Assembly (NCBI RefSeq): GCF_001044255.1 | Contig: NZ_JYNX01000024.1 | Span: forward strand, 1 to 44,078 | Origin: Mycolicibacterium chubuense | GTDB taxonomy: Bacteria; Actinomycetota; Actinomycetes; Mycobacteriales; Mycobacteriaceae | Direction: 5' to 3' | Length of the DNA: 44,078 nt | Shown here: positions 1 to 44,078 of the stretch, in pieces | Numbering within the stretch: position 1 is the first letter of the stretch | Layout of the letters: every line of letters begins with the position of its first letter | Made by a program: the position numbers and the translations under genes | Notes under the pieces: model-generated | The model's input: only the letters and a program-made list of their open reading frames with translations | Told to the model about the DNA's origin: nothing | The model's database searches: none

Positions 1-155
1 GTGAAGCGGTTCCTAGACAGCTCCACTTCACAACCGGAGGCCTTCCCTGTCACACAGGCTCACCGATAACGGGAGGGACAACCTCCCTGGACATCACAGC
101 TAATCCCCGGCGGACATCTGTTTCTGACGAAATCCGACCGGCAGTAACGCCGATA

Positions 156-167
156 CGTCACGTGACG
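156..167. promoter_or_regulatory. 12 bp perfect palindrome, candidate operator
   Basis: CGTCACGTGACG is a perfect palindrome with a CACGTG core, about 123 bases before the antigen 85 start. Dyads like this often bind dimeric regulators, but I cannot name a regulator. It could be chance. Confidence 0.3.
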
Positions 168-229
168 AAGTAATCGGCGCGGGCGGATGTGAAGCAACGG
201 CATCCTCGGCATCGCGGTGCCGACCGTAA

Positions 230-1249
<1,020 letters not shown>

Positions 1250-1266
1250 CCTCGTCGTCCGAAAGT

Positions 1267-1297
1267 GGCCGGGGCGCAGTCAGTCTGCGTCCCGGCC
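1267..1297. terminator. Bidirectional hairpin terminator between convergent genes
   Basis: A 13 bp stem (1267-1279 with 1285-1297, one G-T pair) around the loop TCAGT. It lies after the antigen 85 stop and overlaps the stop codon (1280-1282) of the opposing gene, so it can end both transcripts. There is no U-tract, which is common in mycobacteria. Confidence 0.7.
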
Positions 1298-1597
1298 GCT
1301 GCCGTCTCCGGGAACCGGCACGGACGTCTCCCAGCGGGCGCGGCGTTGCGCGCTCGACTGCTCCCACCACGGTGGTGTGCCGCGTTCGCCGAGCGCGACC
1401 TTGGCGGCCTGCACACCGGCCCGCGCCGCGGGCTCGTTCGGAGTGCCGCGAGCGCGGCGGACCTCGCGGCGCCACGCCATCAAGATGCGGGTCAGTTCGG
1501 CGCGACGCTGCTCGGGGATGTCCGGATCGGTGGCGCGCCAGCGGCGGCCGTTGATGACGACGTGGTGTCCGTCGTCGGTGAGTTCTGGCTCGCTCAT
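1280..1597 (-). CDS. Conserved actinobacterial small protein (often labelled 'biopolymer transporter Tol')
   Basis: 105 aa, soluble, no signal peptide or membrane segment. It begins MSEPELTDDGHHVVINGRRWRATDP, here read as an N-terminal 'acidic, then V-I-N-G-R-R-W-R' block that recurs in small actinobacterial proteins annotated, without good reason, as biopolymer transporter Tol. The rest is Arg/Ala-rich and predicted helical (about residues 28-90). No catalytic motif is visible and I do not assign a function. The start at 1597 has no visible Shine-Dalgarno sequence and sits seven bases after the hairpin at 1604-1641, so expression may depend on read-through from the upstream secreted gene. 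Confidence 0.75.
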   Translation of the reverse strand: MSEPELTDDGHHVVINGRRWRATDPDIPEQRRAELTRILMAWRREVRRARGTPNEPAARAGVQAAKVALGERGTPPWWEQSSAQRRARWETSVPVPGDGSGRDAD

Positions 1598-1603
1598 GAG
1601 GAA

Positions 1604-1641
1604 ACGACCACCGCAGACCCGTGGGGATCTGCGGTGGTCGT
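1604..1641 (-). terminator. Strong hairpin between two minus-strand genes
   Basis: A perfect 14 bp stem (1604-1617 with 1628-1641) and a 10-base loop, followed on the minus strand by TTTCC. It lies 23 bases after the stop of the secreted gene at 1665-1931 and immediately before the start codon of the next gene at 1597. It can act as terminator of the first gene or as an attenuator of the second. Confidence 0.65.
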
Positions 1642-1664
1642 GGCGTTGTCGATCGGTGCGTCGA

Positions 1665-1931
1665 TCAGTACGTCGGGACGAACACGCCGTTCAGCCAGAC
1701 GCCCCAGTGCTGCCAGCCCTGATCCCAGACCTGCGGGTTGCCCGCGGCCCAGGTCGGATCGACCGGCTTCGGCGGGGCCCCGGCCGGCGGGGTGCCGGTG
1801 CTCGGCCCGGCGGGCGGTGCCGGCGGCGGCGTCCAACCCGGCTGGGCGGCAGCGGTTCCGGCGATTCCCATCGCACCGGCGGTGAGGCCGCCGAACACGG
1901 CTGCACTGGCGAGGACCTGAGTCAACTTCAT
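1665..1931 (-). CDS. Small secreted mycobacterial protein, proline-rich with W-rich C-terminus
   Basis: 88 aa. The start at 1931 is chosen because GGGAG lies eight bases before the ATG and because MKLTQVLASAAVFGGL begins a clear signal peptide, ending near TAAAQ-PGW (residue 29-30). The middle is rich in Pro/Ala/Gly (PPPAPPAGPSTGTPPAGAPP) and the end is aromatic (WDQGWQHWGVWLNGVFVPTY in content). Proteins with this W-rich tail are common in mycobacteria but have no known function. A GGGCC/GGCCC mini-hairpin (1950-1963) lies in the leader. Nothing enzymatic is visible. Confidence 0.8.
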   Translation of the reverse strand: MKLTQVLASAAVFGGLTAGAMGIAGTAAAQPGWTPPPAPPAGPSTGTPPAGAPPKPVDPTWAAGNPQVWDQGWQHWGVWLNGVFVPTY

Positions 1932-2045
1932 CGGTAGAACTCCCATCCCGGGCCTCCTGGCCCGCAGTTCAATGAGTACGGCTAACAACTAACCGCTACG
2001 TGCGCGGGATAAACGCATGCTGTGGCGGATCACACACCGGCTGCT

Positions 2046-2399
2046 ATGACTGAAGCCATGGCAGACCGGCTGCGCAATGAACTGGAGACGATCGCCGCAG
2101 GGGCCGGACGGTATGCCGACGTGGCGCGCACCGCTCTCGGCGATGCCCCCGTCGGCACGCGGCTCGAGGCCGCGATCCGCGCGCTGGCAGGTCATCGCGG
2201 TCCCCGCAGCAGCACGTGCCCGTCGGACGCGGCGCGCGCGGTCGGGGGCGAGCAGTGGCGAGCCCTGATGGACGCCGCGCGCGACACCGCCCGCTCGCTG
2301 GCCCGGACCGGTCTGGTGGAGATCACCCAGCGCGGCGAGGTGCTCGACCCCGACGCCGACTGGCGCGGCCCGATCAGGATCCGCGCCGTGGATCGGTGA
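2046..2399 (+). CDS. DUF3253 family protein
   Basis: 117 aa. The C-terminal block, with CPSDAARAVGG, WR.LMDAARDTARSLARTG, then ITQRG and GPIRIR, matches DUF3253, a small winged-helix-like domain of unknown function that occurs alone or next to other enzymes in actinobacteria and proteobacteria. The N-terminal 60 residues are helical and not recognised. The start is uncertain: GTG2022, ATG2046 and ATG2058 are all in frame and none has a strong ribosome-binding site; ATG2046 is a compromise. The gene ends 29 bases before the methyltransferase, which has its own -10 box. Confidence 0.75.
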   Translation: MTEAMADRLRNELETIAAGAGRYADVARTALGDAPVGTRLEAAIRALAGHRGPRSSTCPSDAARAVGGEQWRALMDAARDTARSLARTGLVEITQRGEVLDPDADWRGPIRIRAVDR

Positions 2400-2416
2400 G
2401 TCCCCTCAGCGCGGCC

Positions 2417-2422
2417 TAGCAT
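2417..2422 (+). promoter_or_regulatory. -10 box TAGCAT, leaderless type
   Basis: TAGCAT ends six bases before the GTG at 2429, so transcription should start at or next to the first base of the start codon. This fixes the methyltransferase start. Confidence 0.65.
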
Positions 2423-2428
2423 GTCGGC

Positions 2429-2971
2429 GTGTCCGACGACGACCGTGACCGCTGGGACGGGCGCTACCGCAGCCTGCCGCCCGCCGAACCCGACGATGGC
2501 CGTCTGCCAACGGTTTTCCAACCCTTCGCGCACCTCTTCCCCACCGACGGCACTGCGCTGGACGTGGCGTGCGGGCGCGGAACGGCGGCGGTGTGGCTGG
2601 CGCGACGCGGCCTGACGGTCCGTGGCTACGACATCTCACCGGTGGCCGTCGCGCAGGCCGGCGTCCTGGCGCAGCGATGCGGATGCACGGGCGCGTCTTT
2701 TGCCGTGGCCGATCTGGATGACGGGCTGCCGCCCGGCGACCCGGTGGATGTGCTGCTGTGCGCGAACTTTCGCGACCGCCGCCTGGACGAGGCGATGCGG
2801 TACCGCGTGCGCGCGGGCGGGCTGCTGGCGGTCAGCGCGCTGAGCGAGGTCGGCGCGACTCCCGGCCGGTACCGGGCGGCGCCGGGAGAGCTCCGGCGCG
2901 CGTTCAGCACCTTCGACGTGATCGCCTCCGGCGAGGCCGACGGCCAGGCCTGGGTGCTGGCGCGGCGGTGA
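2429..2971 (+). CDS. Class I SAM-dependent methyltransferase
   Basis: 180 aa, cytoplasmic. Motif I is ALDVACGRGTAAVWLA (about residues 43-58), followed by the acidic end of strand beta2 in GYDISPVAV (residues 70-78) and the VADLDDGLP block (motif II). This is the compact TehB/UbiE-like Rossmann fold; the substrate cannot be told from sequence. It lacks a family-specific C-terminal domain and is shorter than most small-molecule methyltransferases (about 200-250 aa). The GTG start is supported by a TAGCAT box six bases upstream. The stop abuts the stop of the convergent gene at 2972 with no gap. Confidence 0.85.
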   Translation: MSDDDRDRWDGRYRSLPPAEPDDGRLPTVFQPFAHLFPTDGTALDVACGRGTAAVWLARRGLTVRGYDISPVAVAQAGVLAQRCGCTGASFAVADLDDGLPPGDPVDVLLCANFRDRRLDEAMRYRVRAGGLLAVSALSEVGATPGRYRAAPGELRRAFSTFDVIASGEADGQAWVLARR

Positions 2972-3355
2972 TCAGGGGCCGGTGCGGCGCGGGCGGCGCA
3001 CCGCCCCCCACAGCCCCACGCCGATGCCGACCACCGCACCGCCGAGCCCGATCGCCTTCTGGGAGCGGCCCAGCTGATCGTGCACGCTGAGCCCGCCGAG
3101 GAGGTCAGCCGCGTCGGCGCCGCCCGAAGCCAGAAACCAGCCGCGGGTGTCGCGTTCCTGCAGCGCCGCGGCGACCAGCATGGCGCCGATCAACGCGTCG
3201 CGATACCCCATCGAGCGCAACAGCAGCCGCGCGGTCGGTGGCGGATCCCCCGGATCCCCCCAGAGCCGGTTGGCGCGCAGCGGATCCACGAGGAACGAGA
3301 TCCCCGAGGTGAGGCGGATGCCGCCGGCGACCAGCGCGGCGCGATCGCGAGCCAT
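2972..3355 (-). CDS. Small DUF4267-like membrane protein
   Basis: 127 aa. Hydrophobic segments lie at about residues 6-22, 51-66 and 100-118, with R-L-T-S-G and an RSMGYRDALIGAML block typical of small actinobacterial membrane proteins close to DUF4267. No enzymatic motif is present. It starts six bases after the stop of the STAS-like gene at 3362-3730, so the two form an operon; the charged tail RRPRRTGP is cytoplasmic or periplasmic and cannot be placed. Function is unknown. Confidence 0.7.
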   Translation of the reverse strand: MARDRAALVAGGIRLTSGISFLVDPLRANRLWGDPGDPPPTARLLLRSMGYRDALIGAMLVAAALQERDTRGWFLASGGADAADLLGGLSVHDQLGRSQKAIGLGGAVVGIGVGLWGAVRRPRRTGP

Positions 3356-3361
3356 CCGCGG

Positions 3362-3730
3362 TCAGCCGGCGGCCCAGGCGGCGGCCTGGTCCAGCTCGGC
3401 GAGCGGGTACAGCGCGATCTCACCCGGGACCATCCACGCCAACGCGTGCAGCGTGTGCACCACCCACTCCTTGTCGGTGACCACCGCGACGCGCCGGAAC
3501 GCCGCGTGATGGCGGAACAGCGCCCCCAGCCCCAAACGCAGGTCCTCGGCCAGGCCGCCGGGACCGAACCCCTCGTAGTCGTCGGCGATGACCTCGACGA
3601 GCCTGATCTCACCGGTTGCCAGCATGTCGTCCATCGCAGGCCGGAAATCGCGCAGATCCTGACCGCGCAACCGGCCCGAGACGCGGATCCCGGCCACCCC
3701 CGGCGGCATGTCCTGCAATATCTCGATCAT
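3362..3730 (-). CDS. SpoIIAA-like STAS family protein
   Basis: 122 aa. The pattern MIEIL.DMP.GVAG..V.G.L...D, then EVIADDYEGFGPGGLAEDL and RVAVVTDKEWV fits the SpoIIAA-like family (PF11964), which shares the STAS fold with anti-sigma antagonists but usually lacks the phosphorylated serine. Such proteins occur singly in many bacteria and their role is unclear. The start is supported by a -10 type box CAGACT seven bases upstream. It is first in a two-gene operon with the membrane protein at 2972-3355. Confidence 0.8.
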   Translation of the reverse strand: MIEILQDMPPGVAGIRVSGRLRGQDLRDFRPAMDDMLATGEIRLVEVIADDYEGFGPGGLAEDLRLGLGALFRHHAAFRRVAVVTDKEWVVHTLHALAWMVPGEIALYPLAELDQAAAWAAG

Positions 3731-3737
3731 GCTGGGC

Positions 3738-3743
3738 AGTCTG
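3738..3743 (-). promoter_or_regulatory. -10 box CAGACT, leaderless type
   Basis: On the minus strand CAGACT ends seven bases before the ATG at 3730. It matches NANNNT rather than the full TANNNT consensus. Confidence 0.45.
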
Positions 3744-3761
3744 GCACGCCGGCAGCGTGCC
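3743..3761 (-). terminator. Hairpin after the LLM oxidoreductase gene
   Basis: GGCACGC and GCGTGCC form a 7 bp stem with the loop CGGCA. It lies 23 bases past the stop of the gene at 3785-4669 and overlaps the -10 region of the next gene. Confidence 0.45.
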
Positions 3762-3784
3762 CGGGCGTGATCCGGCGGGTGTTG

Positions 3785-4669
3785 TCAATTCTGGCGTGGC
3801 AGAAGCTCTTTGGCGAAGGTGTTCAGGAAATCCTGGGTACCGATCGAACCGGCGGGCCGGATCACGAACTTGGTGAGCCCCGCGGCGATGTAGTCGTCGA
3901 GCCGGCGGTGCAACTGCGTCCAGTCGGCGGCCACCAACTCGGCCGGATCGAGGTCGGGACGGCGCTTGCGGATGGCGGCGAGCACCGGGGCGGGCAGCTC
4001 GCCGTCACCGACGGCGAGGTTGATGCCGTAGTGGTCCTCGGGCACCTCCCGTCCGGCGGCCGCGGCGGCTGCGCGGATCTGCCCCACCGCCTCCCCTGCC
4101 TCCGCCGGGGTGAGGAAGCTACCCAGCCAGCCGTCGCCGTAGGCGCCGATGCGCCGGTATCCCGCCGGTGACGAACCGCCCAGCCAGATATCCAGCCGCC
4201 CAGGGGGTCTGGGCATCACCGTGGCGTCGCGAACGGAGAAGAACTCGCCGGAGAACGACACGGTGTCTTCGTGCAGCACCCGGCGCAGCAGCTGCAGCGA
4301 CTCGTCGAACACCGCCGCGCGCCTGCCCTCGGGCACCACGAACAGGTCGCGCTCGACGGGCAGGGCAGACCGCAAGCCGAACACCGGCAGGACCCGCTTG
4401 GGGGCGAGCGCAGCCAGCGATGCCAGCTGCTTGGCGACCAGCACCGGGTTGCGGCCGGGCAGCACGGCGACCGACGTGCCCACCTTGAGGTCGCGGGTCC
4501 GGGAGAGCGCGAACGCCATCCCCACCACCGGATCGATGGCGGGCGAATAGACCAGCTCGGAGAACCACAGCGAGTCGATGCCCGCCGACTCGAGCTGGTC
4601 GACGAACCCCGGCAGCGCGTCCGCGCCGACGTCGACCCCCAGGCTGACCCCGAACCGCACCTTCACCAT
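3785..4669 (-). CDS. LLM-class F420-dependent oxidoreductase
   Basis: 294 aa. A luciferase-like TIM barrel: VRFGVSLG at the N-terminus, GIDSLWFSELVYSP, VGTSVAVLPGRNPVLVAKQLASL (the family's strand-3 block) and WLGGSSPAGYRRIGAYGDGWLG. These match mycobacterial LLM oxidoreductases, most of which use coenzyme F420 and act on unknown substrates. The start at 4669 is preferred to longer in-frame options because GGGAGGA lies just upstream and the barrel begins at once. It is divergent from the alpha/beta hydrolase at 4734, with 64 bases between. Substrate cannot be inferred. Confidence 0.88.
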   Translation of the reverse strand: MVKVRFGVSLGVDVGADALPGFVDQLESAGIDSLWFSELVYSPAIDPVVGMAFALSRTRDLKVGTSVAVLPGRNPVLVAKQLASLAALAPKRVLPVFGLRSALPVERDLFVVPEGRRAAVFDESLQLLRRVLHEDTVSFSGEFFSVRDATVMPRPPGRLDIWLGGSSPAGYRRIGAYGDGWLGSFLTPAEAGEAVGQIRAAAAAAGREVPEDHYGINLAVGDGELPAPVLAAIRKRRPDLDPAELVAADWTQLHRRLDDYIAAGLTKFVIRPAGSIGTQDFLNTFAKELLPRQN

Positions 4670-4721
4670 GGACTCCTCCCGCCGCGACGACCACTCCAGC
4701 ATGCGGCACGGTCGTCGATGA

Positions 4722-4727
4722 CAGGAT
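4722..4727 (+). promoter_or_regulatory. -10 type box CAGGAT, leaderless type
   Basis: CAGGAT ends six bases before GTG4734, in the same GACAGGATG context found before the DUF899 and tenA genes. It favours GTG4734 over GTG4728 as the start. Confidence 0.5.
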
Positions 4728-4733
4728 GTGGGC

Positions 4734-5486
4734 GTGGCAGAGCGCATCACCTTCCCCAGCAGCAGCGGCCCGACGCTGGCAGGTCTGATCGACGTGCCGC
4801 AGGGTGAGATCCGCGGCTGGGGTGTGTTCGCGCACGGTTTCACGCTGGGCAAGGACTGCCCCGCCGCGAGCCGCATGTGCAAGCAGCTGGCCGCCGAGGG
4901 CATCGGCATGCTGCGGTTCGACAATCTCGGACTCGGTCATTCCGAGGGCGACTGGGGCGACGGCTCGTTCTCGCACAAGGTCGACGACACGGTGCGGGCC
5001 GTGAGATTCATGAACGACTCGGGTCGTGAGGTGCGCCTGCTCGTCGGTCATTCGTTCGGCGGCGCCGCCGCCATCGCCGCCGCTCATGACTGTCCGACGG
5101 TGGCCGCGGTGGCCAGCGTCGCCGCGCCGTTCCAGCCCGCGCACGTCGAGAAGAACTACGACGCGCTGGTCAGCCGGATCGAATGCGACGGCGAGGCACC
5201 GTTTCTCATCGGCGGCAAGGCGCTCACCCTGCGCCGGCACTTCATCGAGGACGTCCGCAACGCCGACCTGCGTGAGCGCATCAAAACGCTACGGCGGGCG
5301 CTGCTGGTCATGCACTCGCCCACTGACAACACGGTCGGGATCGCCAACGCCAGCGACATCTTCCGCGCCGCACGGCATCCCCGCAGCTTCGTCTCCCTGG
5401 AGGGAGCCGATCATCTGCTGACCGAGAAGAACCAGGCGGCCCGGGCTGCGCGCATCGTCAGCGCGTGGGCCGACCCCTACCTGTAG
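4734..5486 (+). CDS. Alpha/beta hydrolase (hydrolase half of the hydrolase-OsmC family)
   Basis: 250 aa, cytoplasmic. FAHGFTLGKDCPAASR, LRFDNLGLGHSEG, the nucleophile elbow GHSFGG, an Asp in HSPTDNTV and a His in GADHLL give a complete Ser-Asp-His triad. The closest architecture is the 'alpha/beta hydrolase-OsmC' protein, but the C-terminal OsmC peroxidase domain is absent here and no OsmC gene follows. GTG4734 is chosen because of the upstream CAGGAT box. It is followed by a strong convergent terminator. Substrate is unknown, probably an ester or acyl compound. Confidence 0.87.
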   Translation: MAERITFPSSSGPTLAGLIDVPQGEIRGWGVFAHGFTLGKDCPAASRMCKQLAAEGIGMLRFDNLGLGHSEGDWGDGSFSHKVDDTVRAVRFMNDSGREVRLLVGHSFGGAAAIAAAHDCPTVAAVASVAAPFQPAHVEKNYDALVSRIECDGEAPFLIGGKALTLRRHFIEDVRNADLRERIKTLRRALLVMHSPTDNTVGIANASDIFRAARHPRSFVSLEGADHLLTEKNQAARAARIVSAWADPYL

Positions 5487-5493
5487 AACGCAC

Positions 5494-5532
5494 CAGTGGG
5501 CGGGTCCGCGCCTGCGCGGAGCCCGCCCACTG
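5494..5532. terminator. Strong bidirectional terminator
   Basis: An 11 bp stem (5494-5504 with 5522-5532) continues after a one-base bulge into a 6 bp stem TCCGCG/CGCGGA with the loop CCTG. It lies between the convergent genes ending at 5486 and 5541. Confidence 0.8.
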
Positions 5533-5540
5533 TCACGATG

Positions 5541-6974
5541 TCAGTTTTGTGAACCGCCCGAGCCGGAGTCGCTGCTCTTCTTGGCGCCGGAATCCGACGC
5601 ACCGCTCTTCTTCGCCGAGCTCGAGTCACCCGCGTCCGAGGACGTGGTGTCGGGCTTCTTCTTGAAGCTGTCGCTGAGCTTGGAGACGCTGGCGCTGATC
5701 GAGTCGCGCACCTGCTTGACCGCTTCGCTGGTCGCCGTCGGCTTGCGGTGCTTGGGGCCCTTGGACGCCGCGGCACCGTCGTCGGTGGCCGGGGCCTCGG
5801 CGGCGGGGGCTTCCGCGGCGGGCGCCGCGGTGACCGCCGGAGCGGTCAGCGCCGTGGTGGACTCCTGCGTGGTGGCCTTGTCCGAGGTCGCCGTGTCGGT
5901 GGTGTCGGCAGCCAGCGTCGTCGTCGTCGTGGTGTCGGGATCCTCGAAGACCGGGCCCGGAATCGGCTTGTTGTCCGGGTTGGGGACGAACGGGGCGCAC
6001 AGCGAGCACTGCGTGCCGAGAACGAACGGGTTGAAGGCAGTGTTCAGGCCGCGGCCCAGGCTGGTCAGGCTGGCCGTGATCAGCTCGGGGGTCACCGGCT
6101 TGATCTGCGAGAAGTCTGGAGTGTTGGTCAGGCTGTCGTAGAAGCTGGTGAACGGCTTGGTCGGGTCGAGCTTGACGGTCTCGCCGGACCAGGGCACTTC
6201 CTGGCCGTCCGGATCCTTGACGTAGCACTGGCCGTCGGCGCTGCAGCTGATGCCCTCGCGGGTTTCTGGGAACGTGTATCCCTCTGGCGAAAACAATGCG
6301 CCGATGTGACGAAGATCAAACATTTTGCTCAGAATGGCTGTGGGGTCGTCACACGCACCGGGGCCGGTGCCGGTGCAGCCGGAGTTCATCGGTAGCTGAG
6401 ACGCGGCGATCGCGGCGAACATGTTGCCCAGGGGCACGGACAGGGCAGGGAACGGCACCAGCACGTTGGCCAGCGCCTGATAGCGGGGCACGTCGGCGGT
6501 GTCGGTGCCGAGGATGTTGGTGGGGCTGTAGACCCACCAACTGCCGCCGTAGTACAGATCGGCGCCGAGGCCCACGACGTTACCGTCGGGCTGAGTCAGG
6601 GTGATGCCCTCGTACGTCGGCTGGAAGCTGGGGCCGCCATCGGGCTCGCCGCCCAGGTGGACGTTGCCGTCGCCCAGTGCGGTGAAGAAGTTGTACGGCG
6701 TATTGGCAAGCGCGATAAACAGGTTCGCCGGGATGTTGAACATGTTCGTGCTGTCCGTGGTCGAGACGAACGGCGCCGCCGTGGGCAGGCCCGTCGGCTC
6801 GGCGCACAGCGCACTCGAGCTGCCCGCGGCGCAGCTCTGGGTCGCGGCGACCAGGTTGACGTCGTAGCTCGCCATCCGCAGGTCCAACTGCGAGGTGACC
6901 GGCGTCGCGGAGATGACGCCGGCGCCCATCAGGGCTACGCCGGCGGTGACGTAAGAACGTGCAGATGTGCGCAT
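5541..6974 (-). CDS. Large exported mycobacterial protein with Ser/Thr/Lys-rich tail
   Basis: 477 aa. The start at 6974 has GGAGGGGG seven bases upstream and begins a signal peptide, MRTSARSYVTAGVALMGAGV. The body (residues 40-330) has blocks seen in a mycobacteria-only exported family: NIPANLFIALANTPYNFF, GGSWWVYSPTNILG, FPALSVPLGNMFAA, MNSGCTGTG and paired cysteines (CSLC). The last 130 residues are low complexity: Thr-rich (DTTTTTTLAADTTDT), Ala/Pro-rich repeats (AAEAPAAEAPA), then Lys/Ser-rich to the end. This tail looks like a flexible wall-spanning or surface segment. No catalytic motif is visible. A role in the envelope is inferred only from export and composition. Confidence 0.85.
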   Translation of the reverse strand: MRTSARSYVTAGVALMGAGVISATPVTSQLDLRMASYDVNLVAATQSCAAGSSSALCAEPTGLPTAAPFVSTTDSTNMFNIPANLFIALANTPYNFFTALGDGNVHLGGEPDGGPSFQPTYEGITLTQPDGNVVGLGADLYYGGSWWVYSPTNILGTDTADVPRYQALANVLVPFPALSVPLGNMFAAIAASQLPMNSGCTGTGPGACDDPTAILSKMFDLRHIGALFSPEGYTFPETREGISCSADGQCYVKDPDGQEVPWSGETVKLDPTKPFTSFYDSLTNTPDFSQIKPVTPELITASLTSLGRGLNTAFNPFVLGTQCSLCAPFVPNPDNKPIPGPVFEDPDTTTTTTLAADTTDTATSDKATTQESTTALTAPAVTAAPAAEAPAAEAPATDDGAAASKGPKHRKPTATSEAVKQVRDSISASVSKLSDSFKKKPDTTSSDAGDSSSAKKSGASDSGAKKSSDSGSGGSQN

Positions 6975-7174
6975 GACGCGCCCCCTCCATGTTGCTGTGC
7001 GTGACCCCGACCGCGAGAAACGTATCCAGAATGTGATCAATTGTCTACTGGACATCGACGAATTCTCATCAACCATTCATTTGCTGACGCGGCCGTCAGT
7101 TAATTCGTGCGGCGACAAATAGCAAACAATTGCCGATGCGGCGACGAAATTCGTGGCGATTAGGCTGGGCGCTC
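6975..7174. other. AT-richer divergent promoter region
   Basis: This gap is clearly AT-richer than its surroundings. On the minus strand TACGTT at about 7019-7024 could be the -10 box of the exported protein gene (leader about 40 bases, ribosome-binding site GGAGGGGG). On the plus strand TAGGCT at 7161-7166 serves the MOSC gene. A small dyad CTGACG-cggc-CGTCAG is at 7084-7099. The words AATTCGTG and GCGGCGAC each occur twice. Confidence 0.45.
7161..7166 (+). promoter_or_regulatory. -10 box TAGGCT, leaderless type
   Basis: TAGGCT ends eight bases before GTG7175 and so selects that start over the upstream ATG7130. Confidence 0.6.
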
Positions 7175-7609
7175 GTGCGTATCGTCGCTATTCATCTGGC
7201 CCCCGGGCGGCGCATCCCGACGCGCGCGGTCGACGCGGTCGTGGCCGAAGCGGGCAAAGGCCTGGTCGGCGACCGCTATCACGGCACCCGGCACCGCCAC
7301 GTCACCCTGCAGTCGCGCGAAGCGCTCGACGTCGCGGCCGCGCAGCTGGGCCGCCCCGTGGACTCCGGCGCGACGCGCCGCAACATCACCGTCGACGCCG
7401 GAGAGATCCCGACGAAACCCGGCACCAGGATCCGGATCGCCGACGTCGATCTGGAGGTGGTGCGGGTGTCGGCCCCGTGCCGCCTGCTCGACGATTGGAT
7501 CGGTCCCGGCGCCGCCGCCGCGCTCAGCCGCCGCGGTGGGTCGGTCTGCCGGGTGCTCAGCACGGGCACCCTGCAGGTCGGCGACGACGTCGTCTTTCCG
7601 CAGGACTGA
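7175..7609 (+). CDS. MOSC domain protein
   Basis: 144 aa, almost exactly one MOSC domain, the fold that binds the molybdenum cofactor in sulfurases and in YiiM/YuaD-type proteins. Signature elements are GLVGDRYHG (residues 28-36), the HVTLQSREAL block, TRRNITVDAG and the conserved cysteine in SAPCRLLDDW (about residue 99). Stand-alone MOSC proteins detoxify N-hydroxylated compounds or carry sulfur in metal-cluster assembly; which applies here is unknown. The GTG start is supported by a TAGGCT box. The gene converges on the secreted protein ending at 7616, with only six bases between. Confidence 0.88.
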   Translation: MRIVAIHLAPGRRIPTRAVDAVVAEAGKGLVGDRYHGTRHRHVTLQSREALDVAAAQLGRPVDSGATRRNITVDAGEIPTKPGTRIRIADVDLEVVRVSAPCRLLDDWIGPGAAAALSRRGGSVCRVLSTGTLQVGDDVVFPQD

Positions 7610-7615
7610 CCGAGA

Positions 7616-8125
7616 TCAGCTGCCGTCGCCGCCGCCGACTTCGGCGGGCAGCGGGGGCGGCAGCGGTGTGGTCGGGGTCGCCGAGGTGGTCGGCCCGGCG
7701 CCCGGTGAACTGGTGCTCGCCGGCCGGTGGAAGTCCAGCATCGGCTCGTCGCGGATCACCTTCTCGGCCGCGCTGATCACCAGCGCGTCGGCGGTGACCA
7801 TGTACTCGATGCCGTCCCGGGACGCGGTGAAGGCGCCGTCGGCCGACTGGGATGCCGCGGCGATCAACTTCGCCCCGTCCCGGACCCGCACCCCGCGGTA
7901 CTCGAGGTCACCGTCGGCGAGCTTGCAGATGGCCACCCGAGAGCCGGCGGTGCTGCCGAACACGACCGCCGTCGCCGGGGCTGCGCACCGTGCCGTCGAG
8001 TCGATGTACCCCCGGCTGTCCGACGGTGGCGCGGAGGACGCGGACGGAGCCACGGCGAGCAGCGCCACGGCCGAAGCGGCCGTCGCCAGGGCGGTGCGGA
8101 CGAGGACGGTGCGGTGCGAAGACAT
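7616..8125 (-). CDS. Secreted protein of unknown function
   Basis: 169 aa. MSSHRTVLVRTALATAAS begins a signal peptide that ends near ASSAPP (about residue 33). Two cysteines (about residues 47 and 67) probably form a disulfide. The middle (RGYIDSTARC, CKLADGDLEYRGVRVRDGAKL, DGIEYMVTADALVISA) resembles small mycobacterial secreted beta-rich proteins without a known role. The C-terminal 35 residues are Pro/Ser/Thr-rich. GGTGGA upstream of the ATG is a weak ribosome-binding site. No enzyme motif is seen. Confidence 0.78.
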   Translation of the reverse strand: MSSHRTVLVRTALATAASAVALLAVAPSASSAPPSDSRGYIDSTARCAAPATAVVFGSTAGSRVAICKLADGDLEYRGVRVRDGAKLIAAASQSADGAFTASRDGIEYMVTADALVISAAEKVIRDEPMLDFHRPASTSSPGAGPTTSATPTTPLPPPLPAEVGGGDGS

Positions 8126-8239
8126 CACTGTCCACCAGACCACGCCGGGACAGAAGTTGCGAATGGCCCCGGCAGATTTTCGCGCATCGTTGGGCCATCG
8201 AGACCGGACCGTAATGAACCGAGTCCGAACGGCGATGAC

Positions 8240-8830
8240 ATGATCGTGACCTTCTCCGGTGCCGCGGCGCGGTGCAGCGCACTGCTGCTGGCCGTCGCAA
8301 CGGCGTTCGCCCTGCTGCTGGGAGCCGGACCCGCACACGCCGCCCCACCCCTGGTGGCCAAGGACTTCTCCAAACCGGCGATCGTGATCCTCGGCTACGG
8401 ACTCAAGGACAACGGCACCATGCGGCCCATCCTCTACACCCGTGTTCTCACGGGTCTGGCCGTGGCGCAGATGTTTCCCCAGTCGCCGATCATCGTGACC
8501 GGCGGCAATCCGCGCAACGGCCGGACCGAGGCGGGTGAGATGCGCAAGACGCTGCGCGTGCTCGGTTTCCCCGACGACCGCATCATCGTCGAGGACCGGG
8601 CCAACAGCACCGTGCAGAACGCCCGGTTCTCGGTGCCGCTGGCCGAGGCCGCAGGCACCTCGGGGATCATCCTGGTGACCTCGTCGTCGCATCAGGACCG
8701 CGCCGACGGCAACTTCGCGGACGCCGGCGGCAATGTGCTTGCGACGGTGAGCTTTCCGGACGGCAATCCGTCGATCAACATCGCCCAGTTCGTCCGCGAC
8801 GTGCTGAGCCCGTTCGTGGCGGTCACCTGA
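8240..8830 (+). CDS. YdcF/SanA/ElyC-like (DUF218) exported protein
   Basis: 196 aa. A signal peptide (residues 1-34, ending near AHAAPP) precedes a DUF218 domain. VILGYGLKDNG is the opening strand and loop; TRVLTGLAVAQMFPQSPIIVTGG, TEAGEMRKTLRVLGFPDDRIIVEDRANSTVQNARFS and ILVTSSSHQDRA are the family's core blocks. The E...T.ENA-type motif appears as EDRANSTVQNA. Members in other bacteria act in envelope maintenance and vancomycin tolerance. Export fits that. It precedes the CPBP protease by 18 bases, but a -10 box sits in that gap, so linkage is uncertain. Confidence 0.87.
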   Translation: MIVTFSGAAARCSALLLAVATAFALLLGAGPAHAAPPLVAKDFSKPAIVILGYGLKDNGTMRPILYTRVLTGLAVAQMFPQSPIIVTGGNPRNGRTEAGEMRKTLRVLGFPDDRIIVEDRANSTVQNARFSVPLAEAAGTSGIILVTSSSHQDRADGNFADAGGNVLATVSFPDGNPSINIAQFVRDVLSPFVAVT

Positions 8831-8835
8831 GGACC

Positions 8836-8841
8836 TAAAGT
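8836..8841 (+). promoter_or_regulatory. -10 box TAAAGT, leaderless type, inside a small dyad
   Basis: TAAAGT ends seven bases before GTG8849. It lies within a hairpin GAGGAC-ctaaa-GTCCTC (8829-8845), so an end-of-transcript hairpin for the upstream gene and the promoter of the next share the same bases. Confidence 0.6.
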
Positions 8842-8848
8842 CCTCTTC

Positions 8849-9556
8849 GTGGACCCTGCTCAGCCGGCCGCGCCGCACCGCTGGGGACTGGGCGCCTTCT
8901 TCGTCGTCGAGGCCGTGTACCTGGTCTCCGCGCTGGCGCTGGCCGTGGTGCTGGGCCGCGCCGATGTGTCGTCAGTGCTCCCCGTCGCCGTCGGCGTCGC
9001 GCTGCCGACCGCGCTGGCCGCCGGGTGCGCCGTCGTGGTGACCACGTTGCGAGGCAACGGCCCGCGCACCGACCTGTGCATCCGGTGGTCGTGGCGCGGC
9101 ACCGGAGTGGGCGTGCTGTTCGGTGGCGCCGGCCTGCTGGTCACGATTCCCGCCTCGGTGCTGTGGCTGTCGATCGTCGGTGAGGACGTCACGTCGGCCG
9201 CCGACGACGTGTTCGGCGATCTGCGGAGCACCTGGGGGTGGGCGGTGCTGGTGTTCGCGGTCGTGGTGGTCGTCGCACCGGTGTGCGAGGAGATCATCTT
9301 CCGGGGACTCCTCTGGGGCGCAGTGGAACAGCGCTGGGGACGGTGGGTGGCGCTCGGGGTCACGACCGTGGTGTTCGCGATCGCGCATCTGGAGTGGCAG
9401 CGGGCCCCGCTGCTGCTCGTCATCGGGCTGCCGATCGGCTTGGCACGCCTTTACGGCGGCACGCTGGTCGCGAGCATCGTCGCCCATGCCATCGCGAATC
9501 TGCTGCCGGGGCTGGTGCTGATGTTCACGGTGGCCGGGGTCATGCCCGCGGCGTGA
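8849..9556 (+). CDS. CPBP family intramembrane metalloprotease
   Basis: 235 aa, about seven or eight membrane segments. The CPBP/Abi signature is complete: EEIIFRG (Glu-Glu-x3-Arg, about residues 148-154), the first His in FAIAHLEW and the second in IVAHAIAN. These glutamyl-type intramembrane proteases process prenylated or membrane proteins and in bacteria act in bacteriocin self-immunity or protein maturation; no partner is obvious here. GTG8849 is supported by the TAAAGT box. The last 17 bases overlap the end of the convergent fatty-acyl-AMP ligase gene. Confidence 0.9.
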   Translation: MDPAQPAAPHRWGLGAFFVVEAVYLVSALALAVVLGRADVSSVLPVAVGVALPTALAAGCAVVVTTLRGNGPRTDLCIRWSWRGTGVGVLFGGAGLLVTIPASVLWLSIVGEDVTSAADDVFGDLRSTWGWAVLVFAVVVVVAPVCEEIIFRGLLWGAVEQRWGRWVALGVTTVVFAIAHLEWQRAPLLLVIGLPIGLARLYGGTLVASIVAHAIANLLPGLVLMFTVAGVMPAA

Positions 9557-11393
9557 TCGCCCGGTCGTCGAAGATGCCGTCCAGATACGCGGTGCGGCAG
9601 GCCCGGCGCGCGAGCTTGCCGCTGGTCGTCCTCGGGATCGCACCGGCGGGCACGATGCGCACGTCGGCCACCGGAGCCTGATGGCGCTCGTACACAGCGG
9701 CTTTGATCGACGCCACCGCGGCGCCAGGATCCGTGCGGGCAGTGCCTGCGGCGCGCTCGGCGACGATCACCAGGCGATCCGCCCCGTCATCCCGCACGGC
9801 GAACGCGGCGACATACCCGCGGCGCACGATCGGGGACGCACCGGCCGCGGTGGCTTCGAGGTCGTGCGGGGAGTAGCGCCGGCCGCCGAGGATCACTACG
9901 TCGGCGATCCGCCCGGTGATGTAGAGCTCACCGTCCAGGTAGAACCCGAGATCGCCCGTGCGCAGCCAGTGTCGGTCCAGATCCGCGCCGATGGCGTGGC
10001 TGCCGCCGGCCAGGGTGCCCGCCAGACGCGCGCCGAACGTCCGTTGCGTCTCCTGCGGCCGGTGCCAGTAGCCGCGGGCGATGTTGTCGCCCTGCAGCCA
10101 CGGCTCGCCGACCCGCCCGTCGGGGAGCTCGCGGCCGGTGTCCGGGTCGACGATCACGCAGGACAGGCTGCGCGCGACCTGCCCGCACGACACGTGCGCC
10201 GCCGCGAGGTCGTGGTCGGGTGCGACGGGGACGGCCGTGCCGTGGGCCAGCGCGTCGCGGTCGACGTACAGGGCCTGCGCTCGGGCGGCGGGGGCGATTG
10301 TCGCGACCAGCAGCGTCGCCTCGGCGATGCCGTAGGACGGCTTGAAGGCGGTGGGCGGCAGGCCGAACGGCGCGAAGGCCGCATCGAACGCGGAGATCGC
10401 GTCGATGCTGACCGGTTCGGATCCGATGATCAGCACCACGTTGGCGAGGTCGATCCCGGAGTCCGTGCCGGGCACGCCCCGGGCGGCGGCCCACTCGTAG
10501 GCGAAGTTCGGCGCCGCGGTGACCACCCGCCCGGTCGCCGACCCCGCCGACAACGCCTCGATCCAGCGCAGCGGCCTGCGGATGAACGCGGTCGGCGACA
10601 TCAGCGTCGAGTGGCCGCCGTAGACCGCAGGGAAGCCGATCATCGACAGACCCATGTCGTGATACAGCGGCAACCAGCTGACCCCGTGGGTGTTCCGGTC
10701 GAGCAGATCGATCGACAGGATCATCTGCACCAGATTCGTGCCCACGGCGCGGTGGGTGATCTCGACCCCGGCCGGAGGTCGCGTCGCGCCGCCGGTGTAC
10801 TGCAGATGCGAGACGTCGTCGACGTCGATCACCGTCGGGACGAACTCCGTCGCCGCCGCGTCGGGCACCTCGTCGATCGTGACGATCTCGGGCCGTCGCA
10901 ACCCGGTCACTTGATCGAGGAACGCCTCCACCCCGGCGCGGGCGCCCGAGGTGGTGAGCACCGCGGCAGGCCGGGAATCGCGCAGCGCGACGTCGAGACG
11001 TTCGGCGTGGCCGGGCAATTCGGGGGCGAACAGCGGCACCGCCACCGCGCCGGCCTTGATCGCGCCGAAGAAACCGGCGATGTAGTCGAGGCCTTGGGGC
11101 GCGAGCACCGCGACCCGCTCCCCCGGCGCCGCGGCGTGTTGGACGCGTGCCGCCACGGCCGCCATCCGCACGCCCAGTCCGGTCCAGGTGATCTCCGAGA
11201 TCTGCGTACCCGCGCCGGAGAAGTCGAGGTACCGGTAGGCGACCTCGTCGCCGACGTGGGCGATGTTGCGGTCGATCAGCGAGATGAACGTGATGCCGTC
11301 GGGCAGGTCGATCCCGCCGTCGGCATCGAGGCAGTCCTCGACCTGCAGCAGTCCGTCGCTGATCGGGATCGACCGGCCCGTAGGGCGATTCAT
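9540..11393 (-). CDS. Fatty-acyl-AMP ligase (FadD family)
   Basis: 617 aa, the usual length for FAALs. These enzymes activate fatty acids as acyl-AMP and pass them to polyketide synthases or acyl carrier proteins for complex envelope lipids. The order is N-terminal ANL domain (GERVAVLAPQGLDYIAGFFGAIKAG; WLPLYHDMGL; KPSYGIAEATL; WLRTGDLGFY) then C-terminal domain ending with TTSGKLARRA, which carries the A10 lysine. Odd point: the phosphate-binding A3 loop reads YTGGATRPPAG (Tyr199-Gly), where the usual form is YTSGSTR.P.G; two serines are Gly and Ala. From memory the length and neighbourhood fit FadD31 of M. tuberculosis, but this is not proven. A TAGACT box supports the start. No polyketide synthase lies in the window. 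Confidence 0.9.
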   Translation of the reverse strand: MNRPTGRSIPISDGLLQVEDCLDADGGIDLPDGITFISLIDRNIAHVGDEVAYRYLDFSGAGTQISEITWTGLGVRMAAVAARVQHAAAPGERVAVLAPQGLDYIAGFFGAIKAGAVAVPLFAPELPGHAERLDVALRDSRPAAVLTTSGARAGVEAFLDQVTGLRRPEIVTIDEVPDAAATEFVPTVIDVDDVSHLQYTGGATRPPAGVEITHRAVGTNLVQMILSIDLLDRNTHGVSWLPLYHDMGLSMIGFPAVYGGHSTLMSPTAFIRRPLRWIEALSAGSATGRVVTAAPNFAYEWAAARGVPGTDSGIDLANVVLIIGSEPVSIDAISAFDAAFAPFGLPPTAFKPSYGIAEATLLVATIAPAARAQALYVDRDALAHGTAVPVAPDHDLAAAHVSCGQVARSLSCVIVDPDTGRELPDGRVGEPWLQGDNIARGYWHRPQETQRTFGARLAGTLAGGSHAIGADLDRHWLRTGDLGFYLDGELYITGRIADVVILGGRRYSPHDLEATAAGASPIVRRGYVAAFAVRDDGADRLVIVAERAAGTARTDPGAAVASIKAAVYERHQAPVADVRIVPAGAIPRTTSGKLARRACRTAYLDGIFDDRAITPRA

Positions 11394-11399
11394 GCCCGC

Positions 11400-11405
11400 A
11401 GTCTA
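11400..11405 (-). promoter_or_regulatory. -10 box TAGACT, leaderless type
   Basis: On the minus strand TAGACT ends six bases before the ATG at 11393 of the fatty-acyl-AMP ligase gene. Confidence 0.65.
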
Positions 11406-11459
11406 GGTGCCGTGGGCGCGCTGCCGTGCCTTGTCCGAATCGCCAAGGGCCGCAACCGG

Positions 11460-12071
11460 TCAGGCGATGATGCGCACCAGGTAGGGCGCCATGTCCTTGG
11501 TCCGCACGTCGGAGACGGCGACCCCGGAATCGGTGGTCTCGACCATCTTCCCGTTGCCGATGAACAGCGCCACGCTCTGCGTGCCCTCGGGGCCGTAGAA
11601 CAACAGGTCGCCGGGCAGGGCGAGCGACGGCATGACCTTCTGGCCCACCTTGTACATCTCGCCCGAGGACCGCGGCAGCTTCACACCCACGCCGGCGTAG
11701 GCGTAGACCATCAGACCGGAGGCGTCGAAGCCGACGACTTCCACCCGCGGGGCGGGTGCCGGCGCCGGAACGGCGGCGGGCAGGTTCAGGCCCGGCGTCG
11801 TCAGATCCAGCGCCGACGCGTCGACCCCGGCCTGATCGGGCTGCGCCGGATCGGCGGTGGGAGCCGCCGCGGTGCCCTTGCTCGGGCCCGACGCGCCGCC
11901 GCCTCCGTAGGCGAACGGGACGCCGCGCTGCGAGAGCGCACGGGCGATCACGATCTCGACCGCCTTCTGGTTCGTCGCCGATCGCGTGGGCTGAGCCGCC
12001 GCCAGGCCCGGGGTCGCCACGAGCAGGGCGAAACCGAGCATCAGGACTACAAACACACGGACGCGTCGCAT
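11460..12071 (-). CDS. ripD: RipD-like NlpC/P60 protein, catalytically inactive
   Basis: 203 aa. Signal peptide to about residue 26 (GLAAAQ). The C-terminal half is an NlpC/P60 domain: VGFDASGLMVYAYAGVGVKLPRSSGEMYKVGQKV, PGDLLFYGPEGTQSVALFIGNGKM. In active enzymes the first motif is D-C-S-G and the second carries H-V; here the Cys is Ala and the His is Ser, exactly the changes seen in RipD of M. tuberculosis, which binds peptidoglycan without cutting it. Compared with RipD there is an extra Ala/Pro-rich insert between the N-terminal segment (SQRGVPFAYGGGGASGPSKGT) and the domain, and the Pro-repeat tail is missing. GGAAG lies six bases before the ATG. A 7-7-7 inverted repeat lies upstream at 12153-12173. 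Confidence 0.88.
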   Translation of the reverse strand: MRRVRVFVVLMLGFALLVATPGLAAAQPTRSATNQKAVEIVIARALSQRGVPFAYGGGGASGPSKGTAAAPTADPAQPDQAGVDASALDLTTPGLNLPAAVPAPAPAPRVEVVGFDASGLMVYAYAGVGVKLPRSSGEMYKVGQKVMPSLALPGDLLFYGPEGTQSVALFIGNGKMVETTDSGVAVSDVRTKDMAPYLVRIIA

Positions 12072-12152
12072 GGCACTTCCACCGCTTTCCAGCCGCCAGC
12101 ACCGCGCGGGCGCTGGACCTCATTCATTAACAACAGTCACTATGACCACTTC

Positions 12153-12173
12153 TACACCACCTGAACTGGTGTA
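12153..12173. promoter_or_regulatory. Inverted repeat TACACCA-N7-TGGTGTA, candidate operator
   Basis: A 21-base perfect dyad (7 bp arms, 7-base spacer) about 80 bases upstream of ripD. It is AT-richer than the surroundings and could be bound by a TetR- or GntR-type dimer. It could also be the terminator of tpx, which ends about 100 bases away on the same strand. No regulator is encoded nearby. Confidence 0.4.
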
Positions 12174-12268
12174 TTTACGTCGTCGCAGGACGGTGAACCA
12201 AGGAGATGCGGGACCGGGACCGAACGGTGACCTACGTCGGCGCGTCGCCCTCTAGGGTGTGTCGCGCG

Positions 12269-12766
12269 TCACGACCCCAGCGCGGCCAGTGCCGCGTCGT
12301 AGTCGGGCTCCTGACCGATCTCGGGCACCAGTTCGGTGTAGGCGACGTTGCCGTCCGCACCGACCACGACGACGGCGCGAGCCAGCAGCCCGGCCATCGG
12401 GCCGTCGGTGATCGTGACGCCGTAGTCCTCGCCGAAGCTGTCGCGGAACGCCGACGCCGGGGTCACGTTCTCGATGTCCTCGGCCCCGCAGAACCGCTTC
12501 TGGGCGAACGGCAGATCCTTCGACACGCACAGCACCGCCCCGCCGGCGGCCGCAGCGCGCTCGTTGAACGTGCGCACGCTGGCCGCGCACACAGGGGTGT
12601 CGACTGACGGGAAGATGTTGAGCAGCAGCGGCTTGCCGCGGAACTGATCATCGCCGACCGCGCCGAGATCGGTTCCGGTCAGCGAGAAGCCGGGTGCCGG
12701 CGACCCGACGGCGGGCAGCTCTCCGACGGTGTTGATCGGGTTTCCGCGCAAAGTTATCTGTGCCAT
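12269..12766 (-). CDS. tpx: Thiol peroxidase Tpx
   Basis: 165 aa, normal length for Tpx, an atypical two-cysteine peroxiredoxin that reduces hydroperoxides with thioredoxin. It starts MAQITLRGNPINTVGELPAVGSPAP (in content), as in mycobacterial Tpx. The peroxidatic cysteine is in SVDTPVCAASVRTF (Cys60) and the resolving cysteine in FAQKRFCGAED (about Cys94). The Thr and Arg of the active site are kept. The ATG at 12766 is preferred to a GTG six bases upstream because a CACACT box ends six bases before the ATG. Confidence 0.96.
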   Translation of the reverse strand: MAQITLRGNPINTVGELPAVGSPAPGFSLTGTDLGAVGDDQFRGKPLLLNIFPSVDTPVCAASVRTFNERAAAAGGAVLCVSKDLPFAQKRFCGAEDIENVTPASAFRDSFGEDYGVTITDGPMAGLLARAVVVVGADGNVAYTELVPEIGQEPDYDAALAALGS

Positions 12767-12772
12767 GCGCAC

Positions 12773-12778
12773 AGTGTG
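12773..12778 (-). promoter_or_regulatory. -10 type box CACACT, leaderless type
   Basis: On the minus strand CACACT ends six bases before the tpx ATG. It fits NANNNT but lacks the first T. Confidence 0.4.
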
Positions 12779-12808
12779 CCAAGCGCGACCGGTTTCGTCG
12801 CGGCCGGG

Positions 12809-13516
12809 TCAGGCGCCCTCGGGGTCGCCGTAGGCGCGCGCGATGTCCTCCGACGACGCCCACCCCGAGTACGTGGGCCGCTGCGGCCAGCCCTCGGGCG
12901 AATCCTGCCACTCCTCCTGGCGGCCCCACGGCAGGATGTCGATCAGCGCGAACGAATGACTGAGCTGTTCGGTGCCGCGGCCGTTGGTGTGCCAGGTGCG
13001 GTAGACGGTGTCCTTGGTCGGATCCGGGTCGCGCAGGAACACGTTGACGGCGAAGCCTTCACCGGGGGCGGCGTCGACGTCGGCGGCGAACGGACTCTCC
13101 GACGACGAGTACCACTCCATCGCGTTGCCCACCCGGCGCTTGTAGGCCAGCGCCTCCTCGATGGGGCCCGACGTCACGATCACGAACCGCGCGTCGTAGT
13201 TGTCGAGGAAGCCGAGCCGGGTGAACTGGGAGGTGTAGCCGGTGCAGCCGCCGCACTGCCACGTGTCGCCGTCATTCCACATGTGGTTGTAGACGATCAG
13301 CTGCGAGCGGCCCTGGAAGATGTCGGCGAGCCGGACCGGGCCCTCGGCGCCGATCAGCGTGTAGTCCGGCATCTCGACCATCGGCAGGCGGCGCCGCTGC
13401 GCGGCGATCGCATCGAGTTCGCGGGTGGCGGCCTTCTCCCTGGCTCGCAGCTCGGCCAGCTGGGCGCGCCAGGTGTCGGCGTCGACGACGGGTGGGCGGG
13501 CGGTCGTTTCGATCAT
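12809..13516 (-). CDS. DUF899 family thioredoxin-like protein
   Basis: 235 aa, cytoplasmic. DUF899 proteins have a thioredoxin-like fold and an unknown role. Visible blocks are W....LR.REK..TR.LD..AA.RRRLP (residues 16-45), LADIFQGRSQLIVYNHMW, the CGGC pair in WQCGGCTGYTSQ (where thioredoxins carry CxxC), DARFVIVTSGP and the WYSS motif. The C-terminus has GWPQRPTYSGW. The CGGC pair suggests redox chemistry, but this is inference. It diverges from the tenA-like gene; both start codons follow copies of the same 16-base sequence. Confidence 0.88.
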   Translation of the reverse strand: MIETTARPPVVDADTWRAQLAELRAREKAATRELDAIAAQRRRLPMVEMPDYTLIGAEGPVRLADIFQGRSQLIVYNHMWNDGDTWQCGGCTGYTSQFTRLGFLDNYDARFVIVTSGPIEEALAYKRRVGNAMEWYSSSESPFAADVDAAPGEGFAVNVFLRDPDPTKDTVYRTWHTNGRGTEQLSHSFALIDILPWGRQEEWQDSPEGWPQRPTYSGWASSEDIARAYGDPEGA

Positions 13517-13522
13517 CGGGTC

Positions 13523-13528
13523 ATCCTG
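13523..13528 (-). promoter_or_regulatory. -10 type box CAGGAT for the DUF899 gene
   Basis: On the minus strand CAGGAT ends six bases before the ATG at 13516; it lies in the left arm of the inverted repeat. Confidence 0.5.
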
Positions 13529-13589
13529 TCAGCGATGTCACAGAGGGTCACCGGGATTGACCGGGCCCGCGCCCGGAACTCATCGCTGA

Positions 13590-13595
13590 CAGGAT
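13590..13595 (+). promoter_or_regulatory. -10 type box CAGGAT for the tenA-like gene
   Basis: CAGGAT ends seven bases before ATG13603, in the right arm of the inverted repeat, and supports this ATG over ATG13594, which lies inside the arm. Confidence 0.5.
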
Positions 13596-13602
13596 GGCGA
13601 GC

Positions 13603-14340
13603 ATGACATCGATCTCGCCGGCGCCGCCCCGCATCGGATCCGGGCGGCCGGGATCCTGGACCTCGCGGCTGTGGGCCGACATCGACGGGATCTTCGCCGC
13701 GATCACCGCGCACCCGTTCGTCACCGGGCTCACCGACGGCACGCTCGACGCGGACGCTTTCGTCCACTACGTCGCCCAGGACGTGCACTACCTGCGCGCC
13801 TACGCCCGCGCACTGGCCGTGGTCGGCGCCAAGGCCCCCACGCTGGCCGACACCGCGCTGTTCGCCCGGCACGCCGCCGAGGTGTTCGACGTCGAACTGG
13901 AACTGCACGGTGAGCTGTTACCCGCGCTGGGCCTGTCCCCCGACGCCGTCGACCGCGTTCCGGTCGCCCCGACCACGCAGGCCTACAACAGCTATCTGAT
14001 CGCCACGGTGTACGACGGCGGATTCGCCGACGGGCTCGCCGCGGTGCTGCCGTGCTACTGGATCTACGCCGAGGTGGGTGCCGAACTGGCGCACCGAGGT
14101 TCGCCCGACGCGCGGTACCAGAGCTGGATCGACAGTTACGGCGGCGACGAATTCGCGGCGACCGTCACCGAGGTGCTGGAGCTGGCCGACCGGGTGGGAC
14201 CGACGCTCACCGCGTCCGGCGAAGCCGCCGCCCGCGCCCACTTCGTCACCACCGCCCGCTACGAGTGGATGTTCTTCGACGCCGCACACCGCCGCGAGGC
14301 GTGGCCGGCGCCGACCACGGGCGCATCCGCCGCGCAGTGA
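13603..14340 (+). CDS. TenA/thiaminase II family protein, next to URC genes
   Basis: 245 aa, cytoplasmic, all-helical TenA fold. TenA-type enzymes hydrolyse C-N bonds of aminopyrimidines in thiamin salvage. All residues known from B. subtilis TenA appear: Asp60 and Tyr63 (AQDVHYL), Tyr128 (QAYNSYL), Cys151 and Tyr155 (LPCYWIYAEVG), Tyr179 and Glu221 (ARYEWMFFDAA). The enzyme is therefore probably active. It is followed after 65 bases by the GTP cyclohydrolase II homologue, DUF1688 and upp on the same strand, and no thi gene lies nearby, which suggests a pyrimidine-catabolism role instead of thiamin salvage. That role is inference. The first 20 residues (Pro/Gly/Ser-rich) are not part of the fold. 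Confidence 0.88.
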   Translation: MTSISPAPPRIGSGRPGSWTSRLWADIDGIFAAITAHPFVTGLTDGTLDADAFVHYVAQDVHYLRAYARALAVVGAKAPTLADTALFARHAAEVFDVELELHGELLPALGLSPDAVDRVPVAPTTQAYNSYLIATVYDGGFADGLAAVLPCYWIYAEVGAELAHRGSPDARYQSWIDSYGGDEFAATVTEVLELADRVGPTLTASGEAAARAHFVTTARYEWMFFDAAHRREAWPAPTTGASAAQ

Positions 14341-14405
14341 CTAAGCTGGCGCCTTTCCTCACGACCCACCGCAGTCCTCACGACCGACCCCAGCGAAGGA
14401 GACCG

Positions 14406-15641
14406 ATGCCCACCGGTCACGTCCGACTGACGTCGCACAGCGGTGGCACCGACGCGCCGGCACTGCACTGGGGAGCACCCACCCCGGCCGCGCGCGGACC
14501 CGTCGTCGGCACCACCGCCCGGGCGCACCGCAACGTCATCGGCACCCACAGCGGCGCGTACGGCGTCTACCGGGCGCTGGCGGTCGCGGCCGGCAAGCTG
14601 TCCCCCGACCACCGCGCCGACCTCACCGACACCGCGCCGACGGACCGGATCGGACCGTATCCGCAGTGGGGCGACCCCGCGATCATCGTCAGCCTGGATC
14701 CGTGGGGGGCGATGGTCACCGAGGCGTTCGCCGCCGAGATCGCCGCAGGCATGGACATCCGGCCCACCATCGCGGTCACCAAGGCGCAGGTGATCCTGCC
14801 GGAGATCGGCGACGCGCTCACCAAGGGCCGGCTCGCGCCGGACGGCCGGGTTCTGCTGCCGACCGGCGCCGCGCAGGTCACCAAGGCGGCCGTCGAACCC
14901 GTCTGGCACCTGCCGGGTGTGGCCGCCCGCTTCGGCTGCAGTGAAAACGATTTGCGCCGTGTGCTTTTCGAAGAGACCGGCGGAATGTATCCCGAGCTGG
15001 TGACCCGCCCCGACCTGGAGGTGTTCCTTCCGCCGATCGGCGGTCAGACGGTGTACATCTTCGGCGACCCGGCACACCTGGCCGACCCGGCGGTCGAGCT
15101 GACGGCGCGGGTGCACGACGAGTGCAACGGCTCCGATGTGTTCGGCTCCGACATCTGCACCTGCCGGCCCTATCTCACCCACGCGATCGAGGAATGCATC
15201 ATGGGCGCCCAGCGGGGCGGCGTCGGCCTGGTCTCCTACTCCCGCAAGGAAGGCCGCGCGCTCGGCGAGGTGACGAAGTTCCTGGTCTACAACGCCCGTA
15301 AGCGGCAGGCCGGCGGCGACACCGCCGACCAGTACTTCGCCCGCACGGAATGTGTTGCCGGAGTGCAGGACATGCGGTTCCAGGAGCTGATGCCCGACGT
15401 GTTGCACTGGCTGGGCGTCACGAAGATCCACCGGCTGGTGTCGATGAGCAACATGAAGTACGACGCGATCACCGGCGCCGGGAGCGAGGTCGGCGAGCGG
15501 GTGTCGATTCCTGACGAGCTGATCCCCGCCGACGCCCGCGTGGAGATGGACGCCAAGATGGCCGCCGGCTACTACACCCCCGGCGAGGTTCCCGACGCCG
15601 ACGACCTCAAGCGGGTGAAGGGCAGGGGGCTGCACGGATGA
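14406..15641 (+). CDS. GTP cyclohydrolase II homologue of the URC1 type (uracil catabolism)
   Basis: 411 aa, about twice the length of RibA. Residues 1-220 are an N-terminal extension found in the URC1 branch (TTARAHRNVIGTHSGAYGVYRAL, RIGPYPQWGDP, KAQVILPEI). The C-terminal half is the cyclohydrolase domain with three zinc-type cysteines: Cys240, Cys251 and Cys253 in RVHDECNGSDVFGSDICTC. The RibA motif QEGRGIGL is KEGRALGE (281-288), as expected for a protein not making riboflavin. In the URC pathway of yeasts and bacteria URC1 acts with URC4 and uracil phosphoribosyltransferase to open the uracil ring after ribosylation. AAGGAG lies seven bases before the ATG. The stop overlaps the next start by four bases. 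Confidence 0.87.
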   Translation: MPTGHVRLTSHSGGTDAPALHWGAPTPAARGPVVGTTARAHRNVIGTHSGAYGVYRALAVAAGKLSPDHRADLTDTAPTDRIGPYPQWGDPAIIVSLDPWGAMVTEAFAAEIAAGMDIRPTIAVTKAQVILPEIGDALTKGRLAPDGRVLLPTGAAQVTKAAVEPVWHLPGVAARFGCSENDLRRVLFEETGGMYPELVTRPDLEVFLPPIGGQTVYIFGDPAHLADPAVELTARVHDECNGSDVFGSDICTCRPYLTHAIEECIMGAQRGGVGLVSYSRKEGRALGEVTKFLVYNARKRQAGGDTADQYFARTECVAGVQDMRFQELMPDVLHWLGVTKIHRLVSMSNMKYDAITGAGSEVGERVSIPDELIPADARVEMDAKMAAGYYTPGEVPDADDLKRVKGRGLHG

Positions 15642-16861
15642 CCGTGCCCGCCGAGGCCGCCGAGGCCGCTCAGGTGCTGCGCACCACGACCGCGGTGCGG
15701 ACGCGCTCGGCGCTGCTGCTCGAGCGGGCCCGCGCGGGTGAGTCCCGCTGGTTCGCCGTCGACGACGACGCGTTGGCGGTCGCCGCCGACGACGTCGCCA
15801 CGCTCACCCGGACCCGGTTTCCTGATCTCGACATCCCGCTGCACAGCCGGTGGCGCCACTTCGAGGCCGGCGGCGTGGACCGCCGCGCCGACCTCGACGC
15901 CCTGCTCGACGGCGCCGACAGCCGCGAGCGTGTCCGCGCGATGATCGACCTCACCGTGATCAGCGTGCTGCTCGACGCCGGCGCCGGCGCCGACTGGGGT
16001 TTCGTCGAGGACGGCGTCCGGTACACCCGCTCGGAAGGTCTCGCGGTCGCCAGCTGGCACGCGTTCCTCGCCGGAACGTTCTCCAGCGACCCCGGACGGC
16101 CGCTGCAGGTCGACGCGGCGGCGCTGCGCACGCTGACCGTCGACCACCTCGCTGCGCAACTGCAGGTGAGCCCGGCCAATCCGCTCGTCGGTCTCGACGG
16201 GCGGGTCCACCTGCTGCGCCGGCTGGGCGATGCGCTGGCCGACCAGCCGGAGTTCTTCGGCGGGGCGGGCCGTCCCGGCGGCCTGTTCGACTCGTCGTCC
16301 GCCGCGTCGGGCGTCGTCGACGCGCACGACCTGCTGGCCGCGCTGCTGACATCAATGTCCCGAATCTGGCCGTCGCGCAACATGATCGGCGACGTGCCAC
16401 TGGGCGACTGCTGGCGCCACGACGCCGTCGACGGCCCGGGGCTGACGGCGGGCTGGCTGCCGTTCCACAAGCTGTCGCAGTGGCTAACCTACTCGCTGAT
16501 CGAACCCCTGCGCTGGGCCGGGGTGACGGTCACCGGGGTGGAGTCCCTCACCGGGCTGCCCGAGTACCGCAACGGCGGCCTGCTGCTCGACACCGGGGTG
16601 CTGCGGCTGCGCGATCCCGCCGACGCCGAGCGCGCGTGGACCCCGGCCGACGAACCCGTCGTCGAGTGGCGTGGGCTGACGGTGGCCCTGCTCGACGAGC
16701 TGGCGCCGCTCGTGCGTGCCCGGCTCGGCGCCGACGCGGCGCAGCTGCCGCTGGCATGCGTCCTCGAAGGCGGCACCTGGGCGGCGGGCCGGGCCGTGGC
16801 CCAACAGTTACGCGGCGGGCTGCCGCCGCTGTCGATCACCAGTGACGGGACGGTGTTCTAG
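15638..16861 (+). CDS. URC4/Urg3 family (DUF1688) protein, uracil catabolism
   Basis: 407 aa, normal for DUF1688. Conserved blocks are SVLLDAGAGADWGF (about residues 107-120), RSEGLAVASWHAFLAGTFS, NPLVGLDGRVHLLRRLGDAL (about 181-200), GDCWRHD, PFHKLSQWLTYSLIEPLRWAG and GLPEYRNGGLLLDTGVL. This family is known only from the URC pathway, where it is essential for uracil breakdown, but its reaction is not settled. The ATGA overlap with the URC1-like gene and direct abutment with upp (TAG then ATG) show one transcription unit. No membrane segment or signal is present. Confidence 0.9.
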   Translation: MTVPAEAAEAAQVLRTTTAVRTRSALLLERARAGESRWFAVDDDALAVAADDVATLTRTRFPDLDIPLHSRWRHFEAGGVDRRADLDALLDGADSRERVRAMIDLTVISVLLDAGAGADWGFVEDGVRYTRSEGLAVASWHAFLAGTFSSDPGRPLQVDAAALRTLTVDHLAAQLQVSPANPLVGLDGRVHLLRRLGDALADQPEFFGGAGRPGGLFDSSSAASGVVDAHDLLAALLTSMSRIWPSRNMIGDVPLGDCWRHDAVDGPGLTAGWLPFHKLSQWLTYSLIEPLRWAGVTVTGVESLTGLPEYRNGGLLLDTGVLRLRDPADAERAWTPADEPVVEWRGLTVALLDELAPLVRARLGADAAQLPLACVLEGGTWAAGRAVAQQLRGGLPPLSITSDGTVF

Positions 16862-17503
16862 ATGACTTCGAGAGTTTCCGGAGTGCACCTGGTCGACCAC
16901 CCGCTGGTCCAGCACAAGATCACGCTGATGCGGCGGAAGGACGCCTCCACCAACACCTTCCGCCGACTGGTGCACGAGGTGTCGGCGCTGATGGCCTACG
17001 AGGTGCTGCGTGACATCGGCATGCACGAGGTCCCGGTCGACACACCGATGGAGTCGACCACCGGCAACGTGATCGACGGCAAGAAGCTGGTGTTCGTCTC
17101 GGTGCTGCGCGCGGGCACCGGGATCCTCGACGGCATGCTCGACGTCGTGCCGTCCGCCCGGGTCGGCCACATCGGGCTCTACCGCGAACCGAAAACGCTT
17201 GTCACCGTGGAGTACTACTTCAAGATGCCCGGCGATCTGGCCGAGCGCGACGTGGTGGTGCTCGACCCGCTGCTGGCCACCGGTAACTCGGCTGTCGCCG
17301 CGGTGGAGCGGGTGCGCGAATGCAACCCCAAGTCGGTGAAGTTCGTCTGCCTGGTGACGTGCCCGGAAGGGATCGCGGCGATGACGCAGGCCCACCCCGA
17401 TGTGCCGATCTACACCGCGGCCGTCGACCGCCAACTCGACGGCAACGGCTACATCCTGCCCGGGCTCGGTGACGTCGGCGATCGCATCTTCGGCACCAAG
17501 TAG
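16862..17503 (+). CDS. upp: Uracil phosphoribosyltransferase
   Basis: 213 aa. The enzyme makes UMP from uracil and PRPP. Signatures are the N-terminal [14 protein letters not shown], the PRPP loop [14 protein letters not shown] (residues 131-144) and the uracil-binding end [17 protein letters not shown] (196-212). All are intact. The start codon follows the URC4 stop without a gap. In the URC pathway this enzyme (FUR1/URC6 in yeast) supplies the ribosylated substrate, so its place here points to catabolism as well as salvage. From sequence alone a housekeeping salvage role cannot be excluded if there is no second copy elsewhere. Confidence 0.97.
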
Positions 17504-17527
17504 CCTCGCCGAGGCCACCCCGGGATC

Positions 17528-17533
17528 TAGGCT
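17528..17533 (+). promoter_or_regulatory. -10 box TAGGCT, leaderless type
   Basis: TAGGCT ends seven bases before ATG17541, so aceA has its own promoter only 25 bases after upp. Confidence 0.65.
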
Positions 17534-17540
17534 TCGGGTC

Positions 17541-19829
17541 ATGGCCATCATCGAAGCCGACCTTCAGCCTGAGACGCCGTTCGAACGAGACGTCGCAGAG
17601 ACGCAACGCTATTTCGACAGCCCCCGCTTCGAGGGCATCATCCGCCTCTACACCGCGCGGCAGGTCGCCGAGCAGCGCGGCACGATCCCCGCCGACTACC
17701 CCGTCGCGCGGGAGGCGGCCACCGCGTTCTATCCGCACCTGCGGGAGCTGTACTCGCGCGGCAAGAGCATCACCACCTTCGGGCCGTACTCCCCCGGCCA
17801 GGCGGTGGTGATGAAGCGGATGGGCATCGAGGGCATCTACCTGGGCGGCTGGGCCACCTCGGCGAAGGGGTCGATCAGCGAGGACCCGGGACCCGACCTG
17901 GCGAGCTATCCGCTCAGCCAGGTGCCCGAGGAAGCCGCCGGCATCGTCCGGGCGCTGCTGACCGCCGATCGCAACCAGCAGTACCTGCGTCTGCAGATGA
18001 CCGAGGAGCAACGCGCGGCCACCCCCGCCTTCGACTACCGGCCGTTCATCATCGCCGACGCCGACACCGGCCACGGCGGCGATCCGCACGTCCGCAACCT
18101 GATCCGCCGCTTCGTCGAGAACGGCGTGCCGGGCTACCACATCGAGGACCAGCGTCCCGGCACCAAGAAGTGCGGCCACCAGGGCGGCAAGGTGCTGGTG
18201 CCCTCTGACGAGCAGATCAAGCGGCTCAACACCGCCCGATTCCAGCTCGACATCATGCGGGTTCCCGGCATCATCGTCGCCCGCACCGACGCCGAGGCGG
18301 CCAACCTGATCGACAGCCGCGCCGACGAGCGCGACCAGCCGTTCCTGCTCGGTGTGACCAACCTGAAGATCCCGTCGTACAAATCCTGCTTCCTGGCGAT
18401 GGTGCGGCGCTTCTACAACCAGGGTGTGACCGAACTGAACGGTCACCTGCTCTATGCGCTGCCCGACGGCGAGTACGCCACCGCCGAGGCGTGGCTGGAA
18501 CGCCAGGGCGTGCTGGCCCTGATCGACCAGACCGCCGCCGCCTGGCAGGACGGCGCCGAGCCGTCGCTCGACGCGGCGTTCGACACGGTCGAGTCCCGCT
18601 TCGTCGACGCCTGGCAGGACGACGCCGGGCTCGACACCTACGCCGGCGCCGTGGCCGATCTGCTCGAATTCCGGGAGCGCGAGGGCGAATCGACGACGAT
18701 GAGCGCCACGGAATGGCGCGCCTTCGCCGAACGCGCCCCGCTGTACAACGCGCGCGAGAAGGCCCAGGAGCTCGGCGCCGATGTGGCCTGGGACTGTGAG
18801 CGGGCCAAGACGCCCGAGGGTTACTACCAGGTGCGCGGCGGTATCCCGTACGCGATCGCGAAGTCGTTGGCGGCGGCCCCGTTCGCCGACATCCTGTGGA
18901 TGGAGACCAAGACCGCCGACCTCGCCGACGCCAAGCAGTTCGCCGACGCCATCCACGCGGTGTACCCGGACAAGATGCTCGCCTACAACCTCTCCCCGTC
19001 GTTCAATTGGGACACCACCGGGATGACCGACGAGGAGATGCGGGCGTTCCCCGAGGAGATCGGGAAGATGGGCTTCGTCTTCAACTTCATCACCTATGGC
19101 GGCCATCAGGTCGACGGCGTGGCGTCCGAGGAGTTCGCGACGTCGCTGCGGCAGGAGGGCATGCTGGCGCTGGCCCGCCTGCAGCGGAAGATGCGTCTGG
19201 TCGAATCCCCCTACCGCACACCGCAAACCCTCGTCGGTGGCCCGCGCAGCGACGCCGCGCTGGCCGCGTCGTCCGGTCGCACCGCGACGACGAAGTCGAT
19301 GGGCAAGGGCTCCACGCAGCACCAGCACCTGGTGCAGACCGAGGTGCCCAAGAAGCTGCTCGAGGAGTGGCTGGCGCTGTGGAGTGAGCACTACCAGCTG
19401 CCGGAGAAGCTACGCGTGCAGCTGCGGCCGCGGCGGGCCGGGTCGGACGTGCTGGACCTGCAGATCCTCGGCGACGGGGAAGAGCCGCTGGCCAACGTCG
19501 TCGTCGACCCGATCAAGGACCGGCACGGCCGCAGCATCCTGACCGTGCGCGACCAGAACACCTTCGCCGAGCAGTTGCGCCAGAAGCGACTGATGGACCT
19601 GATCCATCTGTGGCTGATCCACCGGTTCAAGGCCGAGATCGTCTACTACGTGACGCCGACGGAGGACAACATCTATCAGACCGAGAAGATGAAGTCGCAC
19701 GGCATCTTCAGCGACGTCTACCAGGAGGTCGGCGAGATCATCGTCGCCGATGTGAATCAGGCGCGCATCGACGAACTCCTCGCGCCCGACCAGAGGGCAC
19801 TGCTGCGGCTGATCAGCAAGCAGGACTGA
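17541..19829 (+). CDS. aceA: Isocitrate lyase, long ICL2 type
   Basis: 762 aa, the long mycobacterial isoform (ICL1 is about 430 aa). It cleaves isocitrate to glyoxylate and succinate in the glyoxylate shunt and also serves the methylcitrate cycle during growth on fatty acids or propionate-forming substrates. The catalytic cysteine is in KKCGHQGGK (Cys211), and [17 protein letters not shown] and [10 protein letters not shown] are the other active-site blocks. The C-terminal 150 residues (from about 610, [14 protein letters not shown]) form the extra ICL2 domain. The gene is intact, unlike the split copy in M. tuberculosis H37Rv. ATG17541 is supported by a TAGGCT box. Confidence 0.95.
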
Positions 19830-20014
19830 GGACACCGCACCGCGGGATCCCGGTCGCGGCCGAGCGCGCCACCAACGGCGTTCTGCCACAACCGATCCCA
19901 CGGTGTGTATCTAGGGTCCATGAACCCCCCCCGCAACGATCGCGAGTGTGGGCCCTGTGCACGCTTTTTCTCCGTGAAGCGTGCACAGCCCCCACAGTCG
20001 GCGGGCGCGCAAAC
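19830..20014. other. Intergenic region with orphan -10 box and terminator
   Basis: No gene is supported. It holds a TAGGGT box (19912-19917), a run of eight C (19925-19932) and a strong hairpin (19955-19988). The box and hairpin together could define a small RNA of about 65-70 bases, or be coincidence. Confidence 0.4.
19955..19988. terminator. 12 bp perfect hairpin between convergent genes
   Basis: CTGTGCACGCTT (19955-19966) pairs with 19977-19988 around the loop TTTCTCCGTG. The T-run at 19965-19969 lies in the stem and loop and not after it. It can end aceA and the opposing MenC-like gene. Confidence 0.7.
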
Positions 20015-20791
20015 TCAGATCAGCGCGGCGGCGCGGCGGACCAGCGCGCGCCACTGCTGCACCGTCGGCTCGTCGGTGACGAGCAGGCGTTCCAGCCGCG
20101 CCGGGTCGGGTGCGGCCGGCATAGGCGCGGCCGGCAGGTACCCGTCGGCCGGGATCAGCGAGCGCGCCGGCGAGACGACGTCGCCGTCGCGCAGCCACTG
20201 CGGCACCGGACCGCACGCATAGCGGAGGTCTTGCAGCGCCGCGGCCAGCGCCACGTCGGCGGCCAGACCGATGCTCGTCGCCCCGCTGAACTCCACCAGC
20301 ACCGGCATCCCGAGTCGCTCCGCTCGGCGCATCGCGCGCCGCACGCCGCCGAGTTCGCCGCAGCGCAGCACCGCGACGTCGGCGCACTGCGGATCGGCGC
20401 CCAACAGATCGGCCTCCACGGCGATCGGCACGTCGACGCGGCGCCGCACCTCGGCCGCGTCGGCCGGGCGTCGGCAGACCAGACGCACCAGTTCTAGACC
20501 CTCGGCATCCCGGATCCGCGCCACGGTCCGGTCGACATCGTCGACCTCGATCACCGCACGGGCACGCCCGTCGCTCACCGACACCCGGCCCCGGACGGCG
20601 TCCGGCCAGCCGACCGTGCTCGGCTCCATCGCCGCCGTCAGCCAGCGGGCGGCCAGCGCGTCGTCGCAGTCCGGGGGCGGACTGAACTCGCCCCAGCCCT
20701 GCGGGCCGTCCACCAGCACGCCCACCCGCGGCCCGTCGGCGGTCGGGACCGCGAACACCGGTGCGTCGTCGAAATCGATGAGAGTTCTCAC
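20015..20791 (-). CDS. MenC-like enolase-superfamily protein lacking catalytic residues
   Basis: 258 aa against about 320 for o-succinylbenzoate synthase (MenC). The N-terminal GWGEFSPP block and the C-terminal half (VLRCGELGGVRRAMRRAERLG, TSIGLAADVALAAALQDLRYACG, LIPADG) align well with actinobacterial MenC. About 50 residues carrying the KxK lysines are missing. The first metal ligand region (DANG) reads VIEVDD, LEQP has become R103-L104-V105, ADES has become VEAD (125-128), and the VLK lysine is Arg143. The reading frame is intact over its whole length and has its own promoter box, so this is a pseudoenzyme candidate and not an obvious dead gene. No other menaquinone gene is nearby. Start codon is GTG20791. 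Confidence 0.75.
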   Translation of the reverse strand: MRTLIDFDDAPVFAVPTADGPRVGVLVDGPQGWGEFSPPPDCDDALAARWLTAAMEPSTVGWPDAVRGRVSVSDGRARAVIEVDDVDRTVARIRDAEGLELVRLVCRRPADAAEVRRRVDVPIAVEADLLGADPQCADVAVLRCGELGGVRRAMRRAERLGMPVLVEFSGATSIGLAADVALAAALQDLRYACGPVPQWLRDGDVVSPARSLIPADGYLPAAPMPAAPDPARLERLLVTDEPTVQQWRALVRRAAALI

Positions 20792-20800
20792 TGACCGACA

Positions 20801-20806
20801 AAGCTA
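20801..20806 (-). promoter_or_regulatory. -10 box TAGCTT, minus strand of a divergent pair
   Basis: On the minus strand TAGCTT ends nine bases before GTG20791, giving a leader of two or three bases at most. Confidence 0.5.
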
Positions 20807-20818
20807 GCCCGTGGCTAG
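20804..20818. promoter_or_regulatory. Dyad CTAGCC-cgt-GGCTAG joining two divergent -10 boxes
   Basis: The 36-base gap between start codons contains two back-to-back TAG boxes that form one inverted repeat. The two promoters must compete or be controlled together because a polymerase on one occludes the other. Confidence 0.5.
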
Positions 20819-20821
20819 TCT
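20816..20821 (+). promoter_or_regulatory. -10 box TAGTCT, leaderless type
   Basis: TAGTCT ends six bases before GTG20828 of the glutamine amidotransferase gene. Confidence 0.6.
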
Positions 20822-20827
20822 TGACCG

Positions 20828-21568
20828 GTGGCCGCCGCCCCGTTTCTGCTGCTGTCGATCCGCGGCGAGGACGACGCCGCCGACGACGAGTACCGGGCGG
20901 TGATGCGGTTCGGCGGGCTCGACGAGCACACGCTGCGACGGATCGGGCTGACCCACCGCGAGCTCGGCGCCATCGACCTGTCCCAGTGGTCGGGCATCAT
21001 CCTCGGCGGCGGGCCCTACACCGTCAGCGACGATCCGGCCGCGAAGTCACCCACCCAGCGGCGGGTCGAGGCCGAGCTGGCCGACCTGCTCGACGCGGTC
21101 ATCGCGGCGGACTTCCCGTTCCTCGGCTGCTGCTACGGCATCGGCACGCTGGGTACGGCGGTGGGCGCCGTCATCGACCGCTCGCACAGCGAGCCCGTCG
21201 GGCCGGTGACCGTCGACCTGACCGACGAGGGTCGCGCCGACCCGTTGTTCGCCCCGCTGCCCGACACCTTCGACGCCTTCGGCGGCCACAAGGAGGCGGC
21301 GTCGGTGCTGCCCCCGCACGTCACGCGGCTCGCCACCTCGGCCGCCTGCCCGGTGCAGGCCTTCCGGGTGGGCGCGAACGTCTACGCCACCCAGTTCCAT
21401 CCCGAACTCGACGTCAAGGGGCTGTGCACCCGCATCGACGCCTACAAGAACCACGGGTACTTCGCCCCTGAGACCGCGCAGTCACTCAAAGACGCTGCGC
21501 GCCAACGCACGGTCATCCATCCGATGACGATTCTGCGCGGCTTCGTGGCCCGGTACGCGCGCCGTTAG
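20828..21568 (+). CDS. Class I glutamine amidotransferase
   Basis: 246 aa. A GATase1 domain that releases ammonia from glutamine: oxyanion strand GIILGGGPYTV (residues 56-66), nucleophile Cys102 in FLGCCYGIG and His191/Glu193 in FHPEL. It is related to stand-alone GMP-synthase-like amidotransferases. No synthetase partner is next to it, so the acceptor is unknown; such proteins can also be gamma-glutamyl hydrolases. The first 40 residues contain an acidic EDDAADDEY stretch. GTG start is set by the TAGTCT box. Its stop (TAG) overlaps the stop of the convergent Dabb gene by four bases. Confidence 0.9.
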   Translation: MAAAPFLLLSIRGEDDAADDEYRAVMRFGGLDEHTLRRIGLTHRELGAIDLSQWSGIILGGGPYTVSDDPAAKSPTQRRVEAELADLLDAVIAADFPFLGCCYGIGTLGTAVGAVIDRSHSEPVGPVTVDLTDEGRADPLFAPLPDTFDAFGGHKEAASVLPPHVTRLATSAACPVQAFRVGANVYATQFHPELDVKGLCTRIDAYKNHGYFAPETAQSLKDAARQRTVIHPMTILRGFVARYARR

Positions 21569-21858
21569 CCGGCGGGCACCTCGAACTGCGCCCGGGCGAT
21601 CTGGTCGACCATGGGCGCCAGCCGCGCCCGCAGCGCGTTGTGCTCGGCGTCGGCGTCGTAGCCGCGGTAGGCGTCGATGTCGGCGAAGTCGGCGACGATG
21701 ACGAAGTCCCAATTGCCTTCGCGCAGGCCCGCATCCGTGCCGACCGTGTAGTTCAGCGTGCCGGGGAGGTCGAGGCCGCGTAGACCCTCCTGGATCCGCG
21801 CCACCTCGGCGGCGTCGTGGCCGTCCTTGAGCTTCGCGAGCACCACGTTGCGAATCAT
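21565..21858 (-). CDS. Dabb (stress-responsive A/B barrel) family protein
   Basis: 97 aa, one ferredoxin-like alpha/beta barrel domain that forms dimers. Typical features are the first strand MIRNVVLAKLKDG, GLRGLDLPGTLNYTVGTDAGLREGNWDFVIVADFADIDAYRGYDADAEH in outline, and the end PMVDQIARAQFEV. Related proteins act as small cyclases or monooxygenases or simply as stress proteins; no function can be fixed here. A TAGGGT box six bases before the ATG makes it leaderless. Confidence 0.87.
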   Translation of the reverse strand: MIRNVVLAKLKDGHDAAEVARIQEGLRGLDLPGTLNYTVGTDAGLREGNWDFVIVADFADIDAYRGYDADAEHNALRARLAPMVDQIARAQFEVPAG

Positions 21859-21864
21859 CAGCGC

Positions 21865-21870
21865 ACCCTA
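21865..21870 (-). promoter_or_regulatory. -10 box TAGGGT, leaderless type
   Basis: On the minus strand TAGGGT ends six bases before the ATG at 21858. Confidence 0.65.
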
Positions 21871-21877
21871 ACAGCCA

Positions 21878-22567
21878 TCAGTACGGGGCGAGCTGGGTGC
21901 CGATCAGCGGCGCGATCTTCTCGGCCATGTAGGTGTGGCCGGCGTCGGTCGGATGCACGCCGTCCTGGCCGATCAGTTCCGGCCGGCCGACGAACCACCG
22001 CGCGGCGATCGGGTCGACGAACGTCGCCCCGGCCAACTGGGCCTGGTAGCTGAGCACGTCACGGATGCGCAGCACCTCCGGTGGCGGATCGGCCGTCGGC
22101 CACGGCGGTCCGATCACCAGCATCTTCGCCGAGCGGGCGATCTGGCGGGCCAGGCTCAGCGTGCCGTACATCGCGATCGACAACCGCGTCGGCTCGACCT
22201 TCATGTCGTTGCGGGAGCCGAAGAACACCACCAGCGCGTCGTTGGGTTTGACGGCCCGCACGGTCAGGTCCTCGAACACGCTGCCCCGGTTACCGCGCGT
22301 GCAGTAGCCGGCGCCGCCCTCGGCGGCGACCGTCGGCGTGACGGCGATGCCGTGGTCGCTGAGCGCCTGCCACACCTGCGGCGCCCAGCCCTGCGGACCG
22401 TTGCCGCCCTGATCGCTGCCGGTCGTATACGAGTCGCCGATTACGGCGATCCGGTTGACGGCGTAGTCCAGAACACGAACTTCGCGGTGCGTCACCGCGG
22501 GGGCGGGCACGCTCAGAGCGCCGAAAAGCATGGCGGCAGAGAGCATCCACGTCAGCACACGACTCAC
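21878..22567 (-). CDS. Exported SGNH/GDSL hydrolase
   Basis: 229 aa. A signal peptide (residues 1-25) is followed by block I IAVIGDSYTTG (Ser about 47), the glycine of block II, the Asn of block III in FFGSRNDM, and block V DGVHPTDAGH with the Asp and His. The triad is complete. SGNH hydrolases outside the membrane remove or move acyl groups on sugars. It lies 62 bases after the acyltransferase-3 gene on the same strand, a frequent pairing in sugar O-acylation, but it has its own TAGGCT box. The target glycan is unknown. GTG start. Confidence 0.88.
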   Translation of the reverse strand: MSRVLTWMLSAAMLFGALSVPAPAVTHREVRVLDYAVNRIAVIGDSYTTGSDQGGNGPQGWAPQVWQALSDHGIAVTPTVAAEGGAGYCTRGNRGSVFEDLTVRAVKPNDALVVFFGSRNDMKVEPTRLSIAMYGTLSLARQIARSAKMLVIGPPWPTADPPPEVLRIRDVLSYQAQLAGATFVDPIAARWFVGRPELIGQDGVHPTDAGHTYMAEKIAPLIGTQLAPY

Positions 22568-22573
22568 TGGACC

Positions 22574-22579
22574 AGCCTA
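22574..22579 (-). promoter_or_regulatory. -10 box TAGGCT, leaderless type
   Basis: On the minus strand TAGGCT ends six bases before GTG22567. Confidence 0.6.
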
Positions 22580-22629
22580 GGGGTGCGCGCGCGCCGACCC
22601 GACGCCGACTCGCCGCGGTTCACGAACAG

Positions 22630-23844
22630 TTATCCCGCCCGTGCGGTGACCGGGTGCAATCGGCCCTGCGGCGGCTCGGACGGGCGGGCGACGCGCGGCG
22701 TGGACGGCTCGATCATCTTCCGCATCCAGCGGCGCGCGGGCTCTTCGACGACGTGGTAGAGCAGCGCAGCCAGCACACCGGCGAACAGCACGAGACCGAG
22801 CACTGCGAACTTCGCCGACCAGCTGGGCGTCAGCGTGATCCCGAACTGCTGGATCGCCCAGTTCCACGCGGTGTGCACGATCTCGTGGACCATGTACAGC
22901 CCGAACGAGATGTGGCCCAGGTACACCATCACCGGGGTCGACAGCAGCGCGGGCAGTGAGCCCGCCCCGATCGACAGCGCGATGACCAGCGGCACGAACA
23001 GCACGTCGACCAGCCCGCCGGCGTCGAGCATGTCCTGGGGCGGGTACGCGTCGAGCAGGTACAGCCCACCGATGATGATGACGACGAGCGCGACGGACGC
23101 GAGTCCGGCGGCCTGCCGGCTGCGGTCGGACAGCTGCAGCCTGCGCACCGCGGCGCAGGCCAGCGCCCCGGCGGTGAACTGCATGACGATCCGCGGCAGC
23201 CAGCTCCACGGCGTGTAGAAGACGCCGTGGGCGAGCAGCAGCAGCGTCGGGGCCAGCGCGGCCGCGATCGCCAGCCAGATCAGCCCGCGCGCCCGCGTCA
23301 CCGCGGCGATCCGGAACACCACCAGCACCAGCCCGCCGAAGAGCAGGTAGGCCAGCCACTCCGCGCTGATCGACCAGGCCGGCCCGTCCCAGCTGGACCC
23401 GTCGAAGAACGGCTGGAACCACAGCTGGACGAGGAACACCTGCTTGATCCAGCTCAGGGCGTTCAGCGACCCGATGACGTCCGGAGGCAGCGGGAACCGG
23501 CCGACATAGAGGGTGAACACGGCGAACGCTGCGGCCAGATGCATCGTCACCAGATACACCGGCCACACCCGCGCCAGCCGCAGCCACAGGAACCGCAGCG
23601 TCGACCGCGTCGACCAGGACTCCCCCATCCGGTCCAGGTAGTTCCACGTCAGGACGAATCCGCTGAGGATGAAGAACAGGTCGACGCCCTGGGCGCCCGC
23701 GTTGAGCACCGGGGCCAGCGCGTCGCGGAACGCCGGAGACGCCTCGGCGAGCAGCGGACGGAAATGGAAGAGCACGACCCACACGGCGGCCACGATGCGC
23801 AGCCCCGACAGGGCCTTGATCTCACCGGTGCGCACACGACTCAT
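22630..23844 (-). CDS. Acyltransferase-3 family membrane protein
   Basis: 404 aa with about ten membrane segments. The family moves acyl groups from the cytoplasm to exported sugars or lipids. LSGLRIVAAVWVVLFHFRP carries the conserved Arg and His near residue 27, then GVDLFFILSGFVLTWNY, FLWLRLARVWPVYLV and PAWSISAEWLAYLLF, all typical. The C-terminal tail (from about 365) is cytoplasmic and basic. It is followed by an SGNH hydrolase, suggesting that both act on one envelope glycan or glycolipid. No -10 box of the leaderless type lies before the ATG; the short GAGACGAA is the only ribosome-binding candidate. Confidence 0.9.
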   Translation of the reverse strand: MSRVRTGEIKALSGLRIVAAVWVVLFHFRPLLAEASPAFRDALAPVLNAGAQGVDLFFILSGFVLTWNYLDRMGESWSTRSTLRFLWLRLARVWPVYLVTMHLAAAFAVFTLYVGRFPLPPDVIGSLNALSWIKQVFLVQLWFQPFFDGSSWDGPAWSISAEWLAYLLFGGLVLVVFRIAAVTRARGLIWLAIAAALAPTLLLLAHGVFYTPWSWLPRIVMQFTAGALACAAVRRLQLSDRSRQAAGLASVALVVIIIGGLYLLDAYPPQDMLDAGGLVDVLFVPLVIALSIGAGSLPALLSTPVMVYLGHISFGLYMVHEIVHTAWNWAIQQFGITLTPSWSAKFAVLGLVLFAGVLAALLYHVVEEPARRWMRKMIEPSTPRVARPSEPPQGRLHPVTARAG

Positions 23845-24089
23845 TTCGTCTCGAGAACAGAAGCAGTCGTCGACGACGTCGGCCGGAAGGGCGGTGGTGC
23901 TCGCCGCCTCCCCCCGACGGATACGCCGGCGACCGGTCGGAGGTTACCAGCGCGGGCTGGGAGAACGGGCGCCGCAACGCCGCCGCCGGGAGGATGTCCA
24001 CGGTCTCGATCGCCCCGGGTATCCTCGGGAAATTGTCAATCGAACATGCCAGCGCGCGCGGTGGGGCGCGACGGAAAGTGCCGGGGCGC
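23845..24089. other. Divergent promoter region before the signalling operon
   Basis: 245 bases without a supported gene between the acyltransferase and the receiver-phosphatase. It contains GGGTATCCT at 24017-24025, which could be a -10 element (TATCCT) for the plus-strand operon with a leader of about 55 bases. A SigF-type -35 (GTTT) at the right distance was not found. Confidence 0.4.
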
Positions 24090-25271
24090 ATGCACGTCCC
24101 GGATGACGGCGGCCACCTGTCGCTGCTCCTCGTCGAGGACGACCGTGCCGACGCGATCCTGGTCGAGGAACTGATCGCCGACGCCGGTGTGGACATCGGC
24201 GTCGTGTGGGCCGAGTCGATGGCCAAGGCCGAGCAGGCGATCGCCACGGCCCGCCCGGATTGCGTGCTGCTTGACCTGCACCTGCACGACACCGACGGGA
24301 TCGCCGGCCTGGCCCGCATCGCCGAACGCGACGCGACCATCCCGGTGGTCGTGCTCACCGGTCTCAACGACGAGCACGTCGCGTCGGTGGCGGTCGCCTC
24401 GGGTGCGCAGGACTACCTGGTCAAGGGCCGCGTCGATCCCGAGACGCTGCGCCGGGCCGTGCTCTACGCGATCGAGCGCAAGCGCGCCGAGCTGACTGCG
24501 GTGGATCTGCACGCCACTCAGTTGCGGGAGCGGGAGAACGCCAGGCTGGAGCGCGGCCTGCTGCCCTCGCCGCTGCTGCTCGACGACCCGGGTGTCGACA
24601 TCGTCACCCAGTACCGGCCCAGCCGGCAGAATGCGCTGCTCGGCGGTGACTTCTACGACTTCGTGCAGACCCCCGACCGTACCGTTCACGTGATGATCGG
24701 CGACGTCGCCGGCCACGGTCCCGATGAGGCCGCCCTCGGGGTGGCGCTGCGCATCGCGTGGCGGGCGCTGACGTTCGCCGGGTTGCGCGGCGCCGACCGG
24801 ATGCGTCAGCTCGAGCGCATTCTGCGCGCCGAGCGGGCCGGCAAGGGCATCTTCGCCACCGTGCTCAGCCTCGCCATCCCGCCGGAGGGCTCGCTGGTCA
24901 CGGCGGTCCGGGCGGGCCATCCGGGCATGCTGCTGCACGGGCACGGCACGGTCGACTGGGTGGAACCGGCCGGGGGGCCCGCGCTCGGCCTGCACGCCGG
25001 AGACTGGACGCCGCAGCAGGTGGAACTCCCGCCCGGCACGGGGCTGGTCCTGCTCACCGACGGCCTGTTCGAGGGACACATCGGACGCGGCAACGAACGT
25101 CTCGGCGAGGACGGCCTGCTGGAACTCGCCCGCACGCTGGCACACCTGCCCGGCCGGGAGTTCGTCGAGGCGCTGATCACTGCCGTCGAGGACCGCGCCC
25201 ACTCCCACGGCGGCATCGCCGACGACATCGCGGTGGTGCGGGTGGAAAGGACGGAACGCGATGAGTCCTGA
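24090..25271 (+). CDS. Receiver-PP2C (RsbU/RssB-type) serine phosphatase
   Basis: 393 aa. Residues 8-125 form a receiver domain: LLLVEDDRADA, phospho-acceptor Asp62 in CVLLDLHLHDTDG, Thr in VVLTG and Lys in YLVKG. A short coiled linker (about 128-160, RENARLERGLLP) leads to a PP2C/SpoIIE phosphatase with GGDFYDF, MIGDVAGHGPDEA, VLLTDGLFEG and GGIADDIAVV, all metal-binding aspartates present. Such proteins dephosphorylate STAS anti-sigma antagonists when their receiver is phosphorylated. The stop overlaps the kinase start by 11 bases. The ATG at 24090 follows GGAAAG by 11 bases. A likely target is the STAS protein at 40364-40750; that is inference. Confidence 0.9.
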   Translation: MHVPDDGGHLSLLLVEDDRADAILVEELIADAGVDIGVVWAESMAKAEQAIATARPDCVLLDLHLHDTDGIAGLARIAERDATIPVVVLTGLNDEHVASVAVASGAQDYLVKGRVDPETLRRAVLYAIERKRAELTAVDLHATQLRERENARLERGLLPSPLLLDDPGVDIVTQYRPSRQNALLGGDFYDFVQTPDRTVHVMIGDVAGHGPDEAALGVALRIAWRALTFAGLRGADRMRQLERILRAERAGKGIFATVLSLAIPPEGSLVTAVRAGHPGMLLHGHGTVDWVEPAGGPALGLHAGDWTPQQVELPPGTGLVLLTDGLFEGHIGRGNERLGEDGLLELARTLAHLPGREFVEALITAVEDRAHSHGGIADDIAVVRVERTERDES

Positions 25272-26844
25272 TCAACGCGGGATGCGGGCTCTCACGGTCG
25301 AGGGCTGGCAGTACCTGGTGCTGTCGATCATGGCCGCGGTGGTGCTGGCCGGCGCTGTCACGACGGCGGTGCTGCTGCACCGCACCGATCAGGTGTCCAA
25401 TCAGATCACCAACAACGTCGGACCCGCGCGGGTGGCGGCCTACCAGCTGCAGGCCGCGCTGCGTGACCAGGAGACCGCGGTCCGCGGCTACGTCATCGCC
25501 GCCGACCCCCAGTTCCTCGAGCCGTACAACACCGGCAGGGAGGTCGAGGCGCAGGCGTCGGCGGCTCTGCGCCAGTACGAGCAGAAGCACCCCGAGCTGC
25601 TCGCCGATCTCGACGCGATCGAGCAGGCCTCCGGGTCGTGGCGGACGAACTACGCCGAGCCCGCCATCGCCGCAGTGAGGCCGGGGCAGCGCAACGCCGT
25701 CTCCCCCGCGCTGACCGACATCGGAAAGTCCGAATTCGACCGTCTGCGGGTGCTTTTCGATCGCCAGAACGCGAATCTCTTGCAGGCCCGCAACGACGGT
25801 GTCGCCGAACTGGATTCGATCAGCGCGTGGCGCAACGGGGTGCTGATCGCGATGCTGGCGGCGTTCATCGCGACGATGGTGGTCCTGGCGGTGCTGCTGC
25901 GGCGCGCGTTGGTGCGCCCGCTGAACCGGTTGGCCGCGGCGTGCCGACGTGTCGCCGAGGGGAACTTCGGTGAACGGATCGTGCCGCAGGGTCCCCGGGA
26001 CATCCGGTTGATCGCGATCGACGTGGAGAACATGCGCCAGCGCATCGTCGAGGAGTTGGAGGCGTCGCGGGCGGCCACCGAGGCGCTCGACGAGCACGCC
26101 GAGGAGTTGCGCCGCTCCAACGCCGAACTCGAGCAGTTCGCGTATGTTGCGTCGCACGATCTGCAGGAGCCGCTGCGCAAGGTCGCCTCCTTCTGCCAGC
26201 TGCTGGAGAAGCGTTATGGGGACAAGCTCGACGAGCGGGGCACCGAGTACATCGGGTTCGCCGTCGACGGCGCGAAGCGCATGCAGATCCTGATCAACGA
26301 CCTGCTGACGTTCTCGCGGGTCGGCCGCCTCAACGCCACCGAGACGGACGTCGACCTCGACACAGTGCTCGACGCCGCGCTCAACAACGTGGCGACGTCG
26401 ATCGAGGAGACCGGCGCGGTGATCGAGCGGCCGGCCGGGGGGCTGCCCACGATCAAGGGCGACCCGACGTTGTTGACGATGCTGTGGCAGAACCTGGTGG
26501 GCAACGCGGTGAAGTTCCGCCGCGAAGGCGTGGCGCCCACGGTGGTGATCGATTGCGCACGGGGGTCCGGTGAGACCGAGGAATGGTGGTTCTCGGTGAC
26601 GGACAACGGAATCGGCATCGCCGCGGAGTTCTCCGAGAAGGTCTTCGTGATCTTCCAGCGGCTGCACGGCCGGGACGCCTACACGGGCACCGGCATCGGT
26701 CTGGCACTGTGCAAGAAGATCGTCGAACACCACGGCGGGACGATCTGGATCGACAACGACTACACCGAAGGCACCCGCTTCCGGTTCACTCTGCCGGTCG
26801 CCGTCGACAGCCCGGCTGCCCAACTGGAAGGATCGTCGTCATGA
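25261..26844 (+). CDS. CHASE3-HAMP histidine kinase (phytochrome-like HisKA)
   Basis: 527 aa. First membrane segment at about 17-38, an extracytoplasmic CHASE3 sensor (about 40-190, with LRDQETAVRGYVI and SWRTNYAEP), second membrane segment at about 196-218, HAMP (220-270), a coiled linker and HisKA with the phospho-acceptor His299 in ASHDLQEPLRKV. The ATPase domain has N (WQNLVGNAVKF), D (VTDNGIGI), F and G (GTGIGLALCKK). The DLQEPLRK type of HisKA is common in kinases paired with Rcp1-like receivers, and such a receiver follows here with a four-base overlap. The signal is unknown. Confidence 0.93.
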   Translation: MSPDQRGMRALTVEGWQYLVLSIMAAVVLAGAVTTAVLLHRTDQVSNQITNNVGPARVAAYQLQAALRDQETAVRGYVIAADPQFLEPYNTGREVEAQASAALRQYEQKHPELLADLDAIEQASGSWRTNYAEPAIAAVRPGQRNAVSPALTDIGKSEFDRLRVLFDRQNANLLQARNDGVAELDSISAWRNGVLIAMLAAFIATMVVLAVLLRRALVRPLNRLAAACRRVAEGNFGERIVPQGPRDIRLIAIDVENMRQRIVEELEASRAATEALDEHAEELRRSNAELEQFAYVASHDLQEPLRKVASFCQLLEKRYGDKLDERGTEYIGFAVDGAKRMQILINDLLTFSRVGRLNATETDVDLDTVLDAALNNVATSIEETGAVIERPAGGLPTIKGDPTLLTMLWQNLVGNAVKFRREGVAPTVVIDCARGSGETEEWWFSVTDNGIGIAAEFSEKVFVIFQRLHGRDAYTGTGIGLALCKKIVEHHGGTIWIDNDYTEGTRFRFTLPVAVDSPAAQLEGSSS

Positions 26845-27281
26845 CACCCGCTGAACGCGCCATCGACGTGCTGCTGATCGAGGACGACCCGGGAGACGAG
26901 CTGATCACCCGGGAAGCCTTCGAGCACAACAAGATCAAGAACAATCTGCACGTCGCACACGACGGCGAGGAGGGTCTGGACTTCCTCTACCGGCGCGGAC
27001 AGTACGAGGGCGCGCCCCGTCCGGACCTGGTGCTGCTCGACCTGAACCTGCCCAAGTACGACGGGCGCCAGCTGCTCGAGACCATCAAGTCCGACCCCGA
27101 GCTCAATCACATCCCGGTCGTCGTGCTGACCACCTCCTCGGCCGAGGAGGACATCCTGCGCAGCTACAAGCTGCATGCCAACGCGTACGTGACCAAGCCG
27201 GTCGACCTCGACCAGTTCATGAACGCGGTCCGCCAGATCGACGAGTTCTTCGTCCAGGTGGTCCGGCTGCCGCAGTTCTGA
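26841..27281 (+). CDS. Stand-alone response regulator (Rcp1-like receiver)
   Basis: 146 aa, a single receiver domain and no output domain. Acidic pocket DVLLIEDDPGDELI, phospho-acceptor Asp in LVLLDLNLPKYDG (about residue 68), Thr-Thr in VVVLTTSS and Lys in VTKPVD. The insertion FLYRRGQYEGAPRPD between alpha2 and beta3 is typical of Rcp1/CheY-like partners of phytochrome-type kinases. It starts inside the kinase stop (ATGA) and probably carries phosphate from the kinase, perhaps on to the receiver-phosphatase at the head of the operon. Confidence 0.92.
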   Translation: MTPAERAIDVLLIEDDPGDELITREAFEHNKIKNNLHVAHDGEEGLDFLYRRGQYEGAPRPDLVLLDLNLPKYDGRQLLETIKSDPELNHIPVVVLTTSSAEEDILRSYKLHANAYVTKPVDLDQFMNAVRQIDEFFVQVVRLPQF

Positions 27282-27282
27282 G

Positions 27283-28416
27283 GTGGACCTCCCGCGGCCC
27301 GACACCACGACGGCGCACCTCGCCGACGTGACCCCGTCGGTGCTGGCGGCCATGGGGGTCGCGGGCTTCGAGCCGCGCATCGCGCTGCCGTATGACGTGG
27401 GTGGGGCGTGTGTGCTGCTCGTCGACGGCCTGGGGGCCGACCTGCTCGACGCGTACGCCGCCGACGCGCCGTTTCTGGCCGGCCTGCGGGGGCCCAGCCT
27501 GCACGTGGGGTTTCCGGCGACGACGGCGGCCGGGTTGGCCGCCGTCGGCACGGGGTGTCGTTCCGGTGAGCATGCCGTGGTGGGGATGTCGTTCCGGCTG
27601 CCCGACGTCGGCGTGATCAACGCGCTGCGGTGGCGTCCGCATCCGTGGGGTGACGATCTGCGCGACCGCGCCGTACCGGAGCAGGTGCAGCCGCGCGCGA
27701 CGGTGTTCGAGCGGGCCACCTCGGCGGGTGTCGCGGTCAGCGTGATCTCCGCTGCGGAGTTCGCCGGCTCGGGTCTGACGCGGGCGGTGCTGCGCGGCGG
27801 CCGCTACCGGGGTGTCCATGCGATCGGCGACCTGGTGGCGGAGATCGGGACCACCATTGCCGAGCGCGGGTTCTGTTATGCCTACCACGCCGACCTGGAT
27901 CTGGTCGGGCACCTGCACGGCCCCGGATCCGAGGCGTGGCGGATGCAGCTGCGGCAGGTGGACCTGCTGGTCGAGTCCATCGCCGACGCCCTGCCGCGCG
28001 GCGGGCTGCTGGCCGTGGTCGCCGATCACGGCATGGTGGCCCTCGGCGAGGACGTGGTGGACGCCGACGCCGAACCTTCTCTGCACGACGGAGTCGTCGC
28101 CCTCGGGGGCGAGGTGCGGGCCCGGCACGTCTACACCCGTGACGGCGCAGCCTCCGACGTGCTGGCCACCTGGCGCGAGGTCCTCGGGTCGCGGGCGTGG
28201 GTGGTGATGCGCGAGGAGGCGGCCGTGGCGGGGTGGTTCGGCGAGCGGGTCACCGACGACGCCCGGTCGCGGATCGGTGACATCGTGGTGGCCGCGCGCG
28301 GAACCTCGGGGGTGCTGCGCCGCACCGTGGAGCCGGTCGAATCTTCACTGGTGGGTCAGCACGGGTCGCTGACGCCGGCCGAGCAGCGGGTGCCGCTGCT
28401 GTTGGCTCATCGATGA
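27283..28416 (+). CDS. Type I phosphodiesterase/nucleotide pyrophosphatase family protein
   Basis: 377 aa, alkaline-phosphatase superfamily. VLLVDGLGADLL (about residues 44-55) gives the first metal Asp, FPATTAAGLAAVGTG the nucleophile Thr (about 79-80), YHADLDLVGHLHGPGS the Asp/His pair and VVADHGMV the second Asp/His pair. These are the metal and catalytic sites of nucleotide pyrophosphatases. No signal peptide is seen, so it is cytoplasmic. Its GTG start directly follows the stop of the receiver gene (TGA, one base, GTG), so it is translated with the signalling operon. The substrate, a phosphodiester or pyrophosphate, is unknown. Confidence 0.87.
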   Translation: MDLPRPDTTTAHLADVTPSVLAAMGVAGFEPRIALPYDVGGACVLLVDGLGADLLDAYAADAPFLAGLRGPSLHVGFPATTAAGLAAVGTGCRSGEHAVVGMSFRLPDVGVINALRWRPHPWGDDLRDRAVPEQVQPRATVFERATSAGVAVSVISAAEFAGSGLTRAVLRGGRYRGVHAIGDLVAEIGTTIAERGFCYAYHADLDLVGHLHGPGSEAWRMQLRQVDLLVESIADALPRGGLLAVVADHGMVALGEDVVDADAEPSLHDGVVALGGEVRARHVYTRDGAASDVLATWREVLGSRAWVVMREEAAVAGWFGERVTDDARSRIGDIVVAARGTSGVLRRTVEPVESSLVGQHGSLTPAEQRVPLLLAHR

Positions 28417-28579
28417 CATCAAAAACATTGTTGTGCAACAAGATTCGATGACTCTGTCGACTCTCTGAATCGATCTCTCGCACAACCATTTTCGTGACAT
28501 TCGACGCGCTTTCGTGCGTATTGTGCCTGCGGTCACAGATTTTGGCCGTATTAGAGACCCTCTGCTAGCGTCCGGCCGC
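28417..28579 (+). other. AT-richer promoter region with a small hairpin
   Basis: 163 bases with no gene. TTGTTG-tg-CAACAA (28428-28441) lies just after the phosphodiesterase stop and may end that transcript. The rest is AT-richer and leads to the TAGCGT box at 28566. Confidence 0.4.
28566..28571 (+). promoter_or_regulatory. -10 box TAGCGT
   Basis: TAGCGT ends eight bases before ATG28580, so the leader is one base or none. Confidence 0.6.
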
Positions 28580-29143
28580 ATGTATGAACTCGCCACACTC
28601 TTGACGCTCGTCAATCAGGTGTCGGGAACGCCGTACATCTCTGGCGGTGACTCCCCCTCCGGAACCGACTGCTCCGGCCTGGTGTCGTGGGTCACCAACG
28701 CCGCGACCGGCAGGCCCGTCTACGGTGACCGCTTCCACACCGGCAACATCGAGGGCGCGCTGAAGGCCCGGGGCTTCCAGTACGGGACCCAGCCTGGTGC
28801 CCTGGTGGTCGGCTGGAACCGCGGCCACACCGCCGTGACGCTGCCCGACGGCACCCCGGTGTCGTCCGGCGAAGGCGGCGGCGTGAAGGTCGGTGGTGGT
28901 GGCGCCTACCAGAGTCAGTTCACCCACCACATGTATCTGCCTGCGCCGGCGGCCGCCGACGTGCCGCCCCCCGCTGACCCCCTGCTCTCGCCGCCGATGG
29001 CTCCGCCGCCGCCGCCCGCGCCGGTCGTGCTGATGGGCCAGGAGGCGCCGGCGCCGCCTCCCCCACCCGGCGACCCGCTGTTGCCGCCGCCTCCCCCGCC
29101 CGGCGACCCGCTGTTGCCGCCGCCTCCCCCGCCGGCGGGGTGA
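28580..29143 (+). CDS. NlpC/P60-type peptidase without signal peptide, proline-rich tail
   Basis: 187 aa. Residues 1-115 form an NlpC/P60-like domain: TLLTLVNQVSGTPYISGGDSPSGTDCSGLVSWV with the catalytic Cys (about residue 32) and RGHTAVTLPDG with the His (about residue 75). These enzymes cut peptide stems of peptidoglycan. There is no signal peptide or membrane segment, and the protein starts directly at the domain. The C-terminal 70 residues are Pro-rich and contain PPPPPGDPLLP twice, from an exact 33-base tandem repeat. Export by a non-Sec route such as type VII secretion or a cytoplasmic role are both open. The domain resembles lysin modules in mycobacteriophages, but no phage genes are near. 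Confidence 0.82.
   Translation: MYELATLLTLVNQVSGTPYISGGDSPSGTDCSGLVSWVTNAATGRPVYGDRFHTGNIEGALKARGFQYGTQPGALVVGWNRGHTAVTLPDGTPVSSGEGGGVKVGGGGAYQSQFTHHMYLPAPAAADVPPPADPLLSPPMAPPPPPAPVVLMGQEAPAPPPPPGDPLLPPPPPPGDPLLPPPPPPAG
29066..29131 (+). repeat. Two exact 33-base tandem repeats
   Basis: Units 29066-29098 and 29099-29131 are identical and in frame, coding for PGDPLLPPPPP-type units in the tail of the NlpC/P60 protein. Such repeats change copy number easily. Confidence 0.9.
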
Positions 29144-29154
29144 GCGCCGCCCGC

Positions 29155-29160
29155 TAGCGT
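29155..29160 (+). promoter_or_regulatory. -10 box TAGCGT, leaderless type
   Basis: TAGCGT ends seven bases before GTG29168 of the yaaA gene. Confidence 0.65.
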
Positions 29161-29167
29161 CGTCGCC

Positions 29168-29914
29168 GTGATCGTGCTGCTGCCCCCGTCGGAGACCAAG
29201 CGCACCGGCGGAGACGGACCCGCGCTGACGCTGGACGCGCTGAGCTCGCCCGAACTGAATCCGGTGAGGGCCGAACTGATCGACGACCTCGCCGGACTGG
29301 CCGCCGACAGGGACGCCAGCCGCATGGCGCTGGGCCTGTCCGCCGGTCAGGACGCGGAGATCGACCGCAACGCGGCGCTGCGCTCGGCGCCCACGATGCC
29401 CGCCCTGCACCGCTACACCGGCGTGCTGTATGACGCATTGGACGTGGATTCCCTGCGCGGCGCGTCGGCGGCCCGCGCCGCCACGCGCCTCGCGGTCGTC
29501 TCGGCGCTGTTCGGACTCGTCCGCGCCGACGACCCGATCCCGGCCTATCGGCTCTCGGCCGGCTCGCGGCTGCCCGGACGCCCCACGCTGGCCGCGCGCT
29601 GGCGGCCCGCCCTCGAGCCCGTGCTGAGCGGGCTGGCCGAGCGGGAACTCGTCGTCGATCTGCGGTCAGGGTCCTACGCGGGACTGGGCAAGGTCTCCGG
29701 CGCCGTCACCGTCGAGGTCGTCGCCGAACGCGCGGACGGCCGTCGAACCGTGGTCAGTCACTTCAACAAGGCGCACAAGGGTCGGCTGGCGCGCGCGCTG
29801 GCCGCCACCCGGTCCGAGCCGTCGGATGCGGCCGCCGTGGCCGCAGTCGCGCGCCGCGCGGGCATGCGCGTCGAGCGCCAGGGCGACCACCTCACCGTCG
29901 TCGTCCAGGCGTGA
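29168..29914 (+). CDS. yaaA: YaaA family peroxide-stress protein (DUF328)
   Basis: 248 aa. YaaA proteins lower free iron and DNA damage during peroxide stress in E. coli and have a DNA-binding fold. The family opening I.LLPPSETKR, then RYTGVLYDALD, ALFGLVRADDPIPAYRLSAGSRL, LVVDLRSGSYAGL and HFNKAHKGRLARAL are all present. The length matches the family. GTG start is fixed by the TAGCGT box. It converges on the secreted protein at 29936, with 21 bases between and no obvious terminator. The symbol is by family, not by orthology test. Confidence 0.88.
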   Translation: MIVLLPPSETKRTGGDGPALTLDALSSPELNPVRAELIDDLAGLAADRDASRMALGLSAGQDAEIDRNAALRSAPTMPALHRYTGVLYDALDVDSLRGASAARAATRLAVVSALFGLVRADDPIPAYRLSAGSRLPGRPTLAARWRPALEPVLSGLAERELVVDLRSGSYAGLGKVSGAVTVEVVAERADGRRTVVSHFNKAHKGRLARALAATRSEPSDAAAVAAVARRAGMRVERQGDHLTVVVQA

Positions 29915-29935
29915 AAGGCCCTGTGCTGAAACTAC

Positions 29936-30430
29936 TTACAGCGACGCGATGAAGTCCGTGGTGTAGAACTCCTCCGGCTGCTGACTGTTGCTCGCGGGCC
30001 GGGTCAGCGACAACCACGCCCCTGTCGCGCCGGGCATCCTCGGTCCGCGCACGGTCACCGTGCCGGCACCTGCCCCGTCGGTGAACAGCGCTGCCGACGC
30101 CACCCCGGGCGCCCCGTCCCAGCACCCCGCCGCCGAGGTGCGCGGCATCTGGATCAGCCGCACGTCGTAGCGGGTGTTGGGCACGCCGGTGAAGAACGTG
30201 ACATCGGCGGCGACGCCACCACCCTCGGTCCGCAGCACCGCGGTGGCCCGGCCGTAGTACGAACCGCCGACGTACTTGATCTGGCTGAAATCGCAGCGGC
30301 GCAACTTCTCGGCGAACGGCATCACGATCCCGGCGCTCTCCGCGGACGCCGTGCCGGCGCCCGCCAGCATCGGTCCGGATGCGATCAGCAGCGCCGTGGC
30401 CGTCACCGCGGCTCGAGCGATTCGGCGCAT
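29936..30430 (-). CDS. Secreted mycobacterial protein, unknown function
   Basis: 164 aa. A signal peptide ends at about residue 31 (TASAES). The mature part has two cysteines (RRCDFS, AAGCWDG), likely a disulfide, and a beta-rich pattern (YYGRATAVLRTEGGGVAADVTFFTG). It resembles small exported proteins of mycobacteria with no known activity. GAGAGGA lies eight bases before the ATG, and TAGATT at 30458-30463 (minus strand) is a suitable -10 box with a leader of about 20 bases, so this one is a leadered gene. Confidence 0.8.
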   Translation of the reverse strand: MRRIARAAVTATALLIASGPMLAGAGTASAESAGIVMPFAEKLRRCDFSQIKYVGGSYYGRATAVLRTEGGGVAADVTFFTGVPNTRYDVRLIQMPRTSAAGCWDGAPGVASAALFTDGAGAGTVTVRGPRMPGATGAWLSLTRPASNSQQPEEFYTTDFIASL

Positions 30431-30540
30431 GGGGTCTGTCCTCTCGCCATCAAGATCAATCTACAGTTGCGTCAAGGTTAGCCGGTCTCACCATTCGCGG
30501 GCCCGGCAGGTCCGTTGACGGCATCGCACCCGGGAGGTGA

Positions 30541-30546
30541 CACTGT
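30541..30546 (+). promoter_or_regulatory. -10 type box CACTGT
   Basis: CACTGT ends six bases before ATG30553. It lacks the first T of the consensus. Confidence 0.35.
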
Positions 30547-30552
30547 CGCCCG

Positions 30553-30792
30553 ATGTCGACACTGTGGGTCTACCTGCGCATCCAGCTCATGACGTTGGTG
30601 TGCGGGATCGTTGGGCCCATCTTCCTGTTCGTCTACTTCGCCGCCCAGCCCGACACCACCATCCGGTGGATGTACTGGTGGGGCCTGCTGATCACCGTCG
30701 CCGACATCCTCGTCGCCCTGACGATCACCGACTCGGTGACCCGCAAGGATCGCGAACTGGCCGCCCGCCGCGCCGACCGGGACGTGCCGTGA
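30553..30792 (+). CDS. Small two-helix membrane protein
   Basis: 79 aa. Two hydrophobic segments (about residues 10-30 and 38-60) are followed by a charged cytoplasmic tail, RKDRELAARRADRDVP. It resembles small actinobacterial membrane proteins of unknown role. Its stop overlaps the start of the next membrane protein (TGATG), so they form an operon and may interact. Confidence 0.75.
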   Translation: MSTLWVYLRIQLMTLVCGIVGPIFLFVYFAAQPDTTIRWMYWWGLLITVADILVALTITDSVTRKDRELAARRADRDVP

Positions 30793-31142
30793 TGTACCCC
30801 CCGCCCCCGCCACCGGCTCCCCGCTCCGCGGCCGACATGACGATCTCCATCGTGGTCCTGGTGCTCACCGCGGTGATGGGGGCCGTCGCGGTCTTCTTCG
30901 GAGTGTTCTCGCTCGCGTTCCTCGATCACTGTCCGCCCGAGACGTGCAGCGTCGACGGTGCGGTGAACGCCGTGTTCACCGCGCTGCTCGTCGCCGCAGG
31001 CGTGGGCGTGGTGGGACTGGTGCTCACCGTCGTGGCGCTGATCCGGCGCGCGACCGCGTGGCCCTACGCGATCGCGACGTTCGCGCTGTGCGCGCTGACC
31101 CTGTTCCTCGGCGCACTCGGCTACGGCGCGGCGGTGGGCTGA
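30792..31142 (+). CDS. Small three- or four-helix membrane protein
   Basis: 116 aa. A Pro-rich cytoplasmic start (MYPPPPPPAPR) is followed by hydrophobic segments at about 17-40, 57-80 and 88-112. Two cysteines (DHCPPETC) lie in the first extracytoplasmic loop and could be disulfide-bonded. The start overlaps the previous stop by one base. Function unknown. Confidence 0.75.
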   Translation: MYPPPPPPAPRSAADMTISIVVLVLTAVMGAVAVFFGVFSLAFLDHCPPETCSVDGAVNAVFTALLVAAGVGVVGLVLTVVALIRRATAWPYAIATFALCALTLFLGALGYGAAVG

Positions 31143-31176
31143 GCGCCGCGGAGTTGCCGCGGCGTGCCGCGCCCGC

Positions 31177-31182
31177 GAGGAT
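31177..31182 (+). promoter_or_regulatory. -10 type box GAGGAT
   Basis: GAGGAT ends seven bases before ATG31190. It could also be a ribosome-binding site (GAGG), so the promoter call is weak. Confidence 0.3.
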
Positions 31183-31189
31183 CCGCGTC

Positions 31190-32656
31190 ATGGACTCACG
31201 CACGGCGTTCGAACTCGCCGACCTCGACGCGCTCGGTCAGGCACAGCTGGCCGCGGCGGGCGAGGTGACCGCCACCGAACTGCTCGAGGCCGCGATCGTC
31301 CGCGTGGAAGCCGGCCGCACCCTGAACGCGGTGATCGCCGACCTGTTCGACCGCGGCCGGACCGCCGCCGCCGCCCTGGATGCCTCCGGCGTGCTGCGCA
31401 CCGGGGAGAACGGACCCCTGGCCGGGGTGCCGTTCCTGCTCAAGGATCTGGGCGCCTCGCTGGCCGGCGCGCCCGAGGCGATGGGGTCGCGCGCGCTGCG
31501 TACGCACGTCGCCGAGCAGACGGCGTGGATCGTCGAGCGCTACCTCGACGCGGGTCTGGTGATCTTCGGCAAGACAAACACCCCGGAGTGGGGTAACCAC
31601 TGCACCACCGAGCCGTCGCTGTTCGGGCCGACGGTCAACCCGTGGTCGCCGGACATCACCCCCGGCGGGTCCAGCGGCGGGTCGGCCGCGGCGGTGGCCG
31701 CCGGCATCGTGCCGGCCGCGTCGGGCGGAGACGGCACCGGGTCGATCCGGGTTCCCGCGTCGTGCTGCGGACTGGTGGGTCTCAAACCGCGCCGTGGCCG
31801 CACGTCGTTCGCGCCCGGCGCCGGGCAGGGGCTCGAAGGCCTCGTCAACGAGCATGCGCTGACCCGGACGGTGCGCGACAGCGCGGCGCTGCTCGACGCC
31901 GTCACCGGAGCCGCTGTCGGCGACCCCTACTCGGCCCCGCTGCCCGCCGAGCCGTTCCTGCACGCCATCGCGACACCGCCTGCGCCGCAACGCATCCTGA
32001 TGGCAACCTCGTCGCCGTTCCCCGGGCCCGTCACCGATCCCGCGGTGGTCGCCGCGGTCGAGCACACCGCTGCGACCCTCGCCGGCCTCGGCCACCTGAT
32101 CGAGCCGGGCGCCCCCACCATCGACGCCGACGCCGTGGCCGATGCGATCGCCGTGCTCCACACCGTCAGCAACGCCGGGCTGTTCGCCCTGGCCCGGGAA
32201 CACCTGGGCCGTGAGCCGCACGAAGACGAGTTCGAGCCGAGCAGCTGGGTGATGATCCGCGAGGGGTTCACCACGACGGGCCTCGCCTACGCCGACGCCA
32301 TCGCGGCGGTGCATGCGCAGACCCGCCGCTTCGCGGCGCAGATGACCGGTCATGACGTGCTGCTGGTTCCGACGCTGCTGACCACGCCGCCGCCGTACCG
32401 GCTGCTGGATCAGCCGCGCGGCACCACGCGGGCGTTCTTCGACGTCGAGTTCGCCACCACAGGGTGGACGGCGCTCGCCAACGTGACCGGATGGGCGGCG
32501 GTGTCCCTGCCCCTCGGGACCACCGACGACGGGCTGCCGATCGGCGTGCAGCTGATGGCTCCCGACGAGGCGGTCCTGCTCAGACTCGCTGCGCAGCTGG
32601 AAATCGCCCTGCCGTGGGCCGGTCGTCGGCCGCCGGGGTGGGTCGGGCGGAACTGA
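31190..32656 (+). CDS. Amidase signature family enzyme
   Basis: 488 aa, usual length. The Ser-cisSer-Lys triad is visible: Lys in PFLLKDLGA (about 86), the Gly/Ser-rich signature GGSSGGSAAAVAAG with the cis-Ser (about 161) and the nucleophile Ser in GDGTGSIRVPASCCG (about 185). The family hydrolyses C-N bonds in amides, including nitrile-derived and peptide amides; GatA can be excluded because no gatB or gatC is near. Cytoplasmic, no signal peptide. Mycobacteria carry several such amidases with unknown substrates. Confidence 0.92.
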   Translation: MDSRTAFELADLDALGQAQLAAAGEVTATELLEAAIVRVEAGRTLNAVIADLFDRGRTAAAALDASGVLRTGENGPLAGVPFLLKDLGASLAGAPEAMGSRALRTHVAEQTAWIVERYLDAGLVIFGKTNTPEWGNHCTTEPSLFGPTVNPWSPDITPGGSSGGSAAAVAAGIVPAASGGDGTGSIRVPASCCGLVGLKPRRGRTSFAPGAGQGLEGLVNEHALTRTVRDSAALLDAVTGAAVGDPYSAPLPAEPFLHAIATPPAPQRILMATSSPFPGPVTDPAVVAAVEHTAATLAGLGHLIEPGAPTIDADAVADAIAVLHTVSNAGLFALAREHLGREPHEDEFEPSSWVMIREGFTTTGLAYADAIAAVHAQTRRFAAQMTGHDVLLVPTLLTTPPPYRLLDQPRGTTRAFFDVEFATTGWTALANVTGWAAVSLPLGTTDDGLPIGVQLMAPDEAVLLRLAAQLEIALPWAGRRPPGWVGRN

Positions 32657-32678
32657 CGGCGACGAGACACCCGCGTGC

Positions 32679-32684
32679 GACACT
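32679..32684 (+). promoter_or_regulatory. -10 type box GACACT
   Basis: GACACT ends seven bases before ATG32692. It lacks the first T of the consensus. Confidence 0.35.
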
Positions 32685-32691
32685 GTCGCGC

Positions 32692-33609
32692 ATGGCTCTC
32701 GACATCGCCCGTCCCAAGCTCGAAGGCAACGTCGCCGTGGGCACCCATCGCCGCATCGGGTTCGCCGAGTTCGGCGACCCGCAGGGACGGCCGATCTTCT
32801 GGCTGCACGGCACCCCCGGCGCGCGGCGCCAGATCCCGGTCGAGGCCCGGCTTTACGCGGAGAACAACGGGATCCGGCTGATCGGCGTGGACCGGCCGGG
32901 CATCGGATCGTCCACCCCGCACGCCTACGGTCGCGTGATCGACTTCGCCGACGATCTGCGGACCATCGCCGACGTCCTGGGCATCGGCAAGATGGTGATC
33001 ATCGGGCTGTCCGGCGGCGGCCCCTACACGCTGGCCGCCGCGGCCGCGATGCCCGAACGCGTCGTCGCGGTCGGTGTGCTCGGCGGCGTCGCGCCCACGC
33101 AGGGCGCCGACGCGATCGGCGGCGGCATCATGGGCAAGGTCGGTGTGCCGGTGGCCCCGGTGCTCGAGCACGTCGGGAGCTCACTGAGCATGGTCGCCAC
33201 CGGGCTGATCCGGTTGATCAAGCCGGTCGCCGAACCGGCGCTGTACCTGTACGCCGGGATCTCCCCCGCCGGTGACCGCCGGCTGCTGGTGCGTCCGGAG
33301 TTCAAGGCGATGTTCCTCGACGACCTGCTCAACGGCAGCCGCAAACAGCTCGCCGCCCCGTTCGCCGACGTCGTGGTGTTCGCCCGCGACTGGGGTTTCC
33401 GGCTGGACGAGGTCAAGGTTCCGGTGCGCTGGTGGCACGGCGACAAGGACCACATCGTGCCGTTCGCACACGGCCGACACGTGGTGTCGATGCTGCCCGA
33501 CGCCGAGCTGTACACGCTGTCCGGCGAGAGCCATCTCGGCGGACTGGGTCAGGCCGAGACGATCATGGCGGCGATGACCGAGCTGTGGGACGCCGGCGCC
33601 GAACGCTGA
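32692..33609 (+). CDS. Alpha/beta hydrolase
   Basis: 305 aa. FWLHGTPGARRQIP gives the oxyanion region, GVDRPGIGSSTPH the second strand, and GLSGGGPYTLA the nucleophile elbow (Ser about 106). The acid is Asp in HGDKDHIV and the base is His in GESHLGG. The family includes epoxide hydrolase-like and haloperoxidase-like enzymes; the substrate is unknown. Cytoplasmic. It starts 35 bases after the amidase and may be cotranscribed. It ends at a tandem-palindrome hairpin. Confidence 0.88.
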   Translation: MALDIARPKLEGNVAVGTHRRIGFAEFGDPQGRPIFWLHGTPGARRQIPVEARLYAENNGIRLIGVDRPGIGSSTPHAYGRVIDFADDLRTIADVLGIGKMVIIGLSGGGPYTLAAAAAMPERVVAVGVLGGVAPTQGADAIGGGIMGKVGVPVAPVLEHVGSSLSMVATGLIRLIKPVAEPALYLYAGISPAGDRRLLVRPEFKAMFLDDLLNGSRKQLAAPFADVVVFARDWGFRLDEVKVPVRWWHGDKDHIVPFAHGRHVVSMLPDAELYTLSGESHLGGLGQAETIMAAMTELWDAGAER

Positions 33610-33626
33610 TCAGCGGCTGATCAGCG
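33604..33626. terminator. Hairpin built from two tandem GCTGATCAGC palindromes
   Basis: GCTGATCAGC occurs at 33605-33614 and again at 33616-33625. Together they fold as a 10 bp stem (33604-33613 with 33617-33626) with a three-base loop. It covers the stop codons of both convergent genes, so it can end both transcripts. Confidence 0.65.
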
Positions 33627-33845
33627 GCGCAGCCAGGCTTGCACCGTCGGCAGTTCCCGGCTGTAGGACTGCAGCAGGTCGTCGTGGAACAGGGTGCCGC
33701 CGCTGATCGCGCTGTCGCCCTGCCACACCACGTGCACCCGGACGGTGCCCTTCGCGAAGTAGTCGTTGCGCTCAGCGGTGCGGTGCGTCCAGCCGGTCTG
33801 CTCGGCGAGCGCCGAGAACGCCTGCCGCTCGTCGGTGTCAACCAT
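33621..33845 (-). CDS. Small conserved mycobacterial protein
   Basis: 74 aa, soluble. It reads VDTDERQAFSALAEQTGW, then RNDYFAKGTVRVHVVWQGD, and ends LPTVQAWLRR. The pattern (helix, then a beta-hairpin with aromatic residues) is conserved among small mycobacterial proteins of unknown role. The ATG at 33845 is chosen over a GTG nine bases upstream because the TAGGGT box ends seven bases before it. That box shares its TAG with the stop codon of cinA. Confidence 0.75.
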   Translation of the reverse strand: MVDTDERQAFSALAEQTGWTHRTAERNDYFAKGTVRVHVVWQGDSAISGGTLFHDDLLQSYSRELPTVQAWLRR

Positions 33846-33852
33846 GCCCCAC

Positions 33853-33858
33853 ACCCTA
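33853..33858 (-). promoter_or_regulatory. -10 box TAGGGT overlapping the cinA stop codon
   Basis: On the minus strand TAGGGT ends seven bases before ATG33845. Its first three bases are the TAG stop of cinA. Confidence 0.6.
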
Positions 33859-35124
33859 GCCGGGCCCGGTCAGCGCCCGGCGCAGCAGATGCATCGCGAC
33901 CGTCGTGGAGCGCTCGCGCACATCGGAGCGGTTGCCGGGCAGCGTCGTCGTCCGGGTGACGAAGCCACCGTCGGCCAGCGCGACGGAGAAGCACACGGTG
34001 CCGACCGGTTTTCCCTCCGTGCCGCCGCCGGGTCCGGCGACGCCGGTGATCGCGATCGCGGTGTCCGCGCCGAAGCGGCTCAGGGCACCGCGGGCCATCG
34101 CCTCGGCGACCGGCTCGGACACCGCGCCGTGCGCGTCGATCAGCGTGGCGTCCACACCGAGCAGGTCGGTCTTGGCGGTGTTCGCATAGGCCACCACCCC
34201 GCCGGCCACGTAGGCCGAGGAGCCGGGCCGCTCGGTGAGCCGCGCCGCGAGCAGGCCCGCCGTGCACGACTCCGCGGTGGCGATCCGGCGGCCCCGCAGC
34301 AGCTCGGCGACCTGGTCGTCGATCAGCGCGCCGTCGGTGGAGAAGATCTCGCGGGCGTGCCGCTCGCGCAGCGCCGCGAGCAGCGCGGTGTACGCGGCCT
34401 CGTCCTGCGGTTCGAACCGGGTGACGATCTCGAGTTCGCCGCGGCGCAGGCAGGTGGTGATCTCCAGCCGGTCGAAGCCCGGCACGGTCCCCTCGGCGTC
34501 GCGCAGCGTCTCGGCCAGACCGGATTCGGGCAGCCCAAACATCCGCACGGTCTCCTGCCGGTACTGCGTGCGTCCGGCGATCGCGGCCTGCACGGCGTCG
34601 GTGGCCACGGCCGCCTGCCACATGGGTTGCAGTTCGCGCGGCGGGCCGGGCAGCACGACGACGGTCGGGTGCCCCTCGACGACGACGCCCGGCGCGGTGC
34701 CGACCGGGTCGAGGATGACCGCGCCGGCGGGGATCAGCGCCTGTTTGCGGTTGGCGGCGAGCACCGCCTCGGCGTCCACCCCGGGAAAGCGGGCCATCAA
34801 CCCGGTGACGATGTCGCCGATGGTGGCTTCCAGCCCCGGGTCGAGCACCAGCTCCCGCCCGCAGAACCGGGCGACGACCTCGACGGTCATGTCGTCGGCG
34901 GTGGGGCCTAGGCCGCCGCTGGTGATGATGAGGTCGAGGTCCTGGTCGGCGAGGAACCGCAACTGGGCCTCGATGTCGGCGGGCCGGTCTCCGCACAGCG
35001 TGATGTGGGACAGCTCGACGCCCAGTTCCAGGAGCCGGTCGGCGAGATACGGGCCGTTGCGATCGGCGACCCGCCCGGTGAGGACCTCGGTCCCCGTCAC
35101 CACGATTCCAGCCCGTGCGCTCAC
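33856..35124 (-). CDS. cinA: CinA-like protein (competence/damage-inducible, NMN deamidase type)
   Basis: 422 aa, two-domain CinA. The N-terminal MoaB-like domain ([38 protein letters not shown]) is a COG1058-type ADP-ribose pyrophosphatase. The C-terminal domain ([64 protein letters not shown]) is the nicotinamide-nucleotide amidohydrolase with its Ser in ESCTAG. Together these act in pyridine nucleotide salvage and repair. Length fits mycobacterial CinA. The GTG start at 35124 is supported by a TAAGGT box eight bases upstream. Confidence 0.95.
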
Positions 35125-35132
35125 GGTTCCCG

Positions 35133-35138
35133 ACCTTA
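35133..35138 (-). promoter_or_regulatory. -10 box TAAGGT
   Basis: On the minus strand TAAGGT ends eight bases before the GTG of cinA and lies 17 bases past the stop of the GH2 gene. Confidence 0.6.
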
Positions 35139-35154
35139 CGCACCGGCGCGGCGG

Positions 35155-37902
35155 CTACCGGACCGGGACGACGACGGCCGCGGTGTTGTACCCGCTGACC
35201 CGCACCCAGTTCGCGGTCGCGCCGGCGGCCAGCGGCGCACCGTGGATCTCCACGGTGTCGCCGCCGAAGACGGTGACGTAGTTGTCGCTGTAGGTGACCG
35301 GCAGCAGTTCGTCGGTGTCAGGGTCCGCCAGCAGTTCGGCCCGGGCGAAGAACGCCACCCCGCGCCCCGGGTTGCGCAGCCGGATCACCACGCCGTCGGC
35401 GGTGCGGTCGGCGGTGACCTCGAGCCGGCCGCGCGGCATCGTGTTGAGCGCGGTCATGTCGGCCCAGGAGGCCGGCCGCAGCTCGAAGGCCTGGTCATTG
35501 CCCGGGTCGCCGACGTCGTCGCGGCGCTGGGACTGCCAATAGGTGTTCTCCGCGACCAGCGCGCCCGCGGCGTCGCGCAGATCGAGGCGGACGAAGAACA
35601 CCGACGAGTCCCGGGCGACGCGCGGAAGTGACAGCGCCGCGGTGTGGCCGCCCGCGGCGACGTCGACCGGGGCGCTGGTGCGGTCCTCGCGGACGCGGCC
35701 CTGCAGGTCGTAGACGCGCACCCGCACGGTGAGGCCGCGCTGCTCGGCCGGGGTCTGGTTGACGACGGTGATCGCGGCACGGCTGTGGTCGCCGGTGGCG
35801 TAGGCGTCGAACACCGCTGACAGTGGCCGCAGCCCCTTCTTGGCGCCGAAGTAGGCGCCGCCGGGACGCAGGTAGTAGTCGAAGAGGTGGCCGAAGAACG
35901 ACGGCCAGTGGTTGTTGAGCATCCAGTAGACGGTCATCTTGTGGGTGTCCCACCCGCCGGCGGCGAACGCCTCGAACTGCGCCCGTGTCGATTCGTAGTG
36001 CGCCAGTTGGGCTTTGGTGGTGAACATGTCGGCGCTCGTGGAGGGACCGTAGCGCCGGTCGATGGCGCGCCGGATGGTCGTCAGCGCGGCGTTGCTGGTG
36101 TTGGCGCCGGCGTGAAAGTACCACGTGTCGTTGATGGGCCACAGCTTGTCGGGTGGGATGAACCGGCGCAGGCTGGCCATCGGAGGGATGTGTTCGTTGT
36201 CGCCCTGCTCGGCGTTCGCACCGCGCGCGGCGCCGTACCGGCCGGCGAACCAGTAACTCGGCGGACGCCAACTGTACGGGCCGGCCATGTGGATGCCGTC
36301 CCAGAGCACCTGACCGTCGGCGTCTCTGGCGAAGCTGGACACCGTGTCGACGACCGCACCCGACCAGTGCAGCGCCTCGAGGATGCGCCGGTAGTCGGCG
36401 AGCAGGTCGGGCGGCGGGGTGCCGTCGCTGCCGTTGGCCCACACGAAAGCCGAAGCGTGCGAACGCAACAGGGTGATCACCGACGTCAGGCTGTCCTGGG
36501 CCACCCGCTGGTCCTCGGTGTCCCACTGCGACCACTTCTCCCACTGGTTGCAGCACATCCAGCCCAGCATCAGCGGGATTCCCAGTTCGTCGGCCATGTC
36601 CACCAGTCGTTCGCCGGGGAACTTGCCCTCCAGCCGGAGCATGTTCAGGCCCAGATCCTTGACATAGCGCAGCGTGGCGGCGTCGCGCGCCGGATCGTCG
36701 GCATAGAGCAGGTCTGGTGCGTACGCCGCGCCGCGGATCGCGAGGTCGCGCCCGTTGACGGTGAGATAGAAGTTGCCGCCTGTGCCCAGTTCGGGATGGC
36801 TGGAGTCGTCGTCGCGGTGCTGGGACACCTCCCGGATCCCGAAGCGCTGCAGGCGTTCATCAGAGTCCCGGCCGAACCGGCGGAACTCGGTGCGCAGGTC
36901 GTAGAGCGCGGGGTCGCCCATCGTGTAGGGCCACCACAGGTCCGGGTGGTCGACGGACAGCTGCGGGTGATCGGCGGGCTCGAACGCGACCTCGCGCTCT
37001 TCTCCCGGCGCCAGACTCACCCGCCGCTCCACGACGATGTCGAGTTTCCCCGCCCGGCTGATCGTCACGCGCAGCACGCCGCGCACGGCCGTCGCGGCGT
37101 AGTTGCGGACACTCGTGTAGACGGTCAGTCGGGCCGAATCCGTCTGCGGCAGCGGCAGATCCGAGTGCACCGAGGAAGCGCCGAGTGCGACGTCCTGCGA
37201 CATGCGCAGGTACACCGGTTTCCAGATGCCCGCGTTGCGGTCGGCGACGAAAGAGTTGTTCACCGGCCGGGCGCCGGGCGGGGCCCGGTAGCCGAGATAG
37301 CGCCAGTTGATCCAGTCGTACCAGCTGTCGGCGAGTTCGACGCCGTCGACGTCCTGCAGCGCCTGCTCGGGTGTCACCTTGACCGCGAGCACATTCGGCC
37401 CGCCGCGATGGATCCACGGTGTCGCGTCGATCTCGTGTCCGACATGCATCCCGACCACCTGGGACGCGTCGGCGATGCGGTGCCCGTTGAGCCAGACCTC
37501 GGCGCGGTAGTTGATGCCGGGGAACTCGAGCAGGTAGGTGGAGTGACCGCGCGGCGCGTCGAAAGTCGTGCGGTACCACCAGTCCTGCGTGTAGAGGTCC
37601 TGGGGCACCTCGTCGCGCAGGTTGGTGCCGACGTAGAGATCGGGATAGCTGCCGTCGGCCTGCAGCGCCTGCAACACGGTGGCGGGCATCCGCGCGATGG
37701 GATGCCAGCCGGCATCGGGTGTGCCCGGCGCCGACACGGCCGCGCCGTCCAGGCCGGCGACGCGCGCGGAGATCAGCCGCCAGCCCTCGGCCAGTTCGAC
37801 ACGCGCCGGCGCCGGCGTGGGGCGCGCGACGTCGGGGACATCGGCGACGCCGAGCACCGCGATCAGCGCGGCGATCACGACGAGGGCCAGCGCGGCGCGC
37901 AC
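35155..37902 (-). CDS. Exported GH2 exo-beta-D-glucosaminidase-like glycosidase
   Basis: 915 aa. An N-terminal hydrophobic segment (1-22) is a signal peptide or anchor. It is followed by a GH2 sugar-binding domain (GWRLISARVAGLDG; WWYRTTFDAPRG; YRAEVWLNGHRIAD), an Ig-like domain, the TIM barrel and C-terminal beta domains. DLWWPYTMGDPALYDL and FGIREV are subfamily signatures. Asp493 in the ANGSD motif and Glu565 in AEQG are 72 residues apart, the same spacing as the acid and nucleophile (Asp469, Glu541) of the chitosanase-like CsxA. It should therefore remove terminal glucosamine or a related sugar outside the membrane. The GTG start has no clear ribosome-binding site; the gene follows the SDR by 71 bases. 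Confidence 0.87.
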   Translation of the reverse strand: MRAALALVVIAALIAVLGVADVPDVARPTPAPARVELAEGWRLISARVAGLDGAAVSAPGTPDAGWHPIARMPATVLQALQADGSYPDLYVGTNLRDEVPQDLYTQDWWYRTTFDAPRGHSTYLLEFPGINYRAEVWLNGHRIADASQVVGMHVGHEIDATPWIHRGGPNVLAVKVTPEQALQDVDGVELADSWYDWINWRYLGYRAPPGARPVNNSFVADRNAGIWKPVYLRMSQDVALGASSVHSDLPLPQTDSARLTVYTSVRNYAATAVRGVLRVTISRAGKLDIVVERRVSLAPGEEREVAFEPADHPQLSVDHPDLWWPYTMGDPALYDLRTEFRRFGRDSDERLQRFGIREVSQHRDDDSSHPELGTGGNFYLTVNGRDLAIRGAAYAPDLLYADDPARDAATLRYVKDLGLNMLRLEGKFPGERLVDMADELGIPLMLGWMCCNQWEKWSQWDTEDQRVAQDSLTSVITLLRSHASAFVWANGSDGTPPPDLLADYRRILEALHWSGAVVDTVSSFARDADGQVLWDGIHMAGPYSWRPPSYWFAGRYGAARGANAEQGDNEHIPPMASLRRFIPPDKLWPINDTWYFHAGANTSNAALTTIRRAIDRRYGPSTSADMFTTKAQLAHYESTRAQFEAFAAGGWDTHKMTVYWMLNNHWPSFFGHLFDYYLRPGGAYFGAKKGLRPLSAVFDAYATGDHSRAAITVVNQTPAEQRGLTVRVRVYDLQGRVREDRTSAPVDVAAGGHTAALSLPRVARDSSVFFVRLDLRDAAGALVAENTYWQSQRRDDVGDPGNDQAFELRPASWADMTALNTMPRGRLEVTADRTADGVVIRLRNPGRGVAFFARAELLADPDTDELLPVTYSDNYVTVFGGDTVEIHGAPLAAGATANWVRVSGYNTAAVVVPVR

Positions 37903-37973
37903 ACCGCCGCGGCCCCGGCTGTCAACGGCGATGGCAGGTGCCCCGAGTCCCGTGGGCGGTGCGGCGGCAGGCC

Positions 37974-38720
37974 CTACTTGTGCGGGACGTCGTTGACCAG
38001 GCCGCCGTCCATGACGAACTCGGCGCCTGTCGCGTACCGGGATTCGTCACTGGCCAAGAACACCACGAAAGTCGCCACCTCGTCGGGTTGGCCGGGCCGG
38101 CCGAGGGGAATCCGCAGCATGTCGTCAGGGAAGAACTTGGTCATCGGGGTGCGGATGAAGCCGGGGTGCACCGAGTTGACCCGGATGTTGTGGGCGCCCA
38201 GTTCCAGGGCCGCCGACTTGGTCAGCCCGCGCACCGCCCACTTCGACGCCACGTACGGGTGCACCATCACCGCGCCGCGTAGTCCCTCGATGGACGAGAT
38301 GTTGATGATCGACCCGCCTCCTGCGGCCTTCATCGCCTCGACGGAGGCCTGCATACCGAGGAACGTGCCGGTGAGATTGACGTCGATGACCTTCTGCCAC
38401 TTGGCCATGTCGAATTCACCGATCTTGCCGAGCGCGACGGTGCCGGCGTTGTTCACCAGCACGTTCAGCGTGCCGAACGCGTCGAGGGCGGTGGCCACGG
38501 CGGCGTCCCACTCGTCGGCCTGGGTGACGTCCAGATGTACGTAGCGAATGGAGTCCGGTGTCTCGGCGTTGATCTCGTCGGCCAGCGCCTGGCCCTTCTC
38601 GTCGAGGATGTCGCCGATCACGACCTTGGCGCCCTCGGCGATCAGCGCCCGGGCGTCTTCGGCGCCCATCCCCTGCGCGCCGCCACTGATGAGTGCCACT
38701 TTTCCGTCCACGCGTCCCAT
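37974..38720 (-). CDS. Short-chain dehydrogenase/reductase (FabG3/hydroxysteroid dehydrogenase-like)
   Basis: 248 aa. Cofactor loop SGGAQGMG (residues 12-19), NNAG, Ser in NISSIEG, and Tyr-x3-Lys in YVASKWAV. GDILDEKGQ after beta2 has Asp, so NAD is likely. IRVNSVHPGFIRTPMT and ATGAEFVMDGG are typical of the 3-alpha(20-beta)-hydroxysteroid dehydrogenase group, including FabG3 of M. tuberculosis. It diverges from a DapB-like gene across a gap holding a perfect KstR-type operator, which fits sterol metabolism. The ATG at 38720 is supported by a TAGCCT box and removes 11 N-terminal residues from the longest frame. Confidence 0.92.
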   Translation of the reverse strand: MGRVDGKVALISGGAQGMGAEDARALIAEGAKVVIGDILDEKGQALADEINAETPDSIRYVHLDVTQADEWDAAVATALDAFGTLNVLVNNAGTVALGKIGEFDMAKWQKVIDVNLTGTFLGMQASVEAMKAAGGGSIINISSIEGLRGAVMVHPYVASKWAVRGLTKSAALELGAHNIRVNSVHPGFIRTPMTKFFPDDMLRIPLGRPGQPDEVATFVVFLASDESRYATGAEFVMDGGLVNDVPHK

Positions 38721-38728
38721 GGGGCGAC

Positions 38729-38734
38729 AGGCTA
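38729..38734 (-). promoter_or_regulatory. -10 box TAGCCT
   Basis: On the minus strand TAGCCT ends eight bases before the SDR ATG. The KstR-type operator begins 20 bases further upstream. Confidence 0.6.
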
Positions 38735-38754
38735 CCGCACCCCCGTGGCGCAAC

Positions 38755-38768
38755 TAGAACCTGTTCCA
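38755..38768. promoter_or_regulatory. KstR-type operator TAGAACCTGTTCCA
   Basis: This 14-mer matches the KstR consensus TNNAACNNGTTNNA at every fixed position. KstR is the TetR repressor of mycobacterial sterol catabolism, released by a cholestenoyl-CoA-type ligand. The site lies between divergent -10 boxes (38729-38734 minus, 38787-38792 plus), in the -35 zone of both, so one repressor could control the SDR and the DapB-like gene. Confidence 0.75.
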
Positions 38769-38786
38769 ATTTGCCGGAGCAGCACG

Positions 38787-38792
38787 CATACT
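38787..38792 (+). promoter_or_regulatory. -10 type box CATACT
   Basis: CATACT ends seven bases before ATG38800. It fits NANNNT. Confidence 0.45.
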
Positions 38793-38799
38793 GGCCGCC

Positions 38800-39885
38800 A
38801 TGGCTATTCGTGTGGCGCAGATCGGCACCGGCAACTGCGGCAGTCTGACGCTGCGTCAACTCATCGAGGATCCGCGCTTCGAGCTGACCGGTGTGTGGGT
38901 GTCCTCGCCGGCCAAGGTGGGCAGCGACGCCGGGGAGCTCGCGCGCCTCGACGTCACGACCGGCGTGACCGCCGTCGGCGACCTCGACGAGATCATCGCC
39001 GCCGCGCCGGACTGCGTCGTCTACTGCGCGATGGGCGACATCCGGCCCAAGGAGGCGCTGGCCGACGTGCGGGCGTTCCTGGAGGCCGGGATCAACGTGG
39101 TCGGGTCGTCACCGGGCTTTCTCGAGTATCCGTGGGGCGTCGTCGGCGAGCGCACGATCGACCGCGTCGAGACCGCCGCCCGGCAGGGTGACGCCAGCGT
39201 GTTCATCACCGGCGTGGACCCCGGGTTCGTCACTGATCTGCTCCCCCTGGCACTGGCGGGCACCTGCCAGAGCATCACCCAGATCCGCACCATGGAGATC
39301 GCCGACTACGCCACCTATGACGGCGCCACCGTCATGTTCGACGTGATGGGGTTCGGTAACGAGATCGGCGATCTGCCGTTCCTGTACCAACCCGGTGTGC
39401 TCAGCGCGGCGTGGGGCGTCGCCATCCGGCAGCTCGCCGCCGGGATGGGCGTGGAGCTCGACGAGATCAGGGACATGGTCGAGCAGGAACCCGCCCCGGA
39501 GGACTTCGACGTGGCCGTCGGGACGATCAAGAAGGGCACGGTCGCGGCGGTGCGCTTCCAGATCGAGGGCGTGGTCGGCGGGGAGCCGGCGATCGTCGTG
39601 GAGCACATCACGCGGCTGCGCGGTGATCTGCGGCCCGACTGGGCGCAACCGGCGCAGGGGGGCGGCTCCTACCGGGTGGAGATCACCGGCGAACCGTCCT
39701 ACGTGATGGACATCTGCCCGACGAGCCGCAACGGCGACCACAACTATGCGGCGATCCTGGCTGCGGCGGGGCGCATCGTCAACGCCGTCCCCGACGTGGT
39801 CGCCGCGCAGGCGGGGATCCGGACGACGCTGGACCTGCCCCTGGTCACCGGCAGGGGCACCTACCGGGGCGTCAGCGCCGGGTGA
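38800..39885 (+). CDS. DapB-like NAD(P)-dependent dehydrogenase
   Basis: 361 aa. A Rossmann start VAQIGTGNCGSLTLRQL (residues 4-20), WVSSPAKVGSDAGEL, VVYCAMGDI and VVGSSPGFLEYPW follow the dihydrodipicolinate-reductase/2,4-diaminopentanoate dehydrogenase pattern. It is longer than true DapB (about 245-270 aa) and lacks its lysine-pathway motif, so it is one of the many mycobacterial 'DapB-like' dehydrogenases of unknown substrate. The KstR-type operator 32-45 bases upstream suggests work on a sterol-derived intermediate. The last 14 bases overlap the convergent anti-sigma gene. Confidence 0.85.
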   Translation: MAIRVAQIGTGNCGSLTLRQLIEDPRFELTGVWVSSPAKVGSDAGELARLDVTTGVTAVGDLDEIIAAAPDCVVYCAMGDIRPKEALADVRAFLEAGINVVGSSPGFLEYPWGVVGERTIDRVETAARQGDASVFITGVDPGFVTDLLPLALAGTCQSITQIRTMEIADYATYDGATVMFDVMGFGNEIGDLPFLYQPGVLSAAWGVAIRQLAAGMGVELDEIRDMVEQEPAPEDFDVAVGTIKKGTVAAVRFQIEGVVGGEPAIVVEHITRLRGDLRPDWAQPAQGGGSYRVEITGEPSYVMDICPTSRNGDHNYAAILAAAGRIVNAVPDVVAAQAGIRTTLDLPLVTGRGTYRGVSAG

Positions 39886-40318
39886 CGCCGTGCCACTCCA
39901 GGCGCACCCGGGTGCCGGCGGACGACGGCTCGATGATCGCCTGGTCCGACAGCGTCTCCATCAGCGGGATGCCGCGGCCACGGGTGCGCGGTGCCGGGTC
40001 GGTCTGCGGCGTCCGCCAGGTCCCACGGTCGGTGATGTCCACGGTGAGCGTCTTGGCCTGCGGGTCGTGGACCGCGCAGATGTCGATGGTGCCGGGCTGC
40101 TCGGCCGAGACGTAGGCGAACTCCGCGGCGTTGGCCAGCGCCTCGTTGATCGCCAGCACCAGGTCGCTGCAGCGCACCTCGTCGACATCGAAGAAACGCT
40201 TGAGCCAGTCGGCGAATTCACGGCGCGCCATCGCGACCGTTCCGGCGTCGGCGTCTAGTCCGAATCGCTCGAAACGTTCAGCGTTGGCTACCTCAGCCGG
40301 CGGCATGGAATCGATCAT
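39872..40318 (-). CDS. RsbW-like anti-sigma factor (HATPase)
   Basis: 148 aa, one GHKL ATPase domain. The N box is NEALANAAEFAY (residues 59-70), the G1 box DRGTWRTP and the G2 box RTRGRGIPLM. This is the serine kinase/anti-sigma type that holds a sigma factor and phosphorylates a STAS antagonist. It follows the STAS gene after 45 bases, the normal order of a partner-switching pair. Met5 is an alternative start. No sigma factor gene lies within the window; SigF or a related factor is the natural candidate. Confidence 0.9.
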   Translation of the reverse strand: MIDSMPPAEVANAERFERFGLDADAGTVAMARREFADWLKRFFDVDEVRCSDLVLAINEALANAAEFAYVSAEQPGTIDICAVHDPQAKTLTVDITDRGTWRTPQTDPAPRTRGRGIPLMETLSDQAIIEPSSAGTRVRLEWHGVTRR

Positions 40319-40363
40319 GGCAGTCGGTGGCTACCCGAAGACGCACGTTTCTACGCGACTTTC

Positions 40364-40750
40364 CTACGTGTCGCGTGCCGCAAGGGCTTCGTCCAGGCTG
40401 GGATAGAGGCTGACGATCTCGGTGATGCCGACCAACTTGAGCGGTCGGCTGGTGGCCGGACCGTCGGCGACCACACTGAATGCCACGTCAGAGCCCGCTT
40501 TGTCGTGGGCGGCCACCAGCACGCCCATCCCGGCGGAGGCGAGGAACTCGACGTCGGTGAAATCGATCACGATGCCGGAGGGCTTCTGCTCGAGTGCCGC
40601 GTCGATCGCGGTTTCCAGCTGGGGCGAGGTGAGCATGTCGACGACGCCGGACACCGCCACGATGGCCACGCCGTCGACCCAGGTTTCGGCGACGACACAG
40701 TTCGACGCCCCCGATGAGGCGGTTATGCCTTCGGCTGCTTGCTCGTCCAA
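40364..40750 (-). CDS. STAS domain anti-anti-sigma factor
   Basis: 128 aa. A STAS domain (about residues 23-120) with GVVDMLTSPQLETAID and the phosphorylation loop DFTDVEFLASAGMGVLVAAH, where the Ser of LASAGM is the acceptor. Dephosphorylated, it should bind the anti-sigma protein at 39872-40318 and free the sigma factor. The start is a TTG at 40750 with GGAAGGTG just upstream; no ATG in frame is suitable. A PP2C phosphatase with receiver at 24090-25271 could be its activator. Confidence 0.9.
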   Translation of the reverse strand: MDEQAAEGITASSGASNCVVAETWVDGVAIVAVSGVVDMLTSPQLETAIDAALEQKPSGIVIDFTDVEFLASAGMGVLVAAHDKAGSDVAFSVVADGPATSRPLKLVGITEIVSLYPSLDEALAARDT

Positions 40751-40962
40751 GGTTCACCTTCCATGTCAGGCCGCTCCACGCATTGTGCAAGAGCACAGAC
40801 TCATGCCTCTCGCGCAGGCTGCATCCTGAACCCGGCAAGACCAAACTACCGTGGCCGTCTGCGGCGACCGGCACAGATTAAACCAGGAGTGGCGCCGACG
40901 CCCGTAGCATGGCGAGTCGAGAGCCCCCTTGAACACAGCCGCAGCCCGGACATGAGGAGACC

Positions 40963-41727
40963 GTGACCGCAGCGCCCCCACACCTGGTGGACCTGCTCAC
41001 CGCGATCGAGGCGAGCCCGCCCGGACCCGGCATCGGCGCGTTCTTCGATCTGGACGGCACGCTGGTCGACGGCTTCACCGCGACCGCTCACGCCGGGGAC
41101 CGCATCCGGCGCCGGCAGGCCCGCATCGGCGAGGTGACCGGCGTCATCGAGGCGGCGATGCGGTACCGCTTCGGCCGGGTCAACTTCGCCAAGCTCCTCG
41201 AGCGCGCCGCCGGGTACCTGCGGGGAGAATTCCTGGCCGAACTCGACGACGTCGGCGAACGGCTGTTCCGGGAGCGGGTGCGGTCGCGGCTGTTTCCCGC
41301 CATGCACGAGGTCGTGCTGGCACACCAGCGCCGCGGCCACACCGTCGTGATGTGTTCGTCGGCGCTGACGATCCACGCCGAGCCGGTGGCGCGCTTCCTC
41401 GAGATCGGCCACGTGCTGTGCAACCACTTCGAGGTCGACGAGGCAGGACGGGTCACCGGCCGGATCGTCCGACCGGTCATCTGGGGGGCGCGCAAGGCCG
41501 ACGCGGTACAGGCGTTCTGCGCGGGCCGCGCCATCGACCTGGCCGACAGCTACTTCTATGCCGACGGCAACGAGGACATCGCGCTGATGAGGCTGGTCGG
41601 GTATCCGCGTCCGGTCAACCCGCGCCGCGAGCTGGCCGCCATGGCCGCGCTGCAGAACTGGCCCGTGCTGCGGGTGACGACTCCGGGCAAGGGCAGCCAC
41701 GACGGACTCCGTGGTGTACTAAAGTAG
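40963..41727 (+). CDS. HAD-IB family hydrolase (SerB-like phosphatase)
   Basis: 254 aa. HAD motif I FFDLDGTLVDG (residues 28-38), motif II VVMCSSAL, the Lys of ARKADAV and motif IV YADGNEDIAL. The helical cap (about 45-115) is that of the HAD-IB group, which includes phosphoserine phosphatase and the phosphatase half of mycobacterial PlsC-type proteins. True SerB is unlikely because the Arg/Glu serine-binding pattern is not apparent. GAGGAG lies before the GTG start, so it is leadered. The TAG stop is the first three bases of the second KstR-type operator. Confidence 0.88.
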   Translation: MTAAPPHLVDLLTAIEASPPGPGIGAFFDLDGTLVDGFTATAHAGDRIRRRQARIGEVTGVIEAAMRYRFGRVNFAKLLERAAGYLRGEFLAELDDVGERLFRERVRSRLFPAMHEVVLAHQRRGHTVVMCSSALTIHAEPVARFLEIGHVLCNHFEVDEAGRVTGRIVRPVIWGARKADAVQAFCAGRAIDLADSYFYADGNEDIALMRLVGYPRPVNPRRELAAMAALQNWPVLRVTTPGKGSHDGLRGVLK

Positions 41728-41738
41728 AACACGTTCCA
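41725..41738. promoter_or_regulatory. KstR-type operator TAGAACACGTTCCA
   Basis: A second full match to TNNAACNNGTTNNA, 43 bases before the ATG of the nitronate-monooxygenase-family gene. The core differs from the first site only in the two central N positions (AC for CT). Confidence 0.78.
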
Positions 41739-41780
41739 ATTTTCGACTTTTCCGGCCCATGAGCCCACCAGGAGCGAACT

Positions 41781-42914
41781 ATGCATACTCCCCTGTGCGA
41801 CCAACTCGGCATCGAGTTCCCCATCTTCGCGTTCACCCACTGCCGTGATGTGGTGGTCGCGGTGAGCAAGGCCGGCGGCTTCGGTGTGCTGGGCGCGGTC
41901 GGCTTCACCCCCGAGCAGCTCGAGATCGAACTGAACTGGATCGACGAGCACATCGGGGACCACCCCTACGGCGTCGACATCGTGATCCCGAACAAGTACG
42001 AGGGCATGGACGCGGCCGACATGGACCCCGAGGTGCTGAAGAAGACCCTCAACGACCTGGTGCCCCAGGAGCACATCGAGTTCGCCAAGAAGATCCTCTC
42101 CGAGCACGGCGTGCCCGTCGAGCACAGCGACGACGACGCCCTGCAGCTGCTCGGCTGGACCGAGGCCACCGCCACCCCGCAGGTCGAGGTGGCGCTGCAG
42201 CATCCGAAGGTGACGATGATCGCCAACGCGCTGGGCACGCCGCCGGCCGACATGATCGCCCACATCCACGAGCAGGGCCGGGTGGTCGCGGCGCTGTGCG
42301 GGTCGCCGTACCAGGCGCGCAAGCACGCCGACGCGGGCGTGGACATCATCATCGCCCAGGGCGGCGAGGCCGGCGGGCACTGCGGCGACATCGGCTCGAT
42401 CGTGCTGTGGCCCCAGGTGGTCAAGGAGGTCGCGCCGATCCCCGTGCTGGCGGCCGGCGGCATCGGCAGCGGTCAGCAGATCGCGGCCGCACTCGCGCTG
42501 GGCGCCCAGGGGGCGTGGACCGGCTCGCAGTGGGTGATGGTCGAGGAATCCGAGCACACTGCGGTGCAGCACGCCGCCTACGCGAAGGCCACCAGCCGCG
42601 ACACCGTGCGGAGCCGGTCGTTCACCGGCAAGCCGGCCCGCATGCTCAAGAACGACTGGACCGAGGCGTGGGAGAACCCGGAGAACCCGAAGCCGCTCGG
42701 GATGCCGTTGCAGTACATGGTGTCCGGCATGGCGGTGGCCGCGACGCACAAGTACCCCAACGAGTCCGTCGACGTCGCCTTCAACCCCGTCGGCCAGGTC
42801 GTCGGCCAGTTCACCAAGGTGGAGAAGACGGCCACGGTGATCGAGCGCTGGGTGCAGGAGTACCTCGAGGCGACGGGCCGCCTCGTCGAACTCAACGAGG
42901 CCGCCGCGGTCTAG
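41781..42914 (+). CDS. Nitronate monooxygenase/2-nitropropane dioxygenase family flavoprotein
   Basis: 377 aa, FMN TIM barrel. PIFAFTHCRDVVVAVSKAGGFGVLG starts the barrel, the catalytic His lies in QGGEAGGHCGDIGS, and FMN-phosphate contacts are in PVLAAGGIGSG and GAQGAWTGSQW. The family includes true nitronate monooxygenases, FabK and IpdC, a steroid-catabolism enzyme of mycobacteria. The KstR-type operator directly upstream points to sterol or CoA-ester metabolism. AGGAG precedes the ATG by eight bases. Size and neighbourhood recall Rv1894c of M. tuberculosis (from memory). Confidence 0.92.
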   Translation: MHTPLCDQLGIEFPIFAFTHCRDVVVAVSKAGGFGVLGAVGFTPEQLEIELNWIDEHIGDHPYGVDIVIPNKYEGMDAADMDPEVLKKTLNDLVPQEHIEFAKKILSEHGVPVEHSDDDALQLLGWTEATATPQVEVALQHPKVTMIANALGTPPADMIAHIHEQGRVVAALCGSPYQARKHADAGVDIIIAQGGEAGGHCGDIGSIVLWPQVVKEVAPIPVLAAGGIGSGQQIAAALALGAQGAWTGSQWVMVEESEHTAVQHAAYAKATSRDTVRSRSFTGKPARMLKNDWTEAWENPENPKPLGMPLQYMVSGMAVAATHKYPNESVDVAFNPVGQVVGQFTKVEKTATVIERWVQEYLEATGRLVELNEAAAV

Positions 42915-42966
42915 TGATTTCGGCGTGGTTGTCGACGCCCAGCGACGACAACCACGCCGAAATCAC
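42914..42966. terminator. 21 bp perfect hairpin shared by convergent stops
   Basis: Arms 42914-42934 and 42946-42966 are exact reverse complements around an 11-base loop. The hairpin includes the last base of the plus-strand TAG stop and the whole stop codon of the minus-strand gene (42963-42965). Such a long perfect arm is unusual for a plain terminator and may be a dispersed palindromic element. Confidence 0.8.
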
Positions 42967-43331
42967 CGGGTGTTGAGCGCGATCGCGGCGTCGATCAGCG
43001 CGGTGAACGCCCTCTCGTCGACGGTGTCGCCTTCACGGAAGTCGATGGCGCGCCGGGTGTTTCCGTCGAGGCTGGCGTTGAACAGTCCCGCCGGGTCGTC
43101 GAGAGAGGCGCCCTTGGCGAAGGTGACCTTGACGTAGTCCTTGTAGGACTCACCGGTGCAGATCATCCCGTCGTGGTACCAGACGGGCACTCCGCGCCAC
43201 TTCCACTCCTCGACGACGTCCGGGTCGGCGCGGTGGATCAGCTCGCGGATGCGGGCCAGGGTGTCCCCGCGCCAGTCCCCGAGTTCCTCGATGCGCGCGT
43301 CGATCATCTCGGCGGGTGTGGGCTCGGCCAT
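42963..43331 (-). CDS. DUF1801 (YdhG-like) protein
   Basis: 122 aa. The pattern WRGDTLARIRELIHRADPDVVEEWKWRGVPVWYHDGMICTGESYKDYVKVTFAKGASLDDP (in outline) and R.IDF.EGD is typical of DUF1801, a small alpha/beta domain with an iron-binding-frataxin-like shape and unknown function. GAGGAG lies eight bases before the ATG. The gene follows the glyoxalase-like gene after 11 bases, so the two are cotranscribed. Confidence 0.87.
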   Translation of the reverse strand: MAEPTPAEMIDARIEELGDWRGDTLARIRELIHRADPDVVEEWKWRGVPVWYHDGMICTGESYKDYVKVTFAKGASLDDPAGLFNASLDGNTRRAIDFREGDTVDERAFTALIDAAIALNTR

Positions 43332-43342
43332 GCGGTGTCTCC

Positions 43343-43759
<417 letters not shown>

Positions 43760-43764
43760 GAGCC

Positions 43765-44078
43765 TCACGCTAGGTGGAGGCCGGTCGCGGGTGCTTCTCG
43801 ATTCCTGATCGGTCTGGTCACCTTCTTCTCCACGCAGGACGGCAGGCCCGCCACCGCATGAGCCGCGCGGTCGCGGTAGACACTCGGCGGCATGCCCACC
43901 AGTTCGGTGAACCGGGTGCTGAAGGTGCCCAGCGACGAACAGCCCACGGCGAAGCACACTTCGGTCACCGTCAGATCACCCCGCCGCAGCAGGGCCATCG
44001 CCCGTTCGATCCGCCGCGTCATCAGGTACGAGTACGGCGACTCGCCGTAGGCGAGCTTGAACTGCCGGGACAGATGCC
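43765..44078 (-). CDS. AraC family transcriptional regulator, partial at window end
   Basis: At least 103 residues; the frame runs open through base 44078, so the N-terminus lies outside. The visible part is the C-terminal double helix-turn-helix: HLSRQFKLAYGESPYSYLMTRR and then ALLRRGDLTVTEVCFAVGCSSLGTFSTRFTELVGMPPSVYR (in outline), with the second helix complete. An internal ATG at 44022 is not the start. It reads into the glyoxalase-like gene after five bases and probably regulates it and itself. Confidence 0.9.
   Translation of the reverse strand, partial: HLSRQFKLAYGESPYSYLMTRRIERAMALLRRGDLTVTEVCFAVGCSSLGTFSTRFTELVGMPPSVYRDRAAHAVAGLPSCVEKKVTRPIRNREAPATGLHLA
43767..43772 (-). promoter_or_regulatory. 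-10 box TAGCGT, leaderless type
   Basis: On the minus strand TAGCGT ends seven bases before GTG43759. Its last base is the first T of the AraC stop codon TGA. Confidence 0.6.

Follow-up and report, generated by a model that had tools for sequence, protein, structure and literature searches.

A tenA gene beside a URC uracil operon in Mycolicibacterium chubuense: a probable thiamin-pyrimidine salvage gene adjoining an operon with a likely promoter of its own

Does a TenA protein that is encoded directly upstream of the genes for uracil breakdown act in that pathway, or does it serve thiamin metabolism and adjoin the uracil genes as a separate gene? The question is raised by contig C24 (NZ_JYNX01000024.1) of Mycolicibacterium chubuense, part of a 5.9 Mb genome with a completeness given as 100%; the whole stretch of 44,078 nucleotides that was analysed is called the window here. 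On its forward strand, tenA (13603-14340, 245 amino acids), annotated as a thiaminase II/aminopyrimidine aminohydrolase of the TenA_C type with the active-site residue Cys151, is followed after a gap of 65 bases (14341-14405) by URC1 (14406-15641, 411 amino acids), which encodes a GTP cyclohydrolase II-like protein. URC4 (15638-16861, 407 amino acids), encoding a DUF1688 protein, overlaps URC1 by 4 bases and is joined with zero gap to upp (16862-17503, 213 amino acids), the uracil phosphoribosyltransferase gene in the URC6/FUR1 role. An earlier note, made from the letters of the sequence, had given the coordinates, the overlap, the zero-base junction and the 65-base gap of these four genes exactly to the base. 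The gene run that it described stands as stated and ends one gene early, because an isocitrate lyase gene (17541-19829, forward strand, 762 amino acids) starts 37 bases past upp. A TAGGCT sequence at 17528-17533, 8 bases 5' of the isocitrate lyase start, is perhaps a leaderless promoter of this gene. On the other side of tenA lies a divergent DUF899 gene (12809-13516, reverse strand), and between the two genes a perfect 16-base inverted repeat (arms 13522-13537 and 13581-13596) spans the ribosome-binding sites of both. This repeat is absent from five of the relatives compared and nearly kept in the remaining one, G248.

The URC1, URC4 and Upp proteins each match their family model, as the assignment of the trio to the URC set in the earlier note had implied. 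URC1 consists of a GTP_CH_N domain (256.9 bits) and a GTP_cyclohydro2 domain (54.1 bits) and scores 777 bits against NF005536, the PRK07198 model, with a cut-off of 403; the N-terminal extension noted before is present and is the known GTP_CH_N domain. URC4 matches PF07958 (487.1 bits) in full, over model positions 2-420 of 420, and Upp matches TIGR01091 with 256.5 bits; a second upp copy of the genome is found on contig C12. Bacterial URC operons have been described previously. The order URC1-URC4-upp on one strand was kept in 76 of 80 named loci from mycobacteria, Rhodococcus, Gordonia and many Burkholderiales, and therefore the trio is not a chance association. In the remaining four loci upp was not found, three of these loci being cut, or nearly so, by a contig end. 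The operons of other mycobacteria, Rhodococcus, Gordonia, Variovorax and Ramlibacter have the same gene order as the window. Within the genus, 88 of 248 genomes gave a DUF1688 match, as did 27 of 201 genomes sampled from the family. The trio of the window is an ordinary, standard URC operon of a known pathway, and its presence in a mycobacterium is not unusual. The suggestion that use of uracil would be an unusual trait for a mycobacterium finds no support, given this spread within the genus and the case of M. smegmatis, for which an excerpt of PMC4617892 describes a reductive uracil pathway that is induced under nitrogen limitation.

An excerpt of PMC7530994 assigns the steps to 3-hydroxypropionate and ribosylurea in yeast to URC1 and URC6, and the step to urea to URC4. 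By analogy, Upp would convert uracil to UMP, URC1 and URC4 would open and strip the ring to yield 3-hydroxypropionate and urea, and urease would then split the released urea; a urease alpha subunit is encoded on contig C85. Compared with the pathway of Lachancea kluyveri (URC1, URC4, URC6/FUR1), the window encodes the same three protein families, whereas its genes form a bacterial operon with overlapping reading frames and the urea is probably split by urease and not by urea amidolyase.

To relate tenA to this operon, the coordinates of TenA and DUF1688 were compared across the same 248 genomes of the genus, with TenA of the window's type counted at no less than 130 bits and with URC genomes defined as the 87 (of 88 with DUF1688) that encode a near-complete URC4. 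TenA of this type was found in 55 of the 87 URC genomes and was missing from 32. The gene lies just 5' of URC1 in 18 of them ("adjacent", one of these, G309, with an intervening gene), 3.5-4.5 kb downstream in 13 ("down") and 11-19 kb upstream in five ("far"), and is unlinked to URC in 19.

Directly past the tenA stop codon of the window lies the promoter-like element CTAAGCTGGCGCCTTTCC (14341-14358, forward strand), which contains TAAGCT, a -10 sequence of the TANNNT type, at 14342-14347. TANNNT is given as the -10 preference of SigA in M. smegmatis in an excerpt of PMC6448022. The motif TANGCT[G/T]GC, often followed by a GCCTTTCC-like sequence, precedes URC1 in 18/18 adjacent, 5/5 far and 18/19 unlinked genomes, in 19 of the 32 genomes lacking TenA of this type (13 are without the motif) and in 12 of 23 loci from other genera, and was found in 0 of the 13 down genomes, with about 250 nt searched upstream. 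Its background amounts to 23 matches in 1,284,458 positions or 0.0036 per 200 nt, as determined from loci L117-L156 with the URC copies included. In all 18 adjacent genomes the element follows the tenA stop, and in 17 of them it lies 33-64 nt before the URC1 start as called by script; for G216 the script did not resolve the start and there is no such distance. A run of 23 bases, AGTGACTAAGCTGGCGCCTTTCC, is identical in the window and in G208, a genome without TenA of this type. A sigma-70 scan, which also requires a -35 hexamer, did not call the element. The 18-mer CTAAGCTGGCGCCTTTCC occurs once in the genome at up to 2 mismatches, and therefore no second target was seen and the idea of a URC-promoter regulon was dropped. 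As a separate observation, GGTTGACTGGA stands 5' of URC1 instead of the motif in 11 of the 13 down genomes (L123-L127 and others) and in five TenA-less genomes, and may represent another kind of URC control region.

From this conservation we infer that the element functions as a promoter. The URC operon thus likely has a promoter of its own, and transcription of URC1-URC4-upp would start in the gap between tenA and URC1. TenA had been placed at the head of the operon, an arrangement that is not supported, as the element separates the two genes in 18/18 adjacent genomes and also precedes URC1 in many genomes with TenA elsewhere or absent. The conserved element offers a handle on bacterial URC gene control.

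Between tenA and position 14406 no terminator was found; the earlier note had named one there as evidence that would refute its reading. The gap therefore combines a conserved promoter-like element with no detected terminator, and because it is short and the genes share one strand in 18 genomes, transcription may read through from tenA into URC. On this basis tenA and URC may share transcription, by read-through or by a common regulator, for instance under nitrogen limitation, without sharing a pathway. The gap measures 46-153 bases in every adjacent genome but one (17 of 18), and the upp gene msmeg_3473 of M. smegmatis, which is not necessarily a URC upp, is given as up 2.55-fold under nitrogen limitation in an excerpt of PMC4617892. 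We nevertheless regard shared transcription as rather improbable in view of the promoter-like element conserved in 18/18 and of G309, where the gap extends to 936 bases and holds an MmyB-like regulator gene (L122 8316-9026) between tenA and URC1 while the element stays with URC1.

Less still is to be expected of the proposal, close to that of the earlier note, that TenA takes part in the URC pathway as an enzyme which hydrolyses a C-N bond of a ring-opened pyrimidine such as ribosylurea or removes a damaged by-product, with tenA heading the operon. The proposal draws on the adjacent position of tenA in 18 of 87 URC genomes, on its location within 25 kb of URC in 36 of 87, on the same strand in 36/36, on the gap in which no terminator was found, and on co-occurrence, which exceeds expectation in raw genome counts (55/87 URC genomes against 33/161 others, the latter being the 33 genomes of 248 with window-type TenA and without a near-complete URC4). 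We tentatively ascribe this excess to shared ancestry. An enzyme acting on a ring-opened intermediate is, however, hard to reconcile with the 32 of 87 URC genomes in which TenA of this type is missing and with the 11 of 88 DUF1688 genomes in which no TENA_THI-4 match of any kind was found. The promoter-like element of URC1 itself argues in the same direction. In the flanks of URC, searched by tblastn with the TenA of the window as query, TenA turned up in 11 of the 31 loci with a mycobacterial title versus 0 of 49 others; the flanks reached up to 10 kb, some contigs being shorter, a very divergent TenA could escape tblastn, and one of the 49 loci, L227, is G240, a member of the window's genus. 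TenA is thus not kept with URC across lineages, nor is it separated from URC in all relatives, given the 18 adjacent cases of 87 in the genus. At the level of the family, the window is the only adjacent case seen among 27 URC genomes, as compared by eye from the TenA matches listed. Among the open-licence papers listed, none linking TenA with URC was seen. An apparent TenA-URC1 fusion in G365 and G371, a frame of 692 residues, was rejected, as a stop codon follows TenA and the tblastn alignment had overrun it.

The neighbours of tenA, namely nlpC/p60, tpx (thiol peroxidase), menC and a GDSL gene, form a conserved block. Of 45 large loci that were read, picked by arrangement and not at random, 43 contained a TenA match. 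Both nlpC and tpx accompany tenA in 17 of the 18 URC-linked loci read (tpx only in the other one), in nine of 19 URC-less loci and in two of six loci whose genomes carry URC elsewhere; the other ten and four loci, respectively, are placed elsewhere. In G274, which gave no DUF1688 match, the order is nlpC-tpx-DUF899-tenA, followed after 27 bases by isocitrate lyase and menC. The isocitrate lyase gene is therefore not tied to URC. G240 (L227) has nlpC-tpx-URC1-URC4-upp-isocitrate lyase, with DUF899 and tenA absent at this place, and its draft genome gave no match to TENA_THI-4. G274 and G240 are reciprocal half-clusters at the same site. On a TenA tree of 93 rows, built with a quick method and SH-aLRT support, all 18 adjacent genomes fall into a single cluster that also includes G274 (SH-aLRT 97), which would most simply reflect a single origin of the TenA-URC adjacency. 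Since G326 branches first, one loss of URC in place is the simplest reading. On the same tree the 13 down genomes cluster together with five genomes that have TenA and no URC (97).

Linkage had been considered as proof of function, the 36 linked pairs out of 36 being on the same strand, and was rejected because the tenA block also occurs in genomes that lack URC. TenA keeps its place and an unchanged active site in such genomes. We propose that TenA is a separate gene of the conserved nlpC-tpx-menC block, beside which the URC cassette lies in one clade. A tight, co-oriented gene pair can thus mislead, as the same pair appears in relatives as two separable halves at one site. That the TenA of this clade has a second role, either in C-N hydrolysis of a URC intermediate or in the clearance of toxic aminopyrimidines, would join vitamin salvage and pyrimidine catabolism in one operon and is very improbable, the evidence for action on URC intermediates being position and co-occurrence, with no support beyond these.

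What, then, would the protein do? It matches TENA_THI-4 with 145.6 bits and the salvage_TenA model TIGR04306 with 142.1 bits, above the cut-off of 130, and is the sole TENA_THI-4 match of the genome. The residues D44, Y47, Y112 and Y163 of Bacillus subtilis TenA, which we take to be catalytic along with C135 and E205, align to D60, Y63, Y128 and Y179 of the window's protein. C135 and E205, named in an excerpt of PMC10277260, align to C151 and E221. The active site, previously called complete, indeed keeps all six residues. All 87 mycobacterial rows carry them, URC-linked or not, except for Y63, which is found in 86. To the TenA_C thiaminase II of B. subtilis (1yaf/1yak/2qcx), with which it shares the six catalytic residues, the protein is thus related at about 145 bits over 200 residues, whereas its gene is without a TPP riboswitch and no thiamin gene was found beside it. 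No TPP riboswitch was detected in the window, and the stretches around tenA in G248 and G274 likewise gave none, whereas the same run called one at each of three thi loci; control of tenA by such a riboswitch was dismissed. A TPP riboswitch is not required of every TenA gene.

The partner genes for the route from the thiamin pyrimidine HMP to thiamin phosphate are present in the genome, namely ThiE, two ThiD-like kinases, ThiO, ThiS and ThiG (358 bits). They are located on contigs C36 and C37 and the window on C24; within the scope of the search, the remark that thiamin genes are lacking nearby is correct. ThiC gave no match in this genome, the control being positive in 13 of 14 genomes, and none in G248, the closest relative as judged from TenA, which is listed with one contig. 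In the relative G391 a TPP riboswitch is followed by thiC and thiD, whereas in M. chubuense it stands directly before thiD, and the same two genes flank thiD in both genomes (84% identity each, thiD 83%). With riboswitch-thiD lying between the same neighbours as riboswitch-thiC-thiD, thiC has been excised cleanly. A second TPP riboswitch precedes thiO-thiS-thiG. The thiC-less riboswitch/thiD locus and the thi locus are on contig C36 (L313 7039-7979 and L304 15929-18637), and the corresponding stretch of the relative is L306 11309-13801. The region at L304 1286-6943, some 9 kb away from thiOSG, encodes an ABC transporter of the polyamine type together with a semialdehyde-aminotransferase-like protein.

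Across the genus ThiC is missing in 31 of 248 genomes. TenA of the window's type occurs in 20 of these 31 versus 68 of 217 with ThiC; among URC genomes the figures are 18/18 versus 38/70, and outside them 2/13 versus 30/147, which is no association. The association, confined to the URC group, may be confounded by ancestry. Among the 11 thiC-less genomes without this TenA, six are listed with 1.9-4.0 Mb, 140-520 contigs and a completeness of 63-97%. In haptophyte algae, according to an excerpt of PMC5635689, TenA proteins go with the absence of THIC and with growth on HMP or its amino analogue. As thiC is lost and thiD, thiE, thiO, thiS and thiG are kept, TenA fits a role in salvage of the thiamin pyrimidine. 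With TenA in 18/18 sampled thiC-less URC genomes, pyrimidine auxotrophy and TenA-dependent salvage become testable in mycobacteria.

Taken together, we hold it to be quite probable that URC1-URC4-upp is a uracil operon with its own promoter and that tenA is an adjoining, separate gene of thiamin-pyrimidine salvage. TenA would most likely supply HMP from breakdown products of aminopyrimidines and so feed thiamin synthesis in this cell, a supply that matters here because the genome has kept thiD, thiE and the thiazole genes but has lost thiC by deletion. Against salvage stand the lack of a detected TPP riboswitch 5' of tenA and the 11 thiC-less genomes without TenA of this type; 68 genomes, conversely, have both ThiC and this TenA.

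Elsewhere in the genus, tenA was seen near a gene of the xanthine/uracil permease family in G202 (L147 5419-6834), with URC elsewhere in the genome, and the same type of gene cluster occurs in G212 and G378. In several genomes two TenA-like domains are encoded in tandem with about 40 bases between them, for example at G291:C1:4342666-4343852 and G081:C9:76099-77261, an arrangement that differs from the single TenA of the window's type.
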